Part shown: piece by piece, positions 1-64,000 of the stretch | Layout: each line of letters begins with the position of its first letter | How positions within the stretch are numbered: the first letter of the stretch is position 1 | NCBI GenBank assembly: GCA_945890485.1 | Contig: CAMDCN010000023.1 | Location: 1-64,000, forward strand | Direction of reading: 5' to 3' | DNA from: Candidatus Sulfopaludibacter sp. SbA3 | GTDB taxonomy: Bacteria > Acidobacteriota > Terriglobia > Bryobacterales > Bryobacteraceae | DNA: 64,000 nucleotides | Position numbers and translations under genes: made by a program | Notes under the pieces: model-generated | Databases searched by the model: none | Seen by the model: only the letters and a program-made list of their open reading frames with translations | What the model was told of the DNA's origin: nothing

Positions 1-630
1 TCCGTCGAAGCCCTCGCCGCCAAACTCGCCCCCCGCGACGAAGTCGAACTTGAAATCGTCCATCGCGTCGCCGCCGGCCAATGGGAGATCCGCCGCCTCC
101 GCTGCATCCGCCTTGTCCTGCTCGAAGATCAGTTCCAAACCGTCGAGCATAAAATGAAGCACCAAGCCCTTCCCGAATGTGGCGGCGCCGTCTCGCTCGG
201 CTTCGCGTACAAAAACTGCGCGGCCCCCGGCGGCGGACTCGCCATGCTCCGCCAGGACATGGCCGCCGCCGAACGCACCATCGCCGCCGCCTACCGCGAA
301 CTCCGCCAACTGCGGATTCTCGATCCCATCGCTGGGCCGCCCATGGCTTTTGACCCGCAGCGTAGCGTGCCCTGCAAGGTCTACACGACGGCCCCGCAAC
401 CGCAACCGGAGCCAGACGAAGTTCCGCCCGCCTCGAACCCACAAGACGTTGAAAACACAGCAATCAACCCCATCGAAACCCCGCAAAACTACGACGAACG
501 AAGCCAAGCGAAGCCGCTCGTCGCTAGCGCCGGCTTCGGCTTCGCCATCGCCGCCCCCAATCGTCGGCCACCGCTAAGAGCCGAACCCGAAGCCGCACCG
601 AAAACACGAACCGCCGGCGGCAGCGCGTAG
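1..630 (+). CDS. C-terminal part of a hypothetical protein (5'-truncated by window edge)
   Basis: The reading frame is open from base 1 to a TAG at 628-630, so the start lies outside the window. The visible N-terminal third reads like a helical segment (LEIVHRVAAGQWEIRRLRCI, then AAAERTIAAAYRELRQLRIL). This arrangement recalls a widespread acidobacterial/planctomycete family of hypothetical proteins that begin with a STGP-T-GK-S-NA-HG type motif, but that N-terminus is not visible, so the link is an inference. The C-terminal half is low-complexity and proline-rich. It contains the first copy of a repeat found twice more downstream, and in the +1-shifted frame that copy reads KTTTNEA. A frameshift near the end is therefore possible. 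Function unknown. Confidence 0.5.
   Translation, partial: SVEALAAKLAPRDEVELEIVHRVAAGQWEIRRLRCIRLVLLEDQFQTVEHKMKHQALPECGGAVSLGFAYKNCAAPGGGLAMLRQDMAAAERTIAAAYRELRQLRILDPIAGPPMAFDPQRSVPCKVYTTAPQPQPEPDEVPPASNPQDVENTAINPIETPQNYDERSQAKPLVASAGFGFAIAAPNRRPPLRAEPEAAPKTRTAGGSA
483..510 (+). repeat. Repeat copy A (core ACGACGAACGAAGCC)
   Basis: First of three diverged copies. The shared core is a run of As, a variable 3-4 bases, CGACGAACGAA, then CCA. It is preceded by a second shared word, GCGAACC/CGAACCCACAA, at about 435. It lies inside the 3' end of the truncated hypothetical gene. Confidence 0.5.
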
Positions 631-810
631 CCGCCGTGGAGTCCGAAGGGCAGGGAACTGGTTCCAAGGTCCGCTGACTCGGAACGCCCCCCTGTCAGAG
701 TCGTGCTCGGTCCTAGAGCAACGAGCCAAGGAGACGCCCTTCCCCGTTTCGCCATTCTCGCTGGCGTGCCGCGCGGCGTCAAAACCTGAGGCGAACCCTA
801 AAGAAGTTTT

Positions 811-837
811 GCAAAACAACGACGAACGAACCCAACC
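811..837 (+). repeat. Repeat copy B
   Basis: Second copy: GCAAAACAACGACGAACGAA followed by CCCAACC. It is preceded at about 792 by CGAACCCTAAAG, which matches the upstream word of copies A and C. It starts 328 bases after copy A. Confidence 0.5.
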
Positions 838-1081
838 AGAGCCACTCCTCGCCTACCTCGGCCTCGGCTGTTCAATGAGACGTGCTAACCCGTAGGCATC
901 TGAGTCGTGCAATGCCCCCCCTATGAAATGCACCAACCCGAGCGCCCGCCGACCGTCACGGCAACGCAATGGGCAGCGAACTGTTCTTCAGCTCCGCCTC
1001 GCGGCTTCGAGCTCGATCATAGACCACACAGCGCGAACCCACAAAGCCCTGAAAAAGTAGTAGAAGCTTCCGCCGGAACCC

Positions 1082-1109
1082 GTAAAACAGCGACGAACGA
1101 AGCCACGCG
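1082..1109 (+). repeat. Repeat copy C
   Basis: Third copy: GTAAAACAGCGACGAACGAA followed by GCCACGCG. It is preceded at about 1035 by GCGAACCCACAAAG, very close to the copy A upstream word. It starts 271 bases after copy B. Confidence 0.5.
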
Positions 1110-1315
1110 GTACCAGGTGCCGCACACACCGTTTCTGCACCGCAATACACACGCCGACTGGCCAGTCGAGCTGGGTCTAACCGAATAGGCGTAGCACCGA
1201 CGTTGCGCCGCGGTCCCGACAACCCGGTCGCAATCGCTCCTGAGCCCGCTACAGCCCCCAGAAGACCCCGTTGCGGCGCGCCGGGCCATCGAGGCCCGCC
1301 ACACCGCCAGCAGGC

Positions 1316-2911
1316 CTACCGCAAGCTCGCCTCATACATCTCCCGTACCCGCTCCAATGTGTCGCAATCTTCCGCCCCTTTATCCTGCCGCCACCGGACA
1401 ATCCGCGGAAACCGCAGCGCATACCCGCTCTTATGCCGTGGGCTCTGCTGCACCCCATCAAACGCAACCTCCAAAACCACCTCCGGCCGCAATAAACTCA
1501 CCCGCCCATACCGCTCCACCGTCGCCGCCTTAAACAGCACCGTCAACTGCCGAATCTCCTCATCCGTCAGCCCGCTATACGCCTTCCCCACATTCAAATA
1601 CCGGTCCCCCGACCGCACCGCAAACGTCACATCGCTCAAAACGCTCGCCCGCCTCCCGTGCCCCTGCTCCGCCGCCGTCACCACCACGTCCAACGTTCCA
1701 TACGGCCGCTTCACCTTGAGCCAGTTTCCGCCCCGCTTCCCCGACTCGTACAAACTCCCCGCTCGCTTCAAAATCAGACCCTCATTCCCCCGGCCCCGGG
1801 CCGCCAAAAACCGCTCCTCAATCTCCCCATGCGACGACAACCGCACCTGCGGCGCCAAATGCCGCAGCCCCAACCGCTCCAACTCCCGCCGCCGCTGCTC
1901 CACCGGCACGGTGAACTGCAACTCCCCGCCGAACAGCAGCAGGTCGTACGCCAGAAAGATCACCGGCACCTCGGCCATCGTCTTCGCCGAAACCTGCTTT
2001 CTGGCAATCCGCTGCTGCAGCACGCTGAACGCCAGCGCCCGCCCTTCGCGCCAAGCCAAAATCTCTCCGTCCAGCACCAACGGCCCCGGCAGCGGCGCCA
2101 AGCCCAGAATCACCTCCGGAAACGCCGCCGTCGTCTCCTCCAACCCCCGCGTAAACAGCCTCACCCGTCCCGCGTCGATGTGCGCCTGTGCGCGGATGCC
2201 GTCGTACTTGTCCTCCACCCACCATTCGCCCGGATCTGCCAAATCGCCCACCGCGTCCAGCGGCTTCGCCAGCATGAAATCCAGCGGATGAAACAACACC
2301 GCTTCAATCTCGCCAATCGTTCCGCTCCGCGCCGCCCGCGCCACCCGGGCCAAGTCGCCAGACCGGTTGTTCGCCCCCCGCACCACGTCGCCGGCTAACC
2401 CCGTCGCCGCCGCCAGCGCCTCCTCCACCATCTTCTCCTGCAGTCCAATCCGCAGATTCCCCGTAATCCCCTTCGCAAAGTACTTCAGCGCCAGCCAGTC
2501 GAACGTCCGGAACGCACCCGCCAGCAACTCCACCTTCCGCGCCGTCCGCCGCGCCTGCTCCAGTTCCGCGTAGAGCGCTTCAGCCTGCGCCAAGGTCATC
2601 TCCTGGCCCTGGGTATGCCGCCGCACCAGCAGCGCCACCGTCTCCCCCGTATCGCCCACCTCCCGGTAGCAGGTCCCGATCATTTCGAGGTCCCACCCGG
2701 TCACCTGAACCAGCGCCTCCCGCAGCGTCGCGTGCCCCACCGACAACTTGCGCCGGTCGCTCGCCGGGAACGTCCGGCCCGAAAGATACAGCACCGCCCG
2801 AGCCAGGTCGTCATCGCCGAGCGTCGTTAGATACGCCGCGACCCGCGCAATCTTCTCATTCCGTCCCGGTGCGGCTGCCACCGCCTCCGCGCACGCCGCC
2901 AGCGCCTTCAC
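1316..2911 (-). CDS. ATP-dependent DNA ligase
   Basis: Predicted 531-residue ATP-dependent DNA ligase that seals nicks in duplex DNA through a lysyl-AMP intermediate. An N-terminal helical DNA-binding domain (about 1-205) precedes the adenylation domain, where KYDGIR (K235) is the nucleotidyltransferase motif I. LDGEIL (280-285), GNEGLILK (375-382) and WLKVKR (397-402) fit motifs III to V. The OB-fold domain ends with RFPRIVRWRQDK (500-511), the motif VI type. The start is taken as GTG at 2911 because it overlaps the exonuclease stop in a GTGA quartet, implying translational coupling. The upstream extension of the frame lies inside the exonuclease gene and is low-complexity. It pairs with the exonuclease as in ligase-associated repair operons, but no helicase gene follows. 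Confidence 0.93.
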   Translation of the reverse strand: MKALAACAEAVAAAPGRNEKIARVAAYLTTLGDDDLARAVLYLSGRTFPASDRRKLSVGHATLREALVQVTGWDLEMIGTCYREVGDTGETVALLVRRHTQGQEMTLAQAEALYAELEQARRTARKVELLAGAFRTFDWLALKYFAKGITGNLRIGLQEKMVEEALAAATGLAGDVVRGANNRSGDLARVARAARSGTIGEIEAVLFHPLDFMLAKPLDAVGDLADPGEWWVEDKYDGIRAQAHIDAGRVRLFTRGLEETTAAFPEVILGLAPLPGPLVLDGEILAWREGRALAFSVLQQRIARKQVSAKTMAEVPVIFLAYDLLLFGGELQFTVPVEQRRRELERLGLRHLAPQVRLSSHGEIEERFLAARGRGNEGLILKRAGSLYESGKRGGNWLKVKRPYGTLDVVVTAAEQGHGRRASVLSDVTFAVRSGDRYLNVGKAYSGLTDEEIRQLTVLFKAATVERYGRVSLLRPEVVLEVAFDGVQQSPRHKSGYALRFPRIVRWRQDKGAEDCDTLERVREMYEASLR

Positions 2912-3891
2912 ACCTGCACCTCCGTCGCACTCGCCACCGCCGCCACCGCGTCCAGTCCCCGCTGTCGCAGCAACCGCGCCAACGGCTCCGCATACCCATG
3001 GACAATGTCCACCCGCCGGGCCCCCGTCTGTTCCACGATCGCCAGCAACTCCAGGAATCCCGCATGGTCCGAATAGGGAATCAATACATCCGCGCCGGAC
3101 CGCGCCCGCGCGCTGTCCACCGCCGCCCATCCCGATACCAGCGCCACCCGAATCCGTGCCGCGGGCGCCGCCAGCGAATCCTGCAGCCCAGGCGTCACCA
3201 CCAGCGGCCGTGTCTCGTCCTTCCGCCGTTCATAGGGCTCCCAACCCGGAAACGAGATCCCTTCGGCCTCGTAGTACGGAATCAACCCCGCAATCGCCCC
3301 GTGTACCGCGCAGGGCAAGCCTGCCTCCGTGAGCGTATGTACAATCTCCTGGCCCCGTCCCAAGCCATATCCCAGAAACACCGGCACCAACCCGGCCGCC
3401 ACCGACTCCGCGGCAAACCGGACGATCCGCTCCTTCGCCTCCGCCGCTGAAAGAAAGTCGTAAATCGGCAGTGCAAACGTCGACTCGATAATCAACCGGT
3501 CGCAAGGCATAATCTCGGTCGCCCACCCGCAGATCGGCGCCGCGAGCTTAATGTCTCCCGTATAAACCGTCCGCTCGCCTTCGTACTCGATCAACAACTG
3601 CGCCGCCCCCAAAATGTGGGCGGCCTGTAGCGCCGTCAGCCGCGCCCCGCGAAACTCCATCGTCTCGCCTGGATCGAGCCGCAACACCTCTTGCTCCCGG
3701 CCCGCCGGCAACGGCCAGCGGTGCCGGTAGATACCTGCCGTAATCCGCGTCGCGATCACCGTGCGGTGCAGCCCCCGGGCGTGGTCGCTGTGTGCATGGG
3801 ACAGCCAGGCAGAGCCCACCGGTGTCCGCGGGTCCAGCCAGAGGTCGATCGCCGGCACGTGAATGCCCTCGGGCCGAAATAAGATTTCCAT
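2908..3891 (-). CDS. Ligase-associated beta-CASP/metallo-beta-lactamase exonuclease
   Basis: A 327-residue protein of the DNA ligase-associated exonuclease family (related to mRNA 3'-end processing nucleases, metallo-beta-lactamase fold). The zinc-binding signature SHAHSDHARG (H32, H34, D36, H37) is present, followed by AHILGA (H92), YTGDI (D113) and IIEST (E136) and a late SDHAGF. It is expected to trim DNA ends in the cytoplasm so that the coupled ligase can join them. The start at 3891 was chosen because the family begins with MEILFRPEGIHVP. The longer frame upstream overlaps the divergent ndh gene. Only 22 bases separate the two divergent starts. Confidence 0.9.
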   Translation of the reverse strand: MEILFRPEGIHVPAIDLWLDPRTPVGSAWLSHAHSDHARGLHRTVIATRITAGIYRHRWPLPAGREQEVLRLDPGETMEFRGARLTALQAAHILGAAQLLIEYEGERTVYTGDIKLAAPICGWATEIMPCDRLIIESTFALPIYDFLSAAEAKERIVRFAAESVAAGLVPVFLGYGLGRGQEIVHTLTEAGLPCAVHGAIAGLIPYYEAEGISFPGWEPYERRKDETRPLVVTPGLQDSLAAPAARIRVALVSGWAAVDSARARSGADVLIPYSDHAGFLELLAIVEQTGARRVDIVHGYAEPLARLLRQRGLDAVAAVASATEVQV

Positions 3892-3913
3892 CCCTCTTGT
3901 TATCGTAGGGGAT

Positions 3914-5209
3914 ATGGCCCAACACCACGTTGTCATCGTCGGAGGGGGCTTCGCCGGCCTCGCCGCGGCACGAGCGCTCGGAAGCAAAGACGTCCAGGTC
4001 ACTCTGATCGACCGGCGCAACTTCCACGTCTTTCAGCCGCTGCTGTACCAGGTCGCTACCGGCGGACTCTCCCCGGCGGACATCTGCGCGCCGATTCGGG
4101 CTGTCCTGCGCCGCTACAAGAACGTGCGGACCATTCTCGCCGAAGTCACCGGCTTCGACCTCGCCGGCAAGCGCGTTCTTCTGGCCGACGGGGAAATGGC
4201 ATTCGACTCGCTCCTCGTTGCTGCCGGCGCCCGCCACCACTACTTCGGCAACGATCAGTGGGAACCGCTCGCGCCCGGCCTGAAGTCTATCGAAGACGCT
4301 ACCGCCATCCGCCGCAAGATCCTTTGGGCCTTTGAATCCGCCGAACGCGAACCCGATATCGACAAGCGGCGCGCGTGGCTCACCTTCGTCGTCGTCGGTG
4401 GCGGACCCACCGGCGTCGAACTCGCCGGCGCTCTCGGCGAGATCGCCAATGATACCCTCCGCGACGACTTCCGTAGCTTCCGGCCCGAAGAGGCCCGGAT
4501 CCTCCTGCTCGACGCCGGCGAACAGATCCTAAGCAACTTCCCGCATGAGTTGGGCGTGGCCGCCGAAAAGGATCTTCTCTCGCTCGGTGTCCGTTGCCTC
4601 AACAAGCGCTACGTCACCGCCATCCACGAGGACGGAGCTACCGTTAAAAACGGCGACAAGGTGGATCGCATTGAAACCAAAACGGTCATCTGGGCGGCCG
4701 GGGTCAAGGGCTCTCCTCTCGCTGCGAAATTGGCCGAATCCGCCGGCCTCGTAGCGGACCGCGCCGGTCGCGTCCCCGTCACCGCCGACTGTTCCCTCGA
4801 AGGGTTCCCGAACGTGTTCGCGCTCGGGGACATGGCCGCCTATCTCGGCGCCGACAGCAAACCGTTGCCCGGGGTAGCGCCCGTGGCCATGCAACAAGGC
4901 CCCTACGTCGCCCGGGTCATCCTCGACCGGCTCAAAGACCGCACCACACCGCCCTTCCGGTATGTCGACAAAGGCAACCTCGCCACCATCGGGCGCCACT
5001 CCGCCGTCGCCGACATTAAGGGGATCCACGCCACCGGCTTCATCGCCTGGCTCATGTGGCTATTCGTCCATCTCATGTTCCTCGTCGGCTTCCAGAATCG
5101 CCTTCAGGTCTTTATCCACTGGGCCTTCCAATACATCTCGTTCAACCGTAACGCCCGGCTCATCACCGCCAACGCCCTCATTCCGAAGGGATATACAAAG
5201 ACCGAATGA
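3914..5209 (+). CDS. ndh: Type II NADH dehydrogenase (NDH-2)
   Basis: A 431-residue flavoprotein that oxidises NADH and reduces quinone without pumping protons, at the cytoplasmic face of the inner membrane. The FAD-binding Rossmann motif is at the N-terminus (VVIVGGGFAG, residues 6-15) and the NADH-binding motif is at VVVGGGPTG (159-167). An ALGDMA-type FAD contact occurs late in the sequence. The C-terminus carries a hydrophobic stretch (FIAWLMWLFVHLMFLVGFQ) suited to membrane attachment, typical of the family. The start at 3914 follows a GGGGAT Shine-Dalgarno and gives the normal N-terminus. The 3' end overlaps the convergent fliM by 32 bases. Confidence 0.93.
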   Translation: MAQHHVVIVGGGFAGLAAARALGSKDVQVTLIDRRNFHVFQPLLYQVATGGLSPADICAPIRAVLRRYKNVRTILAEVTGFDLAGKRVLLADGEMAFDSLLVAAGARHHYFGNDQWEPLAPGLKSIEDATAIRRKILWAFESAEREPDIDKRRAWLTFVVVGGGPTGVELAGALGEIANDTLRDDFRSFRPEEARILLLDAGEQILSNFPHELGVAAEKDLLSLGVRCLNKRYVTAIHEDGATVKNGDKVDRIETKTVIWAAGVKGSPLAAKLAESAGLVADRAGRVPVTADCSLEGFPNVFALGDMAAYLGADSKPLPGVAPVAMQQGPYVARVILDRLKDRTTPPFRYVDKGNLATIGRHSAVADIKGIHATGFIAWLMWLFVHLMFLVGFQNRLQVFIHWAFQYISFNRNARLITANALIPKGYTKTE

Positions 5210-6164
5210 GAAAGGCCTTTTTCTTTCCCTGCGCCGCCACCTGACCCTGGAACTTCAAACGCCCGTTTACGAGCAGGTTCAGCGGCTTCTCGGTCGAGAA
5301 GTCGAATGCCAACACGTCCCCCTCCTGCAGCGCCAGAAGGTCTTCAACCTTTAGCGTCGGCCCTTGCAGGCGGGCATCAATCTGAATCGACCCCGGCTTC
5401 ACTAACCGCAGCACGCGTCTCTGGTCTGCCTCAGATGCCTCGCTGCGGCGGTTGGACCATCCTTGGTCAAACTTCTGCCGCAGCATCTTGATGATGATCG
5501 AAGGGATGCCGATGTTCATCATCCCCGTCATCTCACCCACACGAATCTCCAGCGAGATCGCCACCACCGCCTCGTTTGGCGCCATGAACTGGAGCAGGGA
5601 CGGCTCCGTCTCGTGGCTCTCGATCGAGAAGGAGACATTCGTCACCTGCCGCCAGCTTTCGCGCAAATCATGCAGGATGATTCGGACGACCACCTCGACA
5701 ATGCTCTGCTCAATTTCGGTGATCTCCCGCGTAACCCGGCTGGAAGCCGTTGGCTTGCCGGAGCCGCCCAGCAGCATCTCGAGGATCGGGAACACCAGCG
5801 TCGGATTGATCTCCAGCACGCCATTGCCGTCATACGGCCGCATGCCCATCGCGATGATGCAGCTCGGCGAGGGCAGGCACTGGCTGAATTCGAGGAACGA
5901 TAACTGCTCCACCGAAACCAGGTTCACCATCACATAAGCGCGCAGGTAGGCCGAAAGGCTCGATGCCAGACTGCGGGCGAAGTTTTCGTGCAGCAGATGG
6001 ATCGACCGTAGTTGGTCCTTCGCAATCCGATCCGGCCTCCGGAAGTCGTACGGCAGCGCTCGCCTCGCCGGATCGTCGTCCTCCGTCTTCGCCTGCTCCT
6101 CCGCCAGGCGGCGAAATACGCCATCAATCTCGTCTTGACTGAGTACCCGGTCCGAAGTGGCCAT
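5178..6164 (-). CDS. fliM: Flagellar motor switch protein FliM
   Basis: A 328-residue C-ring protein that binds phospho-CheY and sets rotor direction. The N-terminal LSQDEIDGVF (residues 8-17) is the conserved CheY-P-binding peptide. The central domain matches FliM (YDFRRPDRIAKDQLRSIHLL and later GMNIGIP-like text, here GMMNIGIPS), and the C-terminal SpoA domain contains GDVLAFD. The start at 6164 (MATSDRVLS) is preferred over an upstream in-frame ATG because it places the CheY-binding peptide at the usual position. No other flagellar gene is in the window, so it is an orphan locus here. Its tail overlaps ndh by 32 bases. Confidence 0.92.
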   Translation of the reverse strand: MATSDRVLSQDEIDGVFRRLAEEQAKTEDDDPARRALPYDFRRPDRIAKDQLRSIHLLHENFARSLASSLSAYLRAYVMVNLVSVEQLSFLEFSQCLPSPSCIIAMGMRPYDGNGVLEINPTLVFPILEMLLGGSGKPTASSRVTREITEIEQSIVEVVVRIILHDLRESWRQVTNVSFSIESHETEPSLLQFMAPNEAVVAISLEIRVGEMTGMMNIGIPSIIIKMLRQKFDQGWSNRRSEASEADQRRVLRLVKPGSIQIDARLQGPTLKVEDLLALQEGDVLAFDFSTEKPLNLLVNGRLKFQGQVAAQGKKKAFLIRSLYIPSE

Positions 6165-6234
6165 ACAAGGTAGTATCGGGGGCCAACGGTGCAACCTGTA
6201 TGTAAGAAAAATCCGGCCAGTACACTAAGAGGAT

Positions 6235-6912
6235 ATGACTGTTGCGGGAATGCTGACCGCCGCCCCCGGCTTAGCCCTCATTTTTGATATGGATGGCGTA
6301 ATTGTTGATTCCAACCCTCTCCACGGCGACGTCTGGCGGGAATATCTGCAGAAGTTCAATGTTTCTGCCGATGGGATTGATACGAGAATGCAAGGCAAAC
6401 GGAACGACGAGATCGTACGCGAGCTTTTCGGCCCCACGCTGGACGAAGAACAGATCTTCGCGCACGGCGCCGGCAAGGAGGCGCTCTACCGTCAGCGTAT
6501 GGCCGAGCAACTCGAAGAGAACCTGATGCCCGGTCTCCGCACCATCCTCGAACACAACCGCCAAAGGCCGCTTGGTGTCGGGTCCAATGCCGAACCCGCC
6601 AACATCGACTTCGTGCTCGACCGCGCCGCGCTCCGCCCCTATTTCCGCGCCGTCGTGGATGGCCACCAGGTGGCCAACCCCAAGCCGGCTCCCGATATTT
6701 ATCTCCTGGTCGCCGCCCAACTCGACGTGTCGCCCGCAAACTGCATTGTTTTTGAGGATTCGGCCTCCGGCATCGCGGCCGGTGGCGCGATGGGCGCTCG
6801 CGTCGTCGGCGTATGCCGACAGGGCCGGCAACTGCCGGGGACGCAACTTTCCATCCGCGACTTCGCGGACCCGTCGCTGGCGGAATGGTTGGCGGTCCAG
6901 GAGCCAATCTAA
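6235..6912 (+). CDS. HAD-superfamily hydrolase, beta-phosphoglucomutase-like
   Basis: A 225-residue HAD phosphatase/phosphomutase-like enzyme. Motif I is FDMDGVIVDSNPLH (nucleophile D18, acid/base D20). Motif II serine is in GVGSNAE, the motif III lysine in NPKPAPDIY, and the acidic motif IV in FEDSASGIAA. The helical cap between motifs I and II has the size seen in the beta-phosphoglucomutase/phosphatase subgroup. The DxD pair and cap are consistent with either a sugar-phosphate phosphatase or a mutase; the substrate cannot be read from sequence. AAGAGGAT just upstream of 6235 supports the start. It is six bases from the next gene and probably co-transcribed with it. Confidence 0.88.
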   Translation: MTVAGMLTAAPGLALIFDMDGVIVDSNPLHGDVWREYLQKFNVSADGIDTRMQGKRNDEIVRELFGPTLDEEQIFAHGAGKEALYRQRMAEQLEENLMPGLRTILEHNRQRPLGVGSNAEPANIDFVLDRAALRPYFRAVVDGHQVANPKPAPDIYLLVAAQLDVSPANCIVFEDSASGIAAGGAMGARVVGVCRQGRQLPGTQLSIRDFADPSLAEWLAVQEPI

Positions 6913-6918
6913 CGAACG

Positions 6919-8364
6919 ATGCTCCCTTTGATCCTGGCACTCGGTATCGCAACCTTGACCGGCTTCGGCGCGGCTTGGGCGATTCTTGCCCGGCGGCGAA
7001 CGCGTCTCTCCGCCGCCCATGACGTCGCCGAAAAGATCCTCGCCACCACGGTTGATGTTGACCTCGCCGCGGTTCTCCAATCCCACGCCGCCAAGGCGTT
7101 CGGAGCTGCCGACGTCCTGCTGTACCGTTATCGCCGCAACCAGCGCCTGCTCGAACCTGTCCGCGCCGGAGTCGCGTATATCGAACTGCCGGATCCGTCC
7201 GACGCCGCGCTCTCGCTTATTTCGAATCTGCTGCCGATCCGGGCCAACGGCCAACTTCTCGGGGCGATCGAACTGCGTGACGCCGCCACCGGGGCGTTCG
7301 AGCAAGGATTAGTCCGCCATCTCAGCGTCATCATCGGCGCAGCCCTCCAGGTTCAGGAGCAGCAGCAGGTGCGCGAGCACCTTCGCCGCACGGAACAACT
7401 CGCCATGGCAGGCCAGATGCTCTCCGCAATCGCGGCCGAACTCCGCGAACCGGTCTGCGAAATTCGGGTCCAGGCCGAGGCCCTTCTGGAAAGGCAGTCG
7501 GATTCAGTCACCGCACAGGAAATTCGACGCATCGCCCGCCACGCCGGACAAACCGCGGAAACCGTCGAACGCCTCGTTGGTTTTGCCCGCACGGACCGGA
7601 CCGAAATTGCTACGCTCGACTTGAATCTCCTCCTCCGCGGTCTTGTGCAACTCCGCGACTCCGCCCATCGCACCCGCGGAGTCGAGGTGCGGACAGAGTG
7701 GAACCGCGAGCCCGTATACGTTGAAGGCGTTGGCGCCCAACTCGAAGAGGCGATGCTCCAACTCCTTTTCCACGCCGAGCAGACCGCTCGCCGGATCACC
7801 CTCACCACCCGCGAAACCGGCGGCTCGGCGCTCATCCGCATCGAATTCGCCAATCCGGAGAGTTCGGCCGAGCTGGCTCTGTGCCGCAGTCTCCTCCGCG
7901 CCCACGGCGGTGAACTGTCCGTCACCATCGAAGGCTTTCTGATTGAACTGCCTGCCGTCGCGGCCCCGGTGATTCGCGTCCCCGAACCAATCGTTTCCGG
8001 GGGACCCACGCGACCTATGACGATTCTGGTAATCGAGCCCGACGAGGCCTCGCAACGCCGTCTCCTGACCGGTCTCGGCGAGGCCGGCCACCGTGTCGTT
8101 CCGGTTACCAGCGCCGAAGAAGGCATGGACCTGCTCCGCCGTATTCACTTTGATGCCGCCTTCTGCTGCACGCGCCTCTCCGGCATGAAATGGCTCGACT
8201 TTTTTGAAGCCGCCCGCCCCCAACTCGGCGCCTTTGTGCTCCTGGTCGAGGGCTTCGACGCTTCCCCGCGTGGCGACGGCATTCGCATCCTCGGCAAGCA
8301 CTGGGAAACGTCTGAACTCCTTGCCACACTCGCCGAAGTTACCCAACCCCTTCCGGTTGCGTAA
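6919..8364 (+). CDS. Degenerate sensor kinase with C-terminal pseudo-receiver domain
   Basis: A 481-residue protein with one N-terminal membrane helix (3-24), a GAF-like sensory region (about 35-145), a coiled-coil linker, a kinase-like dimerisation region, a weak ATPase-like region and a receiver-like domain from 367. The usual phospho-accepting His position is alanine: the text is AIAAELREPV, with A173 where AHELNNPL is expected. The ATPase part lacks recognisable N and G boxes. In the receiver-like domain, FDAAFCCTRLSG puts C417 where the phosphorylatable Asp belongs, though ILGKHW keeps the conserved Lys. So it probably cannot run a phosphorelay and may act as a scaffold or ligand sensor. 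It is likely an operon partner of the HAD gene. Confidence 0.75.
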   Translation: MLPLILALGIATLTGFGAAWAILARRRTRLSAAHDVAEKILATTVDVDLAAVLQSHAAKAFGAADVLLYRYRRNQRLLEPVRAGVAYIELPDPSDAALSLISNLLPIRANGQLLGAIELRDAATGAFEQGLVRHLSVIIGAALQVQEQQQVREHLRRTEQLAMAGQMLSAIAAELREPVCEIRVQAEALLERQSDSVTAQEIRRIARHAGQTAETVERLVGFARTDRTEIATLDLNLLLRGLVQLRDSAHRTRGVEVRTEWNREPVYVEGVGAQLEEAMLQLLFHAEQTARRITLTTRETGGSALIRIEFANPESSAELALCRSLLRAHGGELSVTIEGFLIELPAVAAPVIRVPEPIVSGGPTRPMTILVIEPDEASQRRLLTGLGEAGHRVVPVTSAEEGMDLLRRIHFDAAFCCTRLSGMKWLDFFEAARPQLGAFVLLVEGFDASPRGDGIRILGKHWETSELLATLAEVTQPLPVA

Positions 8365-8373
8365 ACTATCCCT

Positions 8374-8850
8374 ATGCGGGTACTTTTCATCGCCATGGTT
8401 TGCCTGAGCGCTGCTTGGGCGCAGAAGTATGATGGCCCGAAGCCAGACAAGCCCGATCTGCCCTACCTCCGTCACGCAACTCAGTTGATCCCCCTTGAGG
8501 TCAGTGAGGCGAAAGAAGAAAAGCGGAAGGACGGTACCGCGTACGTCTCTTCCGGTGCGGCCTCGCCGGTACGCACTCCGATGGCCGAGCCGATTTTCGT
8601 ATTCGAGTCGAAGGCGCTTCCCGCCGAAAAGCTCACCCTCTATAAGCTCGAGGTCAAAGGCAATACGCGCGAGGTGTTCTTCTTCGATAATCCCAAAAAG
8701 CGCAATGACTCCGCCAAGCCGCTGCGGCTGATGGTCACGCGGCTCGCCCCTGGTCTGTCGAAACTGGAAGCGAACGAAACCCTCTTTCCAGGGGAGTACG
8801 CGCTCACCCCGGAAGGTTCAAATCAGGTGTTCCTGTTTCAGGTGTTCTAG
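8374..8850 (+). CDS. Exported hypothetical protein
   Basis: A 158-residue protein with a short signal peptide (MRVLFIAMVCLSAAWAQ). No named domain is recognised. The C-terminal half (EPIFVFES, then LEANETLFPGEYAL, ending FLFQVF) resembles the C-terminal half of the exported protein at 17979-18761, which also has an ETLVPGEYA segment, so both may share a small beta-rich domain. The start is nine bases after the upstream kinase-like gene, suggesting the same transcript. The TAG stop shares four bases (CTAG, 8847-8850) with the stop of the convergent PQQ-propeller gene. Confidence 0.7.
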   Translation: MRVLFIAMVCLSAAWAQKYDGPKPDKPDLPYLRHATQLIPLEVSEAKEEKRKDGTAYVSSGAASPVRTPMAEPIFVFESKALPAEKLTLYKLEVKGNTREVFFFDNPKKRNDSAKPLRLMVTRLAPGLSKLEANETLFPGEYALTPEGSNQVFLFQVF

Positions 8851-10124
8851 TCCCGGATCGCGATAATCTCCCGCCGCGTGCGGAAGTAGATCGTCCCGTC
8901 GGCCAGCGCCGGGGTCGCTAGAGTAATCTCCCCGAGCAGATTCTTCGACAGTACCCGAAACGTCGGACCTGCCTCGATTACGGAGACCTCCCCTTCTTCA
9001 CTCGTCACATATACCCGTCCCGCCGCCGCGACTGGCGACGCGGTGTAGGCGCTGGTGCCTAACCGTTCCTCATATATCTTCCGCCCGGTCAATCCGTCGT
9101 ACGACTTGAAAACCCCACCGCTGGTAACGCTGAAAATCTGCCCGTGATGCGCCACGGGTGTAGATAAATAGGCGCCGTTTCTCTCCTCGCGCCATGCCAC
9201 TTGCCCGTTGGGCCGGAATGCGATCAACGGACTGCCTTTTCCGTGCGCCTGTGCCACGTAGATCAAGCCGTTTGCAGCAAACGGAACTGGCACGGGTACG
9301 TCTCCACTTGCCGGGATCCGCCACCGCTCGTGTCCTGTCTCTACGTCGTACCCCGCAACAAAAGGGTACCCATTGCAAACAACCAAATTTCCGAACACCC
9401 CCGGAGTCCCCCAACTTCCCAACGAGACCGCTGACCGGTCCGTCTTCCACAACTGCTTCCCATCGGCCAGTGCGAACGCGGCCAGGAACGAGCCCTTCTT
9501 CACATCGCATTGCACAATCACCTTGTCCCCAACTACTACCGGCGAACTCGCAAACCCCCAGGACAGCGTTCGATCATCGGCAGGCGTCATGTCCAGGACT
9601 CCGAGGTCCTTCTGCCACAAGAGCCTGCCAGTAAGGTCATATGCATAGAGCCCTTCGGACCCAAAGAACGCCAACAGGCGCTGCCCATCGGTGGCCAGTG
9701 TCGTATTCGCATGGGTTGCCTTTGTGTGCCGCGCCGCTCGCGGCAGACCGGTTTTCGCGGTCCTTTCCCACAGAACGCGTCCTGTTTCCCGGTCCAGACA
9801 ATACACCTTCCACGACTGCTCCGCATTGTCGTCCGCCGAGCCTCCGTCACCGAACAGTCCCACGCGCAAAGGCGCCTCGCCCGTTGTTCGGACCGCCGAC
9901 GCGACAAACAGCCGATTACCCCAAATGATCGGACTCGCGTGGCCCAAACCCGGAATCGGCATGCGCCACAAAACGTTCTTCACTGGCCCCGTTGTGGCAT
10001 CGGCGTTCCAACGCAGTGGCGCGGCCTTCATCGAAACGCCGGAGCCTTGCGGCCCCCGATAAGACGGCCAGTTTTCCGCCTCGAGCAACGGCGCAAAGAC
10101 CAGAAGGAACATCCAGCGGAGCAT
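8847..10124 (-). CDS. Exported PQQ-binding-like beta-propeller protein
   Basis: A 425-residue exported protein made of PQQ-like beta-propeller repeats. Telltale strands include LDRETGRVLWERT, YDLTGRLLWQKDL, ALADGKQLWKTD and YDVETGHERWRI, the A-x-D-x-x-TG-x-x-x-W pattern of the repeat. The opening (ENWPSYRGPQGSGVS) matches the family that acts as secreted quinoprotein-like or assembly scaffolds. No dehydrogenase active-site Asp or disulfide pair is evident, so enzymatic activity is not assumed. The start at 10124 gives a signal peptide MLRWMFLLVFAPLLEA. Upstream, 36 bases separate it from the divergent VOC gene. Confidence 0.85.
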   Translation of the reverse strand: MLRWMFLLVFAPLLEAENWPSYRGPQGSGVSMKAAPLRWNADATTGPVKNVLWRMPIPGLGHASPIIWGNRLFVASAVRTTGEAPLRVGLFGDGGSADDNAEQSWKVYCLDRETGRVLWERTAKTGLPRAARHTKATHANTTLATDGQRLLAFFGSEGLYAYDLTGRLLWQKDLGVLDMTPADDRTLSWGFASSPVVVGDKVIVQCDVKKGSFLAAFALADGKQLWKTDRSAVSLGSWGTPGVFGNLVVCNGYPFVAGYDVETGHERWRIPASGDVPVPVPFAANGLIYVAQAHGKGSPLIAFRPNGQVAWREERNGAYLSTPVAHHGQIFSVTSGGVFKSYDGLTGRKIYEERLGTSAYTASPVAAAGRVYVTSEEGEVSVIEAGPTFRVLSKNLLGEITLATPALADGTIYFRTRREIIAIRD

Positions 10125-10160
10125 GCGATCAGTATAGCCGCGTAAGGTACAATCAACCTT

Positions 10161-10535
10161 ATGTTTAAAGGCCTGGAACACACGGCGATTGCCTCGCCCA
10201 ACCCCCAGCGGCTAGCCGAGTGGTATCGTGACCACCTCGAATTCCGCATCAATTTTGAATATGCCGGCAACTACTTCGTTCGCGCGGCGAACGGGTCGAT
10301 GCTGGAGATCATCCCCAGCGAAGGCGAACGCCCTTCCAATAAGATGAAGGACGAAGGCATCCGCCACCTCGCCATCGACGTCGACGACTTCGATGCTGGC
10401 TTGGCGATCCTTAAGGAAAAGAACGTCAGCTTCCTCGGCGAACCCTTCAATAATCAAGGTAACCGGCTGGTTTTCTTCTCCGATTGTGATGGCAACATCC
10501 TTCACCTGATTGCTCGCCCGGCGCCTCTCCCGTAA
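10161..10535 (+). CDS. VOC-family (glyoxalase/dioxygenase fold) protein
   Basis: A 124-residue vicinal-oxygen-chelate protein with the paired beta-alpha-beta-beta-beta modules. Candidate metal ligands are H7 (LEHTAI), E49 (MLEII), H69 (RHLAIDV) and H115 (NILHLI); the last position is more often Glu in glyoxalases. The substrate is not predictable. It is followed in the same frame, after one stop codon and 18 bases, by an MFS transporter, which suggests a detoxification or resistance-style pair, but this is inference from context only. Confidence 0.85.
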   Translation: MFKGLEHTAIASPNPQRLAEWYRDHLEFRINFEYAGNYFVRAANGSMLEIIPSEGERPSNKMKDEGIRHLAIDVDDFDAGLAILKEKNVSFLGEPFNNQGNRLVFFSDCDGNILHLIARPAPLP

Positions 10536-10553
10536 ACCGCCTCGGAAACCCAA

Positions 10554-11762
10554 TTGCTCGACAAGGTCTTTAAAGCCTTCTCTTACCCCCAGTTCCGCAA
10601 TATGTGGCTGGGGGCCTGCACCTCTTCCATCGGGACGTGGATGCAGCAGGTCGCGCAGAGTTGGCTGGTCTATCAGCTTTCCGATTCGCCCCAACTCCTG
10701 GCATTAGATACCTTTCTCGGCGAAATCCCTATCTTCCTTCTCTCGCTGGTCGGCGGTGTAACCGCCGACCGGTTCGACCGCCGCAAGATCGTTCTCGCCT
10801 CCCAAATCGTGCAGTTGACCTGTGCATTCACAATCACCGGCCTGCTGTTCTTCCATCTCATTCAGATTTGGCATATTCTCACCATCTCCTTCATCGTCGG
10901 CTGCGCCCAAGCGTTTGGCGGACCGGCGTATTCGGCTCTCGTCCCTTCTTTAGTTGCAAAAGAAGACCTGCCCAACGCCATCGCCCTGAACAGCATCCAG
11001 TTCAATTTGGCCCGCGTCATCGGGCCCGCGCTTGCTGGAATCGCGATGGCGAGCTTGGGACCAACTTGGTGCTTCGGCTTGAATGGGCTCAGCTACTTCG
11101 CCGTCATCGCCTCCTTGCTCTCGTTGCCCAATCGGCTCCCGGTCGTACCCAAGAATGAGAGCCCATTTGAATCCATGAAGCTCGGCATCAATTTCGTCCG
11201 GCATCGCGAAGGCATGGTTTCGCTCGTGGCCCTTGGCTTTCTAATGACCTTCTTCGGTCTGGCGGCGATGACGTTTCTACCCGTCGTGGCCCGCGACCTG
11301 CTCAAGCTCTCCGCAAATGGGTATTCGCAGTTGATGTCCATCTCGGGAGTCGGCTCCGTCTGCGGCGCGTTGATTGTCGCCGGGATCGGCAACGTCAAGC
11401 AGAAAGGGGCCATCGCCAGCGCCCTGCTCGTAGTGCTAGGGCTACTGAATGTCGGCTTTGCCTACTCAACCAATTTCTACCTCAGCGCCGCAATTCTATT
11501 CGTGTCCGGGGGCTGTTTGATCGCCTCGTTTGCGCTCGTGATGAGTCTCGTTCAAATGCACACCGAGGACCACATGCGTGGTCGCGTCCTCAGCGTCTAC
11601 AACGTCTTTTTCCGAGGCGGCCGTCCCATGGGCAGTCTGCTTACCGGCCAAATGATCACGCTGGTCGCCGTACCCAACGCGCTCGCCATCAACGGCGCCT
11701 TGCTTGCCGCCATCGGCCTCTGGTTTTTACTGGGGCAACGGAAGCTGGCAGACCACGGATAG
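10554..11762 (+). CDS. MFS exporter (EntS-like, MFS_3 family)
   Basis: A 402-residue inner-membrane transporter of the major facilitator superfamily with about twelve hydrophobic segments. The loop 2-3 signature ADRFDRRKI (around residue 75) and the EntS-like start (FRNMWLGACTSSIGTWMQQV, LVYQLSDSP) place it in the MFS_3/enterobactin-exporter-like group of drug or siderophore exporters. The only start available after the upstream stop codon is a TTG at 10554, preceded by a weak GGA. The next candidate ATG is inside helix 1. It is likely in one transcript with the VOC gene and possibly with the TPR gene 15 bases downstream. Confidence 0.88.
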   Translation: MLDKVFKAFSYPQFRNMWLGACTSSIGTWMQQVAQSWLVYQLSDSPQLLALDTFLGEIPIFLLSLVGGVTADRFDRRKIVLASQIVQLTCAFTITGLLFFHLIQIWHILTISFIVGCAQAFGGPAYSALVPSLVAKEDLPNAIALNSIQFNLARVIGPALAGIAMASLGPTWCFGLNGLSYFAVIASLLSLPNRLPVVPKNESPFESMKLGINFVRHREGMVSLVALGFLMTFFGLAAMTFLPVVARDLLKLSANGYSQLMSISGVGSVCGALIVAGIGNVKQKGAIASALLVVLGLLNVGFAYSTNFYLSAAILFVSGGCLIASFALVMSLVQMHTEDHMRGRVLSVYNVFFRGGRPMGSLLTGQMITLVAVPNALAINGALLAAIGLWFLLGQRKLADHG

Positions 11763-11777
11763 CGGATACTGAGAAGG

Positions 11778-12416
11778 ATGCGGCTCTTCATTGTCCTGAT
11801 CGTCTCTCTCTCGCTCGCCTGCGCGGGCGAACTCGAATCAGCTCGCGACCGGCAGGACCGCGCTGCTCTCGCTAAGCTTGCCGCCGGTTCCCCATACCAG
11901 ATTGCACTCGCCCGGTCCTATCTCTCTGAAGTAGCCCTGGAGCTCCGTGACAAGCGCGAGGCTCGTATTGCCGCGGAGGCTGGTATCGTCGCTGCCCGTG
12001 ACGCGATCGCAGCGGATCCAAAAAAGGCCGAGTACCATCGCCTCCTGGGTACGCTTTGCGGTCAGGTCATTCCGGCCGACCCGCTGGCCGGTTTTCAGCA
12101 TGGGAAATGCGCGAAGCAAGAGATCGAGAAGGCGCTTAGCCTCGATCCCAAGTCGGCCTTAGCCTGGGTATCGAGCGGCGTCGGCAAGTACTACCTGCCG
12201 CCTATGCTCGGCGGTGGCTTGGACCTCGCGTTGAAGGACTTCGAAAAGGCCGCGGCGCTGAACCCAAAGTTGCCCGAGGCTTGGCTTTGGATCGGTCTCA
12301 CGCACCGGAAGGCGGGCCGTAATCCGGAAGCGCGCAAGGCGCTCGAGAAGGCGCAGTCGCTGAATCCGCAGCGCATCTGGATCAAGCAGCAGTTGGAGAA
12401 AACGCCGGTATCATGA
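11778..12416 (+). CDS. Exported TPR-repeat protein
   Basis: A 212-residue protein with an N-terminal signal (MRLFIVLIVSLSLACAGE; the Cys could be a lipidation site but the lipobox is weak). TPR-like helical pairs follow; the last two are clear (LDLALKDFEKAAALNPKLPE and NPEARKALEKAQSLNPQRIW). It probably mediates protein-protein contacts in the periplasm. GAGAAGG before ATG 11778 supports the start. Its TGA overlaps the next gene's ATG in an ATGA quartet (12413-12416), so the two are translationally coupled. Confidence 0.8.
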   Translation: MRLFIVLIVSLSLACAGELESARDRQDRAALAKLAAGSPYQIALARSYLSEVALELRDKREARIAAEAGIVAARDAIAADPKKAEYHRLLGTLCGQVIPADPLAGFQHGKCAKQEIEKALSLDPKSALAWVSSGVGKYYLPPMLGGGLDLALKDFEKAAALNPKLPEAWLWIGLTHRKAGRNPEARKALEKAQSLNPQRIWIKQQLEKTPVS

Positions 12417-13942
12417 AGCTAGCCTTCGCCGGGCTGGCCGCGTTTGCACTGCTCGGGTTCTTCGTTTTTCCCGGGCACACCTACCTGCAATCGGACACGC
12501 AGATCTATCTGCCCATGCTCGAAAGGGCGGTCGACCCCGCTGTATTGACGAATGACATCATCGCGACCCACCCGCACCTGCGCTACACGGTGTTTGACGA
12601 GGTCGCTGTGGGACTCAAACGGATCATTGGCGCCGATTTCGAACCAATTTTGGGCGTTCTGCAATTCGCCGCGCGGCTTATTGGCCTCTATGGGGTCTTT
12701 CTCATCGGAACGGCGGCTGGCCTGGAACTGTCTGGCGCGCTCTTCCTCTCCGGGCTGTTTGGCCTTGGTACGGTGATTATCGGTCCAGCCGTGCTGACGG
12801 TGGAGTACGAACCGATTCCTCGCGGCATGGCGCTTCCACTCCTGCTGCTTGCCATTGGTTGGTCCGGACATTGTCGCTGGCGCGCCGCCGGTATCGCGTT
12901 GGGCGTAGCGTTTCTAATCCATCCGCCGACGGTGTGGCCGGTTTGGCTGGTGGTTGGCGGCTATGCACTGTGGAAACGCCACTTCGAAATCGCTTGGGGG
13001 CTTGGGGGGGCGGTCGTCGTGCTGTTCGTGGCGGCAAAATTTCAGATTGGCGAGTCCGAAGCGCAGGCCTTCTGGTCCACGGTGCCGCCCGATCTTGAGA
13101 CGCTGCAGCGAATGCGCGCCTCCTACGTCTGGGTCGGTATGTGGCAGGCGGATTGGTGGATCCAGCATGCGTTGTTGCTTACTATCGCGCTGGGAGCATG
13201 GTGGCGCATTCAGGCAACGCTAAACCCAGCCCTTCGTGTCATTTTTTTGGTCTTGCCCCTGGTTGGCGCCGCGAGCTTGGCTGTTAGCTTCCTGCTTCTC
13301 GATGTCGCCAAGTGGATTGTCATCCCGCAGGTCCAACCGGCTCGAGCACTCCTTTGGGTTACGGCGGCCGCGATCCTGAACGGCGGAATTGCGGCGGTGC
13401 GCTCTTCCCATTTGGCCGAACGCTTTGCGTGGCTCCTGGCCCCTTTCTGGCTCCCTGGCAAGGCGCTTTGGTGGCTCGCCGCTCCTGCCGCGGCGGGATT
13501 ACGCACGCGCTGGGCTTGGGCCTTCATTCCTGTCGCCGTGTGCGCCTATCCCTACCTTGGCGGCGTACGGAACTATCCCAACCTCCACTCCCCGGAACTA
13601 GCCGAAGTCAGTGCCTGGGCACGACAGAATACCCGCGTGGAATCCGTGTTTCATTTTCCTGACGCGGGCCTCGCCCTTTATCCCGGCATCTTCCGCGCCC
13701 GTTCGCTCCGCTCCGTCTGGGTGGACCGGAAAGGTGGCGGTCAGGTGAACTTCGCCTATGGCCTCGCCCAGGAATGGTGGCGGCGCTACGATGCAACCAT
13801 CGGCCGCGCCTATCAGTCCCAACCGTTGCCAGCGTACCGGTCCCTGGGCGCGGACTACATCATCCTCCAAAGGTCCCACGCCCGCCCCGATGCCCAACCC
13901 CTATTCGCCAACCGGGGATACGCCGTCTACGCGCTGCCCTAA
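12413..13942 (+). CDS. Polytopic membrane protein, possible GT-C-like enzyme
   Basis: A 509-residue protein with about ten hydrophobic segments up to residue 400 and a soluble C-terminal tail of about 110 residues. The first loop is long and begins after helix 1 with YLQSDTQIYLPML, then HPHLRYTVFDE. This layout, with acidic residues in the first extracytoplasmic loop and a soluble C-terminus, recalls GT-C glycosyltransferases, but no specific family signature is recognised, so this is a structural analogy only. The ATGA overlap with the TPR protein implies the two work together. The stop shares CTAA with the convergent LamG-like gene. Confidence 0.65.
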   Translation: MKLAFAGLAAFALLGFFVFPGHTYLQSDTQIYLPMLERAVDPAVLTNDIIATHPHLRYTVFDEVAVGLKRIIGADFEPILGVLQFAARLIGLYGVFLIGTAAGLELSGALFLSGLFGLGTVIIGPAVLTVEYEPIPRGMALPLLLLAIGWSGHCRWRAAGIALGVAFLIHPPTVWPVWLVVGGYALWKRHFEIAWGLGGAVVVLFVAAKFQIGESEAQAFWSTVPPDLETLQRMRASYVWVGMWQADWWIQHALLLTIALGAWWRIQATLNPALRVIFLVLPLVGAASLAVSFLLLDVAKWIVIPQVQPARALLWVTAAAILNGGIAAVRSSHLAERFAWLLAPFWLPGKALWWLAAPAAAGLRTRWAWAFIPVAVCAYPYLGGVRNYPNLHSPELAEVSAWARQNTRVESVFHFPDAGLALYPGIFRARSLRSVWVDRKGGGQVNFAYGLAQEWWRRYDATIGRAYQSQPLPAYRSLGADYIILQRSHARPDAQPLFANRGYAVYALP

Positions 13943-14589
13943 CGCGGAATGTGCAAGAACTCTGTGACGGAAAGGGCGCGCTTGCTCATGCGTGCCACCA
14001 GGATCTCGCCCTTGAAATAGTCCACGCGGTTGATTCTCACGCCCACTGACGTTCTCCCCGCCGCCTGGGGCGCTAGCGAAACGAGCGCGTCGCCTTGGGG
14101 GACTCCATCGACAAAGTGGCGAAAGGTCGTGCCGTCGTACACCATCGCGACATGGTGCCAGGCGCCAAGCGAGTGCAATTTCTGCCGGTCGATCAGCGTC
14201 TGGGATCCCTTGCTACTGGCCGCAAAGCTATCGAGACACCATCCGCCGGGGAGCAGTCGGGTCTCGAGCAGGAGCCGTGTCTGTGATCCCATCTCCTGCA
14301 TGTGGAAAAAGCGCTGCTCCGGCTTGCCGTCGGGGGATGGTCGAAAAATCACTTCGAGCGTAAACGATTCCGCCCCGGCCAATGGGTGGACGTCGAGGAA
14401 GAGCGCATCGCGAACGCCGTCGAACGATACCGCCTTTCCTTGGGGCGTATCGACGACTCGGGGGCTGCCCTCCACCTGCGTAGGATGGTTGCCGAGCCGG
14501 TCGAGCCGGTCGAAGCGCCAAGTTTCGCTTTGCGGCGTTTGAGCGAGGATAGTCGCGTTCAAGGTGAGTAGGAGCACGAGGGTGCGCAT
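13939..14589 (-). CDS. Exported LamG/concanavalin-like domain protein
   Basis: A 216-residue exported protein (signal MRTLVLLLTLNATILAQ). The rest reads as a single laminin-G/concanavalin A-like jelly roll: FDGVRDALFL, SFTLEVIFRP, LGAWHHVAMVYDG, FVDGVPQGDALVSL and VGVRINRVDYFKGEI are the typical strand order of LamG_3 domains. It probably binds carbohydrate or protein at the cell surface. The start at 14589 is chosen to put the signal peptide at the N-terminus; an upstream in-frame ATG adds a charged extension. It overlaps the convergent membrane-protein gene by four bases. Confidence 0.82.
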   Translation of the reverse strand: MRTLVLLLTLNATILAQTPQSETWRFDRLDRLGNHPTQVEGSPRVVDTPQGKAVSFDGVRDALFLDVHPLAGAESFTLEVIFRPSPDGKPEQRFFHMQEMGSQTRLLLETRLLPGGWCLDSFAASSKGSQTLIDRQKLHSLGAWHHVAMVYDGTTFRHFVDGVPQGDALVSLAPQAAGRTSVGVRINRVDYFKGEILVARMSKRALSVTEFLHIPR

Positions 14590-14635
14590 GGTATGGCTAG
14601 GTATACCACGACTACGGGGTGCGAGCACAAAAACG

Positions 14636-14671
14636 AAAACGGCCGGACGCTGGTGGGCGTCCGGCCGTTTT
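14636..14671 (-). terminator. Intrinsic terminator of the OmpA-domain gene
   Basis: A perfect 15-bp stem (AAAACGGCCGGACGC with its complement) and a six-base loop lie 18 bases past the stop of the OmpA-domain gene. Reading the minus strand, the stem ends in GTTTT and continues CGTTTTTG, giving a strong U-tract. A shorter T-run also follows on the plus strand. Confidence 0.85.
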
Positions 14672-14688
14672 CTGGAGGTAGGGTTCGT

Positions 14689-17600
14689 TTACCGAACGGT
14701 CGTCTTAACGAAATTGACGGTCACCGTCTTCGAAGCGCTGACGCCCTTCGTATTGGTCACTGTCAGTTCGAAAACATACGTTCCGAACTGTTCACCCAAC
14801 TGCACTCGCGTGACAGCTGAGTTCGGATCCAGAACCGCCGCCGTTTGATTCAGTGTCCGCCAACGGTAAGTCAACGCCAAACCTTCCGGGTCTGTCGAAG
14901 CCGCGCCGCTGAGGGTCAACTGACGGTAGATCGTCTCGACGTTCGGGCCCGGATCGGGGTTCGGACGAACGATGCTGGGAGTATTGACGGTCACGGTCGC
15001 TTGACACTGGGTCGTGAGATCGTTCGCGCCATAGGCAATCAGGGTGTAGGTCGTCGTCGCCGTGGGGCGAACGACGATAGGGCTCGATGTTCCCAATCCG
15101 TTGAAGGTAACGATGCGGGCATTCTGAGTGGTGAAGCTCAGCGTTACCGGCTCGCCAGGAGTCGTCAAGGAAGTCGGGCTCACCGCGCAGGCGATGGTGG
15201 GAGCAGTCGGAGGAACCGGCGGAGCCGGCCGGACGTTAATCCCAACGGTCGAACTAACACTACCAAAGGCGTTGGTCGCCGTTAGCGTGTAGAGCGTGTT
15301 CGAATTCGGGGAGACGGGAGCTTGCCCGGTAAGGCCAACCGTTCCCAGACCGGAGATGGCTACCTGGTCCGCGTTCTCCACCAACCAGCTCAACGTCGAG
15401 CTGCTGCCGGCTTCAAGATCCATCGGAGATGGCGTGAAGCGAATGATCCGCGGCAAACCGCCGGCGCCTGGACCAGTTCCAACTTGAACCGTCGCGGTGG
15501 CTGTGGCGGTGGATCCGCCACGGCCCGTCGCGGTGATCGTGTAGGTCGTCGTCGCGCCGGGGCTAACGGGGGTTGTTCCGTTGACGGCCAAGCCGCCAGA
15601 AACTCCGCTGATCGTTACAGTCTCAGCATTCTCCGTCTGCCATGCCAGGGTCGAGGTTTCGCCCGGGCTGATGGTCGTCGGAGTTGCGTTGAAAGTGATA
15701 ATCCGAACGGCTGGCTGAGTCACCGTAACGGTGATGGTTTCGGTCGCCTCGCTGGTAGCATTCTTCGCCGTCAACAGGTAGCTGGTGGTCTGCGTCGGGC
15801 TCACCTGCGTGGTTCCCTGCTTGGAATCGACACGGCCAACGCCGGCGATTTCCACGGAGTCGGCGTTTTCCACCAACCACAACAGGTTGGCAGACTGGCC
15901 GGCGGTTATCGTGGGCGGATTGGCCTGGTAGCGGAGAATCCGTACCTGCTGGGGGGCGCGGGTGGTCACGGTAACGCGAGCCGTTCCCATACCGTTGCGA
16001 TCGTCCTTCACGGTCAGACGGAATGCATAGCTCTGGTTCTCAGCAGCGGTGAACGAGGCGCGTGCCGTCGCGGCGCCGGCCAAGGTGACCGCCGGGCCAG
16101 CAATCTGCCGCCACTCGTAGGTGATCGGGTCGCCATCTGGATCGTAGGACGCCGAGCCATCCAACTGAATGGTGCCGGCCGTCGCGCCGATCTGGTCAGG
16201 GCCAGCGTCGGCAATCGGGGCGTCATTGCCTGTCCGCACCCGGCGGGAAAGTAATTCATAGCGAACGCGCGGGATGTCGACCGGAACCGGGCCCGTCGCC
16301 GTGCCGTAGTCCTTCGGACGCAGCCAGCTGCCGCCGAAAAGAACGCCAACGCGGAACGCGCCGGAGTTGTCGCGGGTTACGAGCGTTTCGTTCAAGCCGC
16401 CCTCGAACGAGAGAGCGATGTGGGAGTTCAACGGCTGTACCAGCCGGGCGGTGAGGCCGGGCTTCGAACCGTTGTAGGTCCGGAGGTAGCCAAGATTGCC
16501 CTCAAAGTACGCATCGCGCCAGAGCGCCACCGATCCCGATCCGCCGACCTGATCGACGATCCGGAGGTAATTTTCGAGAATCACGTTGTTGCCGATCGCG
16601 GCGCGATTGACGACGGCGTTGTTCAGGAAGCCCTTCGTGCCGAAGATGCCGAGGCGGCCCCGGCTGAACACATAGTCAACGGTCGCGGCCGCTTGGCCGA
16701 GAGTGCCGCCGCTCTGGAATTCGCGAATGTTGACGTGCTTAAAGCTCGAGAACAAGCCCATCTGCACGTTCTTGTAGCGGTTCACCAAGCCAAGGTCGAA
16801 CTGACCTTCCTGGCGATCGCGGAAGTACATGTACTCGCCTTCCGACTGGAGAGCGAAGTTGTTGTTGAACGGATTGAAGAATCGGCCCTTGCCGGTAAAG
16901 GTCAGGCGTCCTTCGCTGTCAGCGCCCGCATTGATGCCGAGCAAGGAGAGCTTCTTATTCGCAACCTTCGACATCGCATCTTCGGTCGCCTTGTTCGCGG
17001 CGTTGAACATGTCTTCCCGTGTGGGGGCTGCGGCCACTGCTGCCGCTACCTGCTGGCTCGCCTTGCTGGAATCCGCCTTGAGAGCGGCAACTTCCTGCTT
17101 CAAGCCGTCATGGTCGGCCTTCATCCCGCGCAACAGCGCCAGAATGTCGTCCAACTTGTCGAGCCGCTTGAGGATTTCGTCACAGCACTTCGGATCGGCC
17201 AAGCCGGCGGGTCCGCCGGTTGCGGCGTTCAGATTGCGAATCGCGTCGCCCACGCCTGCGGCCGAAACATTCCGGCCCTGAGGATCGGTGACATTCAGAT
17301 TGACGCGCCGATTCATGAAGCGGCCTTCTTTGGTGCCGTTGCCAACTTTTGGCGAAGTATTGCCCGCCGTCGCGACCGAAATCTGCGAAGGACGGGCCCC
17401 GTACTTCTCGAGGAACTGCTTCACCATGTTGGCCCGCGCCATTCCCAGCTTTTCAGCTGCCCGCGCCGGGGTGTTCGGGTCGCCGTGGCCTTCTACCTTT
17501 ACCCGGTAACCATCGTTCTTGGCCAATAACTCGGCCAACCGAAGCAAGCTCGGGTAACCATCCACGAGTACGGCCGAGCCCGTCTCAAAATTGATCTCTT

Positions 17601-17700
17601 CCCAATCATCCTTCGTTGCGTTGGTGTTCAATCCCTGCGCGAGCATGGACGATGCCAAAAAAGCAAGAAGGGAAAGCGTTGCGAGAATCGAGCGAATCAT
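14689..17700 (-). CDS. OmpA-domain protein with beta-barrel-like region, PKD and four Ig-like repeats
   Basis: A 1003-residue envelope protein. A signal peptide (1-21) is followed by an OmpA-type peptidoglycan-binding domain (about 34-138; INFETGSAVL, VEGHGD, NRRVNLNV), a Cys-Cys pair and coiled coil (172-222), then a region of alternating strands resembling an outer-membrane barrel (about 250-465). A PKD-like domain (about 493-580) and four tandem Ig-like repeats of about 70-75 residues (587-660, 666-740, 751-823, 836-905), each with a VENAD/TENAE/TQNAR motif, lead to a final PKD-like segment. The OmpA domain is at the N-terminus, opposite to classical OmpA. The start at 17700 has a GAGAGGAGG Shine-Dalgarno (17711-17719). 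Monocistronic, with its own promoter and terminator. Confidence 0.85.
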   Translation of the reverse strand: MIRSILATLSLLAFLASSMLAQGLNTNATKDDWEEINFETGSAVLVDGYPSLLRLAELLAKNDGYRVKVEGHGDPNTPARAAEKLGMARANMVKQFLEKYGARPSQISVATAGNTSPKVGNGTKEGRFMNRRVNLNVTDPQGRNVSAAGVGDAIRNLNAATGGPAGLADPKCCDEILKRLDKLDDILALLRGMKADHDGLKQEVAALKADSSKASQQVAAAVAAAPTREDMFNAANKATEDAMSKVANKKLSLLGINAGADSEGRLTFTGKGRFFNPFNNNFALQSEGEYMYFRDRQEGQFDLGLVNRYKNVQMGLFSSFKHVNIREFQSGGTLGQAAATVDYVFSRGRLGIFGTKGFLNNAVVNRAAIGNNVILENYLRIVDQVGGSGSVALWRDAYFEGNLGYLRTYNGSKPGLTARLVQPLNSHIALSFEGGLNETLVTRDNSGAFRVGVLFGGSWLRPKDYGTATGPVPVDIPRVRYELLSRRVRTGNDAPIADAGPDQIGATAGTIQLDGSASYDPDGDPITYEWRQIAGPAVTLAGAATARASFTAAENQSYAFRLTVKDDRNGMGTARVTVTTRAPQQVRILRYQANPPTITAGQSANLLWLVENADSVEIAGVGRVDSKQGTTQVSPTQTTSYLLTAKNATSEATETITVTVTQPAVRIITFNATPTTISPGETSTLAWQTENAETVTISGVSGGLAVNGTTPVSPGATTTYTITATGRGGSTATATATVQVGTGPGAGGLPRIIRFTPSPMDLEAGSSSTLSWLVENADQVAISGLGTVGLTGQAPVSPNSNTLYTLTATNAFGSVSSTVGINVRPAPPVPPTAPTIACAVSPTSLTTPGEPVTLSFTTQNARIVTFNGLGTSSPIVVRPTATTTYTLIAYGANDLTTQCQATVTVNTPSIVRPNPDPGPNVETIYRQLTLSGAASTDPEGLALTYRWRTLNQTAAVLDPNSAVTRVQLGEQFGTYVFELTVTNTKGVSASKTVTVNFVKTTVR

Positions 17701-17774
17701 ACTTGAGGATCCTCCTCTCATTTCATTGTTTGTTTTATCTTTCTGCACGTGTGCTCTTTACCCTTGACTTCCTC

Positions 17775-17803
17775 ATAGTACACTGAAACTCGTTTCTTGC
17801 CAA
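17775..17803 (-). promoter_or_regulatory. Sigma-70-type promoter for the OmpA-domain gene
   Basis: On the minus strand, TTGGCA (17798-17803) and TACTAT (17775-17780) are separated by exactly 17 bases. Transcription would begin near 17768, giving a leader of about 67 bases that contains the GAGAGGAGG ribosome-binding site. It sits in the 278-base gap between this gene and the exported-protein gene upstream. Confidence 0.6.
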
Positions 17804-17978
17804 CAACTTATCGCGCTTCGCGCAAGAATCGCGCATCCTTCATAGACTATCGGACGCGGACCAGGAAAGCGTTAGAGTCAAGCCGAAACACCCTTCAGAG
17901 GACTTTATGGAAAGAGCAGTGCTGCAGTGATTTCGTTACAAAGAATCTATTCGTCCTATGGCTAGCCAGCAAACGGGA

Positions 17979-18761
17979 TTACTTCCCGCGGACGATCGCG
18001 AAATCCCACGCCTGCGTGTTCCCCTTGCCTTCGGTGAATTGAATCCAGGCGTACTCTCCGGGGACCAACGTTTCCATCGGCCACACTTTGTAGAGATCGT
18101 CGCCGACCTGCTTCCTGAAAGTCTGCACTTCCTGGCGCTCGGTGACCACTTCCTTCACCACGGGAACGATCTCCCATTTCTCAACAATCCGGCTGGGTAC
18201 CTTTTTGTTCGTCCCGGGCCAGAGCTTCACCAATCCGAATCGCTCGGCGTCGGAGAGCCTGATATAGAACTCCGGCCGCTCGGCCGAGAGAACCAGTTTG
18301 CCGGCCACCCCATCGATTTCCAACGTGCTCTTCCCCATCAGAAAAGGAACCGGGGCAATCGCTTTGAGAATCGATCGGCGCTTGTCGTTGACCACCTTGA
18401 GCTCCGCCTGAGCTAACGGCTTCATCTTCGCCCCATCCTCTAACAGGTACACCCCCGGCTCGACTGGCACGGAGCGGACCTCTCGCCGCATTTCCCGTTC
18501 TGCTTGCGCCTCCTCCGCTTCCGCTTTCTTTTCCTCGGTGTCGGCTTGGTTGCGCGACGCGACATCGGCCCGCGTTCGCTTCAGGTCTGCCAAGGCGAGC
18601 GGAATCTCCTCCCAGTCGCTTCGTTCGACGGAATAGTAGCGGACGCGGTCTTCGACGACCTGATATTCTCGAACCCAATGCCAAGTCCCGTCGGCAAGGT
18701 AAAGCTTGACGTTTGCGGCAAGCGCTGAGGCGATGAAGAGAACCGAGAGCAACCATCGCAT
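17979..18761 (-). CDS. Exported hypothetical protein with SHD1-like start
   Basis: A 260-residue exported protein (signal MRWLLSVLFIASALAA). The first segment (KLYLADGTWHWVREYQVV, then RVRYYSVERSDWEEIP) is a pattern common in acidobacterial secreted proteins. A charged Glu/Lys/Arg-rich helix (about 70-95) follows, then a C-terminal region with ETLVPGEYAW that resembles the end of the protein at 8374-8850. No enzyme motif is visible. It lies upstream of the OmpA-domain gene on the same strand, but the 278-base gap holds a separate promoter for the latter. Confidence 0.72.
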   Translation of the reverse strand: MRWLLSVLFIASALAANVKLYLADGTWHWVREYQVVEDRVRYYSVERSDWEEIPLALADLKRTRADVASRNQADTEEKKAEAEEAQAEREMRREVRSVPVEPGVYLLEDGAKMKPLAQAELKVVNDKRRSILKAIAPVPFLMGKSTLEIDGVAGKLVLSAERPEFYIRLSDAERFGLVKLWPGTNKKVPSRIVEKWEIVPVVKEVVTERQEVQTFRKQVGDDLYKVWPMETLVPGEYAWIQFTEGKGNTQAWDFAIVRGK

Positions 18762-18809
18762 ATGACCTCAGTGTAGAACGAAAGGGCGGGCTACCCCGTG
18801 AAGGGGGGG

Positions 18810-18837
18810 TTGCAATCAATCTGAAATGTGAAATAAT
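18810..18837 (+). promoter_or_regulatory. Candidate promoter for the TonB-receptor run
   Basis: TTGCAA (18810-18815) and AATAAT (18832-18837) are spaced by 16 bases, 24 bases before the ATG of the receptor gene. It follows a G-run and is the only AT-rich stretch in the gap. Moderate match to a sigma-70 consensus. Confidence 0.4.
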
Positions 18838-18861
18838 AGCGGCACCCTAGTGGGAGTTCCT

Positions 18862-21800
18862 ATGTCACGTACCCTATCTTTTCTCCTGGCCACCTGTCTG
18901 GCCGCCCTGCCCGCAGCCGCGCAACAAAGCCGCGCCAGCTTTTTCGGCTTGGTCACGGATTCGTCCGGCGCATCCATTCCCGGCGCCAAGGTGACCATCA
19001 CCGCCGTAGACACCAACCAATCAACGGTCGTTGAAACGAGTGGCGACGGTCTCTTCTCCGCTCCATTGCTCACGATCGGAAACTACTCTATCGCAGTCGA
19101 GAAGCAGGGTTTCAAGCGGGCGGTCCGCAGCGGTCTGAACCTTCAGGTCGACCAGCGCTCGGAGATCAATTTCCGGCTCGACGTCGGTGGTACCACGGAA
19201 ACTATTGAAGTGCGCGGCGAAGCGGCGCTTGTCGATACCGGCTCCGCCACGGTGGGTAAGGTAGTCGAGAACCGCCGAGTGGTGGAACTCCCGCTTAACG
19301 GGCGCAATGCCCTGGCGCTGACGCTGCTCACGCCGAGCGTCAAGTCCAACGCCGGACCGACGAACTCAGGCTTCGGCGACCGCGGCATTCAGCTCAGTTC
19401 CATCTCGATCAACGGCGGCCCCAACGCCATGAACGCCCAGTCCCTGGACGGCGGCAACAACATCCAGTCCTATATTGGTGAAGTGGCCATCTCCCCCGCG
19501 GTCGACGCGGTCGAAGAGTTCAAAGTACAGTCGGGCACCATGTCGGCGGAGTTCGGTTTCACCGGTGGAGGCGTCATCAACATGGTGACCAAATCCGGTA
19601 CGAACCAGTTTCATGGCTCCGTCTACGAGTTCCTCCGGAACAATAAACTAGACGCCCGCAACACGTTCGCCGCCGCGAACCCGCCCTTCCGCTACAACCA
19701 GTATGGAGTCGCCGTCGGGGGCCCCGTCATCAAGGACCGCACGTTCTTCTTCGGCAACTGGGAACAGTACAACTTCCGGCGCGGTACGCCCCAGATTGGC
19801 ACCATGCCTACCGTCCGCCAACGCACGGGTGACTTTACGGATCTGCTCAACACCTCCGGCGGCCTGATCCCGATTTATGATCCCGCCACGACCCGCGTCA
19901 ACCCCAACGGCGCCGGCTTCGTTCGTGACGTTTTCCCAGGGAACATTATTCCTACCAACCGGATGGATCCGGTAGCGCTTAAGATCAACGAGTTCTACCC
20001 GCTGCCTAACCGTACTCCGACGAACGCATTCACCAACGCCAACAACTTTGGAAACATCGCCAACGAAGCACGGAATATGCGGCAGTACACGATCAAGATG
20101 GACCACCGCTTCTCGGACAAGAACTCCCTTTTTGCCCGCTACTCCTACTTCCTGCATGAGACGGATAACGGAACGAATATTTATCCCAATCCAGTGGTTT
20201 CCAAGCGCGACGACGCCCTAAACAACAAGAACTTCGTCCTGTCGGACACCCACACGTTCACGCCCAGCCTGCTGAATGAACTCAGGGTCGGCGTGACCCG
20301 CGGCTACTTTCCGTTCATCGTGCGCAGCTTCGGCGGTGACTGGCCGTCGAAACTCGGCCTGCCGTCGTCGGTTCCGGCCGACACCTTCCCGTCCATCTCA
20401 AACGGGCTGCCGGGATTCAATACGGGAACTGCCGGTCTGCGCGCCAGCCTGAATACGCAGTTCTTCGACATGATTACCAAGATCGCCGGTGCTCATACGA
20501 TGAAGCTTGGTTTCGATTTCCGTACATTGCAGGGCAACAACCTGCAGCGGTCTGCGCCTTCGGGCAGCTTCAACTTCCCGGTCGGCTTGACGGGCAATCC
20601 GCTCTCGCCCGCTGGCACGGGCTCCGCATATGGAACCTTCCTTCTCGGCCAGGTTGGGAACGCCAGCGGCACGACTCACCTGGGCGAGTCGCAGCGTGGC
20701 GTAACCTATTCCATCTTCCTCCAGGACGATTGGAAGCTTTCCCGGCGCCTTACGGTGAACCTGGGACTTCGTTGGGACTATCAGACCCAACCGGTCGAAG
20801 CCAACAACGGCATCACCAACTTTGACCCGAGCCTGCGCCTTCCGAACGGTCTCGTTGGCGGTACGATTTTCGCGAGCGCCGACAGCCGGACTTTCCGTCA
20901 GGGAGACTTCAACGATTTCGGGCCCCGCATCGGCTTGGCTTGGGACATGTTCGGCGGCGGCAAGACGGTCTTCCGCGCCGGCTATGGTGTCTACTACCCC
21001 TCGCAATTCTGGCGCCAGAACTATGCGAGCGTTCAAGGCTTCGCCAATACCTCCACCAGCTACCCTTCGGCCAACTCTAACTTTGCTGCTTTCCAACTGC
21101 GAAACGGCTTCCCGTCGCCGCTCCTCAAGCCTGCCGGTCGCGCCCTTGGCGCTGCGGCTTTCCTGGGCCAGGGCGTCACGATGGATGAGTCGATGGGCAC
21201 CACGCCGATGTCCCAGCAGTTCACGGCCTCCATGCAACACCAACTGCCCGGCCGCTGGATGGTGGACGTCACCTATACCGGAAACCTGGGCCGCCACTTC
21301 ACTACGGGCGGTTGGAATTTGAACCAACTCGATCCGCAGTACCTTGCCCTTGGTTTGGACCTGCAGACGCAGGTGCCGAACCCGAATCGCGGTCTCGTCC
21401 CCGGCGCTCTCGGTGGCGCCACCATCTCCCGCGAGCAATCCTTGCTGCCCTATCCCTACTATCAGGGCATCACCGTTCGTGGGGCGCGCATGGGCAACTT
21501 CAACTCCCACATGGTGATTCTGAGCCTCGAAAAGCGCATGGCGCAGGGTCTCAGCGTGATGTTTAACTTCACCGGTGGCAAGTTGATTTCCGAAGGCATG
21601 AACTCTCCCGTGGACTTCGGCGCTGTCGAACAGACGAACGTCCTCGGTTACCAGGACTCGAAGTACAACCGCCGCCTCGAACGCAGCGTGGACCCGACTG
21701 ACGTTTCCCAGCGCGCAGTGATGAGCTTGCTCTACGAACTTCCATTCGGCAAATCCGGATCCGGCTTCGTGAAGCGCGTCATCGGCGGCTGGCAGGTGAA

Positions 21801-22236
21801 CACCATCGGCATCATGCAGACTGGCTTGCCAGTGCTTGTAACCGGCGCCAACAACTTCCGCGCGAACCGTCCGAACTCCACCGGCGTCTCCGCCAAGCTG
21901 GACGATCCGTCGGCGCTCCGCTGGTTCAACACGGATGCCTTCGTTAACCCGCCGAACTTCACCTTCGGCAACATCGGGCGGGCACTGCCGGATGTTCGGG
22001 GCCCGGGCACGTTCAACTGGGATCTCAGCCTGATTAAGAACACGAAGCTAACGGAGCGGTTCAATCTGCAGTTCCGTGCCGAGGCTTTCAACTTCCTCAA
22101 TTCCGTCAATCTGGGCTTGCCCAATGGCGGATTCTCTGCCGGTCCGAACGGCCGCAATCAAAGCGGTACGTTTGGTACGATCACGACGGCGCGCGATGCG
22201 CGGAACATTCAATTCGGACTGAAGCTGCTGTTCTAA
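18862..22236 (+). CDS. TonB-dependent receptor, Oar-like, with carboxypeptidase-regulatory-like domain
   Basis: A 1124-residue outer-membrane receptor. A signal peptide (about 1-21) is followed by a carboxypeptidase-regulatory-like domain (about 25-110; FFGLVTDSSGASIPGAKVTI), a plug domain (VVELPLNGRNALAL, then AVEEFKVQSGTMSAEFG and GGGVINMVTKSGTNQFHGS) and a long barrel ending in the terminal Phe of GLKLLF. This is the Oar-like layout very abundant in Acidobacteria. The ligand cannot be predicted. ATG 18862 is preferred to GTG 18850 because TGGGAG sits five bases before it and the signal peptide then begins normally. It heads a run of six close genes. Confidence 0.92.
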   Translation: MSRTLSFLLATCLAALPAAAQQSRASFFGLVTDSSGASIPGAKVTITAVDTNQSTVVETSGDGLFSAPLLTIGNYSIAVEKQGFKRAVRSGLNLQVDQRSEINFRLDVGGTTETIEVRGEAALVDTGSATVGKVVENRRVVELPLNGRNALALTLLTPSVKSNAGPTNSGFGDRGIQLSSISINGGPNAMNAQSLDGGNNIQSYIGEVAISPAVDAVEEFKVQSGTMSAEFGFTGGGVINMVTKSGTNQFHGSVYEFLRNNKLDARNTFAAANPPFRYNQYGVAVGGPVIKDRTFFFGNWEQYNFRRGTPQIGTMPTVRQRTGDFTDLLNTSGGLIPIYDPATTRVNPNGAGFVRDVFPGNIIPTNRMDPVALKINEFYPLPNRTPTNAFTNANNFGNIANEARNMRQYTIKMDHRFSDKNSLFARYSYFLHETDNGTNIYPNPVVSKRDDALNNKNFVLSDTHTFTPSLLNELRVGVTRGYFPFIVRSFGGDWPSKLGLPSSVPADTFPSISNGLPGFNTGTAGLRASLNTQFFDMITKIAGAHTMKLGFDFRTLQGNNLQRSAPSGSFNFPVGLTGNPLSPAGTGSAYGTFLLGQVGNASGTTHLGESQRGVTYSIFLQDDWKLSRRLTVNLGLRWDYQTQPVEANNGITNFDPSLRLPNGLVGGTIFASADSRTFRQGDFNDFGPRIGLAWDMFGGGKTVFRAGYGVYYPSQFWRQNYASVQGFANTSTSYPSANSNFAAFQLRNGFPSPLLKPAGRALGAAAFLGQGVTMDESMGTTPMSQQFTASMQHQLPGRWMVDVTYTGNLGRHFTTGGWNLNQLDPQYLALGLDLQTQVPNPNRGLVPGALGGATISREQSLLPYPYYQGITVRGARMGNFNSHMVILSLEKRMAQGLSVMFNFTGGKLISEGMNSPVDFGAVEQTNVLGYQDSKYNRRLERSVDPTDVSQRAVMSLLYELPFGKSGSGFVKRVIGGWQVNTIGIMQTGLPVLVTGANNFRANRPNSTGVSAKLDDPSALRWFNTDAFVNPPNFTFGNIGRALPDVRGPGTFNWDLSLIKNTKLTERFNLQFRAEAFNFLNSVNLGLPNGGFSAGPNGRNQSGTFGTITTARDARNIQFGLKLLF

Positions 22237-22239
22237 AAA

Positions 22240-23091
22240 ATGCTGCCACTCTTCACCCTTCTCTTTGCCGCCGCTGGAGCCCCGTATGTCTCCAGCGGTT
22301 TCCTCACCATCCCCGCGGAGGTGAAGCTCGGCCCGATGTCCGCCGTGGAGGTGGATGCCAAAGGCAATATCTACGTCCTGCATCGTGGCGAGCCGGGCCT
22401 CGTAAAGTTCAACGCTAAAGGCGAGTACCAAAAAGGTTGGGGCGACGGCTTGTTCAAGGTCGCCCACGGCCTTCGTGTCGACCGCTCCGGCAACGTCTGG
22501 ACCACCGACAACGGCAACCACGTGCTGCGCCAGTTTTCCCCGGACGGGAAGCTGCTGCAGACGCTGGGGGAAGTCGGCGTTTCCGGTCCCGATCAAACTC
22601 ATTTTCGGGCTCCCGATGACGTCGTCTTCGCTTCGAACGGCGATCTCTATGTTGCCGATTCCGGCAACGGACGAATTGTCCACTTGGATCCGACCGGAAA
22701 GTTCATCAGCCAGTTCGGCAAGAAAGGAAAGGGAAACGGCGAGTTCGCTACCGCGCACGGGTTGGCGATCGATAAGCAGAACCGAATCTATGTGGCCGAC
22801 CGCGGCAACAATCGGGTTCAGGTTTTCTCTTCAGCCGGTGAATTCGTTGCCGAGTGGAAAGGGTTTGGCAATCCGTTCGGGTTGCTGGTGGTGAACCAGG
22901 AGCTCCTCGTGTCGGAGGGCGATGTGAATAAAATATTTCACTTCGCGCTCGGCGATGGCAAAATTGTAAATGAGTGGGGGGATTCGGATCTTCTGAAGCT
23001 CCCTCATTTGATGTCGGTCGATAAACGGGGCAACCTGTACGTCGCCGAGGTCAACGGCAAGCGCGTTCAAATCTTTAAGAAGGCGAAATGA
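22240..23091 (+). CDS. Exported NHL-repeat beta-propeller protein
   Basis: A 283-residue exported protein with about six NHL repeats. The repeats read as APDDVVFASNGDLYVADSGN, AHGLAIDKQNRIYVADRGNN and LPHLMSVDKRGNLYVAEVNG, each ending in a basic or hydrophobic strand such as RVQVF. A six-bladed propeller of this size resembles the fold of peptidyl-amidoglycolate lyases, but the metal/active-site residues cannot be confirmed, so a binding role is equally likely. It starts three bases after the receptor stop and overlaps the next gene by four (ATGA), so it is part of the same operon. Confidence 0.87.
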   Translation: MLPLFTLLFAAAGAPYVSSGFLTIPAEVKLGPMSAVEVDAKGNIYVLHRGEPGLVKFNAKGEYQKGWGDGLFKVAHGLRVDRSGNVWTTDNGNHVLRQFSPDGKLLQTLGEVGVSGPDQTHFRAPDDVVFASNGDLYVADSGNGRIVHLDPTGKFISQFGKKGKGNGEFATAHGLAIDKQNRIYVADRGNNRVQVFSSAGEFVAEWKGFGNPFGLLVVNQELLVSEGDVNKIFHFALGDGKIVNEWGDSDLLKLPHLMSVDKRGNLYVAEVNGKRVQIFKKAK

Positions 23092-24848
23092 AACGGCTAC
23101 TCCTTTTCCTTCCGGTCGTGCTGGCGGCGCAGACGCCCGAGTTAGAGCAGGCTCACGCCCCGCTCTACCAGCCGCCGGCGCAGAAGGCGAAGGCTGCCGC
23201 GGCGCTTACCCATCAGGTGGCTCGGCCCAAAGCCGGGCCGAGCGTCCCCATTGCCCGCGTCAACTTTATTGATCAGCACGTCTTCGGTCGCATGAAGAAG
23301 GACGGCATTCCGCATGCGGCCCTCGCTACCGATGAGGAGTTCGCCCGCCGTGCGTGGCTCGACGCCACCGGCCGCATTCCGCCGCCCGCCGACCTCGAAA
23401 AATTCCTGACTAGTCGCGATCCTCAAAAGCGGGCGAAGCTGGTCGACCAGCTCACCAATTCCGACGCCTTCGTCGACAAGTGGACGTACTACTTCGAGGA
23501 TCTTTTCCGCGCCGGCGGCCGCATGGGCAGCGGTCTAAATTTGTTCCATTATTGGCTGCGCGAATGGCTCACCCTCGACCGTCCCTACACCGATATGGTT
23601 ACCGACCTGCTGACCGGGGCGGGGAAGTCGAGCTTCTCCGTCCCGTCCGGCATGTACTACGCTCGCGACTTCGTGAAAGCGAAGGACGATCCCGAAGCTC
23701 CCGACGCCCATGACCTCGTCAACCAGCCCGATACGGTGGACGAGTTCACCGTTACCTATTCAAAGGTTTTCCTGGGTCTCAATCTCGCTTGCATCTCCTG
23801 CCACGATGGTGCCAACCACTTGGAGAAGGTCAACCTTTTCCTGACTTCCAAGAAGCGCGATGAGTTCTTCGGCCAAGCGGCGTTCTTTGGCAAGACTCGC
23901 CAGATCATGAACTGGGAGAACGGCTACCAGGCCAATACGGAATATACCGTCGACGACATCGGCCCGGCCTATGATCCTAAGGCGGAGTCGATTGTCCGCG
24001 TCCCACGCCGTGGCGGCGACGCTTCGCCCCGCTTCATTCTCGGCGGTGAGCGGCCCCGCGAGGGCGAAAATTCCCGCGATGCGCTGGCCCGCATTCTCAC
24101 GAACCATCCCCAGTTTCGTCGAGCCTTCGCTAATCGCATCTGGGCCGAACTGATGGGCTTCGGCATCGTCGAGCCGGTCGACGATTTCGATCTGCTGAAG
24201 CCGGATCAACCCACCAATCCCGCGCTACTCGACGCCCTCGCCGACGACTTCAAGGCGCACAACCACAGCTTTCGCCACTATGTCCAGACCGTGATGAAGT
24301 CGAGCGCCTACCAGCTCAGCAGCCGCTTCGATGGCGAGTGGAAGCCCGAATACGCTACCTACTACGCCCGCAAGTACGTGCGGATGCTGAGCGCTCCGGA
24401 ACTGCACGACGCCATCGCTTTGGCCACCGGACAACCGGCAAAGTTCAACTCCGGTTCCGAACAGGTCGGCCTTGTGATGCAGATGCCGGAGCCGAAAAAG
24501 GCCGACGCCGGCGTTCAAGGGTTCATGAAAACCTTCGGCCAGTCCAATCGGGACGATATGCCGAAGAAGGTGCCACCGTCTTCACTGCAGGCAATGTTAC
24601 TGATGCAGTCGAAAGTCGTCACGGACCGGATCGACGCCGCGAAGCCTGGCCTGATTAAGGGCCTGCTCAGCGCCACCAAGGACGATCCTGAGCTCGTGCG
24701 GCAGATCTTCGTCCACACCCTGTCCCGCCGCCCCACCGCCGCCGAAACCGCCGTGAGCCTGAAGGCTTTGCGCTCGGACCGAGCCAAGGGTGCGGCCAAC
24801 CTGCAATGGGCGCTGCTGAACAGCCCCGAATTCCTCTTCAACTACTAA
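23088..24848 (+). CDS. Exported DUF1549/DUF1553 protein with CXXCH motif
   Basis: A 586-residue exported protein of the DUF1549-DUF1553 type common in Planctomycetes and Acidobacteria. The N-terminal domain (about 55-250) includes WLDATGRIPPPADLEKFL and ends near LNLACISCHDG, where C235-I-S-C238-H239 is a c-type haem-binding CXXCH motif. The C-terminal domain begins around the ALARILTNHPQFRRAFANRI segment and includes VDDFDLLKPDQPTNPALLD and LSRRPTAAE. The biochemical role of these proteins is unproven; they always pair with DUF1501 proteins, as here. The ATG lies in an ATGA overlap with the NHL gene. Confidence 0.88.
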   Translation: MKRLLLFLPVVLAAQTPELEQAHAPLYQPPAQKAKAAAALTHQVARPKAGPSVPIARVNFIDQHVFGRMKKDGIPHAALATDEEFARRAWLDATGRIPPPADLEKFLTSRDPQKRAKLVDQLTNSDAFVDKWTYYFEDLFRAGGRMGSGLNLFHYWLREWLTLDRPYTDMVTDLLTGAGKSSFSVPSGMYYARDFVKAKDDPEAPDAHDLVNQPDTVDEFTVTYSKVFLGLNLACISCHDGANHLEKVNLFLTSKKRDEFFGQAAFFGKTRQIMNWENGYQANTEYTVDDIGPAYDPKAESIVRVPRRGGDASPRFILGGERPREGENSRDALARILTNHPQFRRAFANRIWAELMGFGIVEPVDDFDLLKPDQPTNPALLDALADDFKAHNHSFRHYVQTVMKSSAYQLSSRFDGEWKPEYATYYARKYVRMLSAPELHDAIALATGQPAKFNSGSEQVGLVMQMPEPKKADAGVQGFMKTFGQSNRDDMPKKVPPSSLQAMLLMQSKVVTDRIDAAKPGLIKGLLSATKDDPELVRQIFVHTLSRRPTAAETAVSLKALRSDRAKGAANLQWALLNSPEFLFNY

Positions 24849-24849
24849 C

Positions 24850-26250
24850 ATGCAGAAACGTGTCGCCGACCTTTTACCTGCCCGCCGCGAGCTGCTAAAG
24901 CTGGGTGGCTACGGGTTGCTCGGCTCTTTTGCCAGCCAAACTTTCGCGCCGATGCAGCTCCGCGCCGCTGGTCGCGGTAAACCTCGCGGCACCGCGCGCT
25001 TCTGCGTCGTGATCGAACTGGCGGGGGCCCTCTCCCACATCGATTCGTTCGACTTCAAAGAGAACGCCGGCACGCAGAAAGACTTCGACGTCCGGCCCAT
25101 TCGCAACGACCTCTACTTGCCCTATCGGCTTTTCCCCCAGCTTTCCGGGCAAATGGACAAGCTCTCCATCGTCCGTTCGATGAAAAGCCACGAGGTGGTT
25201 CACTTCCGCGGGCAGTATTACACACAAGCCGGGCGACCGTTGAATCCGGCCCAGGCTAGCGAGATTCCCAGCGTCGGCTCTGTGATCGCGATGGAGCTCG
25301 AAAACCAGCGCCGGCCCACCGATACCTTCCCGACTTATCTCGGCTGCAATCTCGACACCTCCGGATGCGGCGCGCTTTCGACGGGCTTTCTGCCTCCGCG
25401 CCACTCGGTGCTCGATCTGAACCTGAAGTCAGGCGCGGGTGCTGCCCCGACCTCGGCGGAAGCGATGGCTGTGCTGGCGGAACGCTACCGCCTGCTCAGC
25501 GAACTCGACGCCGTGATGGCGCCCGGCCGCAGTGGGCGCGACCGGAACTTTGGCGGGTTCCGTGACTTCCAGAAATCGGCCTACCAGATCCTCGGCGACC
25601 CTCGCTGGCCCGCCGCCTTCGCGATGGGAAAAGAAGAGATCACCCGCTACGGCGCCAACGAAGTCGGCCTCGGCTGCCTGCTCGCGCGCAACGTGATTCA
25701 GGCCGACGCCGGGACTCGCTACATTCACATCGTGCATCCGGATTGGGATCACCATCGCGACATCTACAACCACGACAAGAAGTCGAACCACTACATCCGG
25801 TGCAATGAGTTCGATAAGGCCCTGGCCCAACTGCTGACCGATCTCAGCGCCGCCCCGTCGCCTCGCACCCCGGGCAAGACCCTTCTCGATGACACGTTGG
25901 TCGTTGTCGCCACCGAGTTCGGCCGGACGCCGGGCGCGCTGAACGGCATCGCCGGGCGGCATCACTACAACCTCGCTTATCTCTCCCTGTACGCCGGCGG
26001 CGGCACCAAGCCCGGCCGCATCATCGGCAAGACCGACGCGGCAGGCGAACACGTGATCGACACTGGCTGGCGCTACAAAAAATCGTCCGTGAAGACCGAA
26101 AACGTTTACGCGACGATCTACTCGGCGCTCGGGATCGATTGGACCAAGGAGATCACGAATACTCCCTCAAAGCGGGCCTACCGCTACGTCGATGTGCTGG
26201 GAGCAACCGAGATGGTGATCGATGATGAGATTGCCGACCTGTTTGTTTAG
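24850..26250 (+). CDS. DUF1501 protein (alkaline-phosphatase-like fold), Tat-type N-terminus
   Basis: A 466-residue DUF1501 protein, a family related to the sulfatase/alkaline-phosphatase fold. The N-terminus (LPARRELLKLGGYGLLGS, twin Arg at 12-13) looks like a Tat-type leader. Family landmarks include VIELAGALSHIDSFD, SIVRSMKSHEVVHFRGQYYT, HPDWDHHRDIYNHDKKSN and VVATEFGRTPG followed by GRHHYN. Substrate and activity are unknown. It starts one base after the DUF1549 gene and its stop directly abuts the next ATG. The DUF1549-DUF1501 pairing is the usual one and implies a joint function. Confidence 0.9.
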   Translation: MQKRVADLLPARRELLKLGGYGLLGSFASQTFAPMQLRAAGRGKPRGTARFCVVIELAGALSHIDSFDFKENAGTQKDFDVRPIRNDLYLPYRLFPQLSGQMDKLSIVRSMKSHEVVHFRGQYYTQAGRPLNPAQASEIPSVGSVIAMELENQRRPTDTFPTYLGCNLDTSGCGALSTGFLPPRHSVLDLNLKSGAGAAPTSAEAMAVLAERYRLLSELDAVMAPGRSGRDRNFGGFRDFQKSAYQILGDPRWPAAFAMGKEEITRYGANEVGLGCLLARNVIQADAGTRYIHIVHPDWDHHRDIYNHDKKSNHYIRCNEFDKALAQLLTDLSAAPSPRTPGKTLLDDTLVVVATEFGRTPGALNGIAGRHHYNLAYLSLYAGGGTKPGRIIGKTDAAGEHVIDTGWRYKKSSVKTENVYATIYSALGIDWTKEITNTPSKRAYRYVDVLGATEMVIDDEIADLFV

Positions 26251-27801
26251 ATGCGCTATATAGCATTTCTTTTTCCCGTTCTGCTGGCGGCTCAGCAGGC
26301 GCTGATTCCAGCGGGCTCGTTTACGATGGGGCGGACGAAGACCACGCCGGATGACGCGACCAAAATGCGGCCGCAGGTTCTGCTCGACGACCGGCCGACG
26401 CGTTCGGTTTCGCTGCCGGCTTTTTACCTCGACACACATGAAGTGACCCATGCGCAGTACGCCGAATTCCTGGCTGCCTCGAAGCGCCCGGCGCCGTATC
26501 ATTGGAAACCCGAACTTGCCAAGTCCCCGGTGGCTATCTACAACGTGAGTTGGGAGGACGCCAAAGCCTACTGTGAGTTCCGCGGCAACCGGCTGCCCAC
26601 CGAGGCCGAATGGGAGCGGGCGGCGCGCGGGGGCCTGGAAGCGCAAGACTATCCCTGGGGGGACAAGTTCGACGCGAAGCTACTGCGCAGCGGCACCGAT
26701 CGTGGCCCCGGCGAACCCGGGAAGTTTCCGCCCAACGCCTTCGGGCTGTACGATATGGCGGGTAACATGGCCGAATGGACCGCGGACTGGTTCGAGCGGG
26801 AGGCGTATCGCAAGGGCGGCCCGCCAGAGACAGGCCTTTATAAGGTCATCCGGGGAGGGGCTTGGTCAGATCAGCCCCGGCGCGTCACCGTCTTTTTCCG
26901 CAACTGGGTGCGCCCCACCATGCGCCAGCCCAATATCGGTTTCCGCTGCGCCCGCACGGTGGATCCGGAAGCCGAAATCAACCGGCTCATCTCCAACTTC
27001 GCCGGCACGGTATCCATCTACGCGAAGAACCTGGCGACCGGGGCCACCTACGGCAAACGCGAGAACGAAAAGGTTCGCACGGCGAGCACCATCAAGCTGC
27101 CAATCCTGATCGCCATCGCCCAAGCCGTGCACGACGGCAAGGCGTCTTGGGAGGAACCTATCGTCCTTGATAAGGAGGAGATTGTGTCCGGCTCGGGCGT
27201 CATTCGCGAGTTTACCCCGGGGCAGAAATTTCCACTGCGCGACGTTGCAAACCTCATGATCGTGGTCAGCGACAACACATGCACTAATCTCTTGCTTGAA
27301 CGGTTCACGGCCGACTATGTGAACGAGGTGATGGACCGTTACGGCTTTGCCAACACTCGCTCGAACCGCAAAATCATGGGCGACGGCAAGAACCTGAAAC
27401 CAAATCCGGGCGGCTGGAGCAAGTTCAGCCAGCAGGGCGATAACAAGAAATATGGCATTGGCGTCACTACCCCGGCCGAAATGGGTCGCATTCTCGAGGC
27501 GCTCGATCAGGGTAAGCTTGTCAGCCCGGAGGCCTCTAAGAACATTCTTGATATCCTCCGCCGTCAGCAGTACACGGACGGCATCGGCCGCCATGAAGGG
27601 CGTCCGGTGGCCAGCAAAAGCGGCGCGCTCGATGCGCTTCGTAGCGACGTCGGTATTATCTACGGCAAGAAGGCGAAGCTCGTCGTGGCCATCACTGTGG
27701 ACGGTATGCCCAAGACGGACTACAGCCCCGACAACCTCGGAAATATCCTGATCTCTCAACTTACCAGTCACTTAGCGGCGAAACTCGGCCCTCTCGACTA
27801 G
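26251..27801 (+). CDS. Fusion: FGE/SUMF1-like domain plus serine beta-lactamase-like domain
   Basis: A 516-residue exported protein (signal 1-15) with two domains not usually joined. Residues about 18-236 form an FGE-sulfatase/SUMF1-type domain (LDTHEVTHAQYAEFL, RLPTEAEWERAARGG, FGLYDMAGNMAEWTADW, VIRGGAWSDQPRR, IGFRCAR). The active-site cysteine pair of true formylglycine-generating enzymes is absent around IRGGAW, so that activity is unlikely. Residues about 240-516 resemble a class A beta-lactamase/serine hydrolase: STIK (S279, K282), SDN (340-342) and KSG (456-458). No Omega-loop ExxLN is evident, so penicillin hydrolysis is doubtful and a peptidase or esterase role is possible. The ATG abuts the DUF1501 stop. 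Confidence 0.85.
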   Translation: MRYIAFLFPVLLAAQQALIPAGSFTMGRTKTTPDDATKMRPQVLLDDRPTRSVSLPAFYLDTHEVTHAQYAEFLAASKRPAPYHWKPELAKSPVAIYNVSWEDAKAYCEFRGNRLPTEAEWERAARGGLEAQDYPWGDKFDAKLLRSGTDRGPGEPGKFPPNAFGLYDMAGNMAEWTADWFEREAYRKGGPPETGLYKVIRGGAWSDQPRRVTVFFRNWVRPTMRQPNIGFRCARTVDPEAEINRLISNFAGTVSIYAKNLATGATYGKRENEKVRTASTIKLPILIAIAQAVHDGKASWEEPIVLDKEEIVSGSGVIREFTPGQKFPLRDVANLMIVVSDNTCTNLLLERFTADYVNEVMDRYGFANTRSNRKIMGDGKNLKPNPGGWSKFSQQGDNKKYGIGVTTPAEMGRILEALDQGKLVSPEASKNILDILRRQQYTDGIGRHEGRPVASKSGALDALRSDVGIIYGKKAKLVVAITVDGMPKTDYSPDNLGNILISQLTSHLAAKLGPLD

Positions 27802-27813
27802 TACAATAAAGGG

Positions 27814-28263
27814 ATGAAACGTCCGTCGATCTTGTTCGTTTGCATTGGGAACGCCTGCCGGAGCCAGATGGCCGAAGGGTTGGCGCGTTTCTATGGCAAG
27901 GACGATGTCGAGGTCTCCAGCGCGGGCATGATGCCGCTCAGCACGGTTCCAACGCTTACTCGCCGGGTCATGCTCGAAAAAAACATTCCCATTGACGAAC
28001 AATATCCGAAGGGAATTGAACTGTTCCGGCACCAGACCTTTGACCGGATCATCAACATGAGCGGAATGATGATGCCTTCGGGGATTATTGGCCAAGTGGA
28101 TGACTGGGTGGTGGCCGATCCCTATGGCCGCAGCGAGGGTGCCTATCGGCAAGTTCGCGATCATTTAGAGCCTCGGGTGATGAAGCTTTTGCTGGAGTTT
28201 CGCAACCGTCCGGCGGCTCCTCCGGAGCCCCGTCCCGGTCGCCTAAAATTGCGTGGCGTCTAG
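27814..28263 (+). CDS. Low-molecular-weight protein phosphatase family protein
   Basis: A 149-residue enzyme of the low-molecular-weight tyrosine phosphatase/arsenate reductase family. The P-loop CIGNACRS (C10 nucleophile, R16) and the general-acid motif ADPYGRSEGAY (D102) are both intact. The usual second Cys after the loop occurs at C15. It could dephosphorylate proteins or, less likely, reduce arsenate; no ars genes are nearby. It starts 12 bases after the fusion gene and is followed by the tRNA promoter, so it is probably the last gene of the receptor run. Confidence 0.85.
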   Translation: MKRPSILFVCIGNACRSQMAEGLARFYGKDDVEVSSAGMMPLSTVPTLTRRVMLEKNIPIDEQYPKGIELFRHQTFDRIINMSGMMMPSGIIGQVDDWVVADPYGRSEGAYRQVRDHLEPRVMKLLLEFRNRPAAPPEPRPGRLKLRGV

Positions 28264-28264
28264 G

Positions 28265-28294
28265 TTGACAGTTCCGGAACACGCTTGATATTAT
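28265..28294 (+). promoter_or_regulatory. Promoter of the tRNA-Leu gene
   Basis: A consensus TTGACA (28265-28270) and TATTAT (28289-28294) are separated by 18 bases, 20 bases before the mature tRNA start. The -35 box begins at the stop of the phosphatase gene. Confidence 0.75.
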
Positions 28295-28314
28295 TGAGTT
28301 TAGTCACTCATCGT

Positions 28315-28401
28315 GCGGATGTGGCGGAATTGGCAGACGCGCTAGATTCAGGTTCTAGTACTCGCAAGGGTGTGAAGGTTCAAGTCCTTTCATCCGCACC
28401 A
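28315..28401 (+). tRNA. tRNA-Leu (anticodon CAG)
   Basis: An 87-nt tRNA with an encoded CCA end. The acceptor stem GCGGATG pairs with CATCCGC (28391-28397). The anticodon stem CTAGA/TCTAG encloses the loop TTCAGGT, so the anticodon is CAG (28349-28351) and decodes CUG. A long variable arm (class II) and the T-arm GGTTCAAGTCC are present, as expected for leucine. Confidence 0.97.
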
Positions 28402-28425
28402 TTAAACGGATTTATCTCATATCAG

Positions 28426-28446
28426 GCGTCCCTCCGGGACGCTTTT
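28426..28446 (+). terminator. Intrinsic terminator after tRNA-Leu
   Basis: Stem GCGTCCC/GGGACGC with a three-base loop TCC, followed by TTTTCCGTTTTT. It begins 24 bases after the tRNA CCA and precedes the convergent kinase gene. Confidence 0.85.
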
Positions 28447-28465
28447 CCGTTTTTAAAGAGTATTC

Positions 28466-29734
28466 TCAACCTGTTCGCCTGATCGGCAAACGCACGGCGA
28501 ACATGGTTCTTCCCGCCCGCGATTCCACCCGCACCGACCCCTCGTGCGCTCGCACGATCCGCCGTACGAGATCCAAGCCCAATCCAGTACCTTCCCCCAC
28601 TCCCTTTGTTGTAAAGAACGGATCAAATATTCGGCTTCGAATATCCGCCGGTATCCCTGGCCCGCTGTCGGCAATTTCCACCGTCACCGTCTGTCCATCC
28701 CCAAACGCCCTCACTTGCAGCACCCGTTCGTCGTCTGGCATCCCCTCCATCGCATCCAGCGCATTGTCGATCAAATTCGTCCAGATCTGGTTTAACTCGC
28801 TGCCGTTCCCCTGCACCCCCGGCAACCCCTCCGCAAACTCCCGTTTCACGGTCACACCTTGCCTCAATCGGTGCTGAAAGATCCGCAGCGTCACCTCGAG
28901 CCCCTCCACCAGGTCCACCTCCCGCGTCGGCGTCTGGTCCATGTAGGTGTAGGACTTCACCGCATGGATTAGCTCCGAAATCCGTCCCGCCGCTTCTTCG
29001 ATTTCCCGCGTCAGCGCCCCGATCTCCCGGTCCCGCACCACTCTCCGCAGCTCCTCCTCCGATAACCCTTCCGGTGAAATCCCCGCTTCCACCAACCCCC
29101 CAGCCAATCCTTCGTCCATGGCCCGCGCCCGAAGCCATTCCTCCATCGCCTCTTCACGGTCCGCCCGCTCTAACGCGTCCAACTCCACCGGCGCCGGCAC
29201 GTCGCCCCATAGCTCCCGCAATCGCGCCGCGGATCGCCCCACCGCCGCCGCCGGGTTATTCAGCTCGTGCGCTAACCCCGCCGATAGCTTGCCGAGTGCC
29301 TGCAACTTCGCGGCCTGCTCGTCCATCTGGGTTGATTCGCGCGTCCGGTCCGTCATCTCCGACACCAGTTTCTGCGCTACGCAGGGAGCCCGATACACTA
29401 ACTCCCGCAGAAACCGGGCGTCCATCGCGGCAATGCGCGTATCCACCACCGCGCGTCCTTGCCCCCGGGATACCTTCATGCGTGAGAACGGCAGAACTCC
29501 CAAGGCCTGCCCGGTGCGTCGGACAAAGACACTGCCATATTTGTCCTCGGGACGCGAATGATGGATCTCTCCGGCTAGTATGACCAAAAACTCGTTGACC
29601 GCATCGCCGGGCTCGACGAACACTGTGCCCGCCGACAACTCCCGCACGGTCATCCGCTCCGCAATCCATTCGATCGCTTCGCGTGGATCCTCCGCAAACA
29701 GAGCCAGCCGCTGTAACTCGTCGGCTAACATCAC
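28466..29734 (-). CDS. Sensor histidine kinase with N-terminal cyclic-nucleotide-binding-like domain
   Basis: A 422-residue cytoplasmic kinase. The N-terminal domain (about 20-115) is of the cyclic-nucleotide-binding/CRP-like type (LSAGTVFVEPGD, FLVILAGEI). The dimerisation domain has an intact phospho-acceptor (AGLAHELNNP, H156), with an unusual helical insert of about 70 residues before the second half. The ATPase domain has the N box (IWTNLIDNALDA), the DSGPGIP G1 box and TTKGVGEGTGLGL. No transmembrane segment, so it senses an internal signal. The start is either GTG 29734 (GTGA overlap with the upstream gene) or ATG 29731. Coupling to the receiver-containing flavoprotein upstream suggests the two are signalling partners. 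Confidence 0.88.
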   Translation of the reverse strand: MMLADELQRLALFAEDPREAIEWIAERMTVRELSAGTVFVEPGDAVNEFLVILAGEIHHSRPEDKYGSVFVRRTGQALGVLPFSRMKVSRGQGRAVVDTRIAAMDARFLRELVYRAPCVAQKLVSEMTDRTRESTQMDEQAAKLQALGKLSAGLAHELNNPAAAVGRSAARLRELWGDVPAPVELDALERADREEAMEEWLRARAMDEGLAGGLVEAGISPEGLSEEELRRVVRDREIGALTREIEEAAGRISELIHAVKSYTYMDQTPTREVDLVEGLEVTLRIFQHRLRQGVTVKREFAEGLPGVQGNGSELNQIWTNLIDNALDAMEGMPDDERVLQVRAFGDGQTVTVEIADSGPGIPADIRSRIFDPFFTTKGVGEGTGLGLDLVRRIVRAHEGSVRVESRAGRTMFAVRLPIRRTG

Positions 29735-31326
29735 CGGTTCCTCATATACTGCCGGATGAAATACAGCACGATCGAACCCTCGCCAACGCTGTTGGCCACC
29801 CGCCGGATTGCGGCGTCCCGCACGTCTCCCACGGCAAACACTCCCTCCACGCTCGTTTCGAGCAGGTAGGGGTCCCGCTTTCCTGTCCGGGGCAGATTCA
29901 CGCCCGTTACGAGAAATCCTTTCTCATCCCGCTTCACCACCCCGTCCAGCCATTCCGTGTGCGGCTCCGCCCCGATGAACACGAACAACGCCACGGCCGG
30001 AACCGTCTTGTCGTCCGCCCCATCCTGCCGGATCGTGATGCTTTCGAGCCGCTCCTCGCCACTCACCGCCACCACTTCGGCGTTTGGAATTACATGGATA
30101 TTTGGAATCGTGGCAATCCGCTCATAGAGATAGTGCGACATCGACTTCGATAGCGCCTCGCCCCGAATGATCATCGTCACCGACCTCGCAATCTCCGAAA
30201 AATGCACCGCTGCCTGACCCGCGGAATTGGCTCCACCGACAATGTACACATCTTCGTCCTGGCACGAAGCTGCTTCCGTCGTCGCCGCGCCATAGTAGAC
30301 TCCCGCTCCCGTCAATCGGTCCAGTCCCGGAACGTCCAACCGCCGCCATTGCACCCCTGCTGCAATCACGACTGCGTGCGCCGCCAACTCCTGGCCGGTT
30401 GATAGCGTCACCACGCGATACTCCCCCTCGACTTTGAGGCTGACCGCTTCGGCCGGCGCAATCACCTCCGTGCCGAACCGCTTCACCTGCGTCACGCCTC
30501 GCCGCGCCAGGTCCGCGCCGCTTAACCCCGAAGGAAAACCCAAATAGTTTTCAATTCGCGAACTCAACCCCGCCTGGCCCCCGGCGGCTTCTTTCTCCAC
30601 CATGGCCGTCTTCAGACCCTCCGTGCTGCAGTAGAGCGCACAGGCCAACCCCGCCGGCCCCGCGCCCACCACCACGACATCGTAGAATCCGCGGCTCGGC
30701 GTCATGGCCAGCCCCAACTTCGTGGCCACGGCGGCCGTTTCCGGCCGCTCCATCACGCTCCCGTCAGGAAATACGACCAGCGGCATCTCTCCCGACTCTG
30801 CCTCAGGCTCCCGCCAGCGATAGGGCACTTGGCTCTTGGCCAAGAAGTCTTTGAGCCGGTGCGTTTCTGGCAACCATCGTGGCCCTACCACCTGCACCCC
30901 TTCGAACTCCGCGGGATTTGCCCCGGTCCATTCCTCCAACAGATCCGTCAGAACCGGATACAAGTGCTGTTCGGGCGGCGCCCAAGGCTTCATCAGGTAG
31001 TGGTTGAGCTTGATGGTGTTGATCGCGTCAATGGCGGCGTTAGAATCCGCATATGCCGTCAACAACACCCGTCGGGCCGCCGGTTGCAGTTGCATTGCCG
31101 CTTGCAGAAACTCCGTTCCGGTCATTCCTGGCATGCGCTGATCCACCAGAAACAGCGCCACGCGGTCGCCCCGAACGGTCAACTGCTTCACCAAATCCAG
31201 CGCCTTTCCGGGTGCATCCGCGGCCAACACCCGGTACTGTGCGCTGTACTTTGCCTTTAGGTCCCGCTCAACCGCCTTAAGAACGGACAAATCATCGTCC
31301 ACCGCCACCACGAAGGCCTTTTTCAT
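29731..31326 (-). CDS. Response-regulator receiver fused to thioredoxin-reductase-like FAD protein
   Basis: A 531-residue protein. An N-terminal receiver domain (about 4-128) has all phosphorylation residues (D11/D12, D62 in LVDQRMPG, T90, K113). A thioredoxin-fold-like segment without cysteines follows (about 143-207; VVGPRWLPETHRLKDFLA). The rest is a class II pyridine-nucleotide flavoprotein resembling thioredoxin reductase: FAD motif VVVVGAGPAGLA (217-228), a second nucleotide-binding GGANSAGQA (364-372) and the C-terminal GDVRD. The redox CXXC of thioredoxin reductases is missing: the equivalent segment reads YGAATTEAASC. So it may reduce another acceptor or act as a flavin sensor. Directly followed, with overlap, by the histidine kinase. 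Confidence 0.88.
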   Translation of the reverse strand: MKKAFVVAVDDDLSVLKAVERDLKAKYSAQYRVLAADAPGKALDLVKQLTVRGDRVALFLVDQRMPGMTGTEFLQAAMQLQPAARRVLLTAYADSNAAIDAINTIKLNHYLMKPWAPPEQHLYPVLTDLLEEWTGANPAEFEGVQVVGPRWLPETHRLKDFLAKSQVPYRWREPEAESGEMPLVVFPDGSVMERPETAAVATKLGLAMTPSRGFYDVVVVGAGPAGLACALYCSTEGLKTAMVEKEAAGGQAGLSSRIENYLGFPSGLSGADLARRGVTQVKRFGTEVIAPAEAVSLKVEGEYRVVTLSTGQELAAHAVVIAAGVQWRRLDVPGLDRLTGAGVYYGAATTEAASCQDEDVYIVGGANSAGQAAVHFSEIARSVTMIIRGEALSKSMSHYLYERIATIPNIHVIPNAEVVAVSGEERLESITIRQDGADDKTVPAVALFVFIGAEPHTEWLDGVVKRDEKGFLVTGVNLPRTGKRDPYLLETSVEGVFAVGDVRDAAIRRVANSVGEGSIVLYFIRQYMRNR

Positions 31327-31335
31327 TCCTCGAGT

Positions 31336-32064
31336 TTAGCGAATCGACAACGTGCCTCCATCTACCGGCAATCCTACGCCTGTAATAAACGCCGCCTCGT
31401 CGCTGCATAAAAACAGAGCGGCGTGGGCCATCTCTTCGGGTTGTGCCATGCGTCCGATCGGCTGTGCTTTTGATAACTTCTCAAACATCTCCGCTTCCCG
31501 GCCGGCGTAGTTCTTGGCAATAAAGCCGTCCACGAATGGCGTATGTACCCGCCCCGGCAACAAGGCATTGCACCGGATATTCTTATCGAGAAAATCTTTC
31601 GCCACCGAGTAAGTCATAGCGAGCACTGCGCCCTTACTCGTCCCGTACGCAAACCGGTCAGCAATCGCCATCACCGAGAGACACGAAGCCAGATTCAATA
31701 CAACGCCGCCCCCGTCTGCCACCATGTGCCTCAGCGCTGCCCGTAAGCAGTTTGCCGGCCCAAAGACGTTCACCCGCTGCACCCGCTCAAACTCTTCGGC
31801 TGAAGTCGTCAGCGCGTTCCCCACATGCGCAATTCCCGCATTGTTCACGAGAATATCGATCCGTCCCCGCCGCGCTCGAATGTCGTCCACCACGGCCTCC
31901 ACGCGTGCAGCGTCGGTGACGTCGCAGGCGATCTGCCCCTCGCCGGCCTCACGCTCGAGCACCTCCACTACGGCGCCCTCCGCTCGAAACCGCTCGACGA
32001 TTGCTAATCCGATGCCGGAAGCTCCGCCGGTTACGATCGCAACTTTCCCCTCTAGACGCCCCAT
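31336..32064 (-). CDS. SDR-family oxidoreductase
   Basis: A 242-residue classical short-chain dehydrogenase/reductase. The NAD(P)-binding motif TGGASGIG (12-19), NNAG (74-77), catalytic S127, Y140 and K144 (YGTSK) are present. The C-terminal FLCSDEAAFITGVGLPVDGG is characteristic. Substrate is unknown. Its ATG abuts the stop of the upstream SMP-30-like gene with no spacer, indicating co-expression; an oxidoreductase next to a lactonase-like propeller would fit sugar or lactone metabolism, but that is inference. Confidence 0.88.
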   Translation of the reverse strand: MGRLEGKVAIVTGGASGIGLAIVERFRAEGAVVEVLEREAGEGQIACDVTDAARVEAVVDDIRARRGRIDILVNNAGIAHVGNALTTSAEEFERVQRVNVFGPANCLRAALRHMVADGGGVVLNLASCLSVMAIADRFAYGTSKGAVLAMTYSVAKDFLDKNIRCNALLPGRVHTPFVDGFIAKNYAGREAEMFEKLSKAQPIGRMAQPEEMAHAALFLCSDEAAFITGVGLPVDGGTLSIR

Positions 32065-33018
32065 CTACCGGACCCCCGGCGCCTTGGCAGTCGCCTTGTA
32101 GATATAGCCTGTCACACGGGCCATATCGGAACTTGTCATGTAGAGAGTGTGATTGTCCGCTCCGCGGCCAAACTTCATATTCGTCAACGCCTTTTGCTCC
32201 GTAGTAAGTTTCTCGATGATCTGCCCCGCCGGAGTCAGCCTATAGGCGGTCCCGTGCGAGTAACAGGTCAACCAAATGTTGCCCAGTTCTTCTACATCCA
32301 TCCCGTCCGCCTGGCAGGGTTCGATGGTCGCCACTTCTTTTGCCGTCGTGTGCGAGCCATCCGCATTTAACTCGAAGGAGATAATCTTCGATGTGTTAAG
32401 CGCCGTGTTGTGGGCGACGTACAAAGACTGCCGGTTTGGGCTGAGGATGATCCCATTCGGACCGGTAATTTCCTGGCTGAATACTTTGGCTTTGCCCCCG
32501 GGAGGAATTTCGTAGATGGTCCCCTTCGGCGCGGTTCCATCATATCCATTGGGCGCCGTGAAATAGATGGTCCCGTTCGGATGTACCACCAGATCATTCG
32601 GCCCCTTGCTTACCCCCGGCGGCATCACGTCGAATCCCTCCGCGACAATGCTCACCTTCTTGTCGGGCGTCACCTTCAGGATCTGCTGCTCGCCTGTTGC
32701 TGTCACGTAGATATTGTCGTTGTCGTCCACCCACAGGCCCCCCGGCCCCTCTTTCGTGGCCACCGCCAGGTATTGCTTTGCCCCTTCTTTCGCCGTCCAC
32801 GAGACGATTCCCTTATACGTTCCCCGGGAAGTGAAATACAAAGTTCCCTTCGAATCAATCGCCGGGCCCTCCGTATTCCCCCAGGAAGCATCGGTCGCGA
32901 TGAGCTGCGCCGCGGTTTCCGGGATCACCGTCGCAGATCCCTTGAACGGGGGCTCCGCTGACTTACAACCGGCGAGCATCAGGCCCAGCAAGGGCAGGGA
33001 AGTCAGAATGGTACGCAT
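32065..33018 (-). CDS. SMP-30/gluconolactonase-like lipoprotein
   Basis: A 317-residue exported propeller with a lipobox (LGLMLAGC, Cys18) followed by the six-bladed SMP-30/gluconolactonase/LRE-like pattern. Landmarks are GNTEGPAIDSKGTLYFTS, the GPGGLWVDDNDNIYVT repeat, GPNDLVVHPNGTIYFTAP and GPNGIILSPNRQSLYVA. The Glu in EGPA and Asn residues in GPND are the positions that bind the metal in lactonases. Start at 33018 is chosen because it begins a normal lipoprotein signal peptide. The divergent amidase gene starts 59 bases away. Confidence 0.85.
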   Translation of the reverse strand: MRTILTSLPLLGLMLAGCKSAEPPFKGSATVIPETAAQLIATDASWGNTEGPAIDSKGTLYFTSRGTYKGIVSWTAKEGAKQYLAVATKEGPGGLWVDDNDNIYVTATGEQQILKVTPDKKVSIVAEGFDVMPPGVSKGPNDLVVHPNGTIYFTAPNGYDGTAPKGTIYEIPPGGKAKVFSQEITGPNGIILSPNRQSLYVAHNTALNTSKIISFELNADGSHTTAKEVATIEPCQADGMDVEELGNIWLTCYSHGTAYRLTPAGQIIEKLTTEQKALTNMKFGRGADNHTLYMTSSDMARVTGYIYKATAKAPGVR

Positions 33019-33077
33019 AGCGCCCCCCAGCGTATGCAAACTGCACCCTGCATTGCAACCCATGCGAAACTTTATCG

Positions 33078-34739
33078 ATGCTCCGCCGCGACCTCGCCCG
33101 ACTCGTGCCTGCCCTCGCCCTTCTCCTTTCCGAGTCCTCCGCCCAACAACCCACCGGTATTACCAAGGACCAACTCCGCCAAGCCCTCGCCCTCGTCAGC
33201 CTTGAGTTCAAAGATGATTATCTCGACCTCATGCTTCCGAACGTGAACCGCGCCCTCGCCAACATCACGGATCTCCGCGCCCTCCCCATCCCTCTCGACA
33301 CTCCTCCGGCCTTTCGCTTCGACCCGCTTCTGCCGGGTGAAAAGCTTCCTCCCGCCGGCCCTTTTCTCGCCACCCCGCCTGCCATTCTCCCCCGATTCAA
33401 GAAGCCCGCCGAACTCGCCTTCCAGCCTGTCACCCAACTCGCTGCCCTACTCCGCGCCCGCCGAGTCACTTCCCGCCAGTTGACCCAGTTCTATCTCGAC
33501 CGGTTGAAAGAGCACTCCCCCGCGCTCACCTGTACCGTTACTCTCACCGAAGCCAAAGCCCTCGACGCCGCGGCACAGGCCGACCGGGAGATTCGCCAGG
33601 GCAAGCTGCGGGGTCCGCTCCACGGCATTCCGTACGGCGTGAAAGACCTGTTTGCTTCCAAAGGTTACAAAACAACCTGGGGAGCCGAGCCCTTCGCCGA
33701 CCAGATGATCGACTACGACGCCACCGTCATCGAACGCTGTGACAAAGCCGGCGCCGTCCTGCTGGCCAAACTGTCAATGGGCGCCCTGGCTATGGGCGGG
33801 CAGTGGTTTGGCGGGCTCACCAAGACCCCCTGGAATTTGGAGCAGACTTCCTCCGGCTCCTCGGCCGGTTCCGGTGCCGCCACCGCCGCCGGCCTCGTCG
33901 GCTTTGCCATTGGCACCGAAACCCTCGGCAGCATCATCACCCCGTCGACGCGCTGCGGCATCACCGGCCTCCGGCCTACCTTCGGAAGAGTCTCCCGCCA
34001 CGGAGCCATGGCGCTCTCCTGGACGATGGACAAGATCGGCCCCATGACCCGCTCTGTCGCCGACGCCATGCTCGTCCTGCGCGCCATCGAAGGCCCGGAC
34101 CCCCTTGATCCGACCACTCAAACCCGGGCTCCCCTGGCCTGGTCTCCGAGCTATCCGCTTTCGCGACTGAAGATTGGCGTTCTGCAAGCCGACTTCGACA
34201 AGATCGAAAACGCCGAGCGGAAGCAGGTTTACACCGATGCTCTCGCCAGCCTCAGTAAGGCGGGCGCCAAACTCACCCCGATTGCGCTGCCGGATTTCCC
34301 CCTCGCCGGGCTTCTGCTGATGCTCAACGCCGAAGGGGCCGCCGCTTTTGACGACATCACGCGCGATGACCGCGTGGCCCTGCTCTCCGGTCAAAAGGCC
34401 TCCGACTGGCCCAACTCATTCCGTTCCTCGCGCACCATTCCTGCCGTCGAGTACATCCGTTCGGCGCGCGCCCGGACTCTCCTGATGCAAACCTGGGCCA
34501 AGTTCCAAACCGGGTGGGACGTCTTGGTTTCCCCCACCGGCAGCCCTAGCCTGACCATGACCAACCTCACCGGCCACCCTCAGATCGTCGTCCCCTGCGG
34601 CTTCGTCAACGGAAACGAACCCACGGGCCTGCTGTTCACTGGCCGCTTGTACGAAGAAGGCAAAATGGCCCGCATCGCCCACGCCTTTCAATCCACCACG
34701 AAGTGGCACACTTTGATGCCGCCCCTCTTTAAGGTCTAA
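33078..34739 (+). CDS. Exported amidase (amidase-signature family)
   Basis: A 553-residue amidase-signature enzyme. A signal-like N-terminus (LARLVPALALLLSESSAQ) and about 110 extra residues precede the AS core. The catalytic triad is visible: K189 (YGVKDLF), the cis-Ser block TSSGSSAGSG (257-266) and nucleophile S285 in GTETLGSI. It would hydrolyse amide bonds, but the substrate is not predictable; its export and the N-terminal extension separate it from GatA. It lies four bases before a CocE-like hydrolase gene, so the two likely act together on extracellular substrates. Confidence 0.88.
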   Translation: MLRRDLARLVPALALLLSESSAQQPTGITKDQLRQALALVSLEFKDDYLDLMLPNVNRALANITDLRALPIPLDTPPAFRFDPLLPGEKLPPAGPFLATPPAILPRFKKPAELAFQPVTQLAALLRARRVTSRQLTQFYLDRLKEHSPALTCTVTLTEAKALDAAAQADREIRQGKLRGPLHGIPYGVKDLFASKGYKTTWGAEPFADQMIDYDATVIERCDKAGAVLLAKLSMGALAMGGQWFGGLTKTPWNLEQTSSGSSAGSGAATAAGLVGFAIGTETLGSIITPSTRCGITGLRPTFGRVSRHGAMALSWTMDKIGPMTRSVADAMLVLRAIEGPDPLDPTTQTRAPLAWSPSYPLSRLKIGVLQADFDKIENAERKQVYTDALASLSKAGAKLTPIALPDFPLAGLLLMLNAEGAAAFDDITRDDRVALLSGQKASDWPNSFRSSRTIPAVEYIRSARARTLLMQTWAKFQTGWDVLVSPTGSPSLTMTNLTGHPQIVVPCGFVNGNEPTGLLFTGRLYEEGKMARIAHAFQSTTKWHTLMPPLFKV

Positions 34740-34743
34740 CCGT

Positions 34744-36609
34744 ATGCGATTCCTTCTTCTGCTTATTGCGCTGCCCTTGTGCGCGCAGGTCGCCGCCGTC
34801 CGCGAGAACTATTCGAAGTACGAATACCGCGTTCCCATGCGCGACGGCGTTAAGCTCTTCACCGCCGTCTACGTTCCTAAGGACGTCATAACGGATGGAA
34901 AGACTTACCCCATCCTCCTCCAGCGCACCCCTTACTCCGTTCGCCCCTACGGTGTCGATCAGTTCCCTGCGACCCTCGGGCCCTCGCCCCTGTTCCTCAA
35001 TGAGAAGTTCATCTTCGTCTACCAGGACGTCCGCGGCCGCAATCAGTCCGAAGGTGACTTTGCTCTTACCCGGCCCCACAAGCCCACGAAGACCTCGGCC
35101 AAAGACACCGACGAATCAACCGATGCCTATGACACCGTAGACTGGCTGATCAAGAACGTAAAGGGCAGCGTCCCGCGAGTCGGGATTTGGGGGATCTCTC
35201 AGCCCGGCTTCTTCGCCTCCGCCGCGACGATCGACGCCCACCCCGCTCTCGTCGCCGTTTCTCCGCAGGCCCCCGTGACGGACTACTATCTCAACGACGA
35301 CTCCTACCACAACGGCGCGTTTATGCTCGCCCACCGCTTCCGTTTCTACCAGAACTTTCGGCCGCAAGGAGTAGAGCCCGGCACGCCGTTCAACTTCGGA
35401 ACCCCGGACGGCTATGAGTTTTATCTCGGCCTCGGCTCGCTGGCAAACGCCGAGGAGAAGTACTTCAAGCGCACGCAGCCTTTCTGGACGCAGCACATGG
35501 AGAATACGGCGTACAACGAATTCTGGAAGTCACGTTCAATCTGGCGGCACTTTAAGAACACCCGGCCGGCCGTGCTCACGGTGGGTGGGTGGTACGACGC
35601 GGAGGATGCGATGGGTCCCTTGCGGACCTTCAATGAGATTGAGAAGAACAACCCCGTCGGCAGGAACATGCTGGTGATGGGCCCTTGGACTCACGGAGGA
35701 TTCGCCCGCGGCGACGGCGACCGTGTCGGCAACGTGAACTTTGGTGCGAAGACCGGGCTCTACTACCGGCAGAACATTGAGTTCCCGTTTTTCCTGCACT
35801 ACTTAAAGCAAAAGGGCGATGGCAATCTTTCGAAGGCTTGGATCTTCGAGACTGGCATGAACCAGTGGCGCCGGTTCGACGCCTGGCCACCGAAAACCGC
35901 AACGACGAAGGTGCTTCATCTGGCTCCCAACGGCCTGATCGCGCCCGCTGCGCCTCCTGCTGCTTCGTTTGAAGAGTACGTTTCCGATCCCAACCGCCCG
36001 GTTCCCTACCTGGCTCACGTTTCGTTAGCCGTCCGCGGAGACTACATGACGGAGGACCAGCGTTTCGCGGCCACCCGTCCTGACGTCCTGGTTTTCAAGA
36101 CTGAACCCTTGGAAGAGGACGTCACCTGGACGGGGCCGATTGGCGTGGAGCTGAAGGTATCGACCACCGGCACCGACTCTGATTTTGTCGTGAAGGTGAT
36201 CGATGTCTTCCCCGGTGACTATCCCGACTTCAATAGTCCGCCCCCGGCGCCCGGCGCGCCGCCGCGCGTGGAACCGGCTAATTCAATCAAGATGGGTGGC
36301 TACCAGCAACTCATCCGCGGCGAACCCTTTCGGGGCAAGTACCGCAAGAGCATTGAGAAGGCGGAGCCGTTTGTTCCGGGCCAACCTGATTTCATCAAGT
36401 TCGATCTGCCCGACGTGGCCCATACGTTCCGCCGTGGCCACCGGATCATGGTGCAGATCCAGAGTTCCTGGTTTCCGCTGACGGACCGTAACCCGCAGAA
36501 GTTCCTGGATATCCCGAACGCCCGCCCCGCGGACTTCGTCAAAGCAACGCAAAGGATCTACCTCGGTGGCGGTGACGGAACTAAGTTGACGGTGAAGGTG
36601 CTTCCGTAG
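34744..36609 (+). CDS. Exported CocE/NonD-family hydrolase (X-Pro dipeptidyl-peptidase S15-like)
   Basis: A 621-residue exported alpha/beta hydrolase (signal MRFLLLLIALPLCAQ). VPMRDGVKLFTAVYVP opens the hydrolase domain, with the nucleophile elbow GISQPGFF. The acid is in VGGWYDAED, and the histidine in GPWTHGGFARG. A C-terminal jelly-roll domain starts near TWTGPIGVELKVSTTG and runs to the end, as in CocE and glutaryl-7-ACA/X-Pro peptidases. It could act as an esterase or peptidase on secreted substrates. It probably shares a transcript with the upstream amidase. Confidence 0.9.
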   Translation: MRFLLLLIALPLCAQVAAVRENYSKYEYRVPMRDGVKLFTAVYVPKDVITDGKTYPILLQRTPYSVRPYGVDQFPATLGPSPLFLNEKFIFVYQDVRGRNQSEGDFALTRPHKPTKTSAKDTDESTDAYDTVDWLIKNVKGSVPRVGIWGISQPGFFASAATIDAHPALVAVSPQAPVTDYYLNDDSYHNGAFMLAHRFRFYQNFRPQGVEPGTPFNFGTPDGYEFYLGLGSLANAEEKYFKRTQPFWTQHMENTAYNEFWKSRSIWRHFKNTRPAVLTVGGWYDAEDAMGPLRTFNEIEKNNPVGRNMLVMGPWTHGGFARGDGDRVGNVNFGAKTGLYYRQNIEFPFFLHYLKQKGDGNLSKAWIFETGMNQWRRFDAWPPKTATTKVLHLAPNGLIAPAAPPAASFEEYVSDPNRPVPYLAHVSLAVRGDYMTEDQRFAATRPDVLVFKTEPLEEDVTWTGPIGVELKVSTTGTDSDFVVKVIDVFPGDYPDFNSPPPAPGAPPRVEPANSIKMGGYQQLIRGEPFRGKYRKSIEKAEPFVPGQPDFIKFDLPDVAHTFRRGHRIMVQIQSSWFPLTDRNPQKFLDIPNARPADFVKATQRIYLGGGDGTKLTVKVLP

Positions 36610-36734
36610 CCTCGAGCCCTTGGGACAATCGTGTCGCATTTTCCGTGAGCCGGGGCTGGGCAGACAATCATCCGCGAGTCCGGCCGGAGGATGAAGGCAG
36701 GGCTGGCCCGTTTCGTTGATGCGTTCAAGACGCC

Positions 36735-38267
36735 TTACGCTACATACGCCTCCAGCCGCCTCAAAATCCCATCTTGCGCCACCCCCGCGTCCGCAATCGC
36801 ATCGGCTCGCTCCTGCGTATCCGCCACCGCATAAATCCGCAACTCATCCGCGTTCCCGGACGGCCGCACATGCGCCACGTCCCCATTGGCAAACAGCATC
36901 CGCACCCCGTCTGTCCGGTCGATTCGGTCCAGCGCTCCGAAGCCCTGCTCCGCCGTAAAGAACCGCCCAATCGTCTCCGGCGTTAACTGCTCCAGAATCT
37001 TCAGGCTCGTCGGCCGCGGGAAATCCTTGAGCAGCGCCGCCCGGCTATATCGCGCTGGCAAACGGTCAAACAATTCGCCCAAGCTTCCGCTTCCCGCCGC
37101 AATTAACGCGCAGAGCAGCGGTAGAAACGCATCCCGGGTGGCCAGTGCTCGCAGCGTCGGCAGGTCCGAGCCCAGAAGGAACCCACCGTTGGCCTCCCAA
37201 CCGCAAACCACTTTCTTCCCCGACGCGAGAGCCGCCTCCATCCCCGCAATCACGTACGGAGACCCGATCCGCGTCTTCGGCTCGGTCACTCCAGCCAAAG
37301 TCCCCCGGTCGATAGCGTCGTTGCAACTGATCGGCACCACCACGGCGTCCGCCCCCAAATACTCCGCCACCACCATCCCCAACAGGTCGCCGCCAAAGAA
37401 CCGCAGCGTCCCGTCCGCGTTCACCCCGAGCAACAATGGCCGATCGCTATCGCCGTCTGTAGATGCCACCGCGTCGTACGGCCCATCCACCAGCGCCTGA
37501 ATTGCGGCCAACTGGGACGCCTCGATGTTCTCGGTATCAATCGGCACAAACGTCTCGCTTCGACCGGCTGGAACCGCTTCCGCGCCTAGCCGGCGTAGCA
37601 TTTCGGCGAGCAGGTCCCGCCCAACGGCGGAATGCTGGTACACCAGAATTCGCTTCCCCTTCAGCGATTGGCCCGCGAAGAACTTCACATACCGGTCCAG
37701 ATACAACTCCGCCGCCGCCGCGGTCTCCGTGGGAATAGCCTCCGGCGCCGCTTTGAACTGGCCTTCCGCGTTGAACCGCGAACTCTCCGCCGGTTCGTTG
37801 TAAAGTCTCTCCCGCACCGCCGCCACCCGTTCGTTGATCGGCCCCTCGTGATGCTTCAGCAACTCCCCGCGCGAGGTGTTCAGTTTGTAGCCATTCCGAT
37901 TAAACGGAATGTGGCTCCCCGTCACCATCAGCGATCCCTTCCCCTGCGATAGCGCGTAATACGTCAGCGCCGGCGTGGGAATCCGTCTGCAGTTCACCGG
38001 CTGCATTCCCGCATCGCGTATCGCCTCGACGGCCGCCACGGCTAGGTGTGGGGAACTCGGACGCAGGTCGCAGGCGAAGAAGAATTGGTCTTCCCTGCGG
38101 ACTCCCCCCGCTACAATGGGCAGCGATTGGAGATACTCGATCTCCGCCAAGACATTCAAATAGATCTCGAGCGGCGTCAGATGAATGATTTCTCCCCGCC
38201 GGCCACTGGTGCCGAACTTGAGTTCAACGGGGGAATAGGAGAGAGAGGAACGAAGGGTCACCGTCAT
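36735..38267 (-). CDS. Phosphoglucomutase/phosphomannomutase family enzyme
   Basis: A 510-residue alpha-D-phosphohexomutase. The phosphoserine loop is VTGSHIP (S118), the metal loop TDGDSDRP (271, 273, 275) is intact, and the sugar-binding loop is WEANGGFLLGS (358-367). FGTSGRRG near the N-terminus and RPSGNADELRIY at the C-terminus (phosphate-binding) complete the four-domain layout. It interconverts hexose 1- and 6-phosphates in glycogen, sugar-nucleotide or glycolytic metabolism. Only 44 bases separate its start from the divergent Solibacter-domain gene. Likely monocistronic. Confidence 0.92.
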   Translation of the reverse strand: MTVTLRSSLSYSPVELKFGTSGRRGEIIHLTPLEIYLNVLAEIEYLQSLPIVAGGVRREDQFFFACDLRPSSPHLAVAAVEAIRDAGMQPVNCRRIPTPALTYYALSQGKGSLMVTGSHIPFNRNGYKLNTSRGELLKHHEGPINERVAAVRERLYNEPAESSRFNAEGQFKAAPEAIPTETAAAAELYLDRYVKFFAGQSLKGKRILVYQHSAVGRDLLAEMLRRLGAEAVPAGRSETFVPIDTENIEASQLAAIQALVDGPYDAVASTDGDSDRPLLLGVNADGTLRFFGGDLLGMVVAEYLGADAVVVPISCNDAIDRGTLAGVTEPKTRIGSPYVIAGMEAALASGKKVVCGWEANGGFLLGSDLPTLRALATRDAFLPLLCALIAAGSGSLGELFDRLPARYSRAALLKDFPRPTSLKILEQLTPETIGRFFTAEQGFGALDRIDRTDGVRMLFANGDVAHVRPSGNADELRIYAVADTQERADAIADAGVAQDGILRRLEAYVA

Positions 38268-38311
38268 ATTGTCGCGAATTCGGATCGGGTGCGTCGTGCT
38301 ACCCTCGATCC

Positions 38312-40093
38312 ATGCGGATGATTGCTCTCTTCTTTGTCGCTATAACGAGCGCGTCCGCTCAATATGACTTATTCGATCTGGCTACCAACGGCGACGGCAG
38401 CGCCGCTTACTTCTCCTCTAAGTTAGCGCTGGCTGGTTCCGGAGAAACCTCGTCCGCTGGCCGGATCTTTCGTGTAAGTTCGGAGCGCTTTCAACTATAC
38501 CTGGAGCGTCCAGAGATCCAACTACCCCCGGTTACCGGGATCTACTGGTCCCCTATTCAGTTTTCGAACTACTTTGATCTGTCCCGGCCGCAGGCCAGCG
38601 ACGACGGGAGGGTAGTGGCCGTGGTGGCGCGGCGAACGTGCCGCGGCAGTAATGGTTGCCCGCAGGCGCCCTCGCTGCAGACGATCGTTACCGGGTTGCC
38701 GACCGGTACGCTCGAGGTTTCAGGCGCCGGGATTCTGAGTAGAAATGGACAGTCCCTGCTTGTGCATGGGGACGGGACGGGCGACTCCTGTGTCCATGTG
38801 GTCAGTTTGCGAGCGGAAACTTCCGACCGTCCGCGCGAATGCCTGCCGTTCCCTTCGCATTATTCCAGTGGGCATTTCGCCATCGCGGACAATGGGACCG
38901 TTGCTCTCGCCGCCAATGGGCTCCGCCTGATCGGCAGCACGGGAGTGACAGAGATTCGGGACCTGCCCGGCACCGCCGCGGAGCCGGCGATCGATTCCGC
39001 CGGCAAGCTCGTGGTCCTGACGGTGTCCCACCCGGTCAATTTCCGGCGCTCCCTGCATGTAGTTAACCTGGTTGACGGTCGCCACCAAGCGCTCGGGACT
39101 CCGGGTGAAGCCGACAGCCATTCGCCGTCGCTTAGCGCCGATGGCCAACGGGTGCTCTATCTGTCGGACGTTTCGGGTCAGCCGCAGGCCTACATCATGC
39201 CTACCTCTGGTGGACCGCCGCGCCAGATAACGAATGATCGGTCCGGAGTGATCGGTGCCGTTTTGTCTGGCGATGGCAAGGTCGCGTGGTACTTCTCCGG
39301 AGAGGCGCGGCTTTACCAAGTCCACCTCGATACGGGCGAGGTCCTCGAACGCCTTGGCCGGACGCCCCAAATCCGCGAGGTGACCGGAGCTGTCGCCGGG
39401 TCGATCAGCACCATCGCAGGCTCCGGCTTAAGCGACGGGGTGTACACGGCCCAGTCGTTCCCCCTCCCGCGGAGCCTGGGCGGCGTGTCGGTCACCGTCA
39501 ATGGCGTGGAGAGTCCGCTCTTCTCCGTTTCGCCGACGCAGATCCAGTTTCAAGTTCCGTCCCAGATGGCCCCGGGGGCGGAGGCGGAGGTGAAGACGAC
39601 GGCTTCCTCGTCGCCGTTTGTTGCTCGGCTTCGTTTCGCGGCCGAGACTGTCTTCGGCCGAGGCAGGTTCCTGTTGAATCCGCAGTCTCCTGCTTATGGT
39701 GGAGCCTTCAACGTATACGCGGTGCATGAAGACTGGAGTGCCTTGGTCACGTATAGCGCTCCGGCGGCGTCTGGCGAGATCGTCCACGTGTATGGGGCCA
39801 ATCTGGGGCCTCTTGATGCCCCCAAGCCACTCGACGGCTCTCCGGCGCCAACAAACCCGGCCGCTCGTACCATCCATCCCATCACTTGCCATGCCGATGT
39901 GTTTGCGGGCCTCAACTATTTAAGGTTTCCGATGCCCGTACATTTCTCGGGTTTAGCCCCCGGTCTGGTGGGCATCTATCAGTTGGACGTGCAGGTACCG
40001 CAGAACACCTATCGCGTCAGTTCGCTTCCGATCGACTGCTACAGCGCGGTCCTCAGCGGATTAGTCTCTGGAGCCTTGCCAATAAAGCCCTAA
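38312..40093 (+). CDS. Exported beta-propeller protein with Solibacter C-terminal domain (copy 1)
   Basis: A 593-residue exported protein (signal MRMIALFFVAITSASAQ). Residues about 20-360 form a TolB/WD40-like propeller (repeats such as SLSADGQRVLYLSDVSGQPQ and VLSGDGKVAWYFSG) with paired cysteines likely to form disulfides. Residues about 365-590 match the Solibacter uncharacterised C-terminal domain (TIGR03437): SGLSDGVYTAQSFPLPRSLG, VTVNGVESPLFSVSPTQIQF and PGEIVHVYG-type text, here SGEIVHVYGANLG. It is probably secreted or surface-attached; partner and ligand are unknown. It sits five bases before a paralogue. Confidence 0.85.
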   Translation: MRMIALFFVAITSASAQYDLFDLATNGDGSAAYFSSKLALAGSGETSSAGRIFRVSSERFQLYLERPEIQLPPVTGIYWSPIQFSNYFDLSRPQASDDGRVVAVVARRTCRGSNGCPQAPSLQTIVTGLPTGTLEVSGAGILSRNGQSLLVHGDGTGDSCVHVVSLRAETSDRPRECLPFPSHYSSGHFAIADNGTVALAANGLRLIGSTGVTEIRDLPGTAAEPAIDSAGKLVVLTVSHPVNFRRSLHVVNLVDGRHQALGTPGEADSHSPSLSADGQRVLYLSDVSGQPQAYIMPTSGGPPRQITNDRSGVIGAVLSGDGKVAWYFSGEARLYQVHLDTGEVLERLGRTPQIREVTGAVAGSISTIAGSGLSDGVYTAQSFPLPRSLGGVSVTVNGVESPLFSVSPTQIQFQVPSQMAPGAEAEVKTTASSSPFVARLRFAAETVFGRGRFLLNPQSPAYGGAFNVYAVHEDWSALVTYSAPAASGEIVHVYGANLGPLDAPKPLDGSPAPTNPAARTIHPITCHADVFAGLNYLRFPMPVHFSGLAPGLVGIYQLDVQVPQNTYRVSSLPIDCYSAVLSGLVSGALPIKP

Positions 40094-40098
40094 TCACC

Positions 40099-41874
40099 AT
40101 GCGGCTCAGTTTCCTCCTCCTCGCCTCCGTCGGTTGTTCGTCCGCTCAATACGACCTCTTTGATCTCGCCACTTCCGGCGACGGCCGCACCGCCTATTTC
40201 GCCTCGACGCTTTCGCTCGCCGGGCCCGGTGCGACATCGCCGGCCGGCGCCCCAGGTCGAATCTTCCTCATAAGTCCGGAACGCTTCCAACTGTTTCTCG
40301 AGCGCCCGGACATCGAGCAACCTTCCGGTACGGACGGCTATCTGCATCCGATCCGCCTCAGCAATTACTTCAATCTTTCGCGCCCTCAGGTCAGCCAGGA
40401 CGGTCGCGTCGTCGCCGTTGTCGGTGGGCGGTGGTGTACTGGCGGCTCTCGGTGTGGCTCTGTGTCGAGACTCCAAACGACTGTCACGGGCCTCCCGATC
40501 GGCTCACTCGCCGTACCCGGCAGCGGAAGCCTCAGCCGGAATGGGCAATATCTGTTCATTTATCAGAGTGGTTCGATTGATGGCTGTTCCTATGTAGTCG
40601 ATCTCTATTCTGGATCTCTCGATCGTCCGGCCCCTTGCCCATCCCGCCCTTCGGATCCGCCAAATGGGCGCCGCGTCATTGCCGACGACGGCACCGCCAT
40701 TGCCGCGAGTGGATCTCTCTTCGTGTTCCGCGCCTCGACGGTCAAGCCGCTGCCGGCGACCTCAGTTGCCGGCTCTGCGCTGGAGCCGGCGATCGATGCT
40801 GCTGGCAACCTGGTCGTCTATACCTATTACGATTGGTTCTCCGGCCGGCGCTCCATTCGCCTCATCCGCCTTTCTGATGAGCGGCAGACCACGCTCGTCC
40901 CCTCCGGCGAAGCGGATAGCTATTCCCCGAATATGAGCGCTGACGGGCAGCGCGTGCTGTACATCTCAAACGCTTCTGGCCTTCCGCAAATCTACGTTGT
41001 CGCGACCACAGGCGGCGAGCCTCGCCAAGTCAGTCACAACCCCGATGGCGTTCACTCCGTCACTATGTCCGATGACGGAAAAGTCGCTTGGTACTTCTCG
41101 AACAGTGGCCGGCTCTTCCAACTCCAGCTGGAAACCGGCGTAGACCGCGAGCGTCTTGGCCGCACCCCGCAACTCGGCATCAATGCAGCAACAGCCGCGG
41201 GTTCGTACGGCACCATCGCCGGCGTAGGACTATCCGACGGAACCTATGTGGCCCAATCGTTGCCCCTTCCGCGCACACTCGGTGGAGTCACCGTAACGGT
41301 CAACGGCATCGACAGTCCTCTGTTCTCCGTCTCCCCGAACTTGATTGAGTATCAGGTACCCGTGAATGCACTCGAACCGGCGTGGGCCGAAGTCCGCACT
41401 CCGTCCCATTCGCCGTTCGTCCCGAAGCTCACATTGGTAGCAGGAGGTTCTCAGCCTGGCCGTTTCCTTCGGAATCCAGTGCCAGCGCCAGACGGAGGTT
41501 CTAGCTCTTACGCGGTCCATGAAGACTGGAGCGGCCTCGTCACTCCCGCCAGCCCGGCCCTCCCTGGGGAAATCGTTCATCTCTATGGAACGAATTTCGG
41601 CCGCGTAGACAGTCCGCCACAGGACGGTTACCCAGCAATGCCAAACCCGCTTTCCCGCACCAGGAGTGACGTTACCTGCTGGGCATGGGGTGTGGACAAC
41701 CAGACGAGATTGGTTGTCCACGTTCACTACGCCGGTCTTGCTCCTGGTCTCGTCGGCATCTACCAGCTAGATGCCCAGGTTCCGCCATCCAACCTGCGAA
41801 ATCGGTTTCAGATCGCTTGCCGCGGAGAAGGGCACACTCAAGATTTTACCGGCAACTTCGCGGTTAAGCCGTAG
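40099..41874 (+). CDS. Exported beta-propeller protein with Solibacter C-terminal domain (copy 2)
   Basis: A 591-residue paralogue of the preceding gene along its whole length, from YDLFDLAT after the signal peptide to the C-terminal YQLDAQVPPSN. The start at 40099 (MRLSFLLLASVGCSSAQ) gives a signal peptide; a longer frame overlaps the first gene and is not credible. The propeller, the disulfide cysteines (CTGGSRC versus CRGSNGC in copy 1) and the TIGR03437-type domain are all conserved. Co-transcription with copy 1 is likely. It arose by tandem duplication and has diverged moderately in surface loops. Confidence 0.85.
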   Translation: MRLSFLLLASVGCSSAQYDLFDLATSGDGRTAYFASTLSLAGPGATSPAGAPGRIFLISPERFQLFLERPDIEQPSGTDGYLHPIRLSNYFNLSRPQVSQDGRVVAVVGGRWCTGGSRCGSVSRLQTTVTGLPIGSLAVPGSGSLSRNGQYLFIYQSGSIDGCSYVVDLYSGSLDRPAPCPSRPSDPPNGRRVIADDGTAIAASGSLFVFRASTVKPLPATSVAGSALEPAIDAAGNLVVYTYYDWFSGRRSIRLIRLSDERQTTLVPSGEADSYSPNMSADGQRVLYISNASGLPQIYVVATTGGEPRQVSHNPDGVHSVTMSDDGKVAWYFSNSGRLFQLQLETGVDRERLGRTPQLGINAATAAGSYGTIAGVGLSDGTYVAQSLPLPRTLGGVTVTVNGIDSPLFSVSPNLIEYQVPVNALEPAWAEVRTPSHSPFVPKLTLVAGGSQPGRFLRNPVPAPDGGSSSYAVHEDWSGLVTPASPALPGEIVHLYGTNFGRVDSPPQDGYPAMPNPLSRTRSDVTCWAWGVDNQTRLVVHVHYAGLAPGLVGIYQLDAQVPPSNLRNRFQIACRGEGHTQDFTGNFAVKP

Positions 41875-41880
41875 GTCGAG

Positions 41881-42402
41881 CTACCGCAGCGCCTTTTCAA
41901 TCGCCGCCGCCAGTTCCGGGCTGTCCGGGCTCACGCCCGATTCAAACCGCTGCACCGGCTTGCCGTCCTTGCCCACCAGGAACTTCGTGAAGTTCCACTT
42001 CACGTCGCCGCCCATCGTCGTCGTCAGGTACTGATAGAGCGGAGTCTGGTCGCCGCCCTTCACGCTTACCTTCGCCATAATCGGGAAAGTCACGCTGTAC
42101 TTCCGTGAACAGAACTGCTTGATCTCTTCGTTCGATCCCGGCTCCTGGCCACCAAAGTTGTTGGCGGGAACGCCGACGATCACTAACCCTTGACCCTTGT
42201 ACTTCTCATACAATGCCTGCAAGCCGGCATACTGCGGCGTGTATCCGCACTGGCTGGCGACGTTCACCACCAGAACGGCCTTACCCTTTAACGTCGACAG
42301 AGGCGTAGCCTGACCGTCGATGCTATTCATTGTGAATTCGTGGATGGAAGAAGCGGAGAAAGCTGCGGTAGTCATAAGAAGGGCAGTAAGCAGTGTTTTC
42401 AT
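41881..42402 (-). CDS. Glutathione peroxidase-family protein, exported
   Basis: A 173-residue thiol peroxidase of the glutathione peroxidase family with a signal peptide (MKTLLTALLMTTAAFSAS). The peroxidatic C52 lies in NVASQCGYTPQY, with Q86 (NNFGGQEPGS), W136 and N137 (VKWNFTKFLV) completing the catalytic tetrad. C98 (FCSRKYSVTFP) is at the resolving position, so it probably uses thioredoxin-like reductants rather than glutathione. It is the last gene of the molybdenum-hydroxylase run; an exported peroxidase would remove peroxide formed by the oxidase. The 6-base gap to the convergent gene leaves no room for a terminator. Confidence 0.9.
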   Translation of the reverse strand: MKTLLTALLMTTAAFSASSIHEFTMNSIDGQATPLSTLKGKAVLVVNVASQCGYTPQYAGLQALYEKYKGQGLVIVGVPANNFGGQEPGSNEEIKQFCSRKYSVTFPIMAKVSVKGGDQTPLYQYLTTTMGGDVKWNFTKFLVGKDGKPVQRFESGVSPDSPELAAAIEKALR

Positions 42403-42443
42403 ACTGCCCTCCAGATGCTTGCGGGGGAAGGGAAGTTGCAGGG

Positions 42444-43109
42444 TTATTCGTTGTAGTGGAACGTAGCCACAAACGCGCTACGCTTTTCCGGGCTCGACCA
42501 GGTTGTTCCCAGATCCTTGCCCGTGTAGTTGTGCGCCAAGGTGTAAGCCGGCATCGCGTGATCCGTCGACACCATCGGCGGATACCACACGTCCTCATGC
42601 GAGCAGTGGTTGTCGCCTTCGGTCAACTGCCGGGTTTGGATCGCCGCGAGCTCACCGGCTTGCAGTTTGGCGGTCGCCTTGTGCACGTCGTTGTTGGCCA
42701 CGTCGATGGTCACCGGGCGATAGTCCACCCGAACCACGTTCATCAGCATGTCCTTGCTCATCGCCTGGGCAAACTTCTTCAACGCCAGACGCTGTTCCGG
42801 GCTCGCTTTCTCGTCGATAATCAGCGCACTCTTCACCGGGAACGTCGTCGCCGCGAAGGTGTTGCCAATCGTGCCGCTCGCCTTTACGACGCCGACCACC
42901 GACAGACCGTCCAGTTTCACGCCGTCATAGGAGCCGGTGTTGATCTTCCAGCCCATCACGGCCAGATCGCCCTTAAGCTCGGTTTCCGAGTTTGCAAAAC
43001 ACGGGCCGACATACACATCCGCACTCCGGGCTTCCATGTAGAAACCCTTGATTCCCGTTCCAGCAAAAGCAAACGAGGCGGCCATCAAAGTTGCGAGGAT
43101 TGTTTTCAT
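42444..43109 (-). CDS. Exported DUF1326-type protein
   Basis: A 221-residue exported protein (signal MKTILATLMAASFAFA). The body resembles DUF1326: YVGPCFAN, DGVKLDGLSVVGVVKASG, IDEKASPEQRLALKKFAQAM and VTIDVANNDVHKA. Function of the family is unknown. Two extra cysteine/histidine-rich points (HCSHEDVWYPP) could bind a metal. It lies nine bases after the 71-residue Cys-rich gene and 41 bases before the peroxidase, in the same operon as the molybdenum hydroxylase. Confidence 0.75.
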   Translation of the reverse strand: MKTILATLMAASFAFAGTGIKGFYMEARSADVYVGPCFANSETELKGDLAVMGWKINTGSYDGVKLDGLSVVGVVKASGTIGNTFAATTFPVKSALIIDEKASPEQRLALKKFAQAMSKDMLMNVVRVDYRPVTIDVANNDVHKATAKLQAGELAAIQTRQLTEGDNHCSHEDVWYPPMVSTDHAMPAYTLAHNYTGKDLGTTWSSPEKRSAFVATFHYNE

Positions 43110-43118
43110 GCCTTCTCC

Positions 43119-43334
43119 TTAAAGCAGCTTGAAGCAGTTGCGAGCTTCGTTGCACTCATACTCATCGACACCCTTTCCGTCGGGGCCGAGAGGCATTTGA
43201 GTCTTCTGACACCAGTATAACCGGTCATTGGAAGCCTGCACGGTCGGGTCCCAGATGGCATCGATGTACATGCCCTTCCAGCACAAGTTGTCGCACCGGT
43301 CGTCATCCGGCCGGCTTAACCCGGCCCGGATCAT
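43119..43334 (-). CDS. Small Cys-rich protein in molybdenum-hydroxylase operon
   Basis: A 71-residue protein starting at ATG 43334, in an ATGA overlap with the stop of the FAD-subunit gene. It has five cysteines (C14, C18, C42, C61, C67) arranged as CDNLC, YWC and ECNEARNC, with aromatic residues around them. No transmembrane segment or signal is visible, and no family is recognised. The tight coupling and conserved-looking Cys pattern argue that it is real: it could bind a metal or FeS cluster, or assist assembly of the three-subunit enzyme. A longer open frame upstream is a shadow of the FAD gene. Confidence 0.65.
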   Translation of the reverse strand: MIRAGLSRPDDDRCDNLCWKGMYIDAIWDPTVQASNDRLYWCQKTQMPLGPDGKGVDEYECNEARNCFKLL

Positions 43335-44293
43335 ACGGCTTTGACGCCTGCCGCCGTCAAGAGTGCCCGCTTTACGGCCACCTTCGCCAGTTGCACTTTG
43401 TACGCGTTCTGGCTCAACGGCTTCGCCCCGGCTACCGCCGCAGCGCCCGCCTTCTCGGCCGAATCCGCCGTAATCGTCTGGCCGACCAGCATCTTCTCGG
43501 CTTCGGTTGCCCGCACCGGCGTCGGACCCACATGGCCTAGCGTGATCGACGCCGAGGTCACCTTGGTACCGGACATCCGCAGCGCCACCGAGGCGGTCGC
43601 CAGAGGCCAATCAAGCGCCTGCTTGTGCCGCACTTCGTACGTCGCGTTCTTCGTCGCCGGCGCCGGAACCAGAATGTCGGTCACAATCTCGTTCGCCGCT
43701 AGCGCGATTTCCCGTTCGCCTTCCGCACTGGGAGCTTTAAAGAACTGCGCCACCGGCACGTCCTTCGTCTTCCCGTCCGCGCCAGCAATTTTCACCGTCG
43801 CGCCCAGCGCCATCAGCGCAGGACCCAAGCTGGAAGCGCTCACGAACTGCGCCGAACCCGTTCCGAAAATCGCGTGATACTTGTTCTCTCCGTTTTCGAC
43901 CAAGCTCTTGTTCAAAAGCCCGTTCCCGCTACGGAAATACCAGCAACGCGGCCGCTGACAAAGATCGCCAGCCACGGTACCCATGTTCCGGATCTGCGGG
44001 CTCGTAATCCCCAGCGCCGCTTGCACGAGAGAAGGATAAGCCGCCCGGATCAGCTGGCTAGAAGCCAGTTCATCCAGCGTTACCGTCGCGCCAATGCGGA
44101 TGTTGTTCCCGGCCTTCGAGATTCCACCGAGCGCCTTGATGTTCTTGATGTTCACCAAGCGCTTTGGCTTGTGCACTTCGTCCTTCAGCAGGCTGAGCAG
44201 GTCGGTTCCGCCCGCCAGCACTTCGGCTCCGGCCGTGAGGAGGCTCAAGGCCTCCTTCACGGTCGATGGATTGGCGTATTCAAAGTTATCCAT
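43331..44293 (-). CDS. Molybdenum hydroxylase FAD-binding subunit (PaoB-like)
   Basis: A 320-residue FAD subunit of the xanthine dehydrogenase/aldehyde oxidoreductase family. It opens with FEYANPSTVKEALSLL, carries the FAD-binding AGGTDLL (27-33) and the second FAD motif NMGTVAGDLC (103-112), and ends with the CO-dehydrogenase flavoprotein C-terminal domain. GDLCQRPRCWYF (C112, C117) is where PaoB-type subunits begin a [4Fe-4S]-binding insert, but the further cysteines expected after it are absent, so the cluster is probably lost. The start overlaps the Mo-subunit stop by one base (TAATG). Confidence 0.9.
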   Translation of the reverse strand: MDNFEYANPSTVKEALSLLTAGAEVLAGGTDLLSLLKDEVHKPKRLVNIKNIKALGGISKAGNNIRIGATVTLDELASSQLIRAAYPSLVQAALGITSPQIRNMGTVAGDLCQRPRCWYFRSGNGLLNKSLVENGENKYHAIFGTGSAQFVSASSLGPALMALGATVKIAGADGKTKDVPVAQFFKAPSAEGEREIALAANEIVTDILVPAPATKNATYEVRHKQALDWPLATASVALRMSGTKVTSASITLGHVGPTPVRATEAEKMLVGQTITADSAEKAGAAAVAGAKPLSQNAYKVQLAKVAVKRALLTAAGVKAV

Positions 44294-46434
44294 TACGCGT
44301 TCCTCCGGTTGGCCAGCGCGGCCAGCACTCGTTCGGGGGTCAGCGGCACCATCGGCACCCGGACTCCGAGCGCGTTCGCCGCCGCATTCGCAATTGCCGC
44401 AACGCCGCCAATGGCGCAGGGCTCACCCAGGCCAATGATGCCGCGGGCATCGTGCTCTGGCGTGATGTCCATGTGCACAGTGAGCTTGCCCACGTCCGGC
44501 AAACCGGCCAGCTTGTAGAACTCCATGTCGGCGTTCAACACGCGGCCCGTCGTCTGGTCCGTGATGCGCTCTTCCATCAGCGCCGAGCAGACGCTCATGA
44601 TCAACGCACCCGCCACTTGGCTTTCCGCTGTTTTCGGGTTCACTACCAAGCCGCAATCCTGCACCGCGACGACTTCGACGATGCGGACCACACCGGTTTC
44701 GATGTCGACCTCCACCTCGGCCATCTGGATGCCGCTTGCGCCCTGCGTGTTCAGGCCTTCGCGCGCCGCTACACGGGGCTCGTTCTCACCCATCTCGCTG
44801 ATCGGCGTCGGCCCGATCTTCTGGCAAGCCTGCTTCCAGCTCATGGCCTTGCTCGGGTTGCCCTTCGCCACCACGCGGCTATCGTCCGCTTCCAACTGAT
44901 CCGCCGCCACGCCCATCGTCGGCGCAACCTTCTCGAACAGTTTCTCAAGCGCGTTCACCGCGGCCTTCCGCGTTGACGAGCTCACACCGCCGATCGTCGT
45001 CGAACCGCCCGACGGACCGGACGGAGGATAGCTGTTGTTGCCCAGTTTCACCTTAATCGCCGACATCGGCAGACCCAGCGTCTCCGCCGCTACCTGCGTG
45101 ATGCAGGTCCGCGTCGCCGTCCCGATGTCTTGCGAACCGATTTCGACTTCCACGGTGCCGTCCGCGTTGATCGTCAGCTTGCACTTCGAAGCGTGGCCAG
45201 CGCCACCCCACGTTGCAATGCCGATGCCCAAGCCGCGCCGCAGCGTGCCCGTCTTCTTCGAGCCGTGCGTGTACTTCTTCTTCCAGTCCATCAGCTCAGC
45301 GGCTTTAGCCAACTGTTTCTTGTAGGTTTCCGGACGCGCCGAAACGGCGACATTCTTGAGGAAAACCTCCAGCGGATCCATACCGATGGTGTCGGCAAAG
45401 TCCGTGATCGCCGAACAGGTCAGGAAGCTGGCCTGCGGATGGTTCGGAGCGCGCCACGCCCGCGCCGGGCCCGTGTTCAACGAGACCTGCGTGTGGTTCA
45501 TGCGCCGGTTGGGGATGTTGGTGAACACATACGGCAGCGGCGCCATGCCGCCTCCGCCGATGCCACCCGTCGCCCAGGATTCGCTCTGCCAACCGGTAAT
45601 CGTGCCGTCCTTCTTGCCTGCGACTTTGATCTTCGCGAAGTGCGATGGCCGCACCCCGGCGATGGTCAACTCCGTCGCCCGGTCCAGGAACATCTTCACC
45701 GGACGCCCGCCCGATTCCTTCGACAAACGGGCCGCTTCCGCGCCCCACCGGTCGGCCGGGAACTTCGCGCCGAATCCGCCACCCATGTACTGGCAGTCGA
45801 CCTTAACTTGGGTCGCCGGCAGTTCGAGCATCTTCGCCAAGTCGCCGCCAACGGTCGAAACCGCTTGGGTCGAAGGCCAGAAATCAATCTTGTCGGCGCC
45901 CCACGCCACCACAGAGCCATGCGGTTCCAAGCAGCAGTGGGTGATGACCGGAATGCCGTAATCGCCGGAGGTCTTGGCCTCGGCATCGGCAAACGCCTTA
46001 TCCGGATCGCCCGTTACCTGTTCGCCCGCGGCCTTGGCCCGCGCGCCAACCTTCGCCAGGTTGTCCTCTTTCACCAAGTGCGGCAGCACTTCATAGTCGA
46101 CCTTGATCGCCTTGACGGCGTCGCGGGCGATCTCTTCGGTTATTGCGCTGACGGCGCAGACTTCGGTCCCCGCCCACTGAATCTCGGTGCCCGGGCCGGA
46201 GATGATGCGAATCGCGGTAACGCCCTTGATGGCTTTCGCCGCCGCGAGGTCGATGCTCTTCACCTTCGCATGAGCGTGGGGCGAGGTCAGCAGCGCGCCG
46301 AACAGCAGATCGGCACGGTTCATATCGCTCGGATACTTCGCACGACCCGAAGACTTCATCGGGCCGTCGAGACGGGCAATGCGCTTGCCCATCACCCGGC
46401 GCTTTTCCATGGGAGGCCATTTGTACTCAGCCAT
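44293..46434 (-). CDS. Molybdenum hydroxylase molybdopterin-binding subunit (PaoC-like)
   Basis: A 713-residue catalytic subunit of the xanthine dehydrogenase family. The N-terminal domain begins with GKRIARLDGPMKSSGRAKYP, the usual substrate-funnel domain. The molybdenum-pterin contacts YMGGGFGAKF (about 213-222) and GSQDIGTATRT, and the catalytic Glu E671 in GIIGLGEP near the C-terminus, are conserved. It would hydroxylate aldehydes or aromatic heterocycles. Partner subunits for FeS and FAD are adjacent, and the FeS subunit has a Tat leader, so the complex is periplasmic. Its start overlaps the FeS-subunit stop by eight bases. No chaperone gene (PaoD/XdhC) is in the window. Confidence 0.92.
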   Translation of the reverse strand: MAEYKWPPMEKRRVMGKRIARLDGPMKSSGRAKYPSDMNRADLLFGALLTSPHAHAKVKSIDLAAAKAIKGVTAIRIISGPGTEIQWAGTEVCAVSAITEEIARDAVKAIKVDYEVLPHLVKEDNLAKVGARAKAAGEQVTGDPDKAFADAEAKTSGDYGIPVITHCCLEPHGSVVAWGADKIDFWPSTQAVSTVGGDLAKMLELPATQVKVDCQYMGGGFGAKFPADRWGAEAARLSKESGGRPVKMFLDRATELTIAGVRPSHFAKIKVAGKKDGTITGWQSESWATGGIGGGGMAPLPYVFTNIPNRRMNHTQVSLNTGPARAWRAPNHPQASFLTCSAITDFADTIGMDPLEVFLKNVAVSARPETYKKQLAKAAELMDWKKKYTHGSKKTGTLRRGLGIGIATWGGAGHASKCKLTINADGTVEVEIGSQDIGTATRTCITQVAAETLGLPMSAIKVKLGNNSYPPSGPSGGSTTIGGVSSSTRKAAVNALEKLFEKVAPTMGVAADQLEADDSRVVAKGNPSKAMSWKQACQKIGPTPISEMGENEPRVAAREGLNTQGASGIQMAEVEVDIETGVVRIVEVVAVQDCGLVVNPKTAESQVAGALIMSVCSALMEERITDQTTGRVLNADMEFYKLAGLPDVGKLTVHMDITPEHDARGIIGLGEPCAIGGVAAIANAAANALGVRVPMVPLTPERVLAALANRRNA

Positions 46435-47056
46435 TCTTGATCTCCTTCGCCGCTTCGAGCACGGCGGCCTTCATGCCCATATACGTTCCACAACGGCAGA
46501 GATTGCCTGAGAGACCCTTATCGATCTGTTCGACGGTCGGGTTCGGATTGCGATCGAGGAAGCCCTTGGTCGCCATGATGAAGCCCGGCGTGCAGTAGCC
46601 GCACTGCTGAGCGTCATGGTTGACGAAGGCTTTCGAAATCGGGTGCAACTGCCCTTCCGGGGCCAGGCCTTCAATGGTCTGGATCGGCTTGCCGACGACG
46701 TCGACGGCGAGTACGGAGCATCCGTACATCACCTTGCCGCCAACAATGACGGTGCAGGCGCCGCAGGTGCCGCGATCGCACACACGCTTGGCGCCGGTCA
46801 TGTCGAGCCGGTTCCGCAACGCATCGAGGAGAGTCACGCGGGGCTCAACTTTCACACTCCGTTTCTTTCCATTGATGTCGAGGGTGATTTCGACTTCTCC
46901 GGACATGACGTTTGCAACGGTCTGCGCCTGGGCGTCTTCCGCCAACAGGCCAGTGGTCAGCACACTACCCGAAACACCCGCGCCCTGCAGCCAACTGCGG
47001 CGCGAGAATGCGGATTTCGGTTGCTGATCCTTCGGTTTTTCTTTCGAAGAGCTCAA
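46427..47056 (-). CDS. Molybdenum hydroxylase [2Fe-2S] subunit with Tat signal (PaoA-like)
   Basis: A 209-residue electron-transfer subunit. A twin-arginine leader (SAFSRRSWLQGAGVSGS, RR at 19-20) is followed by a plant-ferredoxin-like domain with C93, C98, C101 and C113, then a helical domain with C152, C155, C187 and C189, so both [2Fe-2S] clusters are intact. The start is a TTG at 47056: a GGAAGG Shine-Dalgarno stands six bases before it, and it begins a normal Tat leader. The larger frame upstream crosses the intergenic region and is not credible. It is the first gene of the operon. Confidence 0.9.
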   Translation of the reverse strand: MSSSKEKPKDQQPKSAFSRRSWLQGAGVSGSVLTTGLLAEDAQAQTVANVMSGEVEITLDINGKKRSVKVEPRVTLLDALRNRLDMTGAKRVCDRGTCGACTVIVGGKVMYGCSVLAVDVVGKPIQTIEGLAPEGQLHPISKAFVNHDAQQCGYCTPGFIMATKGFLDRNPNPTVEQIDKGLSGNLCRCGTYMGMKAAVLEAAKEIKNG

Positions 47057-47149
47057 CGGACACCTTCCTTTAAAGGGAGTTCGAACGGACGAATCTGAAT
47101 ATATCAGACTCTCCAAAATTCCGTCACGGCGCAAAGATATACTGGACCG

Positions 47150-47710
47150 ATGGATTCTCCCGAGGAGCTGGAACGCCGCCGCCTTGTGGTCGCCTCTGGC
47201 CACACAGACTTCGCCCGGTGGCGGGACCTGTCCAATTTCAGCCCCCAATGGGATGGCCGCGCCGAAGCCGCGGGCCGCTGGATCTCTCCGCACTCCGCCG
47301 TCCTCGATGTGGGATGCGGCCGGATGGCGCTCGAGCGGTACTTGCCGGAGGGGGCGACCTACTACCCAAGCGACCTCTGCGCCCGCGATGAACGCACGCT
47401 AATCTGCGATCTGAATCGCGATCCGCTTCCTGCCGTTCCTGGAATCCAGGTCATATCTGCCCTGGGCGTGGGCGAGTACTTAGGCGACCTGCCCGGCTTC
47501 TATCGGACCGTGCGCGCGCAGAACGTGAAGTTCATTACGAGTTACCACCCGCTTCAGGCCATTCTCCCGTTGGACCGGCCCGCCATGGGATGGATCAATT
47601 CGCTCTCGTTCCCGGAGTGGATTGGCGCGATTCTCGAAGCGAAGTTTGAAATCTCTGAATTGAAGTTGATCAGCACCGGCCAATATCTAATCGCATGCAA
47701 CCCGGTATAA
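47150..47710 (+). CDS. Class I SAM-dependent methyltransferase-like protein
   Basis: A 186-residue protein with the SAM-binding motif VLDVGCGRMALE (about 49-60) and a downstream acidic Asp (SDLCARDE). The rest of the fold is short for a full class I methyltransferase but includes the beta4-like ISALGVGEYLGDL segment. Substrate unknown. It is divergent from the molybdenum-hydroxylase operon (93-base gap) and overlaps the next gene by 16 bases, so the two are co-translated. Confidence 0.7.
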   Translation: MDSPEELERRRLVVASGHTDFARWRDLSNFSPQWDGRAEAAGRWISPHSAVLDVGCGRMALERYLPEGATYYPSDLCARDERTLICDLNRDPLPAVPGIQVISALGVGEYLGDLPGFYRTVRAQNVKFITSYHPLQAILPLDRPAMGWINSLSFPEWIGAILEAKFEISELKLISTGQYLIACNPV

Positions 47711-48852
47711 CCAGGCGCACTCTGCTCGCAACCGCTGCCTCTGCAACGCGGATCCTCGGAGCCAACGACATCATTCGAATCGGCGCTATTGGCGTCGGCG
47801 GCCGTTGCCGGGGGCTCCTTGACAAGCTGACCCAACTGCCGGGCAACCGCGTCGTCGCCACCGCCGATGTCTTCGCCCCCGCTCGCGACCTCGCTTGGGG
47901 TGACCGACCCATCAAAGTTGCCACGCTGGTTACCCAGTATGGAGACTACCGCCGGCTCCTCGACGACAAGAACGTGGACGCTGTCGTCATCGGCTCGCCC
48001 GACCACTGGCACGTCCAGATGCTGCGCGACGCCGTCGCCGCTGGCAAGGATGTCTACTGCGAAAAGCCGGTCACCCACAGCCGTGACGACGGCGCCTCGA
48101 TCGTCGCCGCAGTTGAGGCTAGTAAACAGGTCGTTCAGATCGGCTACCAGCAGCGCAGCACCGACGTTTTCGTCACCGGCAAACGCGCCCTTGCCGACGG
48201 TCTACTCGGCAAAGTGACGATGGCACAGGCCTTCTGGTATCAAAACTACCTCGCCCGCCGCGGCGTCTACCGGCCCACGGATCCGGCGCAACTCGATTGG
48301 AAAGCTTGGCTTGGGCCGGCACCCGCCCGGCCATTTGAACTTCTTCGCTACGCCCGGTGGCGCTGGTTTTGGGACTACGGCGGCGGCTCCATTACGGATC
48401 TGTACAGCCACTGGGGTGATACCATCCACTGGTATTTTGGCCTCAAGCAGCCTTCCAAGGTGTTCGCCCAGGGCGACCGTGTCGAACTGACCGAGTTCGA
48501 GTGTCCCGATACGCTGAACGCCTCCTGGCTCTATCCCGGCCTACAGGTCACCTACGCTAGCACCATCATCGCTTCGCTGGAAGGTGGCGGCTTCGTCCTT
48601 CGCGGTTCTAAAGCCATGATGAAAATCACCCGCTCCGCCGTGACCATCTATCCCGAAGGGATAGTCCGGCAGGAGAGCGCCGGCTACCCCGATCCTATTC
48701 TGCACGAACCGTCCAAGCGCGACGGCACGATCGACCACCTGCAGAATTGGCTCGACTGCATCAAATTACGGAACGAACCCAATTGTCACGTCCGGGCTGC
48801 GGTTGAAATCGCCAACGCCTCCCACGCCGCCAACAAAATCTTGCGCGGCTAA
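47695..48852 (+). CDS. Gfo/Idh/MocA-family oxidoreductase, Tat-exported
   Basis: A 385-residue NAD(P)-dependent oxidoreductase of the Gfo/Idh/MocA family. The N-terminus ITRRTLLATAASATRI is a twin-arginine leader (RR at 7-8). The Rossmann motif is IGAIGVGGRCRG (29-40), and the catalytic EKP is at 123-125 (YCEKPVTH). The C-terminal substrate domain includes YGGGSITDLYSHWGDTIHWY. It probably acts on a sugar or inositol-type polyol in the periplasm, as in glucose-fructose oxidoreductase, which carries its own tightly bound cofactor. The overlap with the methyltransferase gene and the four-base overlap with DUF547 downstream are unusual. Confidence 0.88.
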   Translation: MQPGITRRTLLATAASATRILGANDIIRIGAIGVGGRCRGLLDKLTQLPGNRVVATADVFAPARDLAWGDRPIKVATLVTQYGDYRRLLDDKNVDAVVIGSPDHWHVQMLRDAVAAGKDVYCEKPVTHSRDDGASIVAAVEASKQVVQIGYQQRSTDVFVTGKRALADGLLGKVTMAQAFWYQNYLARRGVYRPTDPAQLDWKAWLGPAPARPFELLRYARWRWFWDYGGGSITDLYSHWGDTIHWYFGLKQPSKVFAQGDRVELTEFECPDTLNASWLYPGLQVTYASTIIASLEGGGFVLRGSKAMMKITRSAVTIYPEGIVRQESAGYPDPILHEPSKRDGTIDHLQNWLDCIKLRNEPNCHVRAAVEIANASHAANKILRG

Positions 48853-49520
48853 GGGGCGTCGTTCAACGACCAATCCCAGTCGACAAATTTGCGCTTCCGC
48901 CCCGCCGCTTCCGGCCGGTATCGTTCCACGAATCCAGCCGGAAAGTCGCCTTTGAACCAGTCAAAGATCGCGGACAACCGGACGACGCCGGGTTCTATCC
49001 GGAGGTTTCTTTCCTGCGAGAAGAATAGCCGCGTCCGCTGTTCGAGCAACGCCTCCAGGTTTGCTTCGGTGTACGCCTGCGGTGCGAGCCATGGGCAGCC
49101 CACCGACGCGCAGACAATCGCGAAGTGAATCCGTGGCTCGCCAAACTTGCGAATCGTGTTGTTCTCGATGTCGGCCAGTGAACGCGACTGGCCGGCTACT
49201 TTGAATTTTCTCCGGTAGAAATAGTTGGCGCGGCCAAACAACCCCGTAAGGCGTCCCTTCGATTCCGGGTACTCGGAGGCCATGGAATGCAGAACGAACG
49301 CATTGTAGGCATTGATCCAATAGGCGAGCTCTGCCTGGCGCGATGAGAAGGGAGGTGGCGCCGCGGCTAAGGCTTCCACGTAGCGCGTCAGCGGCCCCAG
49401 ATCCGTCCGCAGCGCACCGTATCGAACACGCCCATCGTCGAGCACGAACTTCGCCAGCACCCGGTCAAATTCCGCCGGGTCGGCTAAAACAAGAGTGAGC
49501 GCTGCGACGAACGAGAACAT
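48849..49520 (-). CDS. Exported DUF547 protein
   Basis: A 223-residue DUF547 protein with a signal-like N-terminus (MFSFVAALTLVLA). Family landmarks are AYWINAYNAFVLHSM, IHFAIVCASVGCPWLAP and SAIFDWFKGDF; the CASVGC segment contains the conserved Cys, and the family is thought to be a papain-like (transglutaminase-fold) protein of unproven activity. The start lies 37 bases inside the upstream protease gene on the same strand, so expression is coupled, and its stop shares CTAA with the convergent oxidoreductase. Confidence 0.85.
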   Translation of the reverse strand: MFSFVAALTLVLADPAEFDRVLAKFVLDDGRVRYGALRTDLGPLTRYVEALAAAPPPFSSRQAELAYWINAYNAFVLHSMASEYPESKGRLTGLFGRANYFYRRKFKVAGQSRSLADIENNTIRKFGEPRIHFAIVCASVGCPWLAPQAYTEANLEALLEQRTRLFFSQERNLRIEPGVVRLSAIFDWFKGDFPAGFVERYRPEAAGRKRKFVDWDWSLNDAP

Positions 49521-50224
49521 AACTGTCGGATGACGGCCTTGGCTTCCTTGATTCGTGGAAAAAGCTTCTCTGCCGCCCGGAACACTGGCGGATGGATGGA
49601 CCGCTTCGAACCGCGGGATTCCACCGGATGAACCAGATGCAGCATTTCGTGGTACATGACGTATTCGGCGACGAACCGGGGTACGTGCGGCTGGTCGAGA
49701 ATTCGGGAGAGGACAATTGTGTTGTGCGCCGAATCGCAGTGGCCGAGGATCGTCCGGGAGGCCTGGCGGCTCCAGCCGAGCGTCGGGCGCGCCATGGCGC
49801 CGGAGAAAAACTGTGCGTTCATGGCGTCGAAGAGTTCGCCGAGGTCGTAGGTTCGCCCCGCGGGAGGGTCGATCAGTTTGCGGCCCCGCGCCTGACGGAT
49901 CTCGGTGATCTCCTGTCTCACTTCATGGCGATTGAGGTAGCGCCGGTACTGTTCGTTGTAGTGCGCCGGAATGGGCTTCCGGAACAGTTTCGAAAGCAAA
50001 ATCACCGCCAAGGCCTCCAAAATGGGCGAAGGGGCCTCAGCAAGAAGATCTGTGATTTTCAGTTCGATGACATCGCCGCGAATGCGGATGGTGCTGGTGG
50101 CGTTGGCGAATTTCTTGAACGACACTTCGAAGTCCGGGACCGGCGTCCTCGGCCGCAGGCTCTGGAACACCCGTGCGCAAATTTCGGCCGGAGTCTCAAA
50201 CAGGAGCGCGCTCTCGACTTGCAT
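49484..50224 (-). CDS. SprT-like zinc metalloprotease
   Basis: A 246-residue protein with the HEXXH zinc motif in VMYHEMLHLVHP (H192, E193, H196) and a plausible third ligand H211 (RSIHPPVFRAAEK). The context resembles SprT-like domains rather than classical M48 proteases, because of the short post-motif Glu-rich helix and the absence of membrane helices. The N-terminal 110 residues are specific to this protein. The start at 50224 is preferred because the longer frame lies in the promoter region of the divergent fabH. Downstream it overlaps the DUF547 gene by 37 bases. Confidence 0.78.
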   Translation of the reverse strand: MQVESALLFETPAEICARVFQSLRPRTPVPDFEVSFKKFANATSTIRIRGDVIELKITDLLAEAPSPILEALAVILLSKLFRKPIPAHYNEQYRRYLNRHEVRQEITEIRQARGRKLIDPPAGRTYDLGELFDAMNAQFFSGAMARPTLGWSRQASRTILGHCDSAHNTIVLSRILDQPHVPRFVAEYVMYHEMLHLVHPVESRGSKRSIHPPVFRAAEKLFPRIKEAKAVIRQLCSRSSQRSLLF

Positions 50225-50289
50225 TAATATCAGAAGGTAACATAGCGGATAGTCGTCATCGCCGCGTTCCACGTCGCCACGGAGCTCCA

Positions 50290-51294
50290 TTGGGAAAATC
50301 GTTCACGGGTAAAGCCAAAATCACAGCGCTCGGTTGCTTTACCCCCTCACAAGTCCTGACCAATCAGGATCTCGAAAAAATGGTCGATACCTCCGACCAG
50401 TGGATTGTTGATCGCACGGGAATCCGGCAGCGTCACATCGCTCCGCCCGAAATGGCGACCTCCGATATGGCCGTCGAAGCGGCCAAGATCGCTCTCGCCG
50501 CTCGCGGAATCCCTGCGACGGACCTCCACGCGATTATCGTTTGCACGGTGACGCCAGACATGTTCTTCCCCTCCACCGCCTGTCTGGTGCAGGACCGGAT
50601 TGGCGCGAAGGGCGCTTTCGGGTTCGATTTGATTGCGGCCTGTTCGGGTTTCGTGTACGGTCTGACGACCGCCGCCCATCTCGTCGCCAGTGGCGAGCCG
50701 AAAAAGGTTCTCGTCGTCGGCGCCGATACAATGTCCCGCATTCTGAACTATGAAGACCGGTCGACGTGCATTCTGTTCGGAGACGGGGCGGGAGCCTTCC
50801 TCGTCGAAACGGCGGAAGAGGGTGAAGAGGGATTCATCGACTATCTCAACGAGATCGACGGCAGCGGGGGCGATGCCCTGAAGATGCCGGCCGGCGGCAG
50901 CCGCCTGCCTCCTTCCCACGCCACCGTGGACCAGAAGCTGCACTACGTTCATCAGGAAGGCAACCAGGTCTTCAAATACGCCGTCTCAAAGATGGCGGAT
51001 ACGTCGCGAGCGCTGCTGGAACGGAACGGGCTAACCGTGAATGATATTTCACTCTTTGTTCCGCACCAGGCGAACCAGCGGATTATTCACGCGGTAGCGG
51101 AGCGATTGGGCATTCCGCTCGAGAAGGTTGTCATTAACATTCATGAATATGGCAATACAACCGCTGCAACTATCCCGTTGGCCACGCGGGACGCCGTAAC
51201 GCAGGGTAGACTGAAGAAAGGTGACTTGGTCATGTTTGCCGCTGTCGGCGCTGGTTACACGGTTGGCGCCAACCTCTGGCGTTGGGGGTTCTAA
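50290..51294 (+). CDS. fabH: 3-oxoacyl-ACP synthase III (FabH)
   Basis: A 334-residue beta-ketoacyl-ACP synthase III that condenses acetyl-CoA with malonyl-ACP to start fatty-acid chains. The catalytic triad is C118 (AACSGFVYGL), H259 (VPHQANQRII) and N289 (EYGNTTAATIP). Other landmarks are DRTGIRQR and GDGAGAFLVE. A TTG start at 50290 is called: GGAG sits five bases upstream and the family N-terminus follows. A longer frame adds an arginine-rich extension with no support. The stop is immediately followed by the ATG of the inositol oxygenase gene. Confidence 0.93.
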   Translation: MGKSFTGKAKITALGCFTPSQVLTNQDLEKMVDTSDQWIVDRTGIRQRHIAPPEMATSDMAVEAAKIALAARGIPATDLHAIIVCTVTPDMFFPSTACLVQDRIGAKGAFGFDLIAACSGFVYGLTTAAHLVASGEPKKVLVVGADTMSRILNYEDRSTCILFGDGAGAFLVETAEEGEEGFIDYLNEIDGSGGDALKMPAGGSRLPPSHATVDQKLHYVHQEGNQVFKYAVSKMADTSRALLERNGLTVNDISLFVPHQANQRIIHAVAERLGIPLEKVVINIHEYGNTTAATIPLATRDAVTQGRLKKGDLVMFAAVGAGYTVGANLWRWGF

Positions 51295-52146
51295 ATGCAC
51301 GTAATCCAACAGGGTCCGCTGGACTCGCTCGAGCAGTGGGACGACCACGTCAAAGGCCGCTATCGCGCGGATCGGAAGAAGGAAGAGTTTCGGGTCTACG
51401 ATGAGTCGACACCGCCTGTCGTACGCGAATTCTACCGGCAGAATCATGCCAACCAGACTTACGATTTCGCGTGCGCCAAGCTCGCGGAGTATGTGCCGCT
51501 CCGGCACGGCAGGATGGGGATCTGGGAGGCGATGGAGCGGTTAAACGAACTGGTGGACGACTCCGATCCTGACACCGACCTGAGCCAGATTGATCACAAC
51601 CTGCAGACCGCTGAAGCGATCCGCGCGGCGGGCCATCCGCGTTGGTTCCAATTGACCGGCTTTATCCACGACCTGGGCAAAGTGTTGACCATCTGGGGTG
51701 AGCCGCAATGGGCTGTTGTGGGAGACACGTTCCCGACGGGTTGCGCTTGGAGCGACCGGATTGTGTTTCCGGAGTTCTTCGCCGCGAACCCGGATGCCGC
51801 GAAGCCGGAGTTTCAGACTCAGTTAGGGGTTTATACGGCGGGCGGTGGATTGGACCAGGTGAAGATGTCCTGGGGGCATGATGAGTACCTTTATCATGTG
51901 GCCAAGCCTTATCTGCCCGAGCCGGCCCTGTACATGCTTCGGTACCACAGTTGGTACAGCGCCCATCGCGAGCGGGACTATGGCTACCTGATGACGCCGC
52001 ACGATGAAGCCATGATGGAGTGGGTACGGACGTTTAATCCGTTCGATTTATATTCGAAGTCCGACGCTAAACCCAAGCTCAGTGAACTCCGTCCGTACTA
52101 CGAAGATCTCATCAACGAGTACTTCCCGGAAAAGATCGACTGGTAG
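51295..52146 (+). CDS. myo-Inositol oxygenase
   Basis: A 283-residue mixed-valent di-iron oxygenase that converts myo-inositol and O2 to D-glucuronate. All six iron ligands fall where expected for the family: H101 (DHNLQTAE), H125 and D126 (FIHDLGK), H195 ([11 protein letters not shown]), H218 ([11 protein letters not shown]) and D251 ([10 protein letters not shown]). The eukaryotic-type FRVYDES opening and WGHDEYL motif are clear. Length matches mammalian MIOX. It abuts fabH with no gap, so it is co-expressed with a fatty-acid gene rather than with inositol catabolism. Bacterial MIOX is known but not common. Confidence 0.92.
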
Positions 52147-52147
52147 G

Positions 52148-52597
52148 CTACCGCCGGGACTTCACTAGGAAAGGGACGAGCACCTGCTGCGCCTCCGAGG
52201 TGTTGCCGATCCTCTTCCACGAAGAGAATGAGTCTTCCGCCAGCTTTAGAACGTTTAGGACCTCGGTCCTTGACCAGACAATCTCGTCACGATAGTCAGC
52301 TTGGTGGCGCTGGTCTTGCAGTTTAGCGAACGCCTTGGCGACATCCTGCATTTGACCACTCCGCTGGCCCACATCATTGAGTAACGTCCTGCGCATGTGC
52401 CCATGGTCAAATGCTTTTTCAATCTCGGATCGGCCCGCCAACGGTTTCCAATTCTTGAGGGCGGATTCGATCAAAAGGTGGAAGAGGGCGTAGTACGAAG
52501 CAGATACAGCTCGGCGAAGGCTCGCCTGCTTGGGCCGCTTTGGTTCCCGATGAGCGAGATGGTTAGCCTGCTCGAGTAGATCCTCCGGATAGCCCAC
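52148..52597 (-). CDS. HEPN-like small protein
   Basis: A 149-residue alpha-helical protein with features of the HEPN group: SASYYALFHLLIESAL in helix 2 and QRHQADYRDEIVW later. The canonical RX4-6H ribonuclease motif is not seen in standard form, so nuclease activity is uncertain. It lies four bases after the gene for a 108-residue partner. Such pairs often act as toxin/antitoxin-like or defence-associated modules, but no direct evidence identifies a role. It ends one base from the convergent inositol oxygenase stop. Confidence 0.6.
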   Translation of the reverse strand: MGYPEDLLEQANHLAHREPKRPKQASLRRAVSASYYALFHLLIESALKNWKPLAGRSEIEKAFDHGHMRRTLLNDVGQRSGQMQDVAKAFAKLQDQRHQADYRDEIVWSRTEVLNVLKLAEDSFSSWKRIGNTSEAQQVLVPFLVKSRR

Positions 52598-52601
52598 GAA
52601 G

Positions 52602-52928
52602 TCAAAGCTCCCAGGCGGGATCTTTTAATTCGGTCTGTTCGGATTTGCTGCGAAAGTTGACGTAGGCGAACATACCATACTGCTCGGGATTAACGACAGA
52701 ATCAATTGCGCGCCTGATCTTATCCGTGACGACGCCCAATGTATTTGGGTTGCTCGCTTCGTCGGTAAGGACTACTTTGACGTAGAGGGAGAGTTCACCG
52801 GACCAATCTTCGTCAAAATCTTTCCGGATTCCAACGATCTCATCGGGAAACTGAGCCTGGACCGATTCGAGAGCTCGCTCCACCGGGCGCAAAGCTTGGT
52901 TCACTCGATACTGTGCGCTCACCATCAC
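52602..52928 (-). CDS. Small partner protein upstream of HEPN-like gene
   Basis: A 108-residue acidic protein. DEDWSGELSLYVKVVLTDEA, a helical segment (TDKIRRAID), then YVNFRSKSEQTELKDPAWEL at the end. I recognise this pattern as a small protein often found upstream of HEPN-like genes, with no assigned fold. It begins at 52928 or the adjacent ATG at 52925, and the spacing to the HEPN-like gene is four bases. It could be a neutralising antitoxin or an MNT-like partner, but the nucleotidyltransferase GSXXXX[RD]D motif is absent. Confidence 0.6.
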   Translation of the reverse strand: MMVSAQYRVNQALRPVERALESVQAQFPDEIVGIRKDFDEDWSGELSLYVKVVLTDEASNPNTLGVVTDKIRRAIDSVVNPEQYGMFAYVNFRSKSEQTELKDPAWEL

Positions 52929-52950
52929 GCCCCCATTCTAACTCAACCCC

Positions 52951-53850
52951 TCAGAGCTTCTCGGTAATCGTCACCGCCTGCGCCACCTTGAACCGCACGA
53001 GCGTCTCCGCCGGAAGAACCGCGGGTTTGCCCCGGGTCGCGAGCACTGCGCCAGTGCCGGCCGCTCCGCCCGCGCCCGCGCCGATCGCTGCGCCCTTCCC
53101 CTTGCCCGCAATCGCGCCAATCGCCGCGCCGATGCCCGCCGCGATACCTACCTTGGCCGCATCGCTCTTCGTCGTATCGGGGCCTTTCGTCAGGAAGGCG
53201 TCTGTCACCAACGGAACTCGCTGGTTGTCGGCCGTGGTCACTTCGGTCAGCGCCAATTGCAAAACCGCTACGCCCTTCACCCGGCCAGCCCGGTTGGCAT
53301 CCACAATCTTGCCGCTCACGCGCGCTCCCCGCTCCGCAATTACGAACCCGTCGATCACAATCGGCTCAGACAAGGAAGCGGTGAAAGAGTCACCGACCGA
53401 GTTCTTCTCGCTGTCGAGGGTCTCGCCCAACCTAACGGCAATCGTGGTTCCTTCTTTCAGGGTCACCTTCATCGGCTCTGGCGGAGGCGGGGGGGGCGGC
53501 GGAGGTGCAGCGGGGCGCGTCTGCGCCACTTGCCGCGGCGGTTCAGCCGAAGGCGGATTCATCACCGGCACCGGAACCGGAACCGGCTTAGGAGCCGCCG
53601 ATGCTGCCGGAGCAGTGGCGCCGGGCGAAGGTGCGGAAGTCGGAGCAGGCCGTTTGGCCCCCACCGGCTTAAATGCATGTTCCCGAACAGGCGGAGGAGG
53701 CGGTGCTTCCGGCTGCGCTCCCGCCAGCGGTTGAGCCTCGATCGGCGCATCAGCCGTAGCCGCGGCCTGCGGCGCGCTGGGCTGCTTCGAGCAGGAGGAC
53801 AACCCGGCGGCGACAACCGCCAAACTCAAGACTAGAATGTGCTTTTTCAT
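52951..53850 (-). CDS. Proline-rich lipoprotein with glycine-zipper domain
   Basis: A 299-residue lipoprotein (lipobox AAGLSSC, Cys20). A long proline/alanine-rich spacer (about 24-130) with PVPVPV and a run of nine prolines is followed by a beta-rich domain (KVTLKEGTTIAVRLGETLDS, ASLSEPIVIDGFVIAERGAR). Near the C-terminus comes a glycine-zipper-like stretch (AAGIGAAIGAIAGKGKGAA, then GAGAGGAAGTGAV) that could insert in the outer membrane. The spacer could cross the peptidoglycan. The start at 53850 is set by the lipoprotein signal; an upstream ATG extends into the dusB promoter. Divergent to dusB with 33 bases between. Confidence 0.8.
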   Translation of the reverse strand: MKKHILVLSLAVVAAGLSSCSKQPSAPQAAATADAPIEAQPLAGAQPEAPPPPPVREHAFKPVGAKRPAPTSAPSPGATAPAASAAPKPVPVPVPVMNPPSAEPPRQVAQTRPAAPPPPPPPPPEPMKVTLKEGTTIAVRLGETLDSEKNSVGDSFTASLSEPIVIDGFVIAERGARVSGKIVDANRAGRVKGVAVLQLALTEVTTADNQRVPLVTDAFLTKGPDTTKSDAAKVGIAAGIGAAIGAIAGKGKGAAIGAGAGGAAGTGAVLATRGKPAVLPAETLVRFKVAQAVTITEKL

Positions 53851-53883
53851 GTTCGGACCCTCTTTCGTTCGTACAATGGAAGA

Positions 53884-54894
53884 ATGCAGGTTATCGACTT
53901 TCCGCATGGCTACGCAATGGGTCCGGTTCGCATCGAACCGGCTACCGTGCTAGCGCCCATGGCGGGCATTACCGATACCGTATTCCGCCGGCTCATCCGA
54001 AATCAAGGCAATTGTGGTTTGCTCATGACCGAGTTCACCAGTTCGCACGGCGTCGTAGGGTCAGATGGTGGCAGACGGAAGAAAAGTTTCAACTACTTAT
54101 CCTTTGAACCCGAAGAGCACCCCATTAGTTCTCAATTGTTTGGGTCCGATCCCAAGGTAATGGCCGAAGCGGCCCGCATCTGCGAGGACATCGGTTTCGA
54201 CGCAGTCGACATCAACTTCGGCTGCCCCGTGAAAAAGGTCACCAAATGCAATGGTGGCTCCGGCTGTTTGCGCGATCTCGATCTCATCCGCAACATCCTC
54301 GAAAGCGTGAAGGCGGCGATTCAGATTCCGCTCACGATGAAGTTCCGGGCCGGCTGGAACGATAAAGAATTGGTTCACGTTAAAGTCGCGAAAATGGCGG
54401 AAGATATCGGCGTCTCCGTCATCGCTCTCCATCCGCGGACCCGCGAGCAAGGCTATTCCGGTTCAGCGGATTGGACTCGAATTGCTGAAGTGAAGGATGC
54501 CGTCAAGATCCCGGTGATCGGGAACGGTGACATTCTGACGCCGGAAGACGCTGTCCGCATGTACCGGCAGACCAACTGCGATGCGGTGATGATCGGCCGC
54601 GCGGCTTCCTCGAATCCCTGGATTTTCCGGCAGATCGGCGAATACCTGGCGACGGGCGAATACTGGGAGCCCTCCGAGACGGACCGTTACGAGATCATGA
54701 GCCTCTACTATCGGATGCTGGATGAGGAAGAGATCCCCGACACCATCGGCAAGATGAAGCAGTTTGCCAGCTACTTTACCCATGGAGTACGGAACGGAGC
54801 CAAGCTGCGCGTCGAGATCTATCACGCCAAGTCGGCGCAGGAGATCCGCGACCTGGTAGACCGCTTCTTCACCCGGGAGCTCGTCGCGGCGTGA
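53884..54894 (+). CDS. dusB: tRNA-dihydrouridine synthase (DusB family)
   Basis: A 336-residue FMN-dependent enzyme that reduces uridines in the tRNA D-loop. The FMN-binding barrel opens with VLAPMAGITDTVFRRL, and the catalytic Cys C114 lies in DINFGCPVKKV. Other landmarks are KFRAGW, LHPRTREQGY and IGNGDI, with GRAASSNPWIF near the end of the barrel. ATG 53884 is called because an in-frame ATG at 53839 lies in the divergent lipoprotein gene. Its stop overlaps the rnhA start (GTGA), so the two are coupled. Confidence 0.92.
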   Translation: MQVIDFPHGYAMGPVRIEPATVLAPMAGITDTVFRRLIRNQGNCGLLMTEFTSSHGVVGSDGGRRKKSFNYLSFEPEEHPISSQLFGSDPKVMAEAARICEDIGFDAVDINFGCPVKKVTKCNGGSGCLRDLDLIRNILESVKAAIQIPLTMKFRAGWNDKELVHVKVAKMAEDIGVSVIALHPRTREQGYSGSADWTRIAEVKDAVKIPVIGNGDILTPEDAVRMYRQTNCDAVMIGRAASSNPWIFRQIGEYLATGEYWEPSETDRYEIMSLYYRMLDEEEIPDTIGKMKQFASYFTHGVRNGAKLRVEIYHAKSAQEIRDLVDRFFTRELVAA

Positions 54895-55334
54895 AGAAAG
54901 TGGAATTGATCACAGACGGGGCGTGCCTGGGGAACCCAGGGCCCGGCGGCTGGGCCTGCGTGCTTCGTTTCGGCGAGCACACAAAAGAGATGTTCGGCTC
55001 CGAGAAGGCGACAACGAACAATCGCATGGAGTTGACGGCGGCAATCAAGGGCCTCGCGATTCTTAAAGAAAAGTGTGAAGTAAAGATCACAACCGATTCA
55101 GAATACGTGAAGAACGGCATTACGCAGTGGATTCATGGATGGAAGAAACGCGGTTGGGTGAAGGCTGACAAATCACCGGTAGTGAACCGGGACCTGTGGG
55201 AAGAGCTCGACTTCCAAGTGGGCCGCCACGAGACCCACTGGCATTGGACAAAGGGCCATGCCAACCACGCGGACAATAACCGGTGTGATGAATTGGCGAC
55301 CCGCGCGGCGCGGGAGCAGACGCAGAGTGAATAA
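54891..55334 (+). CDS. rnhA: Ribonuclease HI
   Basis: A 147-residue RNase HI that removes RNA from RNA:DNA hybrids. The metal-binding DEDD residues are D9 (TDGACLGNPG), E47 (MELTAAI), D69 (TTDSEYV) and D133 (NRCDELA), and H123 (KGHANH) sits in the flexible loop. The handle region W-rich basic segment (WIHGWKKRGWVK) is present. The start is GTG at 54891, in a GTGA overlap with dusB. Confidence 0.95.
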   Translation: MKKVELITDGACLGNPGPGGWACVLRFGEHTKEMFGSEKATTNNRMELTAAIKGLAILKEKCEVKITTDSEYVKNGITQWIHGWKKRGWVKADKSPVVNRDLWEELDFQVGRHETHWHWTKGHANHADNNRCDELATRAAREQTQSE

Positions 55335-55349
55335 CTGAAAGTAAAATAT

Positions 55350-57140
55350 ATGACAACCGATCCTAAAGAGCAGGTAAAAGGGCGCTTACGCAGCCGGGCA
55401 TGGTTCGACAATCCCAGCGATCCGGGCAACATGGCGATCTATCTCGAGCGGATGACCAACTTCGGGTTGACGCGAGATGAGCTGCAGGGTGGCAAGCCGA
55501 TCATCGGCATCGCCCAAACCGGATCGGACCTGTCACCGTGCAACCGGATTCACCTCGACCTCGCTAGCCGGCTACGGGACGGGATCCGCGACGCGGGCGG
55601 CGTGCCGCTTGTATTCCCCACCCACCCGATTCAGGAGAGCTGCCGCCGGCCCACGGCCTCCATCGATCGGAACCTGTCTTACCTGACCCTTACTGAAATC
55701 CTGCACGGCTATCCGCTCGATGGCGTGGTGCTCACCACCGGCTGCGATAAAACGACCCCAGCCTGTATCATGGCGGCTGCAACGGTTAACATCCCATCAA
55801 TTGTGCTGAGTGGCGGCCCTATGCTCAACAGCTACTTTAAGGGAAAACCGGCGGGTAGCGGCATGGCCGTATGGGAAGCGCGCCGGCTCCACGCCGCGGG
55901 TGAGATCGACTACTCCGAATTCATCGACATGGTCGTCGCCTCGGCGCCTTCGGCCGGACACTGCAATACGATGGGCACTGCCCTCTCGATGAATTCGCTC
56001 GCTGAGGCACTGGGCATGTCGTTACCCGGTTGCGCCGCTATTCCGGCCCCGTACCGCGAACGCGGTCAGATGGCTTACGAAACCGGTCGCCGCATTGTTG
56101 CGATGGTGGCGGAAAACCTCACGCCGTCGAAAGTCCTCACCCGGGAAGCTTTCGAAAACGCCATCGTCGTCAATTCCGCGATCGGCGGTTCGACAAACTG
56201 TCCGCCGCACATCATCGCTATCGCACGTCACATCGGCGTGGAGCTAAAGGTCGAAGATTGGGAAACGGTAGGCCACCACATTCCACTGCTGGCCAACATT
56301 CAACCGGCCGGCGACTTTCTTGGCGAAGATTTCCACCGGGCGGGCGGCGTGCCTTCCATCATCGGCGAATTAATGCGCGGCGGCCACATCCGCGAAAACG
56401 CCCTTACCGTGTCGGGGAAGACCGTGGGTATCGCCTACGCCGACTGCGTCTCTGCCGATCCGATCGTAATTCGTCCCATGGACCGGCCGCTGATGGAGCA
56501 CGCTGGTTTTCTGGTCGTGAAGGGAAATCTTTTTGATAACGCTTTGGTCAAAACCTCGGTAATCGGCCACGAGTTTCGCCACCGCTATCTAGAGAACGAA
56601 GGTGACGAGAATGCCTTCACTGGCCGGGCCATCGTCTTTGAAGGTCCAGAGGATTATCACGAGCGGATCAACGATCCCGCGTTAAACATCGACGAGCACT
56701 GCATCCTGGTCATCCGCGGAACGGGACCGGTCGGGTATCCGGGCGCCGCCGAGGTCGTCAACATGTTACCGCCTGATGCTCTCGTGAAAATCGGAGTGAA
56801 CCAGTTGGCGACCATGGGCGACGGCCGGCAGAGCGGGACTTCGGCGAGTCCCTCCATTTTGAACGCCTCGCCGGAGGCGGCCGTTGGGGGCGGACTGGCG
56901 CTGCTGAAGACGGGCGACTCGATCCGGGTGGATCTGAATACCCGGCGAGTGGACGTGCTCTTGCCGGAAGAAGAACTGGCCGCCCGGCGAGAGACGATGC
57001 GGGTGGACCCGGCGGCGCCCCAATCGCCGTGGCAGGAGCTGTACCAGAAGCACGTGGGTCAATTGGGCGAAGGTGGTGTGCTGGAGTTTGCCGTGAAGTA
57101 TCAGGACATCGGGAAAGAGATCCCCCGGCACAGTCATTAG
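55350..57140 (+). CDS. IlvD/Edd-family sugar-acid dehydratase
   Basis: A 596-residue dehydratase of the IlvD/Edd family. RSRAWFDNPSDPGNMAIYLE and the GIAQTGSDLSPCNRIH segment mark the sugar-acid (arabinonate/xylonate-type) subgroup rather than branched-chain IlvD. Iron-sulfur ligands fit C64 (LSPCNR), C132 (TTGCDKTTP, with K134) and C205 (SAGHCNTMG). It would dehydrate an aldonic acid to a 2-keto-3-deoxy acid. The exact sugar cannot be fixed from sequence. It begins 15 bases after rnhA and may share its transcript. Its TAG shares four bases with the stop of the convergent amidase. Confidence 0.88.
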   Translation: MTTDPKEQVKGRLRSRAWFDNPSDPGNMAIYLERMTNFGLTRDELQGGKPIIGIAQTGSDLSPCNRIHLDLASRLRDGIRDAGGVPLVFPTHPIQESCRRPTASIDRNLSYLTLTEILHGYPLDGVVLTTGCDKTTPACIMAAATVNIPSIVLSGGPMLNSYFKGKPAGSGMAVWEARRLHAAGEIDYSEFIDMVVASAPSAGHCNTMGTALSMNSLAEALGMSLPGCAAIPAPYRERGQMAYETGRRIVAMVAENLTPSKVLTREAFENAIVVNSAIGGSTNCPPHIIAIARHIGVELKVEDWETVGHHIPLLANIQPAGDFLGEDFHRAGGVPSIIGELMRGGHIRENALTVSGKTVGIAYADCVSADPIVIRPMDRPLMEHAGFLVVKGNLFDNALVKTSVIGHEFRHRYLENEGDENAFTGRAIVFEGPEDYHERINDPALNIDEHCILVIRGTGPVGYPGAAEVVNMLPPDALVKIGVNQLATMGDGRQSGTSASPSILNASPEAAVGGGLALLKTGDSIRVDLNTRRVDVLLPEEELAARRETMRVDPAAPQSPWQELYQKHVGQLGEGGVLEFAVKYQDIGKEIPRHSH

Positions 57141-58675
57141 CGGCGGCGCTTCGGAAGCGGCGGCGTGGAAGCCGGCGGGCGGCGGTGGTGCGTGGCCTGT
57201 TCGTAGCTGTAGGCGAGATTGACGAGAGCCGCTTCTGACCAGGGGCGGCCCAGAAGAGTCATGCCCAAAGGAAGTTGGTTTCCGCGGGTGTAGCCGATTG
57301 GCACATTGAGGGCAGGGAAGCCGGTCGTGGGCGAGAATACTTGGCTGTTGTCGCCATGCGGCGTATTGAGATCGCCGATGCGGCGCGGCGGGTTGCCCCA
57401 GGTGGGGTAGAGGTAAGCGTCGAGTTTGTAGGTATCCATCGCCTGCAGGACGGCCTCGCGGAACTTTTGCCGGAAGGCTGCATCGACCTGGCAGGCTGGC
57501 GACTCGGGGCCGTTCGCTGGCCCGCGTTCGGCGGTTTCGAGGCGGCGTTGGACGTTCGGATGGAACTGGTTCGATTTCAGAATCTCAGCCAAGGTCTGCA
57601 CCGGGACTTGCCCGGCGCGGGCACTCAGGAAATTGTGGAGATCGTACTTAAAGCCCATGCAGGGTTCGGCGTTCGGCGCGCGGCGGAGTTCCGAAAACCC
57701 CGGGATGGGTGCGAGTTCCACAACCGTGGCGCCTGCCCGGCGGAGTTCAGCGAGAGCGTTTTCAAAGACGGCAACAATTTCGGGGTCGGTGGAGTCGCGG
57801 ACATAGGCCTCCCTGAGGACGCCCAACACGGCGCCTTTGAGAGCCTTCGGGTTGAGTGTGATGCGGGGAAGATGTTGATCGGCGGGAGCCGTCACGGGAT
57901 CGTTCGGATCGGCGCCGGCGACCACGGCAAGAAGTTTGGCGGCGTCTTCGACGGTGCGGGTGATGGGTCCGGCGATATCGGCGTTCAGGACCAGGGGGAA
58001 GACGCCGGAGCGGCTGGTGAGGCCCATGGTGGAGCGGATGCCGACGAGTGCCTGATGGGAGGCGGGGCCGCGGATGGAGTTCCCCGTGTCGGAGCCGAGG
58101 CCAGCGAGACCGAGATTGGCAGCGATGGCGGCTGCCGTGCCTCCGCTGGAGCCAGCGGTGACCCGGTCAAGGGCGTACGGGTTTTTGGTGTAGCCAGGCA
58201 GGACGGAGTTGACGGTTTCGTAGGGGCTGAAGGCCCATTCGGCCATCGAGGATTTGGCTAGGACGAGTGCCCCGGCCTGCTTGGCGCGGGCTACCTGGAA
58301 GGCGTCTTTGGCGGGGACATACTTCGAGAAGACGAGCGCTCCGTTGGTGGTCGGCAGACCCGCGGTTTCAAAGTTGTCTTTGACGATCAGCGGGACGCAG
58401 TGAAGAGGGCCGGAGAGACCGGATTGGGCGTAGCGGAGGTCGAGGGCGCGGGCTTCATCCAGCGCCCGGGGGTTGACGAGGATGAGGGAGTTCAGCGAAG
58501 GGCCTTGTTGGTCGTAGGCAGCGATGCGGTCGAGGTAGGTCTGGACCAGAGTTCGGCAGGTGAGGCGTTTGGATTTGAACGCTGCGTGGACCTGGGCGAT
58601 GGTGGTTTCTTCGACGGAGAAGGGGCGTTGGGCGAAGAGCGGGAGTGCCGCGAGCAGCCAGAAAAGGGTTCGCAC
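57137..58675 (-). CDS. Exported amidase (amidase-signature family)
   Basis: A 512-residue AS-family amidase with a signal peptide (MRTLFWLLAALPLFAQ). The Ser-cisSer-Lys triad is visible: K99 (PLIVKDNF), the TAGSSGGTAAA block (about 173-183) and nucleophile S200 in GSDTGNSIRGPA. No GatA-specific C-terminal features, so it is not part of the Glu-tRNA amidotransferase. It is the second exported amidase in the window, but differs in length and lacks the N-terminal extension of the one at 33078. The substrate is unknown. Confidence 0.88.
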   Translation of the reverse strand: MRTLFWLLAALPLFAQRPFSVEETTIAQVHAAFKSKRLTCRTLVQTYLDRIAAYDQQGPSLNSLILVNPRALDEARALDLRYAQSGLSGPLHCVPLIVKDNFETAGLPTTNGALVFSKYVPAKDAFQVARAKQAGALVLAKSSMAEWAFSPYETVNSVLPGYTKNPYALDRVTAGSSGGTAAAIAANLGLAGLGSDTGNSIRGPASHQALVGIRSTMGLTSRSGVFPLVLNADIAGPITRTVEDAAKLLAVVAGADPNDPVTAPADQHLPRITLNPKALKGAVLGVLREAYVRDSTDPEIVAVFENALAELRRAGATVVELAPIPGFSELRRAPNAEPCMGFKYDLHNFLSARAGQVPVQTLAEILKSNQFHPNVQRRLETAERGPANGPESPACQVDAAFRQKFREAVLQAMDTYKLDAYLYPTWGNPPRRIGDLNTPHGDNSQVFSPTTGFPALNVPIGYTRGNQLPLGMTLLGRPWSEAALVNLAYSYEQATHHRRPPASTPPLPKRRR

Positions 58676-58691
58676 CTTTCGAGTGTATCGG

Positions 58692-59756
58692 TTAGAGCCA
58701 ACGCAAATTTGTGACGTAGATGCCGAGTTCGCGGGCCTCCAGGCCGGCCGGGGGAAGGGCCTTATCGAGGGCGAAGTCGATTGGCACCATACGGAGGCCG
58801 GGTAGCGTTGCGAGGGAGCCGCTGAGCGTATGGACTCCGGCTTCGACGCAAACGAGCCGTGCGAACTCGACGCCGGCGTGCGAAGCAGTGAGCGTGAGCG
58901 GGCCCAACTGCTCGATGGAGTTCGGGTGGATGTAAAACTCCAGTTCGAGTACGGCTGGAGCAGCCGCCGGTTTGGGGAGTTCGGCCGTAAACTGGCGTGC
59001 GGTCCAGCGACCGGTGACCTCCCGGTCGTACCAGCCGCGGACGGCTAGCCAGTCGGCAAGGAGGTTGCTGCGGAGCAGGCAAAAGGCGCGGAAGTCTTCC
59101 GGGTCCTCTGTGGGGAAGACCTTCCAATCGAGGATGGTCCACCCGGTACGCTCACAAAGGCGGCGTAGCCCGGATTCAGAGAACAGCCAGTAGTTTGTCG
59201 CGTCGGCGCCACAGGCATCGCCCGGGCCAACCAGGTAGGCGAGCGGCTCGGCGTGGGTGGTGACGCGGGTGCTGAGCAGACAGTATTTGGCGTGCCCGGC
59301 CAAGCGTTCCATGGCGCCGAAAGGATTCTTCAGATGGTAGAGAACTCCCAGAAACAGGGCAAGGCCGAAGTCTTCGCGAGGCAGAGTCCAGTCGTGGTCC
59401 AGGTCAACGTGGTAGGCGAGGATCTTGGATTGCAGTGCCGCATGCAGCTTCCAGAAGCCCTTCATGCCGCTATGGTGGGTTTCCGTATTGTCGAGAACGC
59501 AAACCTCGCGGCCGAGCGATTCGAGGAAGAACGAGGTCGCACCATCGGCTGGGCCAATATCGAGGAGCGGGGCGGAGCCGGCGAGGTCAAGAACTTGGCG
59601 GTTGGGGCCGGTCAGCAGCTTCTCGAGGTGCTGCCAGTTTGCCAGCGAATCGTAGGGGTACCACGCGAAATCGGCTGGAGCGGCGCTGCGTTTTACTTGA
59701 TCAAAGCGGGCAGCGAAAGAGACGGCGCGCTCCCGGAGTTCGGCGATATCGAGCAT
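58692..59756 (-). CDS. Class I SAM-dependent methyltransferase (DUF1698/CmoB-like) with C-terminal beta domain
   Basis: A 354-residue protein. PLLDIGPADGATSFFLESLG (about 63-82) is SAM motif I, and LALFLGVLYHLKNPFGAMER the later motif, in the style of CmoB/DUF1698 enzymes. Residues about 270-354 form a beta-rich tail (LELEFYIHPNSIEQLGPLTL) not present in CmoB. The substrate is not predictable; a tRNA or glycan role is possible. The gene follows 27 bases after the large TamB-Omp85 fusion gene on the same strand, so it may be co-transcribed with it. Confidence 0.78.
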   Translation of the reverse strand: MLDIAELRERAVSFAARFDQVKRSAAPADFAWYPYDSLANWQHLEKLLTGPNRQVLDLAGSAPLLDIGPADGATSFFLESLGREVCVLDNTETHHSGMKGFWKLHAALQSKILAYHVDLDHDWTLPREDFGLALFLGVLYHLKNPFGAMERLAGHAKYCLLSTRVTTHAEPLAYLVGPGDACGADATNYWLFSESGLRRLCERTGWTILDWKVFPTEDPEDFRAFCLLRSNLLADWLAVRGWYDREVTGRWTARQFTAELPKPAAAPAVLELEFYIHPNSIEQLGPLTLTASHAGVEFARLVCVEAGVHTLSGSLATLPGLRMVPIDFALDKALPPAGLEARELGIYVTNLRWL

Positions 59757-59783
59757 GAGAAAAGGGTGAACCCCAAGGTAGCA

Positions 59784-62700
59784 TTAGAACGCTTGGCCAA
59801 TACTGATGAAGGGCCGGCCGAGCGACTCTCCGGGTTTGCGATCGAGTTTGAAGCCGTAGTCGAGCCGGATGAGAAAGAACGGGGTGCGGATGCGGAGCCC
59901 AAATCCGGCGGCTTTGCGGAGCTGCCAAGGGCGGAAGTCGCCGATGCCTTCGTAGACGTTGCCGAGATCGGCGAAGCCGACGCCGTCGAAAATCTTGAAG
60001 AGCGGGAACCGGAGTTCACTGTTCCAGACGAACATTGCGTCGCCGCCCGCAGGAGAGATGCCGTCCGAAAGGCGGGGACCGATGCCGTCCTGAGCGAAAC
60101 CGCGCACGGTGGTGCCGCCGCCAGCGAAGAAGCGTTCGCCGAGGGCGACCTGGCCGGTGGAAGAGCGGCCGGGAATGAGTCCCTGACCGCCAAGTCCTGC
60201 CGCGAGCCCGACGCGGAGGCCAGTGGCGACGATGAGGCGCGAACGGCGCACGTTGCGCTGCATGGGAAGCAGACGCGGCGTATCGAGGGCGATATAGCGG
60301 AAATATTGGCCGAAGTACTTCACGAAGTTGAGTTCGCTGCCGGACCACTTGGGAGCGTAGTCGAGGCCGTGCGAGGTGAACGAGCCGCGAGTGGCGTCGA
60401 GGATGTCATCGCGGGTGTCGCGGCTAAGAGACGTTGTGAATGGGGCCACGCGGAGATAGGCGTCAAAAAGCGGATCAGGGACATTCTCGTAGGTGTGCGT
60501 GTTCTCGATTCGGTAGCCGTAGTTGACGGACCAGACGTTGCGGAAGCGAGCCTCTTGCAGGATGGACAGGCCGATGCGGTCGGTGTTGAACCCTTCCCGA
60601 ATTTCGCGGCGGATGAAGCTGGCGGCCGTGGTGCGGAGGGGCCACGAACGGAGGAAGGGCTGCGAGAAGTAGAAGCGGCTCTCCTGCAGGTCGCTATCGT
60701 AGCGGAGGCGAACGCCAGCTACGCGGCCCATGCCGAGGCTGTTGCGATTGGTGATGTCGGCGATGCCGCCGGGGCCGCGATCGGTGTCGAAGTAAGCGCC
60801 GTAGTTGAGCAGGAATGGCCGGACCTCGCGGGCCGTAATCCGGAGGTCGACGGGCTGTTGGTTGGAACTGGAGTCGCGGACCGTCCGGTCGGTATCGATC
60901 AGCGAGTAGGCGCCGGTAGAGTATAACTGGCGACGGGTCTTGCTGAGTAACTGGAGGTCCATCGGGTCTCCAGGTTGAAGCGCTAACTGCTTGCGAACGA
61001 AGTTTCCACCGCGGCCGGAGGATACCTCCACGTTGCCGAGAACGCTCTGTTTGCCTTCGGAAATCTGGAGGGCGACACGAAGCTGACCGGGGGCGTTCGT
61101 CTCCCGTTCCAGCGCATAGGCAATCTCTGCGTCGTTGTAGCCTTTGTGGCCATAGAGCGCGCGAATGTTGTCGACGGTATCCTGGCGGAGCTGCGGGGTA
61201 TACGGCAGGCCGGCTTCGAGGTTTGTAACGGTGGCGAGTTCGGCGTCGGTGTAGGCGCTGTGTCCTTCATAGTCGACGCGGCTGACCCGATAGAGCGGCC
61301 CTTCGGCAACCGGAAAAACGGACTGGGCGGTGCGAGCCTCGCGGTCGACGATCAGTTCCGGCCGGGCGAGCTTGGCATCGAGATAGCCGAGTTCGTGGTA
61401 GAAGCGGGCCGCAAGGTCGATGATATGCCGGGGCTTCGTGATGGCTTCGTTTTCGGCTTTCTGATCGCGGAGCAGTTGCCGGAGGTCGGACTCCTCCACT
61501 TGGCTGGCCCCGGCGAAGACGATCTTGTAAGTCTCGAAGCGGAGGCCGGGTTGTATGTCGAAGGTTACTCGCTTGTGCCCGGCGTCGGCGGAATCAACCT
61601 GGTATTCGACCTTGGCTTCGACGTAGCGGTCGTTGAGTAGCTCCTGGCGGATTTCGGCGGCCGCGTCGCCGGCGCGTTGGACGTCGAAAATGCCGGCCAT
61701 CCACGTCTCCCGGATGCGTTTGCGCAGCGCGCGGGAGGGCGAGTAGCCTTCGAAAACGAAGTCGACTTGGGGGCCGGGATCGATGTCCACCTGGACGTTG
61801 ACGGCTTTGCCCTGGGTATCCCGCTGTAGTCGGACGCGCGATTCTAGCAGCCCGGCGCGGGCGTAGCGGTTCTCGATGCGGTCGATACCTTTGCGCAGGC
61901 GGAAGAAGTCGTAGGGTTTGCCTTCGCGGGCGTTCAACCATTTGCGGATCTGCTCTTCGGAGAACATGCTGCCGTGGTTGATGTCGACTTTGCCGAGCGT
62001 GCGGCGTTCGCGCTCGGAGGCGGTGCGGGGCGGGGGCGCTTCGCCGCCGAATTCCTGGGTACGGTTGAAATCGAAGCGATAGCTGTTGTCGGATTGCTTC
62101 AGGGTCCGGCCGCGGAAGCGGCGGCTGAAGTCGTACTGCCCGATGATGATCTGGTCGCCGCTATTGATCAGGTTCATCGAGTAGATGAGGCTTAATTGGC
62201 GGGTGAGATTCTGGCCCACCGTGAGCCGGGCGCTGGGGTCCGATTCGTTGGCGATCAGGCCGGGTTCGATCTTCACCTGCGAGATGCCGGTGGCTTCCTG
62301 GATGCCGCGGCCAAGGCTGCCTCCGACCCGGCCGGTGAGGTAAGAGAGCACCTGCTCCTTGGCGACATCGGTCTCTTCGCCTTGCAGGCGGTCGAGCGTG
62401 CGGCCGGTGAGAAGGACCGAGGCGATGTCCGGCTCCGGCAGCGGCGGATCGGAGGTGAGGAGGGTTTCGCGGTCTTTGCCGGATCCGGTGACGGCCAGCG
62501 TCACCTCGTAGCCGGAGGCTTCTGTTTTAGCCTGGAGGTCGAAGACAGGCTCAATGCGCTGGTCGCTGATAAACGTGATGACGCCGCGGTCGACGAGATA
62601 CTTTCGTTCGCTCAAGTACAGCTCACCGCCTTCCCCGAGGTTGACGCGCCCGGTAAGACCGGGACTGTAGTAGTTGCCGAGGACGCGGGCGTCGACTTCG

Positions 62701-64000
62701 ATTTCGAGCTTGGCGAGATTGTTGTTGACGACGAGCGGCTCTTTGGTTTTGACCGCGATGTTGTAGTCGAGCTTCGACAAAAACGGATTGCGCTCGTCGG
62801 TGAGTTCGAGTTCCGGGGAGCGGTTGGCCAGGTTAAAGAGGCCGTTTTCGAGGGCGAGGGTTTCGGTGTAGGAACCTTCGGCAATCTGGACCGAACCGGA
62901 GAGCAGCGTCCGCTGGCGCGGGCCGGGGGCGAGTTTGAGATCGAGGTTCGAGACCGTACGCAGATTGGCGGGGAAGTCGAGATAGACGTTGCGGGTGGCG
63001 AGGGTGAGTCCGGGGCCGCCGAGGACGCCCTTGTTCCAAGTGACAGTTCCGCCGCCGGTTAAGGTTCCGCCGTTGAGGTCCCCTTGCAGGCGGGTGAGGC
63101 GGAGTTCGTGGCCTTTGAGATCGGCCCGGAGGTTGAGCTTTTCGGCGGCGATGCGGGGAGAGTTGAGCGCGATCTCGCCGTCGGTGAGATCCAGGGAGCC
63201 GGTAATGGCCGGGTCGCTCAGGGGGCCGCGGACGGCTAGCTGAACTTTAGAGAGCCCGCGAGCCCGGAGGTCTTCCACGAACAGGCTGCCGATGCCGATG
63301 TCGGTGTTACCGGCCAGGTCGAGATTGAGCTGCGGTGTGCCGGCGAGTTGCGCCGTCCCGGTGAGGGCGAGCGCAGTGTTCGGCCCTTTGACAGCAAACT
63401 TTTCCACCGTGGCCATCCCCTTCGATAGCTTGATGGAGGAGAGACCGTCCTGTTCGAGATGGACGCGCTCATAGTCCGCTCTGAACTCGTCGATGCGGAG
63501 GGTGGCCTCGACGGCGTCGAGTTCGAGCTGGGGTGCGGCGGCGTTGAGGGTAGCGGAGAGCTTGCCTTGGAGGCCGTCGGGGGCGCCGGGGGCTTTTGAA
63601 AGATCCAGGTTCTGGATTGTCAGTTGAAGCCCCGCGGTGGAGCCGGAGCCGGTGAGAGTTCCGTTCATCCATTGGGCGGTCAGGGAATCAAGCGTGACGG
63701 TTTTGCCGGTGACGGTGGCTTGGAGATTGGCTTGGGTAAGGGGTGGCAGGTCGGGAGAGGTCACCGAAGCGTCGGCCACGCGAGCTATGAGATTCGGCTG
63801 AGGATCCTGGAGCTTGCCGGTGATCTGTCCCCGGACGGTCAACTGGCCGGTGGCTTGAACGGGCGCGTCCGGAACGAACTTGGCGAGGTCCGCCAGATTC
63901 GATTGCAAATCGACGCTGATGGCGCTAGGGAGGGCGCCGGAGAGTGCGAGTGTTGTGCCGGGCGCCGTGAAGGCGGCGGAGTGGATGGTGAGCTTCTCGG
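59784..64000 (-). CDS. TamB-domain/POTRA/Omp85-barrel fusion protein (5'-truncated)
   Basis: At least 1405 residues; the frame is open to the window edge, so the N-terminus is missing. Numbering here starts at the TTG codon at 63908, with more sequence upstream. Residues about 1-620 match the TamB C-terminal (DUF490) domain (KLDYNIAVKTKEPLVVNNN, LGEGGELYLSERKYLVD, SDPPLPEPDIASVLLTG, RLTVGQNLTRQLSLIYSMN). Five POTRA-like units follow (about 638-709, 713-787, 790-870, 872-952, 955-1027), then an Omp85 barrel (about 1030-1374) with the GGTTVRGF motif (1264-1271) and C-terminal Phe. TamB and TamA/BamA are usually separate proteins. It would span the periplasm and insert outer-membrane proteins or lipids. 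Confidence 0.9.
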   Translation of the reverse strand, partial: EKLTIHSAAFTAPGTTLALSGALPSAISVDLQSNLADLAKFVPDAPVQATGQLTVRGQITGKLQDPQPNLIARVADASVTSPDLPPLTQANLQATVTGKTVTLDSLTAQWMNGTLTGSGSTAGLQLTIQNLDLSKAPGAPDGLQGKLSATLNAAAPQLELDAVEATLRIDEFRADYERVHLEQDGLSSIKLSKGMATVEKFAVKGPNTALALTGTAQLAGTPQLNLDLAGNTDIGIGSLFVEDLRARGLSKVQLAVRGPLSDPAITGSLDLTDGEIALNSPRIAAEKLNLRADLKGHELRLTRLQGDLNGGTLTGGGTVTWNKGVLGGPGLTLATRNVYLDFPANLRTVSNLDLKLAPGPRQRTLLSGSVQIAEGSYTETLALENGLFNLANRSPELELTDERNPFLSKLDYNIAVKTKEPLVVNNNLAKLEIEVDARVLGNYYSPGLTGRVNLGEGGELYLSERKYLVDRGVITFISDQRIEPVFDLQAKTEASGYEVTLAVTGSGKDRETLLTSDPPLPEPDIASVLLTGRTLDRLQGEETDVAKEQVLSYLTGRVGGSLGRGIQEATGISQVKIEPGLIANESDPSARLTVGQNLTRQLSLIYSMNLINSGDQIIIGQYDFSRRFRGRTLKQSDNSYRFDFNRTQEFGGEAPPPRTASERERRTLGKVDINHGSMFSEEQIRKWLNAREGKPYDFFRLRKGIDRIENRYARAGLLESRVRLQRDTQGKAVNVQVDIDPGPQVDFVFEGYSPSRALRKRIRETWMAGIFDVQRAGDAAAEIRQELLNDRYVEAKVEYQVDSADAGHKRVTFDIQPGLRFETYKIVFAGASQVEESDLRQLLRDQKAENEAITKPRHIIDLAARFYHELGYLDAKLARPELIVDREARTAQSVFPVAEGPLYRVSRVDYEGHSAYTDAELATVTNLEAGLPYTPQLRQDTVDNIRALYGHKGYNDAEIAYALERETNAPGQLRVALQISEGKQSVLGNVEVSSGRGGNFVRKQLALQPGDPMDLQLLSKTRRQLYSTGAYSLIDTDRTVRDSSSNQQPVDLRITAREVRPFLLNYGAYFDTDRGPGGIADITNRNSLGMGRVAGVRLRYDSDLQESRFYFSQPFLRSWPLRTTAASFIRREIREGFNTDRIGLSILQEARFRNVWSVNYGYRIENTHTYENVPDPLFDAYLRVAPFTTSLSRDTRDDILDATRGSFTSHGLDYAPKWSGSELNFVKYFGQYFRYIALDTPRLLPMQRNVRRSRLIVATGLRVGLAAGLGGQGLIPGRSSTGQVALGERFFAGGGTTVRGFAQDGIGPRLSDGISPAGGDAMFVWNSELRFPLFKIFDGVGFADLGNVYEGIGDFRPWQLRKAAGFGLRIRTPFFLIRLDYGFKLDRKPGESLGRPFISIGQAF

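Follow-up and report, generated by a model that had tools for sequence, protein, structure and literature searches.

The window, that is, the whole 64,000-nucleotide stretch of Candidatus Sulfopaludibacter sp. SbA3 DNA analysed here, carries most of an uninterrupted gene under selection that encodes, in a single chain, a predicted anchor helix, a beta-taco, a TamB domain, five POTRA units and a 16-stranded Omp85 barrel. The product is likely to be a translocation and assembly module (TAM) made as one chain, with a topology and function that we infer. Many Acidobacteriota share this architecture, which arose once or at most a few times. In the papers searched, no account of a TamB-Omp85 fusion was recognised. 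The words "fused" and "fusion" are absent from the text of PMC4494059, PMC11014939, PMC12045153, PMC12800296 and PMC13382580, and "fused" from that of PMC4104836.

Gene and domain layout

The gene is read on the minus strand, as are all features below. Its in-window part (59784..64000, residues 820-2223) is free of stops and frameshifts from the end of the beta-taco to the barrel, and represents the 3' 63% of the gene, with complete codons 820-2223 of 2,223 and the stop. The preliminary description had given 59784..64000 as the extent, which is correct for the in-window part, but the whole gene continues beyond the edge to an ATG at window-equivalent position 66455 (G000:C23). The full-length product has 2,223 amino acids (whole frame from L009:3785-10456, minus strand).

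The end of the AsmA/TamB-like beta-taco (residues 820-1122, 63090..63998), placed with an AlphaFold2 model of residues 1-1170 of the close relative L051, is followed by the TamB domain (residues 1123-1463, 62067..63089), which matches Pfam PF04357 over profile positions 3-381 of 381 (E 3e-25, 89.6 bits against a cut-off of 22.4). The C-terminal helices and strands of TamB (residues 1341-1469, 62049..62435) were delimited from model m134d17e4d222 and by comparison with PMC12800296, and the linker between TamB and POTRA 1 (about residues 1467-1486, 61998..62057) from linker lengths over 68 loci. The POTRA units were delimited with a profile built from the fused family and with the model, in the case of POTRA 1 also with Pfam. 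They comprise residues 1487-1562 (61770..61997), 1563-1637 (61545..61769), 1641-1720 (61296..61535), 1722-1801 (61053..61292) and 1805-1878 (60822..61043). On the whole chain, PF07244 (POTRA) matches with an E of 6e-31 (Pfam). The barrel (residues 1881-2223, 59787..60815), identified by Pfam, AlphaFold2 and structure comparison, matches PF01103 on residues 1905-2223 over profile positions 1-325 of 325 (E 1.5e-36, 127 bits against a cut-off of 24). The sequence has the VRGF motif at residues 2117-2120 (60096..60107), with R and G invariant across 63 aligned fused sequences, and ends in Phe, as do all 66 fused loci with a complete 3' end. The open frame, the three profiles matching one chain and the model together bear out the preliminary description, which had read TamB, five POTRA-like units and a complete barrel with VRGF and a terminal Phe in one polypeptide.

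The chain has all the Omp85 superfamily features (POTRAs, 16-strand barrel, PF01103, VRGF-type motif). From the TamB family it has PF04357/DUF490 and, in the L051 model, the long beta-helical or taco body; DUF490 is not at the C-terminus, where Heinz et al. 2015 place it for the family, since 760 residues (POTRAs and barrel) follow. The equivalog profiles score below their cut-offs for TamB (NF047952, 79.3 bits against 825; the TamB of the split pair in this genome, at 80.0, fails too), TamA (NF047950, 74.5 bits against 625; five POTRAs against three) and BamA (TIGR03303, 229.2 bits against 297; the fused barrels lie outside the BamA-type clade).

Spread of the fusion and integrity of the junction

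TamB, POTRAs and Omp85 share one frame in 68 of 80 loci from other records, these being the best 80 of 573 in a contig scan over all phyla. Contig ends cut five of the 80, and seven have separate genes, which adjoin or lie near each other; in three of the seven, the two genes share a reading frame and are parted by a single stop. The split pair of genome G253 is arranged likewise, and its TamB has an open-frame length of 2,411 despite the stop. Fusion counts are stop-free matches over the junction or our own translations, and open-frame length alone was not taken as proof. Of 297 genomes sampled from the phylum, at least 68, with 29 family codes, have one stop-free match that crosses the junction; retranslation of 30 of them found no stop, and one (G116) is cut at a contig end before the barrel. 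In another of the 68, G064, TamB and POTRAs share a frame, and most of the barrel is outside it. The genome and locus surveys may overlap, and some loci (L068 and L073) belong to one genome. Within the window's genus, the fusion occurs in 8 of 19 genomes. The counts over 297 genomes and 80 loci rule out that the fusion is private to the window's genome. Plasmid records gave 14 weak matches, none covering 80% of the query. Fusions outside Acidobacteriota may exist.

An error of sequencing or assembly that joined two neighbouring genes could be suspected from the seven loci with separate genes, three of them parted by a single stop, and from the similar G253 pair. However, the join is present in the 68 loci from other records, and none of them has a stop between the parts. 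The L051 gene is collinear codon for codon with the window gene, with no indel over 2,223 codons, and the dN/dS of 0.046 between the two for residues 1440-1520 indicates purifying selection on the junction. Separate genes elsewhere are paralogues or outgroups. With 68 joined loci and the collinearity of L051, an artefact has a negligible probability and is rejected.

The chain might also be a polyprotein that is cleaved at the linker once it reaches the periplasm, to give an ordinary two-part TAM with a fixed 1:1 stoichiometry. In favour of this, few stretches of the last 1,124 residues are less conserved than the linker. However, its sequence varies, no shared motif was seen by eye in the printed linker sequences, and its length (14-33 residues over the 68 loci) is 14-19 in 64 of them, which suits a tether better than a cleavage site. 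The fused Omp85 part also lacks the signal peptide found on separate sister Omp85s and has two POTRAs fewer than the seven present in 7 of 7 examined, although cleavage needs neither. We regard such processing as quite improbable, and favour a chain that stays whole.

Paralogues and phylogeny

Whether a separate BamA accompanies the fusion is answered by the window's genome, which has one, and also a split Omp85-TamB pair (at C2). The fusion is therefore an addition there, and not the genome's only TAM. Of 24 fusion genomes, nine (96-100% complete) have no PF04357 match other than the fused frame, and each of the nine has another Omp85. A separate TamB frame is kept in 14, the window's genome included, and the fusion may therefore have a special task; one of the 24 is G064.

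In the barrel tree, 43 fused rows form one starred clade (98/92), with the BamAs apart (100/99) and the separate TamB-partner Omp85s nearest to the fused barrels. A derivation of the barrel from the canonical BamA type is not supported by this tree. The TamB tree places 4 of 40 fused rows among separate TamBs, which suggests two independent fusions; a single clade of fused rows is not rejected (AU p 0.136).

Predicted structure and membrane anchor

The chain was modelled as two halves (pTM 0.63 and 0.49), whose relative orientation is not fixed. In the AlphaFold2 prediction for residues 1100-2223, we read the secondary structure as five beta-alpha-alpha-beta-beta units and a barrel of 16 strands; pLDDT is low in the TamB C-terminal helix region (residues 1341-1469) of model m134d17e4d222. 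Compared by VIA-align, with rows mainly in the POTRA/barrel part, the model scores Z 24.5 against BamA 9mge_A (rmsd 12.6 over 679 residues) and Z 22.3 against TamA 8us1 (rmsd 5.9 over 518 residues). Residues 1-1170 of L051 are modelled as mostly beta strand (mean pLDDT 88), a taco with an N-terminal helix. Foldseek matches of the N-terminal half are weak, with four solved structures at E<=0.001, all ApoB100, and the TamAB chain 9xdd_B at E 0.08. DUF748/AsmA matches toward the N-terminus of the fused chain are weak and under the Pfam cut-offs.

A hydrophobic stretch at residues 5-26 of the window protein, modelled as helix 3-24 in L051, supplies the putative N-terminal anchor that was to be expected upstream of base 64000. 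An anchor helix was found in 50 of 55 fused loci with a complete 5' end. The helix could instead be a cleaved signal peptide, in which case the barrel would be the sole hold and the taco unfixed toward the inner membrane. A G-I-A small-residue pair near the helix end of the window's protein, noticed by eye, is a possible cleavage site. Against this, the consensus of 39 N-termini has no small-x-small pattern at the helix end and continues with LLHxPxxRR, and TamB family members carry a signal-anchor, according to PMC4494059. We thus consider cleavage unlikely and prefer a retained anchor. The predicted helix and the barrel would be compatible with the inner-to-outer membrane path in one chain that was originally proposed.

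A neighbouring TPR gene

A gene for a TPR protein of about 200 residues adjoins the fusion in 44 of 69 loci, an observation that is new here. Among 41 related genomes, it occurs in exactly ten, the ten with the fusion. Where both flanks of a fused locus measure at least 800 bases, it is present in 31 of 45 and absent in 14, which rules it out as a universal partner; in 11 further fused loci that lack it, a flank is short or missing. At phylum scale, where for nearly every genome the 50 candidates that ranked best at first look were scored, the link is partial: a TPR match of at least 120 bits was found in 16 of 30 fusion genomes, in ten of the 16 beside the fusion, and in 1 (G011) of 30 genomes that had no fusion among the matches listed. 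The 59 non-fused loci without a TPR match are mostly short and a weak control. The TPR protein probably acts as an accessory and, by analogy with BamD, would bind the POTRA/TamB part.

A protein of about 1,100 residues, by eye similar to outer-membrane proteins of the TonB-receptor type, lies near the fusion in six loci. It is a possible client if the fusion does not work as a general conduit for lipids and outer-membrane proteins but is dedicated to the secretion or assembly of one or a few clients, which the TPR protein would chaperone. The patchy occurrence in the window's genus, the co-occurrence with one TPR gene and the split TamB-Omp85 pair in the same genome would also fit. However, no client-like gene recurs past those six loci among neighbour families in at least four loci, TonB-type receptors are common in these bacteria, and nine fusion genomes have no other TamB match. 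We are therefore doubtful of a dedicated device, and continue with a general single-chain TAM.

Proposed function

The chain would be exported by Sec, with the N-terminal helix staying in the inner membrane and the C-terminal barrel put into the outer membrane by BAM. The beta-taco, in a role modelled on TamB with its separate partner TamA, may form a covalent groove over the periplasm that would lead phospholipid, and possibly also unfolded outer-membrane protein, to the POTRA/barrel end. The linker would hold the TamB end beside POTRA 1. For a hybrid barrel of the E. coli TamAB type to form in cis, the POTRA arm would have to curl and bring POTRA 1 near the periplasmic mouth of the barrel; this model is constrained because the TamB end is tied to POTRA 1 by about 16 residues. 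With evenly balanced confidence, we further suggest that the chain is integral to both membranes, that in several acidobacterial lineages it has taken the place of the two-part TAM and is the only TamB-type bridge for lipid or protein, and that elsewhere it forms a two-gene module with a dedicated periplasmic TPR subunit, gained or lost as a unit.

The fusion bears on how phospholipids and outer-membrane proteins pass the periplasm, and on whether TamB stays on its Omp85 partner while working. In a natural covalent TamB-Omp85 chain, stoichiometry and contact are fixed, and the bridge in these bacteria therefore could not come apart. If the chain is anchored in both membranes, it would set a limit to how wide the periplasm can be, and it would have to pass the cell wall during hand-over of the barrel to BAM, which is a topological problem in itself.

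Comparison with known systems

In chloroplasts, TIC236 and TOC75 link a TamB homologue to an Omp85 across the intermembrane space, as two proteins. The split pair of Acidobacteriota, described as a BamA-TamB operon by Heinz et al. 2015 (PMC4494059), belongs to the same protein families as the fusion, but is encoded by separate genes. Their order is Omp85-TamB in the window's genome and in G217, and TamB-Omp85, the order of the fusion, in most other pairs seen. The Borrelia BamA-TamB-BamD/BamB assembly (PMC13382580) also combines a 5-POTRA Omp85 with TamB and a TPR protein (BamD). However, its chains are separate and its Omp85 is the organism's BamA.

The E. coli TamAB complex is known from cryo-EM (PMC12800296). 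The C-terminal part of TamB (the counterpart of residues 1341-1469) enters the TamA barrel. Both systems have a 1:1 ratio, a beta-taco, the C-terminal helices and strands of TamB, a POTRA arm and a 16-strand barrel, and the fusion has a predicted counterpart of the anchor helix. The E. coli module consists of two chains, encoded by tamA and then tamB, with three POTRAs in TamA and a free TamB C-terminus, whereas the fusion is one chain, in which TamB precedes the barrel and five POTRAs are present.

Fused gene and coding integrity

Contig G000:C23 of the genome containing the window is 123 kb long and runs on beyond base 64000, so that the whole fusion gene can be read. It lies on the minus strand at 59784 to 66455 (window numbering carried on along the contig), begins with an ATG at 66455, and encodes 2,223 residues (241 kDa) without a stop. 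The preliminary description had placed TamB and Omp85 in one polypeptide with five POTRA units and a complete barrel, and had expected an N-terminal part beyond base 64000. All of this is borne out. Pfam matches TamB at residues 1123-1463, POTRA from residue 1487 and Omp85 at residues 1905-2223, and has weak, below cut-off similarity to DUF748 and AsmA in the N-terminal part. A profile made from the POTRAs of the fused family detects five units. The AlphaFold2 model of residues 1100-2223 (with 62 fused relatives; pLDDT 79, pTM 0.63) has TamB strands, low-confidence C-terminal helices, five POTRAs and 16 barrel strands. Its top solved-structure match in Foldseek is BamA (9mge_A, E 1e-40), and the next cited is TamA (4c00, E 3e-30). 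The N-terminal half was modelled on the locus of a close relative, L051 (residues 1-1170, 39 sequences; pLDDT 88, pTM 0.49), with a predicted helix at residues 3-24 and mostly beta strand elsewhere. Solved-structure matches of this model are all weak, the best being ApoB100, and a role in lipid carriage thus rests on the TamB family and not on structure comparison.

A stop or frameshift at the TamB/POTRA junction, one of the alternatives named in the preliminary description, is absent. All 2,223 codons align with L051 without indels, and identity is 96% over the last 1,124 residues. The dN/dS ratios against L051 are as follows: residues 1-1099, 0.086; TamB, 0.025; linker (21 residues, few sites), 0.105; junction (residues 1440-1520), 0.046; POTRAs, 0.041; barrel, 0.015. 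The simplest reading of these alignments is a single translated product spanning the junction.

A methyltransferase-like gene (by eye; 354 residues, window 58692-59756, minus strand) follows the fusion downstream, after a gap of 27 bases. In L051, an amidase gene follows the fusion directly, and the absence of the methyltransferase-like gene there suggests recent insertion or loss.

Distribution in the phylum

Acidobacteria were surveyed for fused and separate genes, as the preliminary description had envisaged, with residues 1100-2223 as the query against 297 genomes of the phylum. One stop-free match spans the junction in at least 68 of them, from 29 family codes, and retranslation of 30 found no stop in any. 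Two of the 68 have no barrel in frame, G116 (contig end) and G064 (barrel mostly off frame). In the latter (L167, G064:C205:29300-37000), TamB and five POTRAs share a 2,073-codon frame, and just the end of the barrel is recognised, in a different frame; this is a broken or wrongly sequenced fusion.

Among the best 80 of 573 loci, from a named collection sampled at one genome per species, TamB and barrel share one frame in 68, contig ends interrupt 5, and 7 have two genes, TamB then Omp85 (in three of these in the same frame, with one stop between). The linker between TamB and the POTRAs has 14-33 residues in the 68 loci, and 14-19 in 64 of them. The C-terminal residue is Phe in all 66 loci with a complete 3' end. 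An anchor helix is predicted in 50 of the 55 with a complete 5' end; the other five (L059, L071, L088, L092, L102) all have shortened frames. Fused loci occur in records with titles such as Bryobacterales, Aminicenantes (Saccharicenans), Vicinamibacteria, gp6, gp18, gp22 and Polarisedimenticola. L112 carries a fusion on a contig titled Euryarchaeota archaeon, and L083 is titled 'uncultured bacterium'. Such labels may reflect binning or naming problems, and L112 is possibly a mis-binned bacterial contig.

Coexistence with separate TamB and BamA

The separate BamA that the preliminary description had asked about is present in the window's genome, at C18, followed by an OmpH/Skp-like gene (by eye). 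There are also two more, shorter Omp85-like frames, and a split pair at C2 (L010:6683-14318), an Omp85 with seven POTRAs and then a 1,316-residue TamB. The order of this pair is opposite to that of the fusion and of most split pairs seen in the phylum.

The fusion is patchy, being found in 8 of 19 genomes of the genus, 0 of 6 other family members and 2 of 16 genomes from elsewhere in the order, counts that include some fusion-negative genomes just 58-84% complete. Of 24 fusion genomes, 14 have a separate TamB frame as well. In G005, both PF04357 matches sit in fusions. In nine (G122, G019, G092, G101, G263, G119, G161, G071, G046; completeness 96-100%), each with at least one further Omp85, the only PF04357 match is the fused gene, which is thus the sole TamB-type protein found by that search (AsmA-type relatives lie outside it).

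Origin of the fusion

A tree of 87 barrels places the 43 fused rows together in a single starred clade (support 98/92). The only other row in it, L123, is truncated by a contig edge and may be either fused or separate. The closest rows outside are separate TamB-partner Omp85s, and a further starred clade (100/99) is made up of 16 acidobacterial BamA-type barrels. The picture from TamB (66 rows) is less tidy. A starred clade (100/99) holds 32 of 40 fused rows, four others (three from Aminicenantes and L154) branch outside it, and L096, L105, L110 and L113 fall among separate TamBs. The AU test does not reject a single fused clade (p 0.136), so that one origin is possible, although the tree would also accommodate two. 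L154 (G005:C185:1-3500) is an aberrant fusion of a second kind, with TamB, one POTRA and the barrel in one frame and its 5' end at a contig edge; G005 carries a five-POTRA fusion besides.

Seven POTRA matches (two very weak) occur in each of seven separate partners examined, and five in the fused protein and in the BamA of the window's genome. In a simple history, a TamB-Omp85 operon would have lost the stop and, from the N-terminal end of the downstream protein, its signal peptide and two POTRAs. Split genes in one reading frame with one stop between, as in L150 (G253:C32), L118, L119 and L121, would need the least change to fuse. In-frame stops inside split TamB matches were seen in G315:C181, G303:C260, G313:C17 and G062:C80.

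A candidate partner gene with TPRs

Directly upstream of the fusion, just outside the window, a gene at C23:66459-67091 (L009:10460-11092) encodes a TPR protein of 211 residues, whose N-terminus resembles a signal peptide (by eye) and whose C-terminal part carries the conserved signature AYAHYYxGLAYxxxKRPDxMxxHFxxFLKLAPxAPEA. Of 69 loci, 44 have a relative of this gene next to the fusion, at a distance of no more than about 130 bases in 42 of these. It lies upstream in the same direction in 21 (including L050, where the frames overlap) and downstream, facing the fusion, in 23. That the same neighbour is kept in two arrangements argues for a functional link.

Across 41 genomes from the genus, family and order, where the best 75 first-look candidates were scored in nearly every genome, the TPR gene (at least 88 bits) occurs in exactly the 10 with the fusion. 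The 31 fusion-negative genomes lack it, and their best matches, which lie in longer frames, score at most 61 bits. The gene sits on a different contig in G301 and G307, where the fused gene is cut by a contig end. The probability of coincidence is about 1e-9 (1e-5 in the genus alone) for independent genomes; these genomes are related, and the evidence weighs less than such values suggest. Across the phylum the association is incomplete, with matches of at least 120 bits in 16 of 30 fusion genomes and in 1 of 30 that showed no fusion among the matches listed. Matches to the YfiO (BamD) profile do not reach the cut-off, and the likeness to BamD is thus by analogy only.

A TonB-receptor-type-like outer-membrane protein of about 1,100 residues is encoded near six fused loci (downstream in L055, for example). 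It is possibly a client of the fusion, or there by chance, TonB-receptor-type genes being common.

Comparison with known TAM systems

Heinz et al. 2015 (PMC4494059) reported that Acidobacteria have a BamA-TamB operon and another BamA besides, and remarked on a small number of very long TamBs; the main text does not use the words fused or fusion. Heinz and Lithgow 2014 (PMC4104836) define ten Omp85 subfamilies and mention TamB once, as the separate partner of TamA. The two words are also absent from the main texts of Goh et al. 2024 (PMC11014939), the TamL paper (PMC12045153), and the TamAB (PMC12800296) and Borrelia (PMC13382580) papers. The data support and extend the reading in the preliminary description: the fusion is best seen as a single-chain TAM, joined in several lineages by a TPR partner, for which we infer function, membrane topology and non-cleavage.

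In E. coli TamAB (PMC12800296), the C-terminal strands of TamB enter the TamA barrel, strand 1 of TamA pairs with the last TamB strand, TamB contacts all three POTRAs, and the cavity of TamB contains lipid-like density. In comparison, the fusion retains the full TamB domain to its last strand, followed by about 16 residues to POTRA1. Therefore, either the five-POTRA arm would curl, allowing a hybrid barrel in cis, or the TamB end would remain at POTRA1 and hand over its cargo there. A closed POTRA ring like that modelled for Borrelia (PMC13382580) would permit the curled arm and the cis hybrid barrel.
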